A DNA stretch of 25,596 nt from Candidatus Fermentibacterota bacterium (GTDB lineage Bacteria; JAFGKV01). Position 1 is the stretch's first letter, and each line of letters starts with the position of its first letter. Positions 1 to 25,596 of the stretch are shown in pieces. The stretch spans positions 1-25,596 of the forward strand of contig JAUXFG010000044.1 of NCBI GenBank assembly GCA_030620115.1. The letters run 5' to 3'. The notes beneath the pieces are model-generated. The model was not told the origin of the DNA. It did no database searches and saw nothing but the letters and a program-made list of their open reading frames with translations. Both the position numbers and the translations under genes were made by a program.

Positions 1-414
1 CGAAACTGCGCCTCAAACCGACGAGCGATGATGCCGTGGCGCATTGATTGAGGCGCAGCGATACTGGTTGCTGGTCACTGGATACTGGATGGAACCCGGA
101 GTCGTTTCGTTCTCCTTCCAGCATCAAGCATCCAGAAACCGGCATCACCTCGCAGCCAACCCACATATGTCGTTGCAAAACTTGACTTGTTTGTGAAGTT
201 TCCAACCCATTGTAGACGGCCAGACCCCGCGAAATCCGGGATGTTTCATGTGATGGGGAGAGATTCTTCGCTCCCTGCGGTCGCTCAGAATGGCATGGCT
301 AGTGTGCAGATGGATGTGGTATTGTGTGTCATTCTGAGGGAGCGGAGCGACTGAAGAATCTGGGGGAGAAGAGGAGGGGAAGCTGATGGCTCTTTGAAGT
401 CCGGGCTGGTGCAA
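1..414. other. Repeat-rich spacer with no convincing gene
   Basis: No reading frame here looks like a gene. Positions 6-16 (CTGCGCCTCAA) and 48-58 form a perfect 11-bp inverted repeat around a 31-nt loop. A plus-strand frame open at the left edge stops at 45-47 and could be the last 14 codons of an upstream gene, but that is too short to judge. Positions 60-136 hold short related words (ACTGGATACTGGATGG and, reversed, CCAGCATCAAGCATCCAG) that look like degenerate dispersed repeats. A larger inverted pair lies at 261-361. Confidence 0.5.
261..361. repeat. Inverted pair of the CATTCTGAG...GAAGAATCT element
   Basis: A plus-oriented copy lies at 328-361 (starts GTCATTCTGAGGGAGCGGAG, ends GAAGAATCT). 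A diverged inverted copy lies at 261-292 (starts AGATTCTTCGCTCCCTGCGG, ends CTCAGAATG). Together they could fold into a long hairpin with a loop of about 35 nt just beyond the 3' end of the minus-strand gene ending at 415. The same element recurs at 14502-14532 (inverted), 14571-14604, 14825-14858 and 20043-20076. It has no coding capacity. A transcript-end role is possible but inferred. Confidence 0.75.
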
Positions 415-1359
415 TCAGCGGTCTCGGTTCGCGCGGAGTATTCCGCTCCGCGCGGCAGCGAGAAGCTCAGCTGCTTCCTTTCCGTCTTTCGGAAACGACG
501 CTGTCGCAATATCCACGGCAAGTTCGATGCCGGTCTCGTCCTTACGTCTCAAGTGTTCCCGGAATATGAGTCTCCGAATGCGTTCATGAGCGACCAAGGC
601 GCCAGCAGTCGTGGTCTCGGGGAGTAGTGCGCAGATCATTCCATGAGGAACCAAGCCGACATGATCGCCGCGTCGCATGGCCTGACAGATTATCTCGGCG
701 TAGTACTCCCAGAGTGAGCTGGACAATCCGGTGCTACGAAGCATTGGCTGCCAAGCTTCCTCCTTTCTCCTCTCGTCGGCGAAGTTGATCAAAAGCAATG
801 CAAGGGTTCTTTGGGTACGCCGACTTCGCCAGAGTTCAGCCTCGAATATGCGCCGAAAGGGCTTCTCGTTCCACAGAATCAAGGTGCCCTGACTGTCCTC
901 GAACCCCTCCTTGAGCCTAGATCCCGCCAGCTGTTTCTGTTGATCCTTGACTGTCTCGCGGAGTTCCTCAATGGTTCGTTTCTGCTCGGCAGCTGTCTTG
1001 AGCAGCTGCGCGGAATCGATGTGGGGACGAGCCCAAATGCCCTTATCTTGATGAGAAGAGATTCCCGTCCTGACCGCTATGGACTCGGGATACTGCCCTG
1101 CCTGGGAAGAAGGGGGCTGTGAGGGTTTTACTATCCGGTACGATGATGCTGCATCGCCCTGCATGAATGATTCCTTGAGTGCCACGGCAACCGTGACAAC
1201 AGCGAGGAGACCAGGGGGAATCGCCAGAGCTCGAAGGAGGAGATTGCTTTCTTCAGATGAGGGGCAGAAGAATAAGAAGAGCGAGACCAGGAGCAGGATC
1301 ACGGCGCTGGAGGACAACAGCACCCGCAGTAATAGGGATGTGGGGGATTTCTCGAGCAT
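415..1359 (-). CDS. Two-TM membrane protein with degenerate GGDEF-like domain
   Basis: The 314-residue protein has two hydrophobic segments at about 8-31 and 42-62, a low-complexity linker, a charged predicted coiled coil at about 115-150, and a C-terminal domain (about 158-312) with the layout of diguanylate cyclases. It starts with WNEKPFRRIFEAEL (compare N-R-x-x-F), continues with a LALLLINF strand, and ends with VDIATASFPKDG (compare SIGVAxxPxDG) and AELLAAARSGILRA. Where a cyclase would carry RxGGDEF, this one has VGLVPHGMICALLPET (235-249). The catalytic and metal-binding residues are therefore missing, and c-di-GMP synthesis is not expected. A scaffold or sensor role is inferred. ATG at 1359 is preceded by GGAG at good spacing. 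It is divergent from the NAD synthetase gene. It could also be a very diverged nucleotide-cyclase-fold protein. Confidence 0.75.
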   Translation of the reverse strand: MLEKSPTSLLLRVLLSSSAVILLLVSLFLFFCPSSEESNLLLRALAIPPGLLAVVTVAVALKESFMQGDAASSYRIVKPSQPPSSQAGQYPESIAVRTGISSHQDKGIWARPHIDSAQLLKTAAEQKRTIEELRETVKDQQKQLAGSRLKEGFEDSQGTLILWNEKPFRRIFEAELWRSRRTQRTLALLLINFADERRKEEAWQPMLRSTGLSSSLWEYYAEIICQAMRRGDHVGLVPHGMICALLPETTTAGALVAHERIRRLIFREHLRRKDETGIELAVDIATASFPKDGKEAAELLAAARSGILRANRDR

Positions 1360-1391
1360 GCTTCTACTCCAGGCGGTGGATTGGAGCTTTC

Positions 1392-1420
1392 AATCTAGAG
1401 CACCTCTCCAATCAGCGCAA
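1392..1420 (-). promoter_or_regulatory. Possible sigma70-type promoter for the GGDEF-like gene
   Basis: On the minus strand TTGCGC (1420-1415) and TAGATT (1397-1392) are separated by exactly 17 nt, about 33 nt upstream of the ATG at 1359. The -10 matches four of six consensus bases but the -35 only three. The rest of the divergent spacer 1360-1674 shows no clear gene or structure. Confidence 0.25.
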
Positions 1421-1674
1421 CTGGTGATGATGCAATGCTTGCGAAGACATATGTCAAAGCAGGATATTCGCAGGGTTAGGCATACTGGCCCAGACTTCTC
1501 ACCGGCTTTTTTGAGGTTTCGGGAAGGGGAAGGAGTGCATACGTTTGCTGAATCGTGAGAATGACTATGAGTTCCAATATCCTCATCCTTCATCTTCCGA
1601 CGATGCTGTAGAGAGGGAATAGTCACGGTGTGATGTATTGGTAGAAGTCAGGATTCATGGAGGGATGTCGGAAC

Positions 1675-3375
1675 ATGGAGACACTCAGGGTCGCTGTTGC
1701 ACAGATGAACCCGACGGTGGGTTCATTTGGTAGGAATGTCTCAAGAATATTGAGTTTTGTGGCCAAGGCCACCGAATCCAAGGCACAGCTTTTGGTCTGC
1801 CCGGAGCTATCGCTGACAGGATATCCTCCGGAAGATCTCATTCTCAAGCCGTCGTTTCTCAATAGGTGCAGAGATTCACTTCTGGCGTTGGCCGCACAGA
1901 TCGGGCCTCTCCCTGTTTTGGTGGGATTTGTCGAGCAGGCTGAGGAGATGGTCTATGACAGTGCGGCCCTGCTGCAGAATGGAGCCGTAGTCGCGGTATA
2001 CAGGAAGCTCCAGCTCCCCAACTACGGAGTATTTGACGAGAAGCGATACTTCACGGCGGGACGCAAGGGTCTCGTGGTGGATGCCGGTGCGATACGGATT
2101 GGCATCACCATCTGTGAGGATATCTGGCTCCCGGATGGCCCCCACCTCAAAGAGGTCCGGCAAGGCGGCGCAAACCTGGTAGTGAATCTCAGCGCATCTC
2201 CATATCATCGGGGCAAGTGGCGGGAGCGGCTGGATCTTATCCGCCTGCGTGCGTGCGACTGTGGCGCAGCGATTGTCTATGCCAACATGGTGGGGGGGCA
2301 GGATGATCTGGTATTCGACGGCCATAGCCTTGTGGTCGATGCATCGGGGAGCATTCGGGCACAGGGGCAAGGGTTCATAGAGCAGCTTCTGGTCGTGGAT
2401 CTCGACCTGCGTGCCGCGAGCACACTAGCGCTCTCAACTGACCTGGTCGAGGAGTGCCGGATCGAGCTTCCGGAATATCCCCCAAGCACTCGCCTCGCTC
2501 CCCTTGTGGTGAGCCCGGGATCCGAAGAAGAGGAGGTGTACAGGGCCCTCGTTCTCGGCACCAGAGACTATGCGGAGAAGAACGGATTCACCGATGCTCT
2601 TCTTGGCCTTTCCGGGGGTATTGATTCGGCGCTTGTCGCTTCTTTGGCGGTGGATGCACTGGGCGAGGAGAGAGTTCACGCGCTCTTCATGCCCAGTGCC
2701 TATACGTCCCAGGAGAGTTGGGCGGATGCCGATGCTATTGTGGCGAACCTCGGCATTGAGTTGAAGACGCTTCCTATCGATGATGTGTTCGCCAACTATC
2801 GTGAACTGCTCGCGCCGTCCTTCAGAGGCTTGGAAGAAGATATCACAGAGGAGAACCTGCAGGCACGTATTCGGGGGAATCTGCTCATGGCCCATTCCAA
2901 CAAGCTCGGATATCTCGTTCTCGCCACCGGCAATAAGAGTGAGATGGCCTGTGGATACGCGACGCTCTATGGGGATATGGTGGGAGGTTTCGCGGTGATC
3001 AAGGACGTGCCGAAGACGATGGTATTTCGGCTCGTGCGCTATAGGAACAGTGTAGCCAACCGTCCATGGCTCCCCGAGCGGCTTCTGACCAAGGCGCCCA
3101 GTGCCGAACTGCGGCCAAACCAGAAGGACAGCGATAGCCTTCCTCCCTACGAAGTCCTTGATCCAATACTCGAGGCGTATGTGGAGGAGGATCTTCCTCT
3201 CGATGACATCGTTGGCCGCGGCTTCAAGCGCGAGGTAGTCAGTCGAGTTATTAGATTGGTCGATGGAGCGGAATACAAACGTCGACAAGCGCCGCCGGGG
3301 GTAAAGATTACACCCAGGGCCTTTGGACGAGATCGCCGGCTTCCTATCACGAATGGGTTTTCCGAGGAGGAGTAG
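1675..3375 (+). CDS. nadE: Glutamine-dependent NAD+ synthetase
   Basis: It makes NAD+ from nicotinic acid adenine dinucleotide, ATP and glutamine in the cytoplasm, the last step of NAD biosynthesis. The 566-residue, two-domain protein has the usual length of the glutamine-hydrolysing type. Residues 1-270 are a nitrilase-fold glutaminase with a visible Glu-Lys-Cys triad: E44 in CPELSLTGYPPEDL, K111 in YRKLQLPNYGVFDE and C147 in ITICEDIWLPDG. Residues 287-566 are the synthetase, with the pyrophosphatase loop LSGGIDSALVASLA (312-325), ATGNKSEMACGYATLYGD and PSAELRPNQKDSDSLPPYE. A second ATG lies in frame at 1657, but GGAGGG at 1659-1664 sits 10 nt before the ATG at 1675, and the conserved N-terminus (LRVAVAQMNPTVG) begins there, so 1675 is chosen. 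It appears monocistronic. Confidence 0.97.
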   Translation: METLRVAVAQMNPTVGSFGRNVSRILSFVAKATESKAQLLVCPELSLTGYPPEDLILKPSFLNRCRDSLLALAAQIGPLPVLVGFVEQAEEMVYDSAALLQNGAVVAVYRKLQLPNYGVFDEKRYFTAGRKGLVVDAGAIRIGITICEDIWLPDGPHLKEVRQGGANLVVNLSASPYHRGKWRERLDLIRLRACDCGAAIVYANMVGGQDDLVFDGHSLVVDASGSIRAQGQGFIEQLLVVDLDLRAASTLALSTDLVEECRIELPEYPPSTRLAPLVVSPGSEEEEVYRALVLGTRDYAEKNGFTDALLGLSGGIDSALVASLAVDALGEERVHALFMPSAYTSQESWADADAIVANLGIELKTLPIDDVFANYRELLAPSFRGLEEDITEENLQARIRGNLLMAHSNKLGYLVLATGNKSEMACGYATLYGDMVGGFAVIKDVPKTMVFRLVRYRNSVANRPWLPERLLTKAPSAELRPNQKDSDSLPPYEVLDPILEAYVEEDLPLDDIVGRGFKREVVSRVIRLVDGAEYKRRQAPPGVKITPRAFGRDRRLPITNGFSEEE

Positions 3376-3401
3376 GGAGTTTCTGCGGCATCTCATCCCC
3401 C

Positions 3402-3429
3402 CTGAAATCTGAACGCTGAACACTGAACT
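3402..3429 (+). repeat. Four-copy 7-bp tandem array (CTGAANN)
   Basis: Four consecutive 7-bp units read CTGAAAT, CTGAACG, CTGAACA and CTGAACT. A related array lies at 24007-24031. It sits in the 279-bp spacer between nadE and the next gene. The rest of that spacer (3430-3643) has no gene I can support. Confidence 0.7.
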
Positions 3430-3654
3430 CCCGCGATGTCTATGATTTGCAGTACCCAATCGAACTTGTTTGACCCATTTACTCAAACAATCGAGATGTA
3501 AGCGGCTAAACTCACGGGATTGGCTATGGTGGGGCTGAGATGGCCTTGCCCCTGGTCTCTTGACTTTATCGCTGGTCTCGTCAACCTTGTCGATCACGAT
3601 GGAACCATTGGAGGACTTCTGTCTGTAATTTCGTATAGATGATGGAGGATGGAT

Positions 3655-5040
3655 GTGATTCGGTATCTCAAGCCTGTGGTGGTCCTCGCCATGATGGCGG
3701 CTGCAGCCGCCATCTTTCTCCCAAGGAACGGGGATGCTGGCCCAAAGGCGCCTGATCTATTGGTGGTCTACACCGGGGACGTTATTGGGAACATAGAGCC
3801 ATGCGGGTGAAAGGGTAACCAGCAGGGAGGGCTGGCCCGGCGGGCTGGCTTCGTCAGACAACTACGCGAGCAGGGGGATGAGTTCTTGCTGGTTGATTCG
3901 GGGGATTTTTCCGGATCGCGCCGAGCGCAGGGACGTATCCAAGCTCAAGTCATAGTCGAAGGAATGGCTGCCATGGGCTACCATGCGGCCGCCTTGGGAG
4001 AGCGAGAGCTTGGCCAAGGAAAGGCCTTCATCGATTCCTTGATCCAATCGGCTCCGTTTCCCCTGCTGGCCGCGAATGTCAGTGATGCAGAGACTGGGAA
4101 ACGATTGACACCGACGTATGAGATGTTTGAGGTCGGCGGGCGCAGTGTGGGGGTCATTGGGTTGGTTATGCTTGCCTCCCCGACCCAGGTCGATACGGCG
4201 GAGTTCCGGATAGAGGATCCAATCCAGTGGGCCCGGCAGCTTGTCCCAGAGGTGCGTCGCCAGAGTGATTACGTGCTTGTATTGTCACATCTGGGGTGGG
4301 GAGGATCCTTCGCGCTTGCCCAGCAGGTGGAGGGAATCGACATCATTGTGGCAGGGCATGGGTCCCACCAGACTCGCGAGCCTCAGAGGGTCGGGTCAAC
4401 CCTCCTCGTGCAGGCCGGCAACAAGGGCAGGCGTGTGGGGGTACTTCGGATCAAGGGCTCAATTCAGAAGGGGAAGTATGAGGGAGAGCTCGTGGGGCTC
4501 AGCAAGTCCATGCCCGAAGATGCCGAAGTCAAGGAAATCGCAAAAGAATACCAAAGGCGAATTAGAGCGATCTATTCCGCCGACTCCGAGAGAAACAGAG
4601 TCGCTCCCCGGGTCGTGCAGATCAGGCAGAAGTATGCAGGCGCGCAATCCTGTCGAAGCTGCCATATGGAGATCTTTGACCGCTGGCTTGACACGAAGCA
4701 TGCGAATGCCATGGCTGCCTTGGAGCAGAAGGGCATGGAATTTGATCCAGAGTGTGTGCGGTGTCACAGCACCGGTTTCCGGAAGTCGAGCGGCTTCATA
4801 AGCATGAAGAGAACTCCCCGTCTTGCCAATGTGCAGTGTGAGCAGTGCCATGGTGCGGGGCATCTCCACCTCCTGTACCGGCAGAAGGGAGAGGCCGCAG
4901 TTGCCAGCCTTGGGCCCGTGTCAGTGGAGCGGGCGAAGAATTACGGCAAGGTGAGGATCACTGCATGCCTCGAGTGTCACACGGTGGAGCGTGACGACGA
5001 CTTCTCCTATGAGGAGGGTGATCTTACCGGAATCCATTGA
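3655..5040 (+). CDS. Probable selenoprotein: UshA-like metallophosphatase with tetrahaem cytochrome c domain
   Basis: Read through an in-frame TGA at 3808-3810, this gives 461 residues. The N-terminus is a signal peptide (hydrophobic stretch about 7-22, possible cleavage near GDA). A calcineurin-like/5'-nucleotidase-type domain follows: VVYTGDVIGNIEPCG-U-KGNQQGGLARR, LLVDSGDF, LLAANV, VLSHLGWGG and IIVAGHGSH. The C-terminal part carries four c-haem sites, CRSCH, CVRCH, CEQCH and CLECH, as in cytochrome c554-like modules, and ends naturally with DDDFSYEEGDLTGIH. As I know the family, the motif is EPCGCK, so TGA (codon 52) falls on a conserved Cys. GGAGG at 3644-3648 gives 6-nt spacing to GTG 3655; ATG 3649 abuts it and is less likely. 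Selenocysteine is the best explanation. A nonsense mutation or sequencing error is the alternative. The protein is likely periplasmic, with unknown substrate. Confidence 0.8.
3808..3810 (+). other. In-frame TGA, predicted selenocysteine codon
   Basis: The TGA keeps frame with about 50 codons upstream (signal peptide plus the DLLVVYTGDVIGNIEPCG strand and loop) and with the whole metallophosphatase-cytochrome frame downstream. Both sides are parts of one domain. It replaces the second Cys of EPCGC and gives a Cys-Gly-Sec motif. TGA is used as a normal stop elsewhere in the window (for example 5038-5040 and 7524-7526), so a global code change is excluded. Confidence 0.72.
3813..3849 (+). promoter_or_regulatory. 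Candidate bacterial SECIS hairpin(s) downstream of the TGA
   Basis: Two mutually exclusive folds are visible. Fold A pairs 3819-3823 (CCAGC) with 3831-3835 (GCTGG) around loop AGGGAGG, extended by GGG 3813-3815 with CCC 3836-3838 across a TAA bulge. Fold B pairs 3831-3838 (GCTGGCCC) with 3842-3849 (GGGCTGGC), eight pairs including two G-U, closing a GGC loop that begins 28 nt after the TGA. Fold B fits the general bacterial SECIS picture: apical loop roughly 16-37 nt from TGA, with a G among its first bases. The structures were judged by eye only. Confidence 0.5.
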
Positions 5041-5141
5041 ACGCAGGAATGCTGACTCACGGATTTTCTCGTACATAGGGTCCTTGGTGGCGTTGCGTCG
5101 AAAACCATCTAGGGCATCCCCTCCCACAATCCCGGTGAAGA

Positions 5142-6518
5142 ATGCGTAATCGTCTGCAAGATAAAGCTTTCCCGAGGTCATTGGCCCTTCATTACCACGT
5201 GGTTCCGGAGGATGCGGAAGGGGATTGCCTTTCGCTCATGACTGATGAGCCAATCAATCCGGATGCCATTGTTGAGATCGAGCAGTTATGTGGACGCCAT
5301 GTGACGCTTCGTCATGTGCCATCGGAGCTGTATCGTCGACACATGCGTGAAGTCTATGGCCTCGGCGCCGAGGCATTGGCAGGGGAAGGAGCCTCTCCTG
5401 CGCCCCAGGAAGAGGGTGGTCCCCCCGATGTGGGGACAGTGCGGTTCGTGCGGGAACTTCTCTCTGAGGCCGTCACCAAGGGGGCCAGCGATATTCATTT
5501 GGAACCGTGCCTGGAGGGATTGCGCGTGCGGCTGCGGGTGGATGGCCTTTTGGAGGTCTTGCCCGTCCCCACTGACCTGAGCCGGCACAGCATGAAGGTG
5601 GCGTCGCGTATCAAGGTCATGGCCGGCTTGGACCCGAGCCCGAGCAAGGCTCCCAAGGAGGGGAGGATTCGCTATGAGGGCCGTGATCTTCGGGTATCGA
5701 TTCTCCCTGTCCCGCGTGGAGAAGCGGTTCACCTTCGTTTCTTGGCACCGGCGGGGGAATTGCCTGACCTGTCAGGGTTAGGTTTGTCATCACACCAGTG
5801 TACGCTCCTGTGCTCCGCTGCACGGATTCGAGGGGGACTCATTGTCGCATGTGGCCCTACCGGTTCAGGCAAGAGTACTACGCTTCACGTGCTCCTGAGA
5901 AAAGCTATCCCATTGACGGAAAAGATCATTACTGTTGAGGATCCGGTAGAGTATGAGCTGAACAACGCAGTCCAGGTTGAGGTTCGTCCCAAGGTGTCGT
6001 TCGCCTCTGCCCTCAAGGCGGTGCTGCGGCACGATCCTGATGTGATCCTGATCGGCGAAATGAGGGATTCCGAGAGCGCGGGCATTGCGGTTGAAGCCGC
6101 ACTCACCGGTCATCTCGTGCTGACCTCGTTGCACACGGAGGATGAAGTCCAGGCCATCACCCGGCTGCGCCAGCTTGGGCTATCGCCGGGACTGTTGGCT
6201 TCCTCACTTCGTCTATTGATCTCTCAGCGTCTAGTCCGGAGGACCTGCGGCGCGTGCAGAGGGACCGGAGAGAGTGGAGGCGTGCTGTGCACATTCTGCG
6301 GGGGAAACGGTCTCAAAGGCAGGATAGGCTTGTTCAGAATCACCAGAGTCGACGAGGAGCTTCTCACCGCAATAGAGTCCGGTGCGGATGAGACAAGACT
6401 GAGGACGGTGCTTCAACAGAGTGGGGCAATGGCATTGCCGGATGTCGGTCGCAGGCTTGTCGAACAGGGAATCACGACAGCCCAGGAGGTGACCAGAGTA
6501 TTGGGTGATGGGGTGTAG
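5142..6518 (+). CDS. gspE: Type II secretion / pilus assembly ATPase GspE
   Basis: A hexameric cytoplasmic ATPase that powers pseudopilus assembly, 458 residues. Residues about 10-75 form a short N-terminal adaptor domain (LALHYHVVPEDAEGD...). The PilT/GspE core carries SDIHLEP (116-122), Walker A GPTGSGKST (238-246), Asp box EDPVEY (266-271), Walker B DVILIGEMRD (300-309) and His box TSLHTED (328-334). A zinc-binding tetracysteine (C369, C372, C383, C386) is typical of GspE/PilB and absent from PilT. TGA occurs in frame two codons upstream, so ATG 5142 is the first ATG available; its Shine-Dalgarno (GGTGA at 5134-5138) is weak, 101 nt after the selenoprotein stop. It is followed 3 nt later by gspF. 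PilB/MshE is the alternative name, but the gspG neighbour favours type II secretion. Confidence 0.93.
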   Translation: MRNRLQDKAFPRSLALHYHVVPEDAEGDCLSLMTDEPINPDAIVEIEQLCGRHVTLRHVPSELYRRHMREVYGLGAEALAGEGASPAPQEEGGPPDVGTVRFVRELLSEAVTKGASDIHLEPCLEGLRVRLRVDGLLEVLPVPTDLSRHSMKVASRIKVMAGLDPSPSKAPKEGRIRYEGRDLRVSILPVPRGEAVHLRFLAPAGELPDLSGLGLSSHQCTLLCSAARIRGGLIVACGPTGSGKSTTLHVLLRKAIPLTEKIITVEDPVEYELNNAVQVEVRPKVSFASALKAVLRHDPDVILIGEMRDSESAGIAVEAALTGHLVLTSLHTEDEVQAITRLRQLGLSPGLLASSLRLLISQRLVRRTCGACRGTGESGGVLCTFCGGNGLKGRIGLFRITRVDEELLTAIESGADETRLRTVLQQSGAMALPDVGRRLVEQGITTAQEVTRVLGDGV

Positions 6519-6521
6519 TCA

Positions 6522-7526
6522 ATGAAGGCCGAGACTGTTGCCGGATATTGCGAGGAATTGCGGTCACTTCTGTGCGGAGGGATGGCGCTGGGACAGGCGG
6601 TTGCACTGCTTGCCGATGAGGCAGGGACCTCCGGTCCCGAGCGTCTGGTGGCCCAGCGAGTGGTCTCCGGTTCATCCCTGGCTGAGGGTATGGCGTATGC
6701 CTTTTCCCCGCTTCCTGAATGGATACGACATGTCATCAGCGTGACCGAAGAAGCCGCTGCGGTGGACCATGGGCTTGACCTTGTTGCAGGACAACTACGC
6801 GAAGAAATTGTCTGGAGGGACGATCTGCTCAGATCACTGGCATATCCGTTGGTGCTGCTTGCCGCCACTACGTTGGTCGGCCTTATCCTCGCCGTAGTGA
6901 TCCTGCCATCGCTGTCGGCCATGACAGAGGAGCTGGGCGCTGCTCTGCCGTTGGCGTCGAGGGTTGCATTGACCATGGGCGCCTTTGCCGCTTCTCCGGG
7001 AGGTTTCTTGGTCTGGCTGGCGATTTTTTCCGTGTCGGTGTGGTTGTATACGGGAAGAGCGCGTGCTCCTGATTTTCTCGCTCGCATGCCGTGGATTCGG
7101 AATGCCTTGATGCTTGCGGAAACGTGGCGGTATTTCCGCATTGCCGGGGTGCTTCTCGCGGCGGATCTTCCGCTGCATAGAGCCTTGCGACAGGCCGCTG
7201 GCGCCGTCCGGCCGCTGGCGTGGCGCGCGGAGGCGCGACGTCTGGCTGAGCGTGTGGAAGCAGGTGAGGCGGCCGCATTGGCTGTCCGTGCCGTGGGGTG
7301 GCTCCCTTCGCGCACTGCACGGGTGCTCTCGGTGGCTGCTTCATCCGGGGCCATGGCACAGGGAGTAGAGAACCTCGCCCAATGGGCTGCGGCACGGAGG
7401 AGGGCCGTGCTCAAGACATGGGCCACATGGCTGCCTGTGGTATTATTGGGCGTGTCTGCGGTGATGATTGGTTTTCTGGCCCAGGCAGTGCTTTTACCGG
7501 CCTTTCAAATAGACGTGATTCCATGA
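6522..7526 (+). CDS. gspF: Type II secretion inner-membrane platform protein GspF
   Basis: A polytopic inner-membrane platform that couples the GspE ATPase to pseudopilin assembly, 334 residues. Two T2SSF helical domains are visible. The first (about 8-105) contains LRSLLCGGMALGQAVALLADE, VVSGSSLAEGM and VTEEAAAVDHGLDLVAGQLREE. The second (about 205-295) contains FRIAGVLLAADLPLHRALRQAA and VAASSGAMAQGVENLA. Transmembrane segments lie at about 108-129, 160-177 and 302-324, as expected. It is shorter than the usual 400 or so residues because it starts directly at the first T2SSF domain and lacks the N-terminal extension. It begins 3 nt after gspE and ends 10 nt before gspG, so the three are surely one operon. 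Confidence 0.92.
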   Translation: MKAETVAGYCEELRSLLCGGMALGQAVALLADEAGTSGPERLVAQRVVSGSSLAEGMAYAFSPLPEWIRHVISVTEEAAAVDHGLDLVAGQLREEIVWRDDLLRSLAYPLVLLAATTLVGLILAVVILPSLSAMTEELGAALPLASRVALTMGAFAASPGGFLVWLAIFSVSVWLYTGRARAPDFLARMPWIRNALMLAETWRYFRIAGVLLAADLPLHRALRQAAGAVRPLAWRAEARRLAERVEAGEAAALAVRAVGWLPSRTARVLSVAASSGAMAQGVENLAQWAAARRRAVLKTWATWLPVVLLGVSAVMIGFLAQAVLLPAFQIDVIP

Positions 7527-7536
7527 GGAGGTCTCC

Positions 7537-7986
7537 ATGATCCCCTGGCGTGGCAAGAGAGAGATATTGGCGAGGGGATTTACCCTCATTGAGTTGCTCC
7601 TGGTCTTGGTCATTCTTGCGGCATTGACTGCGCTGGTGATGCCTCGTTTCACCGGGCGGGCGAGAAAGGCCAAGATTTCCACCACCCGGGTGGATGTGTT
7701 CATGAACCTTCCTACCGCCCTTGATCTCTATGAGATGGACAATGGCATGTATCCAACCACGACCCAAGGGCTTCGGGCTCTGATCGAGAAGCCCACGATA
7801 AGCCCCATGCCGATGAGCTGGGAGGGCCCCTATCTCAAGAGGCCCGTGCTGCCCACGGATCCTTGGGGGAGGCACTATAGGTACCGGTGTCCTGCCACCG
7901 CAAGAGGCGTTGATTACGAGCTCTTCTCCGTGGGCCCTGATGGTATCGAATCCACGGATGACGATATTGCCAATTGGAAAGGCTAG
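7537..7986 (+). CDS. gspG: Type II secretion major pseudopilin GspG
   Basis: The major pseudopilin, processed at the inner membrane and polymerised into the type II pseudopilus, 149 residues. It has a 14-residue basic leader ending ARG, then FTLIELLLVLVILAALTALVMP, the class III signal: cleavage after G14, mature F1 and Glu at mature position 5 (E19). The C-terminal half has the GspG core: MYPTTTQGLRALI, GPYLKR, PTDPWGRHYRY, and YELFSVGPDGIESTDDDIANW, the calcium-binding region of GspG. The AGGAGG at 7526-7531 gives 5-nt spacing to the ATG. No prepilin peptidase, minor pseudopilins or GspD secretin are in this window, so those parts must be encoded elsewhere if the system works. Confidence 0.96.
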   Translation: MIPWRGKREILARGFTLIELLLVLVILAALTALVMPRFTGRARKAKISTTRVDVFMNLPTALDLYEMDNGMYPTTTQGLRALIEKPTISPMPMSWEGPYLKRPVLPTDPWGRHYRYRCPATARGVDYELFSVGPDGIESTDDDIANWKG

Positions 7987-8134
7987 CGTCTTCGCGGGGT
8001 CGGTAGAGCCGGAAGAGAGGGAGCCTCACGCAAAGGCGCAACCACAGATTGCACAGATTGGGAAAGGAGATGCGGATGGGATTGAGGGATGATACGCCAA
8101 TGTGCGACCTTTGGTCCTCCCGTCGCGAAGCGGC

Positions 8135-8168
8135 GGTTCAGTTCCGTGCGGAGTCGCGGAACTGAACC
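8135..8168. repeat. Perfect 12-bp hairpin in the gspG downstream spacer
   Basis: GGTTCAGTTCCG (8135-8146) pairs perfectly with 8157-8168 around a 10-nt loop. No T-run follows, so it is not a canonical intrinsic terminator, though it may mark the end of the gspEFG transcript. The preceding stretch 8028-8064 contains CACGCAAAGGCGCAACCACA and an ACAGATTGCACAGATT duplication, which looks like a degenerate dispersed repeat. The whole gene-free spacer is 7987-8239. Confidence 0.5.
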
Positions 8169-8239
8169 AAGGATCTTCGCTTCCTTTGCCGGCCCAACAT
8201 GCATTCGGTTGCCGTTGGTGTTCCCAGGAGGAAAACATC

Positions 8240-10156
8240 ATGGGTGCTGGGCAGAGTAGGGGAGCGAGAACAAGAATCGTATTGAGGTCATTCTGTCTTC
8301 TTCTCTTGGTTCTCCTGGCATGTCGGCGCGATGGAGAGGTTCCCCTGCCGGAGCCCGAACCGTCGGCAGCCGACGGATGGGGATGGGCAATGGTCCGACC
8401 AAGTGATCCGGTGGTAGTCAATGCTCGGGGCACATGGCGGTTTGTCTTCATCGCGGGAAGAGGGGGGATTCCCCGGGGAGGCGGTGTCGTGTTTCAGGTC
8501 TCACCATGGTGGGGATGGTCGCGCCCCCAGGTTGAGGCTCCGTCGGCTCCCGGCTATTGTACCGTGACTACGTCGGCCACCGCCTGCGAACTGGATATCG
8601 GTGGCGATCCCCAGCGTTACTATGTGGTGGCTCTCGTAGCCCAAGGGGCCTTGGCGGAAGGTGATACCGTTGCCTTTGTGTACGGGGACACGCAGGGCGG
8701 CAGTCATCCACAAGCTGCGGCCAAGGCGGATACCTATGCGGAGCGATTCCAGGAGTTTCTTTTCAAGACTGATGGAGATGGCGACGGAGTGTATGGCGAA
8801 ATCCGGAGCCAACCGGGGTTCCGGATCAAGTCCCTGCCCGCGAGCGGCCTCTGGATCAATGCGCCTCGTCTCGTGCGACCAGGAAGGCCGTTTGAGGTGT
8901 CGGTGGCAGCCCTGGATCCCCTGAGTAATCGAGACCTCGAATATGAGGCGAGGCTGGAGGTCAGAGCGGAACCGGATGGTATCTCGGCGCCGCGCCATGT
9001 GTCACTCAGGCCTGAGGATGGAGGAGCACGGAGATTCCAGGCCGCAGTCCATCAACCAGGTCTGTACTCGATCACCGTGGAAGACCATCAACGGGGGCTG
9101 ACCGCCGAATCGTGCCCGATTCTTTGCGGGCGAGGTGAGGCATTTCGGCCTGTGTACTGGGGAGACATCCACGGCCACACGATACTGAGCGACGGCACGG
9201 GGCATCCATTTGACCACTATGCGTATGCGCGAGATGCGGCGGGACTGGACGTGGCGGCCATCACTGATCATGCGGCCCTGGGGCTGAGGCCGCTGAGAGG
9301 CGATCCTTGGGGTATGATTCAATTGGCCGCCGAGCGATTCAATGATCCTGGGCGCTTCGTCACCCTTCTAGGCTATGAATGGACCAATTGGACCTATGGG
9401 CACCGGAACGTCTATTTTCCGGGGGCGACGGGTGTAGTATTCTCGCCATATGATTCAGGTGCCGCTACTCCGGAAGGGCTGTGGAATATTGTCAAGAAGT
9501 GGTCTGCCATCACTATTCCACATCACGTGGGTGGAGGTCCCGTGGCCATTGATTGGGAACAGGAACCCCGGCCATCCTGGGAAATGCTGACCGAAATCTT
9601 TTCAGTCCACGGGAACTGCGAATATTATGGGTGCCCGGGGATGATCTACCACCCAAAGGAAGGACACTTCGTGCAGGACGCCCTGGGAAAGGGGCGTCGA
9701 CTAGGGATACTCGCATCGGGTGATGGCCATATCGGGCACCCAGGCCGTTGGACGCCCGACTACCGGGAAGGTCTTGTGGCGTTTCAGGCGGCCGAGTTGT
9801 CACGGGAGGCGATCTGGGAATGCCTGACGTCGAGGCGTGTGTACGGCACGTCGGGGGCAAGAATCCTGCTCCAGTTTACGGTCAGCGGGTGGCCCATGGG
9901 ATCGGAAATCGAAGGACAGGCTTTCCGCGAGCCTCGAAGGTGCGAGATGCACGTTCTTGGGGCGGGACCGCTCAGGACGCTGGAGATTCTGAAGAACAAC
10001 GATGTCGTGAAACGGATCGGCTGCGACGGTCTCCTGGAGAGTGTTGTGTACACGGACAGCACTGCGGCGCGCAAGGGTGATTTCTACTATGCCAGGGTCA
10101 CCCAACAGGATGGACATCAGGCCTGGTCGAGTCCCGTGTGGTTGGGAGAGGAATGA
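8240..10156 (+). CDS. PHP-domain (DUF3604-like) lipoprotein, putative metal-dependent phosphoesterase
   Basis: The 638-residue product begins with a lipoprotein signal (hydrophobic stretch with LLVLLAC, acylated C28). Residues about 35-300 form beta-rich regions with no family I can name. A PHP domain then begins at YWGDIHGHTILSDG (H311, H313) and continues with AAITDHA (D343, H344), IPHHVGGGP and LASGDGHIGHPG, which supply the usual His/Asp metal ligands. The C-terminal part (about 545-638) is another beta domain. The layout fits DUF3604-type proteins, whose substrates are unknown. An in-frame ATG at 8102 exists, but that extension runs through a palindrome, whereas AGGAGG at 8226-8231 lies 8 nt before ATG 8240 and the lipoprotein signal starts there. 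It is probably anchored in the periplasm or outer membrane. It is convergent with the next gene. Confidence 0.85.
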   Translation: MGAGQSRGARTRIVLRSFCLLLLVLLACRRDGEVPLPEPEPSAADGWGWAMVRPSDPVVVNARGTWRFVFIAGRGGIPRGGGVVFQVSPWWGWSRPQVEAPSAPGYCTVTTSATACELDIGGDPQRYYVVALVAQGALAEGDTVAFVYGDTQGGSHPQAAAKADTYAERFQEFLFKTDGDGDGVYGEIRSQPGFRIKSLPASGLWINAPRLVRPGRPFEVSVAALDPLSNRDLEYEARLEVRAEPDGISAPRHVSLRPEDGGARRFQAAVHQPGLYSITVEDHQRGLTAESCPILCGRGEAFRPVYWGDIHGHTILSDGTGHPFDHYAYARDAAGLDVAAITDHAALGLRPLRGDPWGMIQLAAERFNDPGRFVTLLGYEWTNWTYGHRNVYFPGATGVVFSPYDSGAATPEGLWNIVKKWSAITIPHHVGGGPVAIDWEQEPRPSWEMLTEIFSVHGNCEYYGCPGMIYHPKEGHFVQDALGKGRRLGILASGDGHIGHPGRWTPDYREGLVAFQAAELSREAIWECLTSRRVYGTSGARILLQFTVSGWPMGSEIEGQAFREPRRCEMHVLGAGPLRTLEILKNNDVVKRIGCDGLLESVVYTDSTAARKGDFYYARVTQQDGHQAWSSPVWLGEE

Positions 10157-10190
10157 GTATGGCTGGCATAGTCATGCGCAAATAGTAGGA

Positions 10191-10218
10191 ACACGGTTCG
10201 CCGCCTGACGGACCGTGT
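10191..10218. terminator. Possible weak bidirectional terminator hairpin
   Basis: ACACGGT (10191-10197) pairs with ACCGTGT (10212-10218) between two convergent genes. The loop is 14 nt and there is no T-run, so only the position supports a termination role. Confidence 0.3.
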
Positions 10219-10226
10219 CCACTCCG

Positions 10227-12659
10227 CTACCTGATGAGTATCAGCCTACCGGCTGCGGTGTAATCACCAGCCACAAGGCGGTACACATAGTGGCCGCTTC
10301 CTACCGGCAGACCATGATTGTTGGCGCCATCCCAAGAGATCGTGTACTCACCGGGTGAGAGGTTCCCGCGAACCAGGGATCTGACCTCATGCCCCGCTAT
10401 GGTAAAGATGGAAAGACGTACACTCCTGGGATCAGCAAGGCAAAAACGGATCGCTGCGGGCGGGGTGAATGGGTTCGGATAGCTGTACTCCAGGGTGGTC
10501 TGCTTCGGCCCAACTGACCAGCCATCTACGGCACGGGTGGGGATATCATTGGTATTCCCCGTGCGTCGTGAGTTGCCCTTGAAGCACGGCCAGATGACCT
10601 CGGCAGCCCGCTTGTAGTCGACACAGAAGTAGTCGGCCCCGTCCGAGGCAACGATCTCCAGGTCACCGTCTTGGTCAAGATCGCCGAGACAGGGGCTGTA
10701 CTTGAGATTCTGTCCTATGGGCAAGGGGAAGTTCTCGATCTCGGCGCCGTGGATATCGATGGCGTGGATGAATCCCAGCGCGTCTCCGAAGATGATGTCA
10801 ATTGTCCCGTCCCCATTGAGATCAGCCAACACAGGTGTCGATTGCACCACGGCATCGATGTCCAGAGGGAAGTTTGGGAAATCGGTGCCCGATCCATCGA
10901 TCACATAGAGTGCGCCATACCTATTGAGAAAGATCAGCTCGAGATCATGGTCCTTGTCCAGATCCGCCGCGACCACGGATGTCTTGATGGAGATCTCCGC
11001 ATCCCGTGTGAAGAGCTCGGCGCCGTCGTGGTTCACCGCCACCAGGTTTCCATTCTCCAAACCCACGATAACCTCGGGCTCCATGTCCCCGTCGATGTCC
11101 GTCACGATGGGTCCATTAGCCGATTTGCTGCCGGTAACAAAAGGCCAGCCTAAAATATCGCTCCCCGTCGCGGTTGAGATGGCGTGGAGGCTCCCGCCGT
11201 CTGCATCAGAGACGGCGAGCAGTTCGAGAGCACCGTCGCCGTTCAGATCTGCTATGGCGGGGGAAGACTGAACCCTGCTGCCGATTGCCATGGGGAAGAC
11301 GCCGAAGTCAGTACCGTCCGCATTCAGCACTAGGATCTGCCCTGTGGTGGTGGTGATGGCAATGATTTCCGAGGAACCATCTCCATCCACGTCCGCGATC
11401 ATGGGATTGGCCCCTAGCTGTTCATCCACATCGCGGGTGAAGAGTACGGTTCCAGCATGGTCCACGGCGACGATGGCGTCTCCTGTTCGTTTGGTGACTA
11501 TGATCTCCATGGTCTCGTCGCCGGTGATATCTCCGATGGCGGCTGACGTCTGTATGCTGCCGCCCAGAGACACGGGGAATCCAGGGAGCTCTGTTTGGCC
11601 GTCGGCCCTGAAGGCGTGTATCTGGCCAGAGTAGTCGCCGAAGATCAGCTCATTGCTCCCATCGTTATCGATGTTTGCGATGAGTGCGGAGGTGGATGAG
11701 CGGAGAGGTACAGGCCATCCGGCCTGGTGCAATGTAACGTCAAGATCGACATCGTAGCTTATTTCATAGGGCTCGTCCGTGCCGGAGTTGGCTGAGAACT
11801 GTACTTGGAACGTGGTGAAGAAGACCTCGTTCGCCGTGATCGTGAATATGAAGGGATCCTCTGCATTGGTGGCCGAGTCGCCGTTGGCGACGTTCCCGAA
11901 CTCATACCTATCGTTGGTGATCATTATCCGTGTATCGTCACAGCTAAGCGTAGCCACCACATCATCTGCATCGAGCCATCCGGCCCAATTCCGCATATCA
12001 ATGGTGACCTGGCCGCTCTCCAGTGGATTCATGATGCCGTCATTGTCCGCGTTTGCCGGATCTTCGATAATCGTAGTCTGTGCCAGATGGATGTGGGGAA
12101 AGATGATGCCCAGAATTCTCAGGCTGTCGATGACCACATCAACCAGTGGACGGTCGTTTACATCGGTGGGTACGTCGCCAATGGCCTGGACCACATTTAT
12201 CCCGCTGATGACTTTTCCGAATACGGCATGAAGGTCATCCAGGTGGGGTTGCGGAGAGAGGGTGATGAAGTACTGCGATCCCCCCGTATTGGGCCCTGCA
12301 TTGGCCATGGAAAGGATCCCCGCATCATCGTGCCGCAGATCAGGATGAAACTCGTCTGGTATGGTGTAGCCCGGGCCTCCTTCCCCTGTGCCCGTGGGAT
12401 CGCCATCTTGGATCACAAAGGTGTCGATAACCCGGTGGAAGATACACCCATCGTAGAAATTGGCATTGGTCAGATCCATGAAGTTCCCTGCGGTGATGGG
12501 CACTAGGTCCTCGCGCAGCTCGACCCTGAAGTCCCCCATGGTGGTGTGCCATTCAGCCACGCTTTGTGCTGCCACGGGATGGGGCCAGAGCACACAGGCC
12601 GTGGCAACAAGCACGGCAACCGGAAGAACGGCGTGAAGCTTCTCCACACGGTGGGTCAT
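10227..12659 (-). CDS. Secreted cyclophilin-type peptidyl-prolyl isomerase fused to FG-GAP-like propeller and FlgD-like C-terminal domain
   Basis: An 810-residue exported protein. The signal peptide is about 1-31 (cleavage VAA|Q). A cyclophilin domain follows at about 34-184: FHRVIDTFVIQDGDP (74-88), SMANAGPNTGGSQYFIT (117-133) and HLDDLHAVFGKVISG, with His where human CypA has the cyclosporin-contacting Trp. Residues about 195-310 form a beta domain (NADNDGIMNPLESG...). Eight FG-GAP/VCBS-like repeats with DxDxDG-type loops (ADVDGDG, ADLNGDG, TDIDGD, GDLDQDGD) follow at about 322-720. The last 80 residues (YSYPNPFTPPAAIRF ... GHYVYRLVAGD) are a FlgD/type IX-like sandwich. The start is taken at ATG 12659 because AAGGAG lies just upstream; the ATG 15 codons earlier adds a sequence unlike a signal peptide. 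Cis-trans proline isomerisation outside the cytoplasm is inferred. Confidence 0.9.
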   Translation of the reverse strand: MTHRVEKLHAVLPVAVLVATACVLWPHPVAAQSVAEWHTTMGDFRVELREDLVPITAGNFMDLTNANFYDGCIFHRVIDTFVIQDGDPTGTGEGGPGYTIPDEFHPDLRHDDAGILSMANAGPNTGGSQYFITLSPQPHLDDLHAVFGKVISGINVVQAIGDVPTDVNDRPLVDVVIDSLRILGIIFPHIHLAQTTIIEDPANADNDGIMNPLESGQVTIDMRNWAGWLDADDVVATLSCDDTRIMITNDRYEFGNVANGDSATNAEDPFIFTITANEVFFTTFQVQFSANSGTDEPYEISYDVDLDVTLHQAGWPVPLRSSTSALIANIDNDGSNELIFGDYSGQIHAFRADGQTELPGFPVSLGGSIQTSAAIGDITGDETMEIIVTKRTGDAIVAVDHAGTVLFTRDVDEQLGANPMIADVDGDGSSEIIAITTTTGQILVLNADGTDFGVFPMAIGSRVQSSPAIADLNGDGALELLAVSDADGGSLHAISTATGSDILGWPFVTGSKSANGPIVTDIDGDMEPEVIVGLENGNLVAVNHDGAELFTRDAEISIKTSVVAADLDKDHDLELIFLNRYGALYVIDGSGTDFPNFPLDIDAVVQSTPVLADLNGDGTIDIIFGDALGFIHAIDIHGAEIENFPLPIGQNLKYSPCLGDLDQDGDLEIVASDGADYFCVDYKRAAEVIWPCFKGNSRRTGNTNDIPTRAVDGWSVGPKQTTLEYSYPNPFTPPAAIRFCLADPRSVRLSIFTIAGHEVRSLVRGNLSPGEYTISWDGANNHGLPVGSGHYVYRLVAGDYTAAGRLILIR

Positions 12660-12874
12660 GATCTCTCTCCTTTGCATGTGGCATAGGCAAATGTCGTGGG
12701 GCACATTTTCTTGTCTTGTTCGTGAGGTTTCCCCTTTCTGATCCCAAGGAACGTACAGTGATGGAAGAAGAAAGGCAAAGAGGAAGCATGGATCGAATGG
12801 TAGTTCAGGCTAGACCCGTGAACGGCTATGTCCCGATTTATTGAATAGGCGTGCGGCGTGGCGGGTAGTATTGT

Positions 12875-12903
12875 TTGACAGCCAAGAGTGAGTGCGATAC
12901 ACT
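12875..12903 (+). promoter_or_regulatory. Probable sigma70-type promoter of the nfeD-qmcA operon
   Basis: A perfect -35 TTGACA (12875-12880) is followed after exactly 17 nt by TACACT (12898-12903), four of six -10 bases, about 80 nt upstream of the nfeD-family ATG. The spacer between the divergent genes (12660-12984) shows no gene and no other clear structure. Confidence 0.5.
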
Positions 12904-12984
12904 CATTCCCCAGGGAGAAATCCTTCTCCCGGCTTTTACTGGCGACACGTCTGTAGAAAGGTCATCACCACAAAGGAGTGGACC

Positions 12985-13458
12985 ATGGGTAATCTCAGCG
13001 AGTGGGTCAAACCGGAACTGCTCTGGTTCATCGTGGGTCTCTTTCTGCTCCTATGGGAGTTCGTACTGCCCGGTCTTATCATCTTTTTCTTTGGGGTCGG
13101 GGCGTGGATCGTGGCACTGCTCTGCCTTGTGTCGAATCCTTCGCTCAATATCCAACTCCTCGTCTTCATCCTCTCCTCAGTGATTCTTCTTGTGTTGCTT
13201 CGAAGATGGGTGAAGGCCGTATTCATGGGGCATGCGGGTTCCAAGCAGGATCTGAAGCAGAAGCGCCATGAGTTCATTGGGAAGAAGGCGGTGGTCATTA
13301 AGCAGATATCACCTGACTGCGAGGGAAAGGTGGAGTTTCACGGCACCAGTTGGGAAGCCGAGGCAGACGAAGTCATTCTCGAGGGGACACAGGTGGAAAT
13401 CGTGGGGAAAGAGAGTATCACGTTTAAGGTGAAACCCTTAGAAAGGAGCGAATCATGA
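12985..13458 (+). CDS. NfeD family membrane protein
   Basis: A short NfeD-type protein of 157 residues. The N-terminal half holds two to three hydrophobic segments (about 11-29, 31-49 and 56-72) containing WEFVLPG and FFFGVGAW, typical of the family. The C-terminal residues 97-152 form the small OB-fold (FIGKKAVVIKQISP, GKVEFHGTSWEAEADE, EIVGKESITFKVKPL). NfeD proteins are partners of SPFH/stomatin proteins and are normally encoded next to them, exactly as here: the stop codon overlaps the next start as ATGA. AAGGAG at 12972-12977 gives 7-nt spacing to ATG 12985; the upstream in-frame ATG at 12892 lies inside the probable promoter and is rejected. It lacks the ClpP-like protease domain of long NfeD forms. 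Confidence 0.93.
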   Translation: MGNLSEWVKPELLWFIVGLFLLLWEFVLPGLIIFFFGVGAWIVALLCLVSNPSLNIQLLVFILSSVILLVLLRRWVKAVFMGHAGSKQDLKQKRHEFIGKKAVVIKQISPDCEGKVEFHGTSWEAEADEVILEGTQVEIVGKESITFKVKPLERSES

Positions 13459-14381
13459 CTCCCGGAACAATCATTCTCCTTGGTCTTATCGTCTTTGCGC
13501 TGGTCGTCTTTTCGAAGACCATCCGCATTGTGCCGCAGAGATCGGCCTTCATCATAGAGCGGCTGGGCAAGTACAGTGCCACACTGGATGCGGGGTTCCA
13601 TGTGCTCACGCCATTTGTGGACAGGGTTGCTTACAAGCATACTCTGAAAGAGGTGGCCATCGATGTCCCGTCTCAGGCTTGCATAACAAAAGACAACATC
13701 GCTGTGGAGGTTGATGGCATTCTTTATCTTCAGGTCGTGGACCCGGCAAAGGCCTCATACGGGATCGCGAACTACCAATTCGCCTCCACGCAGCTCGCCC
13801 AGACAACCATGAGGAGTGTCATGGGCAAATTGGAGCTGGACAGGACCTTTGAGGAGCGCGATACGGTGAATGGCGCCATCGTAGATGCGGTGGATAAGGC
13901 ATCCGATCCATGGGGCGTCAAGGTGACGCGCTACGAGGTCAAGAACATCCTCCCGCCTCAGAGCATCAAGGATGCCATGGAGAAGCAGATGAGGGCCGAG
14001 CGGGAGAAACGGGCATTGATCGCTGAATCCGAAGGCGACAAGCAGGCCAAGATCAATAGGGCGCAAGGTGACAGGCAGGAGCTGATCGAACGATCCGAAG
14101 GCGAAAAACAGAAGCGAATCAATGAGGCCGAGGGGCGGGCCGCGGAGATCGAGAAGGTCGCCACCGCCACTGCGTATGGTCTTCGTGCCATCGCCACGGC
14201 AATCCAAGAACCAGGTGGAATGGACGCCGTGAATCTGCGCATCGCAGAGCAGTATCTCGATGAGTTCGGCAATCTCGCCAAGACCAATAATACCCTAATT
14301 CTGCCGTCAAATCTCACTGATATTGCAGGCATTGTTGCCACTGCAGGAAAGGTGTTCAAGGAAACAACGAAGACTACATAG
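13455..14381 (+). CDS. qmcA: SPFH/Band 7 (stomatin-like) membrane protein, QmcA type
   Basis: A 308-residue stomatin/paraslipin homologue. One N-terminal membrane segment (about 5-20) is followed by the SPFH domain: IRIVPQRSAFIIERLGKYSA (24-43), GFHVLTPFVDRV, VPSQACITKDNIAVEVDGIL, the FASTQLAQTTMRSVMGKLELD stretch and WGVKVTRYEVKNILPP. A long charged helix (about 175-235, EKQMRAEREKRALIAESEGDKQ) should oligomerise as a coiled coil. A conserved tail with ALNLR-like, SNTLILPSN-like elements ends it. QmcA homologues form large ring or cage assemblies in the inner membrane with their NfeD partner and are linked to membrane quality control. Length and layout match E. coli QmcA closely. It is translationally coupled to the preceding gene by a 4-nt overlap. 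Confidence 0.94.
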   Translation: MTPGTIILLGLIVFALVVFSKTIRIVPQRSAFIIERLGKYSATLDAGFHVLTPFVDRVAYKHTLKEVAIDVPSQACITKDNIAVEVDGILYLQVVDPAKASYGIANYQFASTQLAQTTMRSVMGKLELDRTFEERDTVNGAIVDAVDKASDPWGVKVTRYEVKNILPPQSIKDAMEKQMRAEREKRALIAESEGDKQAKINRAQGDRQELIERSEGEKQKRINEAEGRAAEIEKVATATAYGLRAIATAIQEPGGMDAVNLRIAEQYLDEFGNLAKTNNTLILPSNLTDIAGIVATAGKVFKETTKTT

Positions 14382-14405
14382 CTCCGCTTCGCTCCCTGCC
14401 TGCCT

Positions 14406-14427
14406 GCGCCTGCCGGCCGGCAGGCGC
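14406..14427. repeat. 22-bp perfect GC-rich palindrome
   Basis: The sequence reads identically on both strands, with centre GCCGGCCGGC, 25 nt after the qmcA stop. It could act as a transcript-end hairpin or be a copy of a mobile palindromic repeat. No T-run follows. It opens the 495-bp gene-free stretch 14382-14876, which is otherwise filled by the repeats listed next. Confidence 0.7.
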
Positions 14428-14501
14428 ATTTGGGGCGTTGGAATGATGGAATGGAGAGGAATTGCGAGAATGCTGAATTGCTGGGCTATCGGAGTGAAGA
14501 G

Positions 14502-14604
14502 AGATTCTTTGCTCCCAGCAGCTGCTCAGAATGACAGGGGTGGTTGCTATTGGGCGCGTTGGTGCGTTATGTCATTCTGAGGGAGCGGAGCGACCGAAGA
14601 ATCT
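14502..14604. repeat. Second inverted pair of the CATTCTGAG element
   Basis: A plus copy (14571-14604, starting GTCATTCTGAGGGAGCGGAG) is preceded by a diverged inverted copy (14502-14532, AGATTCTTTGCTCCCAGCAG onward), separated by about 38 nt. The arrangement mirrors 261-361, including the greater divergence of the left inverted arm. Confidence 0.75.
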
Positions 14605-14630
14605 GGGAGGGGCCGGTAGATCGACAGAAG

Positions 14631-14665
14631 GATTGAACGCCGAACATCCAACATTCAACGTCGAA
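14631..14665 (+). repeat. GAACATCCAACATTCAACG dispersed repeat, copy 1
   Basis: The copy starts GATTGAACGCCGAACATCCA and ends ATTCAACGTCGAA. Close copies lie at 20124-20166 and 25558-25596. Internally it repeats short GAACATC/AACATTC/AACGTC words, so it is itself a degenerate short tandem repeat. Confidence 0.75.
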
Positions 14666-14670
14666 GTGGG

Positions 14671-14858
14671 GATGATGGAGGGCCATGCTCCGTCATGGCC
14701 GTTGATGCTCGATACGGAAAGATCGCAGGCAGGGGAAGATCACAGGCAGGGACGCCTGCGCCACTGACGACGGAGGGCGTCGCTCAAGAGATTCTGATAG
14801 CTCGTGTTGGACGTGACAAGACGTGTCATTCTGAGAGAGCGAAGCGACCGAAGAATCT
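14671..14858 (+). repeat. Composite hairpin repeat element, copy 1
   Basis: The left module (14671-14716) is identical over 46 nt to 19933-19978. It contains a hairpin GGCCATG (14681-14687) / CATGGCC (14694-14700). The right module (from 14787, AGAGATTCTGATAGCTCGTG, to 14858) matches 20005-20076 with few differences and ends in the CATTCTGAG element (14825-14858). Only the middle, 14717-14786, differs between copies and looks like a replaceable cassette. Confidence 0.85.
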
Positions 14859-14876
14859 TGGGGAGGAGAGTAACCG

Positions 14877-15905
14877 ATGTCCCGGAGTCGGCGTTTCTGG
14901 CGTATGATCTTGGTTGTGGTGATTTGCCTCTTGGCTGCGGAGTTGGGGGCGAGGATTTTTTGGGCAGTCAAATATCATCGGCCGCTCCTTGGCAAACCCG
15001 GTCTCCTCTACAGTTTCTATCCGGAACTTCGGGGCGTACATCGTCTGACGGATTCCCGGCGCAGCGGACGCCTGGATGTCCTCATCCTCGGCGGATCCGT
15101 CATCAGCAATGCCTGGGGGAACATCAGCACAGTACTTACCGAAGAGCTTTCCCGGGTGACGGACAAGAACATTGGGGTGGTGAATCTCGCGAGGCCCGCG
15201 CATACGACGCTCGATAGTTATCTCAAGTACGCGCTGCTTGGCGAGTACCCATTCGATGTAGTTGTCATCTACCATGGCGTGAATGATGCACGGACCAATA
15301 ACTGTCCCCCCGGGGTCTTCAGGGACGATTACTCACATTATTCCTGGTATCACGACCTTTCCCGGCTGTTGGCCCACAAAGAGGCAAGCTTCTTGGTCCT
15401 GCCCTACACGCTGGAGATGCTTATGCACCGGGTCGAAGAACGGATGGGGGGGCGCGTGATTTTGCCCACTGCCCAGCCTTCGCGAGAGTGGCTTGATCAT
15501 GGCTCGAATATCAAGAGCGCAGGCCCCTTCCGTCGCAATATGGAGCGGATCATCGAGCTGGCGAAACAGCGGAACCAGAAGATCCTCCTGCAGACATTTG
15601 CCTTCTATCTCTCCAAAGACTACTCGGCGGAGAAGTTCCGGGCACGAGAACTCGACTACTCGTTCCACTCAGCCCCCCTCGAAGCATGGGGGGAACCCCA
15701 GTGTGTGGCCAAGGCGGTGGCAGTACACAATGAGATCATCCACGATCTGGCGGCACAAGATTCCACACTCTTTTTCCTTGATCAGGCAACCCGCATTCCC
15801 CACGAAGCCACGTTTTTCAATGACGCCTGCCATCTTACGGGACGGGGATGTCTGGTCTTCGGCGAAGGGTTGGCTCGGGCCGTGGCTGCCGCAGTAGGCG
15901 CTTGA
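14877..15905 (+). CDS. SGNH/GDSL-like hydrolase with N-terminal membrane anchor
   Basis: A 342-residue protein. An uncleaved-looking hydrophobic segment (about 9-29) suggests membrane attachment with the catalytic domain outside the cytoplasm. The SGNH blocks are visible: block I LDVLILGGSVISNAW with nucleophile S74, a block II region near VVNLARPAHT, block III IYHGVNDAR with N136, and block V FFNDACHLTGRG with D316 and H319. Such enzymes are esterases or acetylhydrolases acting on lipids or polysaccharides; the substrate here is unknown. The ATG at 14877 follows a GAGGAG ribosome site only a few bases after the end of the composite repeat (14858), so its transcript must start within or upstream of repeat sequence. 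Confidence 0.85.
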   Translation: MSRSRRFWRMILVVVICLLAAELGARIFWAVKYHRPLLGKPGLLYSFYPELRGVHRLTDSRRSGRLDVLILGGSVISNAWGNISTVLTEELSRVTDKNIGVVNLARPAHTTLDSYLKYALLGEYPFDVVVIYHGVNDARTNNCPPGVFRDDYSHYSWYHDLSRLLAHKEASFLVLPYTLEMLMHRVEERMGGRVILPTAQPSREWLDHGSNIKSAGPFRRNMERIIELAKQRNQKILLQTFAFYLSKDYSAEKFRARELDYSFHSAPLEAWGEPQCVAKAVAVHNEIIHDLAAQDSTLFFLDQATRIPHEATFFNDACHLTGRGCLVFGEGLARAVAAAVGA

Positions 15906-16026
15906 TGCCATGTTGGGGGGAGAAAGAAGGGAGGATGTGGAAGAGGAGTTCTCTGATATCAGAACTATTAGGGGTTCGCGCAGAAACTCGATCAAATCGA
16001 CTATCATACGAAAGGAGTCGGCAACA

Positions 16027-16902
16027 ATGAAAGCACGAACTCTCAATTCGACTCTGCAGTCAGTCTCTCTTGTCTGCGTCCTTCTGGTTTCCCTCTTTTC
16101 TTCCTGCGTGGATGATTCATCGACAGGCCCGTCTCACGTGGACAATAACGATTACTCAGCATCGGAGCCCTTCTCATTCAAGATTCCGGTCGCAAGTCGA
16201 TCTGGTCTTGCATTGGACGCCATTAACGGAGACATCGAAATCAGGGGGATTTCCGACGCGGATTCAGTGCGTATCTGGGGAGAGCGAAGAGTGGAATCGG
16301 AAAGCGTCGTCGACGCAACGGAGCATCTACAGGAACTGTCAGTGGAAATCACAGAAGGCACCGATGAGGTCAAGGTGAAAACAGTGCAACCTAATGAAAC
16401 TCATAGTCGGAACTATGTGGTGGATTATCACCTTGAACTGCCTAAGAGCTGGCAAATCTCAGTCGACCATATCAATGGGAATATTGATATATCGTTCATG
16501 GAAGGCGACCTTGATGTAAATCTGATCAACGGGAACATAATAATCGAGAATATTGATGGCAATATTGATGCCGATTTGACAAACGGTAATATGAGGTTTT
16601 GGGACATAAAGGGGAACGTCGGAGGTAATCTCATGAATGGCAATATCGACGGCAAGATCTATCTACCGTCCTCGGGGTCCTGTGATCTGGATATAACCAA
16701 TGGAGAGATTGATCTGTCGATTCCTCAATCGACATCCGCCACATTCTCAGCCGAAGTCACCAACGGAACCATAACCATAACCGATCTATCGCTGCAAGAC
16801 GAGACGGTGACTCAAACCAGTATCACCGGCAGATTGGGTAGCGGCGATGGCCAGATAGACCTCTTGACGACAAATGGAAACATCGTCGTGGATGGGTTCT
16901 AA
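16027..16902 (+). CDS. DUF4097-like beta-solenoid lipoprotein
   Basis: A 291-residue putative lipoprotein: hydrophobic N-terminus, then LFSSC with acylatable C27. The body is a right-handed beta-solenoid of the DUF4097 (putative adhesin) type, built on repeated xxNGxI turns. Asn-Gly pairs occur at residues 67, 150, 168, 186, 204, 225, 246 and 283, with an exact 18-residue period between 150 and 204. Function is unknown; DUF4097 proteins are often cell-surface or envelope-stress-linked. AAAGGAG at 16011-16017 supports ATG 16027 over the earlier ATG at 15910, which would bury the signal sequence. The gene looks more AT-rich than its neighbours. The spacer upstream contains a 12-bp palindrome TCTGATATCAGA (15952-15963), a possible operator but unproven. 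Confidence 0.82.
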   Translation: MKARTLNSTLQSVSLVCVLLVSLFSSCVDDSSTGPSHVDNNDYSASEPFSFKIPVASRSGLALDAINGDIEIRGISDADSVRIWGERRVESESVVDATEHLQELSVEITEGTDEVKVKTVQPNETHSRNYVVDYHLELPKSWQISVDHINGNIDISFMEGDLDVNLINGNIIIENIDGNIDADLTNGNMRFWDIKGNVGGNLMNGNIDGKIYLPSSGSCDLDITNGEIDLSIPQSTSATFSAEVTNGTITITDLSLQDETVTQTSITGRLGSGDGQIDLLTTNGNIVVDGF

Positions 16903-16936
16903 TACGCGTTTCTCACCGACTTCTCGAATCAAGACT

Positions 16937-17168
16937 CTCACCGGTGAGATGACACCATTTTCCCCCTTTGGATTGCGGTAGCCATGCTACCGCTTTTCCC
17001 GAGTCCCGCGTACTGCGCGGGACTGCCCATCGAACAGTCTGCAATGAGCGCGGGAGCATGGCTCCCGAAGAACAAAGCGCAAGCATAGCTTTCGCACTCC
17101 AAGATTTCCACACTCAATTTCGCGCAGTACGTGGGACTGCCGCGTCGCTTCGCTCCTCGCAGTGACCT
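16937..17168. repeat. Cluster of palindromic repeat modules
   Basis: Successive hairpins lie between the DUF4097 and HEAT genes: CTCACCGGTGAG (16937-16948); GCGGTAG/CTACCGC (16975-16981 with 16987-16993); AGTCCCGCG/CGCGGGACT (17002-17010 with 17016-17024); CGGGAGC/GCTCCCG (17051-17057 with 17061-17067); an imperfect GCGCAAGC/GCTTTCGC pair (about 17076-17093). A GC-rich tail resembles dispersed repeats of other bacteria (17120-17168). Short minus-strand reading frames across it arise from the repeats. The remaining spacer 17169-17483 shows no gene before the HEAT start. Confidence 0.7.
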
Positions 17169-17483
17169 CATTATCGATATAAGATTGTCGATGTCGGGCC
17201 ACAAAGCGCCCAATCTCATCACATGGACTACCACACGGTGTCCACTCTGGGCTCGTATACGTACGGAGATGAGGACAGGGATTCTGGGGACGGGATGGAG
17301 GCTGCGCCATTATCATCCCGAGAAATGGCAAGAATCGATTGCCCAATGAACCAACGCCGTGCCTTGAACGCTTAACCCGTAGTTCTCACCGGGTATCGTC
17401 GTGAAGCCACGAAGATGATATTGGCTGGGGCGAGGTCGGGCGATGGTTCTCGTTGGATTGTGTTTGCTCGTAGGAGGTCGAAA

Positions 17484-19811
17484 ATGGTTGGAGCATGGTC
17501 GGTCCTATTTCTTTCGCTACTGCATGTCTCAATCCATGATCCCCATAAGCCCGGTGTGATACATATTGCCCCTGATTCCGAGGCAACACGGATTATTGCA
17601 TATTGCGTCGGAGAAATTGAGAAGGCCTTGTCTGAGGAACCACCCAACAGATCGGGTAGAATCGAATTTGCCACGCGCATTCTGGCAGGAGTAGGTTGCG
17701 TAGCAGCAGGGGAGACCCTCTTGGCGGCTTCGGCCGGTGACGACGTTCATGTTCCTGATATCGCCTCCGGCGCACTGGTGGCTTGGTGCCGGAACTGGGA
17801 CGAGACACCGACAGCCGAGGAGTTCAAGCCATCCCTCCTCGAATCTCTGCGGAGCCGGAAGCCTTGGGTTCGAAACACAGTGCTCCGGAGCCTCGCTGCT
17901 CTCGACAGCTCGAACTGGAAGCTCTTTGCGTCACTGCTGACAGACGAAGACTTCTTCGTGAGATCCGAAGCCGTCAAGATCCTTCGCAAGTATCCCCACC
18001 CTGGGGCCATTGCGCCCTTGGTTAAGGCAATGAAGCATGGTGATTGGGACTTCGGAAGCATGGGCGGCATTGGCGGTGGCTACTCCTGCCCACTCAACCC
18101 TCCGGCAAGAGCACTGGTGAGGGTTGGTCCCCCTGCTGTCAAGGCGCTTTCTGAAGCCCTCCGCGATAGCACCTGGGGTGAGCGCTGCATTGCCGCAGTG
18201 GCACTCGGCGAGATCGGGTCACGAATTGCACTCGGGACCTTGTTCGAAGCGCTCGGCGATGACAAGGCGTATGTCAGGATCGCGGCCCTCAATGCGCTGG
18301 ACAAGATCGACCCAAGCTGGCGTTCTGATTCCACTATTCGAAGACAAATGAGTCACCTGGTGAGGGCCTTAGGGAGCCCGGATAGACGCGCCAAGAGGAG
18401 TTCCGCACGGATGCTGGGAGCGATGAAAGATCCGATGGCTGTCGAGCCCTTGATCAGTGCTCTCGCCGACGCTGATCGGGAAATGCTGATCGCCATTAAT
18501 GAAGCCCTGGGGAAATCGAGGGATCAGCGTGCAATCCCATACCTGATTCCATTGCTCGTCTCCGAGGACAAGGGTGTTTGCACGACGGCCCACCGGGCGC
18601 TCGTCAGCATTGATTCATCGTGGTGTGCGACCGCGCATGCACGGGCGAGTATATCTCTACTCGTGGACGGCTTGGGTGCCAGGCGTGGATGCAGCGGAAA
18701 GCTGGTTGAGGCCATTGCCCAGATAGGCGAGCCGGGGATTTCCCTCTTGACTCAGGCCTTATGGTCCGGCGGGTGGGCTCATGGTGCTCGCGACATGACA
18801 GAGGCTCTTGGCCGGATGGGGAGCAAAGAGGCAATGAGTTCTCTCATCGCCCTGCTCATACATCCTGAGGCAAACATCCAAAGGATATCTGCCGGTGTTT
18901 TGGACCGATACTACCCAGAGTGGTCTGCGAGCCCTGCGGCGTATGAGGAAGAGCCAAGCTTCATTCACGCATTGGAGGGTCCCTCGGCATTCGTGAGAGA
19001 TGGAGCCGCCCGAGTGCTGGGAGCGATGGGAAGCGTGCATGCAGTGCCTCTTCTCCTTGCGGCATCCAAGGACGACGCACACTACCTTCGAGGGTCCGCG
19101 GTGCAAGCTCTGGGCGATATAGGAGACACGCGTGCCACAAAGCGGCTCTGTAAGATGCTGCGGAAAAACCGCCTTGCACCGCGTCTTGGCAGATTCCCGG
19201 GTCCGTTCTTCCTCTTCTCCCGCAGGGAGGAGCCCTTTGCATTCATACGAAGAATGGCTGCCGAGGCGCTCGGCAAGATTGGTGACCCACACGCATACCG
19301 ATCCTTGAGGGATGCTTTGAAGGACGAGAAGGAGAATGGGGAGGTCATCGCAGCAGCAGCGGGCGCCTTGGGCGAACTCGGTCTTAAGGAAGCAGTTGAA
19401 CCATTGACCGAAGCGCTCGGCAGCAGGCATGCGCAAGTCCGTGCCCAAGCGGCTGTGGCTCTTGGCAAGATCGGCGACGGTCGTGTCTTCGAACTACTTT
19501 CTCAAACTCTCCTGGACCACGATTTTATTGTGCGCAGAGCTGCAGTCTTGGCGATGGGGAACATGGGGGACACCACGGCAGTGCAGGCGCTCGTCGACGT
19601 ATTGGGAGATGGCGATTACAGGGTGCGAGAAGCAACGGCGAAGGTGCTCGGCGAGATCGGCGGTAGCCGGGCAGTACCACCGCTGATTGGCCTATTGAAG
19701 GACAGGCGGCGGTCGGTTCGGGCGAGTGCTCTTGGTGCCCTCACGCAAATCACTGGTGAGGATTTCAAGTGGAACACTGCTGCATGGGAGCAATGGTGGA
19801 AAACCCGTTGA
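17484..19811 (+). CDS. Exported HEAT-repeat (PBS-lyase-type) protein
   Basis: A 775-residue alpha-solenoid protein. A short hydrophobic N-terminus (WSVLFLSLLHVSI, about 5-17) suggests a signal peptide. Nearly all of the rest is HEAT repeats of about 31 residues, with the usual D-x-x-V-R / A-x-x-A-L-G-x-I-G-D pattern, for example VRSEAVKILRKY, VRIAALNALDKI, LRGSAVQALGDIGDTRA, VRAQAAVALGKIGDGR, VRRAAVLAMGNMGDTTA, VREATAKVLGEIGGSRA and VRASALGALTQITG. It ends EDFKWNTAAWEQWWKTR, a Trp-rich tail often seen on bacterial HEAT proteins. Such proteins are protein-binding scaffolds; I see no catalytic domain. AGGAGG (17472-17477) with 6-nt spacing fixes ATG 17484 rather than the earlier ATG at 17415. 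It stands alone between two long repeat-rich spacers. Confidence 0.88.
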   Translation: MVGAWSVLFLSLLHVSIHDPHKPGVIHIAPDSEATRIIAYCVGEIEKALSEEPPNRSGRIEFATRILAGVGCVAAGETLLAASAGDDVHVPDIASGALVAWCRNWDETPTAEEFKPSLLESLRSRKPWVRNTVLRSLAALDSSNWKLFASLLTDEDFFVRSEAVKILRKYPHPGAIAPLVKAMKHGDWDFGSMGGIGGGYSCPLNPPARALVRVGPPAVKALSEALRDSTWGERCIAAVALGEIGSRIALGTLFEALGDDKAYVRIAALNALDKIDPSWRSDSTIRRQMSHLVRALGSPDRRAKRSSARMLGAMKDPMAVEPLISALADADREMLIAINEALGKSRDQRAIPYLIPLLVSEDKGVCTTAHRALVSIDSSWCATAHARASISLLVDGLGARRGCSGKLVEAIAQIGEPGISLLTQALWSGGWAHGARDMTEALGRMGSKEAMSSLIALLIHPEANIQRISAGVLDRYYPEWSASPAAYEEEPSFIHALEGPSAFVRDGAARVLGAMGSVHAVPLLLAASKDDAHYLRGSAVQALGDIGDTRATKRLCKMLRKNRLAPRLGRFPGPFFLFSRREEPFAFIRRMAAEALGKIGDPHAYRSLRDALKDEKENGEVIAAAAGALGELGLKEAVEPLTEALGSRHAQVRAQAAVALGKIGDGRVFELLSQTLLDHDFIVRRAAVLAMGNMGDTTAVQALVDVLGDGDYRVREATAKVLGEIGGSRAVPPLIGLLKDRRRSVRASALGALTQITGEDFKWNTAAWEQWWKTR

Positions 19812-19839
19812 CCAACGTAGATGGATGCGGGAATCCGAG

Positions 19840-19877
19840 GAAATCTCTAGTAAATCCATGGATTTACTAGAGATTTC
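19840..19877. repeat. 38-bp perfect palindrome
   Basis: Two perfect 19-bp arms meet at a CCATGG centre with no loop base, 28 nt after the HEAT gene stop. The left arm begins GAAATCTCTAGTAAATCC. It is AT-rich, unlike the GC-rich repeats around it. It may fold into a strong transcript-end hairpin or cruciform. No T-run follows. Confidence 0.85.
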
Positions 19878-19932
19878 GGAAACCCGGAATGCTGGAATGG
19901 GGGAATGGGAAGAGGATAGCGTGCAGCGTTAG

Positions 19933-20076
19933 GATGATGGAGGGCCATGCTCCGTCATGGCCGTTGATGCTCGATACGACGGACGCGACGGAGCACGTCC
20001 CTCCAGAGATTCTGATAGCTGGTGTTGGACGTGACAAGACGTGTCATTCTGAGGGAGCGGAGCGACCGAAGAATCT
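19933..20076 (+). repeat. Composite hairpin repeat element, copy 2
   Basis: The left module 19933-19978 is identical to 14671-14716. The right module 20005-20076 matches 14787-14858 closely, ending in the CATTCTGAG element (20043-20076). The middle here is only 26 nt and, with its flank, makes a GGACG/CGTCC hairpin, unlike the 70-nt middle of copy 1. The surrounding spacer 19812-20282 (about 470 nt) contains only repeats and no supportable gene. Confidence 0.85.
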
Positions 20077-20123
20077 GGAAGGAGGGGGGGAGGAATGGAG
20101 AATCTACAATCTGGGGAATGGGG

Positions 20124-20166
20124 GAATGAACGTCGAACATCGAACATTCAACGCCCAACGTCGAAC
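20124..20166 (+). repeat. GAACATCCAACATTCAACG dispersed repeat, copy 2
   Basis: The copy runs GAATGAACGTCGAACATCGA onward and ends CAACGTCGAAC. It is preceded by GGGGAATGGGG (about 20113-20123), as is the copy at 25558, so the G-rich word and this repeat tend to travel together. Confidence 0.7.
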
Positions 20167-20282
20167 AGAAGGAGGGGAGTGCGAAGAGGCAAAGTAGACG
20201 AGAAGAATCTCCAATCCATAATCTGAAATCTTGAGACCGGAAGTGAGAGTCTGAGATCCTGCATTCACGCTATTGGGTATGT

Positions 20283-20966
20283 CTATTGAGCTACCACTAC
20301 ACGGGTTCCTTTGGTGGTGTGTCGGAATGAGATAATGTGATTCGTGCCAACTAGGTCAGTGATCTCCTGATCGTTGTACCTCCGGAAGAGCATGCCTTTC
20401 TGGTTGCCGCGGACGAAACGAAGGGTTCCATCAGAAAGCACCTGCGCCTCATGGATGATGTCTTCATCTGTGTCGGGGGGGTCGAAGGTGAGGAGGATGA
20501 CTCCGCCGGGGCTCAGCACCCGGCGCATCTCTGCTACCGATGCCTTTGCTTCGCCGAGAGTGCCGTGATCCAATGCAGCAATACAGATCACTGCAGCGAA
20601 GGAGGCATTTGGAAAAGGGATGTGGGTGAAGCTGCCTTGCGCAAAGGTTCCAGAAAGCTCACATCGGGCGAAACGTGTATGGCAGAACCTCGCGGCAGCA
20701 GCGGCGACATCTATCTCGTATACACGGTAGCCCTGCATGGCCAGGAACTGTGCATTGCGGCCCCCACCGCAACCAAGATCGAGGATCAGGGCTCCCTCGT
20801 GCAGATGGCTTATGCAGAACTCGGCGAGCGATGCCGCGGGTTTGCTCTTGGTGAAATCATAGGTCTCGGCATCGATCCCCCGGAAGGATTCCTCCCAATA
20901 GTGCCGTGCGTCCGGTATGCCGTTCACAGCTTGAAGCGGAAGCCCAAGAGCGCGGGGATCATCCAT
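20283..20966 (-). CDS. Class I SAM-dependent methyltransferase
   Basis: A 227-residue methyltransferase with the Rossmann-like class I fold. Motif I is ALILDLGCGGGRNAQFLA (59-76), the acidic ribose-binding position is in YEID (D86), motif II-like GSFTHIPFPNASFAAVICIAALDHG (111-135), and a post-motif EMRRVLSPGGVILLTF (146-161). This is the Methyltransf_11 type, with no visible substrate-specific domain; the substrate is unknown. With ATG at 20966 the gene overlaps the upstream beta-barrel gene by 43 nt. A GTG at 20927 would overlap that gene's TGA as GTGA, a classic coupled start. Neither has a strong ribosome site. Either way the two are co-transcribed. Confidence 0.87.
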   Translation of the reverse strand: MDDPRALGLPLQAVNGIPDARHYWEESFRGIDAETYDFTKSKPAASLAEFCISHLHEGALILDLGCGGGRNAQFLAMQGYRVYEIDVAAAAARFCHTRFARCELSGTFAQGSFTHIPFPNASFAAVICIAALDHGTLGEAKASVAEMRRVLSPGGVILLTFDPPDTDEDIIHEAQVLSDGTLRFVRGNQKGMLFRRYNDQEITDLVGTNHIISFRHTTKGTRVVVAQ

Positions 20967-21568
20967 TGCGTCTCATCGAGTGTTCTGGCGATTCTTGCCT
21001 CCAGAGTGAGATCGATGTTTGAACGAACAGGGTAGGCGAAACCGACACCAAAAGACATGAAGGGCTTGGTTTTCCATTCATTCGTGCCTTCGACGCGGTT
21101 AGGTTGGTTGTCGATATCGTAACCGAGGATTATTTCCCCAATGTGCATGAAATCCACTCCGAGGCGTAGCGAGAATGCAGTCTCAATAAGCCATTCCGTA
21201 TCCACGAACCGCATCGCCAGAGCAGTCTCGCAGAGGTAAATGGGTTCCGCACTGGCCACCTCGGGAGGGCCCCAGGGCGGTTGGCCATGATAATCTAGAT
21301 AGTCTCTATTGTAATAGTCTCTATCGTATCGAATGAAGGGGAATCGATGGACAGATACCTCCCCCGAAAGCCGCGTATTGTAGGCGAGATCGTAGCCCAG
21401 CCCCATGCCGGCAGCCCAGCCGTCTCCCCAATCTGCAGGCAGGCCGGTTGATTTGATCTTGAAAGAAGGCCCCGCGAAGAGCTCCAGGCCGATTGTGCCC
21501 GCACCAAAGGCGCTGCTCTGCAGGACAATAAGCACACCAATACCGATCAGAAGAGGATGATTGCGCAT
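20924..21568 (-). CDS. Outer-membrane beta-barrel protein, porin-family-like
   Basis: A 214-residue protein with an N-terminal signal peptide (hydrophobic 6-18, cleavage near AFGA at about 20-23). Alternating aromatic/hydrophobic strands follow: IGLELFAGPSFKI, GWAAGMGLGYDLAYNTRLSGEVSVHRFPF, AMRFVDTEWLIETAFSLRLGVDFMHIGEIILGYDI, PFMSFGVGFAYPV, SNIDLTLEARIAR and IPALLGFRFKL. This is a small 8-10-stranded OmpA/OmpW-like barrel with aromatic-rich C-terminal strand. Function is unknown. GGGGGAG precedes the ATG. It is divergent from the porin gene at 21820 across a 251-bp spacer; no clear promoter pair is visible there. Confidence 0.78.
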   Translation of the reverse strand: MRNHPLLIGIGVLIVLQSSAFGAGTIGLELFAGPSFKIKSTGLPADWGDGWAAGMGLGYDLAYNTRLSGEVSVHRFPFIRYDRDYYNRDYLDYHGQPPWGPPEVASAEPIYLCETALAMRFVDTEWLIETAFSLRLGVDFMHIGEIILGYDIDNQPNRVEGTNEWKTKPFMSFGVGFAYPVRSNIDLTLEARIARTLDETQWMIPALLGFRFKL

Positions 21569-21819
21569 TGCACTCCCCCTATGCCCGAACCGTTGCTAAG
21601 CCCCACTAGTAAAACAAGATATCCGGCTTTGGAGATACGTCAAGAAGGGAGGGGGATACGCTATTTGTCATTGACGGGACTGTGAGCATTGTGAATATAG
21701 GCCGGCAATATCGCGAAGAAAGCCCCTTCGCCCGGGGACAATCTCCGCGCAGTGGTGGCGGCCATGCAGGCATAGGACCTGCGTGTGCCGTTCCTTTTAT
21801 TCTCTGAAAGGAGGTCTGC

Positions 21820-22803
21820 ATGAGACCGGTTGTGAGTTTTCTTTCCCTTGGCGCCCTGGTGTTGGCCGTGGCGTTGCCCTCCCCTGTCCAGGCCGGACAA
21901 GAGGCGCCTACATGGTTTGCGTGGGGCCAGCTCTGGTTCCATGACGATCAGACTGAGGATGTGAGTAGCACCTTCTTGGTCAAGCGTGCCAGGTTTGGGA
22001 TCAAAGGATTTGCCTCGGATACCTGGTCCTACCACTTCATGATGGAAGGTGCGGGAGACCCCATGCTGATGCAAGCATGGGTGGAATACAAATGTTTGCC
22101 TGAGCTCAACATCAGAGTCGGTCAGTTCAAGCATGGCTTCGGCAGGGAGGCACTCCCCTCGGCAACGACATGGAAGTTCGTGAATCCATCATATGTGGTA
22201 GGCAGCTTGGGCAAGTCCCATGTGAGCGGTGGTTCCTCTTTCAGGGATCAAGGTATCATGGCCTATGGCGGCACGAAGGCTGGCGAGATGGACGTGAACT
22301 ACTCGGTGTTTTTGATGAACGGCAGCGGCATCAATACTAGTGACGACGACGGGAAGAAGGACCTTGTCGGTCATGCCGGTATCTCGCTGCCTGCGGGGCT
22401 TGCTGTTGGCGGGACATTCTACAAGGGTGAGGATGGAGCTACCGAGCTCGGCAGGAGCGGTTTCGGTGCGGATGTTGCGTATGCAAAGGACAAGATCTGG
22501 GTCATGGGCGAATATCTGGCGGGCAGCATAGAGCAGCCGGTGGGCGATGATCTGAAGAGGGCCGGGTTCTATGCGGGCGGCACGTACAAGGCCACCGAGT
22601 CAGTAGAGGTTGGCGCGCGCTTCGACTCCTATGATCCGAACACCGATCTGGATGACGATGGCATGTCGCGGATTACCTTGGGGGCGAGCTACTACCTCGC
22701 CAAAGCCAACAGGGTAACGCTGAATGTCGAGCTCCCGTCGTATGAAGATGAAGATATAGAGCAAGATCCTGTGGTTATCGTTCAATTCCAGGGCTCTCTG
22801 TAG
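21820..22803 (+). CDS. Phosphate-selective-porin-like (OprO/P) outer-membrane porin
   Basis: A 327-residue protein with a signal peptide (1-25, cleavage VQA|G). Early strands contain the OprP/OprO-type signature: STFLVKRARFGIKGFASDTWSYHFMMEGAGD, then MLMQAWVEYKCLPELNIRVGQFKHGFGREA (about 50-110). The rest alternates barrel strands with acidic loops (TSDDDGKKD, DPNTDLDDDG, YEDEDIEQD), a pattern more suited to cation or calcium interaction than to phosphate, so substrate is not assigned. It ends VVIVQFQGSL, a plausible last strand. A full AAAGGAGGT ribosome site (about 21806-21815) precedes the ATG, suggesting high expression. A strong terminator follows directly, so the gene is monocistronic. 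Confidence 0.85.
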   Translation: MRPVVSFLSLGALVLAVALPSPVQAGQEAPTWFAWGQLWFHDDQTEDVSSTFLVKRARFGIKGFASDTWSYHFMMEGAGDPMLMQAWVEYKCLPELNIRVGQFKHGFGREALPSATTWKFVNPSYVVGSLGKSHVSGGSSFRDQGIMAYGGTKAGEMDVNYSVFLMNGSGINTSDDDGKKDLVGHAGISLPAGLAVGGTFYKGEDGATELGRSGFGADVAYAKDKIWVMGEYLAGSIEQPVGDDLKRAGFYAGGTYKATESVEVGARFDSYDPNTDLDDDGMSRITLGASYYLAKANRVTLNVELPSYEDEDIEQDPVVIVQFQGSL

Positions 22804-22817
22804 TAAGGATAGAGAAG

Positions 22818-22848
22818 GAAGCCGGCTGCGTTTTTCGCAGCCGGCTTC
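22818..22848 (+). terminator. Rho-independent terminator of the porin gene
   Basis: GAAGCCGGCTGCG (22818-22830) pairs perfectly with 22836-22848 around a TTTTT loop, starting 15 nt after the porin stop. The following bases (GTGCGTTTCGTTC) are only moderately T-rich, but the 13-bp GC-rich stem and position are convincing. Confidence 0.85.
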
Positions 22849-22989
22849 GTGCGTTTCGTTCAAGCGATTTTGGCAGCACCATGGAACAGATATCACGAGC
22901 GTATGGTATTCTCTGTGGCGGATGTGCGTTAGAATAAATTCGCAGTTATGGCGTACAGATTTGCCGAAGAATTGGTCTCCGCCATGTAG

Positions 22990-23039
22990 GGGCACGGCAT
23001 GCCGTGCCCTCCGGAGGCGCAGTCCCGCCGACGGCGGGA
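22990..23039. repeat. GGGCACGGCATGCCGTGCCC palindrome and adjacent hairpin
   Basis: A 20-bp perfect palindrome (22990-23009) preceded by TGTAG is followed by TCCCGCC/GGCGGGA (23023-23029 with 23033-23039). An inverted-orientation copy of the first lies at 23966-23985, judging by the flanking GTAG/CTAC. The enclosing gene-free spacer 22849-23179 otherwise shows only short degenerate repeat words (AGAAGTCAGAGGTCAG). Confidence 0.8.
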
Positions 23040-23179
23040 TCAGAAGTCAGAGGTCAGCCGGACAACTTCGTCGGGAGCTTTCTCTCGAACTTCTCCGCGT
23101 GATGAGTTTCCACCACTATCTACGCAAAAAGCGTAATTGTCTCGAACAAGGATCCTAACCAAGCCCCACGGGTGATTGT

Positions 23180-23905
23180 ATGTCTTCTCTCCCTGAGTCA
23201 AGCCTGGCAGTGCTGATTTCCGCGCGCATCGAGTGGCGCGCGGTGGTGGATTTGCTCAACGAACACGAATTACATAAGTATCCCTTTGGCAAGTGGTTTC
23301 GAACAACGCTTCGTGTTGACGGAAGAGAGGAGGAGGTCGTATTCGTTCACGGGGGATGGGGGAAGATTTCGGCTGCGGCATCCGCACAGTATGTGATTGA
23401 TCATTGCAGGCCGGAACTTCTGGTAAACCTGGGAACGTGCGGTGGTTTCGAGGGTGAAATCGAGAAGGGAACCGTGGTTTTGGCTGACCGGGTCATTGTG
23501 TATGATATCATGGAAGCCATGGGCGACCATGCTTCGCATATCGCTCACTACACCACCAATATCGATCTTTCGTGGCTCAGAGAGCCCTACCCACATCCGG
23601 TCCGCCGCACACTGCTTGTGTCCGGTGATCGTGACCTGAGGCCCGAAGATATCTCTCATCTGAAAGCCGCGTACGGCGCCGTTGCCGGAGACTGGGAATC
23701 CGGCTCCATTGCCTGGGTCGCCCAACGAAACAAGACCAGATGCCTCATTCTTAGAGGGGTCACTGATCTGGTGGGTCAGCACGGGGGAGAGGTGTACAAT
23801 GGCAACCTGAAGCTCTACGTGGATAATGCGCGGACGGTGCTCAAATCCTTGATCGAGCATCTGCCGAGCTGGATCAAGTTGTCATATGATGGGCCGGCGG
23901 ACTGA
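23180..23905 (+). CDS. Nucleoside phosphorylase superfamily protein, MTA/SAH nucleosidase-like
   Basis: A 241-residue cytoplasmic protein of the purine nucleoside phosphorylase / MTAN superfamily, which cleaves the N-glycosidic bond of methylthioadenosine, adenosylhomocysteine or related nucleosides. Visible motifs: VLISARIEWRAVVDLL near the N-terminus (E18, the site of the catalytic-loop Glu), VVFVHGGWGKISAAASAQYVID, the LVNLGTCGGFEGEIEKGTVVLADRVIVYD core (82-109), DWESGSIAWVAQ (171-182; MTAN has MESAAVAQ) and LRGVTDLV (191-198; the catalytic Asp, D196). Sequence diverges from textbook MTAN (WES instead of MES, long HYTTNIDLSW insert), so the substrate is uncertain. The start has a weak ribosome site. 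The gene stands alone, bracketed by inverted copies of a palindromic repeat. Confidence 0.82.
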   Translation: MSSLPESSLAVLISARIEWRAVVDLLNEHELHKYPFGKWFRTTLRVDGREEEVVFVHGGWGKISAAASAQYVIDHCRPELLVNLGTCGGFEGEIEKGTVVLADRVIVYDIMEAMGDHASHIAHYTTNIDLSWLREPYPHPVRRTLLVSGDRDLRPEDISHLKAAYGAVAGDWESGSIAWVAQRNKTRCLILRGVTDLVGQHGGEVYNGNLKLYVDNARTVLKSLIEHLPSWIKLSYDGPAD

Positions 23906-23965
23906 GGACGAAGCGACGATAGGTCCTTGATTCCGAACTCGCAGATGGCGGAGCGCTGATGGCCA

Positions 23966-23985
23966 GGGCACGGCATGCCGTGCCC
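23966..23985. repeat. GGGCACGGCATGCCGTGCCC palindrome, inverted copy
   Basis: The core is identical to 22990-23009, here followed by CTAC where the other copy is preceded by GTAG, so the two are in opposite orientation, one on each side of the nucleosidase-like gene. Confidence 0.85.
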
Positions 23986-24006
23986 CTACGGCCCGGCGGA
24001 AACGTT

Positions 24007-24031
24007 GAACCCTGAACCCTGAACCCTGAAC
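24007..24031 (+). repeat. 7-bp tandem array (GAACCCT)3 plus GAAC
   Basis: Three identical GAACCCT units and a partial fourth lie just upstream of the nitroreductase ribosome site. In another phase the unit is CTGAACC, related to the CTGAANN array at 3402-3429. Confidence 0.8.
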
Positions 24032-24065
24032 GGTGAACGCCTATCACATTTCAAAGGAGGTCAGC

Positions 24066-24575
24066 ATGGATTTTGGAACCCTGATTCAGAAGCGACGCAG
24101 CGTGCGCGCATACAAGCCCGATCCTGTGGAAACTGAGAAGCTGGAACAGATACTGGAAGCCGCGCGTGCTGCCCCCACTGCGGCGAATCGCCAGGCGGTG
24201 AAGCTGATGGTGGTCTATACCCAAGGCCGGGAAGACGAGCTGAAACGGATCTATAGTGCGGACTGGTTCGCAAAGGCCCCAATAGTGATCTGCGCATGTG
24301 GCGTGCCGAGCAAGAACTGGGTGCGGGGTGACGGAAAGAACTATAATGATGTTGATGTGTCCATCGTGATGGATCATCTCATTCTTCAGGCTACGGACCT
24401 TGGTCTTGGCACGTGCTGGATTGCGGCGTTTGATCCCGTGGCTGCCAAAGAGGTGTTGGGGATTCCTGAGGGGGTGGAGCCTATTGTGCTGACGCCTTTG
24501 GGATATGCTGACGACAAACCTCACCCCAAGAAACGGAAGAAGATCGAAGAGATCGTAGTATATGACCGCTGGTAG
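24066..24575 (+). CDS. Nitroreductase family FMN-dependent oxidoreductase
   Basis: A 169-residue small nitroreductase-fold protein that binds FMN and uses NAD(P)H. It begins with the family signature DFGTLIQKRRSVRAYKPDPV (FMN phosphate-binding R10, R11, R14), then LEQILEAARAAPTAANRQAVKLMVV, an APIVICACG strand, DVSIVMDHLILQATDLGLGTCWIAAF (97-122, the flavin pocket), and PEGVEPIVLTPLGYADDKPHPKKRK near the C-terminus, a common ending of these proteins. The physiological substrate is unknown. AAAGGAGGT at about 24053-24061 fixes ATG 24066; an earlier ATG (24033) would swallow that site. Its last 14 nt overlap the next gene in another frame, indicating one transcript. Confidence 0.92.
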   Translation: MDFGTLIQKRRSVRAYKPDPVETEKLEQILEAARAAPTAANRQAVKLMVVYTQGREDELKRIYSADWFAKAPIVICACGVPSKNWVRGDGKNYNDVDVSIVMDHLILQATDLGLGTCWIAAFDPVAAKEVLGIPEGVEPIVLTPLGYADDKPHPKKRKKIEEIVVYDRW

Positions 24576-25551
24576 TAGGCTTGATGTCGCGTACGGCGGC
24601 AATGGATGGTCGCCGCGCGTTGCTTCCATGAGAGATGAGCTTGGGAGGCTCTGGGGGGAGTGTGGCTTGTCCAATGAGTGGTCGCCTTTGGAGAGCGTGT
24701 TGTTACACAGGCCTGGGCCGGAGATGGAAGCCATCAGAGATCCCCACCTCGTTCAGATGTCAGATGGCCTCAACCCTGAGAAGATGCGTGCGCAGCATGA
24801 CGCGCTTTCCCGCGTCTACCGGGAGGCGGGCATTGCTGTTCATGCAGTGGACCCCGAAGTGACGCCCCCGCCAAACCTTCTGTTCGTGGCGGATCTTCTG
24901 TTCTTGACCCCGGAGGGCGCCATACTTGGGCGTCCCGCCTCAACAGTTCGTGCGGGAGAGGAGCGCTTTGTTGCACGGCGTTTGGGCGAGCTCGGTATAC
25001 CGATACTCCGCAGTGTCCGGGGTACGGGAACATTCGAGGGCGCCGACGCGATGTGGGTCGATGAGAGAACGGTGCTCCTCGCCACAGGGATCCGGACCAA
25101 TTCCGAAGGAGCTGACCAAGTCTCACGCCAGCTTGCAGAGATGGGAATCGATGTCGTCCGGCTAGGGCTGCCATACGGGGCCATGCACCTCATGGGAACG
25201 ATCAGGGTGGTGGATCACGATCTAGCGTTTGCCTGGCCTGGACGTGTTCCCTATGAGGCGGTGGAGACGCTTCGAGAGCGTGGATATACCGTTACCTTTA
25301 TCGAAGATTTGGATGAGCTTTCGCGGGGGTTCTGCCTGAATTTCGTCACCCTGGGGTCCAAGAAAATTGTCATGCCCAAAGGCAATCCCGCCACCCAGGC
25401 GCTGTACGAGGCAGCAGGTGTGAGCTGCATCACGGTTGATGTGGACGAGCTTCAAAAGGCCTGTGGAAGCATTGCTTGTTTGACAGGAGTTCTGAAGAGA
25501 GAAGGGGGGGAATGGGGAATGGGGAATGGGGGAGAATGGGGAGATGGGTGA
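24562..25551 (+). CDS. Arginine deiminase / dimethylarginine dimethylaminohydrolase-like amidinohydrolase
   Basis: A 329-residue member of the guanidino-group-modifying (amidinotransferase/deiminase) superfamily. NEWSPLESVLLHRPG (38-52) opens the domain, PNLLFVADLLFL sits at the conserved PN-x-D position, FEGADAMWVDERTVLLATGIRTN (158-180) carries the catalytic Glu/Asp, GAMHLMG holds catalytic H209, and CGSIACLTGVL ends with nucleophile C306. It probably hydrolyses a guanidino compound such as arginine or a methylarginine; which one cannot be told. The start overlaps the nitroreductase by 14 nt; ATG 24628 is an alternative without a ribosome site. The last ~16 residues (GGEWGMGNGGEWGDG) are encoded by a G-rich repeat array and look like read-through into repeat DNA. 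Confidence 0.87.
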   Translation: MTAGSRLDVAYGGNGWSPRVASMRDELGRLWGECGLSNEWSPLESVLLHRPGPEMEAIRDPHLVQMSDGLNPEKMRAQHDALSRVYREAGIAVHAVDPEVTPPPNLLFVADLLFLTPEGAILGRPASTVRAGEERFVARRLGELGIPILRSVRGTGTFEGADAMWVDERTVLLATGIRTNSEGADQVSRQLAEMGIDVVRLGLPYGAMHLMGTIRVVDHDLAFAWPGRVPYEAVETLRERGYTVTFIEDLDELSRGFCLNFVTLGSKKIVMPKGNPATQALYEAAGVSCITVDVDELQKACGSIACLTGVLKREGGEWGMGNGGEWGDG

Positions 25552-25596
25552 GTGGGGGATTGAACGCCGAACATCCAACATTCAACATTCAACGTC
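25505..25596 (+). repeat. GGGGAAT array followed by GAACATCCAACATTCAACG repeat, copy 3
   Basis: From about 25505 a (GGGGAAT)-like 7-bp array continues to about 25556, partly inside the 3' end of the amidinohydrolase gene. It is followed at 25558-25596 by a copy of the repeat at 14631-14665, here with one extra ATTCAAC unit. The window ends inside this repeat. Confidence 0.8.

Follow-up and report, generated by a model that had tools for sequence, protein, structure and literature searches.

The window analysed here, a stretch of 25,596 nucleotides, carries on its forward strand a gene of 461 residues in which one long reading frame is interrupted by a single TGA, codon 52, and closed by a second TGA at 5038-5040. 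The frame reads as the original prediction had described it, and the internal TGA splits the sequence EPCG-TGA-KGNQQGGLARR. The encoded protein combines a signal-peptide-like N-terminus, a metallophosphatase-fold domain and a cytochrome c554-like domain with four CxxCH motifs, which had been claimed for it and are indeed present and invariant in the homologues. The coordinates of the gene and its features are listed in Table 1.

Table 1. Features of the predicted selenoprotein gene and its surroundings in the window
Feature	Position	Strand	Basis
Shine-Dalgarno-like GGAGG, 6 bases before GTG 3655	3644..3648	+	sequence read
Predicted selenoprotein gene, 461 residues, UshA-like PCGU family (NF041198)	3655..5040	+	profile score; single internal TGA
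Signal-peptide-like N-terminus, residues 1-28, hydrophobic core residues 2-21	3655..3738	+	hydropathy; predicted helix 2-21
Metallophosphatase-fold domain, about residues 35-308, non-canonical dimetal site	3757..4578	+	5'-nucleotidase fold match; ligand columns
Putative Cys-Gly-Sec motif, residues 50-52; Sec codon TGA 3808-3810	3802..3810	+	homologue alignment; TGA in all three phylum genomes
SECIS-type hairpin, arms 3829-3838 and 3842-3851, apical loop GGC 3839-3841, 28 nt after TGA	3829..3851	+	scan, fold, covariation, Cys-homologue control
Cytochrome c554-like tetrahaem domain	4642..5013	+	PF13435 E 1e-17; NF041198 positions 346-519; 1bvb in profile search
Haem-binding CRSCH, residues 333-337	4651..4665	+	invariant in alignment
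Haem-binding CVRCH, residues 367-371	4753..4767	+	invariant in alignment
Haem-binding CEQCH, residues 395-399	4837..4851	+	invariant in alignment
Haem-binding CLECH, residues 438-442	4966..4980	+	invariant in alignment

Reading frame, start and genomic context

GTG 3655 was preferred as the start codon because GGAGG lies six bases upstream of it, whereas the in-frame ATG at 3649 abuts that motif and is the poorer start. An alternative start had been considered at ATG 3886, which was a misreading, the codon at 3886 being TTG. The base composition at the three codon positions is 0.67/0.43/0.67 before the internal TGA and 0.65/0.44/0.67 after it, so that both halves look coding. In both relatives from the phylum (L026 and G002) the terminal stop is TAG and follows the same GIH residues, and the final TGA of the window gene is thus a true stop. 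TGA closes 8 of the 16 main frames in the window, this gene included; it is therefore an ordinary stop elsewhere and the standard genetic code applies. This stop usage refutes a reading in which TGA codes for an amino acid throughout the genome, and we give that reading practically no weight.

A gspE-gspF-gspG cluster (5142-7986, forward strand; type II secretion/type IV pilus-like) lies directly after the selenoprotein gene, and gspE-gspF also follow the homologous gene in L026. Apart from this pair within the phylum, and multihaem cytochromes and ResB near some other members, no shared functional partner was found among the neighbour genes of distant homologues. Elsewhere in the window, a protein of 825 residues (10227-12704, reverse strand) contains a cyclophilin domain, FG-GAP repeats and a FlgD-type C-terminal domain, which resemble the sorting domains of exported FCB-group proteins.

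The internal TGA codon and its predicted decoding

The same TGA was found at this codon in all three genomes of the phylum examined, the two relatives being L026, from a record named Ca. Fermentibacteria, and G002, which matches L027 from a record named Ca. Eisenbacteria and whose gene spans two contig ends overlapping by 74 bases. These two genomes carry the TGA independently at 57-58% protein identity to the window protein, and it also occurs in divergent phyla. Among the 17 cytochrome-fused homologues covering the site, the column of residue 52 holds Sec in 11 and Cys in the remaining 6, in agreement with the earlier expectation of Cys at this position, and Cys50, Gly51, Gly58 and Gly59 are invariant in the cytochrome-fused homologues aligned over it. 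A tree of the 17 rows requires two changes between the Sec and Cys forms and favours no direction for them. One Cys form, L028, whose record bears the name Nitrosomonas sp. MAG, clusters with the Deltaproteobacteria record L030 with support of 100/100, and its contig may be misbinned. Four sequences from the class of G004 (L089, L090, L091 and L092), in which no cytochrome part was detected, have a TGA in or beside the same column with different flanking motifs (SPFQT-U, LPCMT-U, KCTG-U and SPLRL-U), and may belong to UshA-like selenoprotein family 2 or represent other variants.

The source genome (98% complete, 1.6% contamination) contains all four components of the bacterial selenocysteine machinery for which a search had been proposed: tRNA-Sec (75.2 bits, anticodon TCA), selB (330.6 bits), selA (555.7 bits) and two copies of selD (403 and 362 bits), with the protein genes all above their cut-offs. 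tRNA-Sec and selB above cut-off were found in all three genomes of the phylum examined and selA above cut-off in two of the three draft genomes, while both relatives have two selD genes each, at least one of them with a TGA. The two selD genes of the source genome (G000:C293:1924-2853, L060, and G000:C33:7686-8609, L061) differ at the catalytic position, where one has TGA (Sec) and the other Cys, and the Cys type forms one open frame of 752 residues with an upstream NifS-like cysteine desulfurase part. In the second selD the TGA lies within AAG-TGA-AAK, which was aligned by eye to GLGCACK of the first, at the usual Cys/Sec position of selD. This TGA-bearing gene is an internal positive control for the decoding of selenocysteine.

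A scan run close to the published constraints on bacterial SECIS elements detected, downstream of the TGA, the hairpin GGGCTGGCCC[GGC]GGGCTGGCTT, with a stem of 10 bp, a 3-nt loop beginning with GG and a folding energy of -17.4 kcal/mol. The constraints comprise a loop of 3-9 nt with G in its first two positions, a stem of 4-16 bp, a distance of 16-37 nt from the TGA and a minimum free energy of -7.5 kcal/mol or lower (PMC13188914), and the hairpin lies within all four. Of 500 shuffles, one gave a hairpin of this strength. Folded in full, the region is no more stable than shuffles, and at gathering thresholds no Rfam family matched the window. Hairpins with the loop at the same position were found in L026 and G002 (TGGCCC[GGC]GGGCCA), L097 (TAGCTC[GTC]GAGCTA), L077 (CTGGCAC[GGC]GTGTCAG) and L080 (CTGACAC[GGC]GTGTCAG); in L029 and L032 the hairpin there has a loop of four bases. 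In six homologues compensatory changes occur with the hairpin kept in register. It is missing from this register in four of 12 Sec homologues (L031, L070, L087 and L088). Six Cys homologues, two of which share the protein motif GGLAR, have at most one pair at the hairpin position. Among ten Sec homologues the covariation score was 0.454 against 0.148 for shuffles, none of 500 shuffles reaching it, in a comparison where related sequences can exceed every shuffle; it fell to 0.19 or less when the partners were slid, and the six homologues closest in register gave the same result. In the three phylum genomes synonymous conservation within the gene peaks in the stretch right after the TGA, where six of the nine conserved positions carry codons identical in all three, versus 18% gene-wide (binomial P ~0.002). 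Another hairpin nearer the TGA, CCAGC[AGGGAGG]GCTGG, noticed by eye, was dropped, its register not being common to the relatives.

If the TGA were a sequencing error, or terminated translation in the usual way, the locus would be a pseudogene or would start at TTG 3886, where a gene caller blind to selenocysteine would indeed be expected to place the start, past the Sec codon and with loss of the signal peptide. Such a truncated form would yet keep its haem sites, and the recurrence of the TGA in two genomes at 57-58% identity and in divergent phyla, the full Sec machinery, the SECIS covariation and a coding composition without decay past the TGA all speak against this reading, which we hold to be very improbable. 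Judged from the sequence, TGA 3808-3810 almost certainly codes for selenocysteine.

Family assignment and domain architecture

The window protein matched NF041198, 'UshA-like (seleno)protein' (UshA_like_PCGU), with 327.6 bits (E 1.3e-97; equivalog cut-off 275). The PCG followed by Sec or Cys that belongs to this family is found here as EPCG-TGA, and positions 346-519 of the model match the cytochrome part, as the family requires, with 136.7 bits. The gene is very probably an NF041198 selenoprotein. SoxB (TIGR04486), the next-best curated family, scored 102 bits (E 2.5e-29; cut-off 550), and NF049981, UshA-like (seleno)protein family 2 (UshA_like_Sel_2), scored 78.7 bits (cut-off 140); the latter has the same fold with Sec in the same region, and its motif is CxxU.

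UshA-like selenoproteins with Cys or Sec, mentioned in the original prediction, exist both as NF041198 and in the literature (PMC2398784; PMC13188914). COG0737 UshA-like selenoproteins with a CxU motif and Cys homologues were reported in 2008 from the marine metagenomes of the Global Ocean Sampling and counted among three major families that lack a conserved Cys-based redox motif (PMC2398784); CxU lies in the UshA-type domain there, as in the window protein, and the cytochrome is unmentioned in that paper. UshA-like proteins are also listed as selenoproteins with a CxU motif (PMC9312934), and under the accession NF041198 (PMC13188914). The lineage of the window protein is deep and uncultured, with relatives among MAGs named Ca. 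Fermentibacteria and Ca. Eisenbacteria, and outside its nearest relatives the protein is at most 32% identical to the other homologues. Among the papers searched, none joined selenocysteine, multiheme and metallophosphoesterase, and none linked selenoprotein and Fermentibacteria. The family had been catalogued before and is functionally unstudied; the window gene adds to it a new member from an obscure phylum of uncultured bacteria.

The C-terminal region with its four CxxCH motifs resembles cytochrome c554, the match to PF13435 spanning residues 333-400, and differs from it in being fused to a phosphatase-fold domain. The NF041198 model includes the cytochrome part, which makes the fusion a feature of the known family. 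The predicted structure of the haem domain is of low confidence, with a pLDDT of about 40. One haem region, and nothing outside it, weakly matched MccSep (E 8e-5; PDB 9wt8 and others), which its depositors name a selenoprotein of the multiheme cytochrome c type; the entries 9wt8 and 9wt9 include a U325A mutant, and MccSep appears to offer an experimental precedent for a multihaem cytochrome that contains Sec.

The N-terminal domain is predicted to adopt the 5'-nucleotidase fold of CD73, UshA and SoxB (Z ~30-33), the best matches reaching Z 32-33 with an rmsd of 2.2 over about 279 residues. The earlier reading of a complete phosphatase held for this fold, which is intact, and failed for the active site, where other residues mostly stand in for the dimetal ligands and the catalytic His. 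The corresponding motifs are TNDTHGH, GNHEFD, HLG and GHSHT in canonical paralogues and TGDVIGN, GERELG, HLG and GHGSH in the window protein. His117 and Asn116 of UshA, its catalytic His and a metal ligand, are Arg and Glu here; the ligand positions D42, D84, H212 and H235 survive, so that this member may retain some metal binding or hydrolysis. The set of a functional UshA-type 5'-nucleotidase (D-x-H, D, N, H and GHxH ligands, and the His of GNHE) is therefore incomplete in the window protein, which has GDVIG, GERE and GHGS at these motifs, and the set is unconserved in the family, which keeps Asn116 in 0/19, His117 in 1/19, the His of D-x-H in 1/17, D42 in 7/17, D84 in 10/19, H212 in 10/19 and H235 in 7/19. 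Compared with UshA, CD73 and SoxB, the window protein also has a cytochrome in place of the C-terminal nucleotidase domain. In the same genome, a frame of 1255 residues (G000:C260:6991-9768) encodes two tandem UshA-type phosphatase domains that are relatives of the window protein. A plasmid search returned only partial matches below 60% identity, which look like ordinary phosphatases.

A putative redox centre beside the haems

The original prediction of an exported selenoprotein with Cys-Gly-Sec beside c-type haems is supported by the conservation of the motif, the Sec machinery and the SECIS-type hairpin, export being suggested by the N-terminus. SelB and Sec-tRNA-Sec would read TGA 3808-3810 as selenocysteine, directed by the hairpin downstream, and translation would end at the terminal TGA. 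The N-terminal signal would presumably export the protein, and the C-terminal CxxCH motifs would then receive four haems.

CG(U/C), GG and the four CxxCH motifs are invariant and the metal ligands are unconserved, from which we infer that the Cys-Gly-Sec motif is a working centre communicating with the haems. The pair sits right after the first metal-site strand. The phosphatase-fold domain may thus be a scaffold that was kept after most dimetal ligands were lost, with Cys50-Gly-Sec52, beside the old metal pocket, cycling between selenol/thiol and selenenyl-sulfide and exchanging electrons with the haems. To this redox mechanism, taken by itself and read from sequence conservation, we would give an even chance.

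In a true Sec-tuned metallophosphatase, or a SoxB-like hydrolase of the thiosulfohydrolase type, Sec52/Cys50 would instead serve within the dimetal pocket, as nucleophile or as metal ligand, with the cytochrome taking up the product electrons. In favour of this reading, SoxB ranks next among the curated families, the fold is matched by SoxB structures (Z ~30) and four ligand positions survive; against it stand a SoxB score far below cut-off, the replacement of His117 and Asn116, and the near absence of Asn, His and the D-x-H His across the family, and we regard such a hydrolase as unlikely. The redox reading can be extended, tentatively and with slightly less than even confidence, to the whole PCG(U/C)-cytochrome family, which would then be a pseudo-phosphatase of the 5'-nucleotidase/SoxB fold that has given up dimetal chemistry and turned into an extracytoplasmic selenenyl-sulfide oxidoreductase coupled to the fused tetrahaem cytochrome, with sulfur, selenium or metal as a possible substrate.

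These results widen the range of an exported selenoprotein family by a deep, uncultured lineage and add to the family an in-register, covarying SECIS element. The pattern in which CG-Sec/Cys and the haems are invariant and the phosphatase ligands are not argues that the inherited name 'UshA-like' and any annotation as a phosphatase are misleading, and it points to a redox function for selenoproteins that have been on record since 2008 with no role assigned to them.
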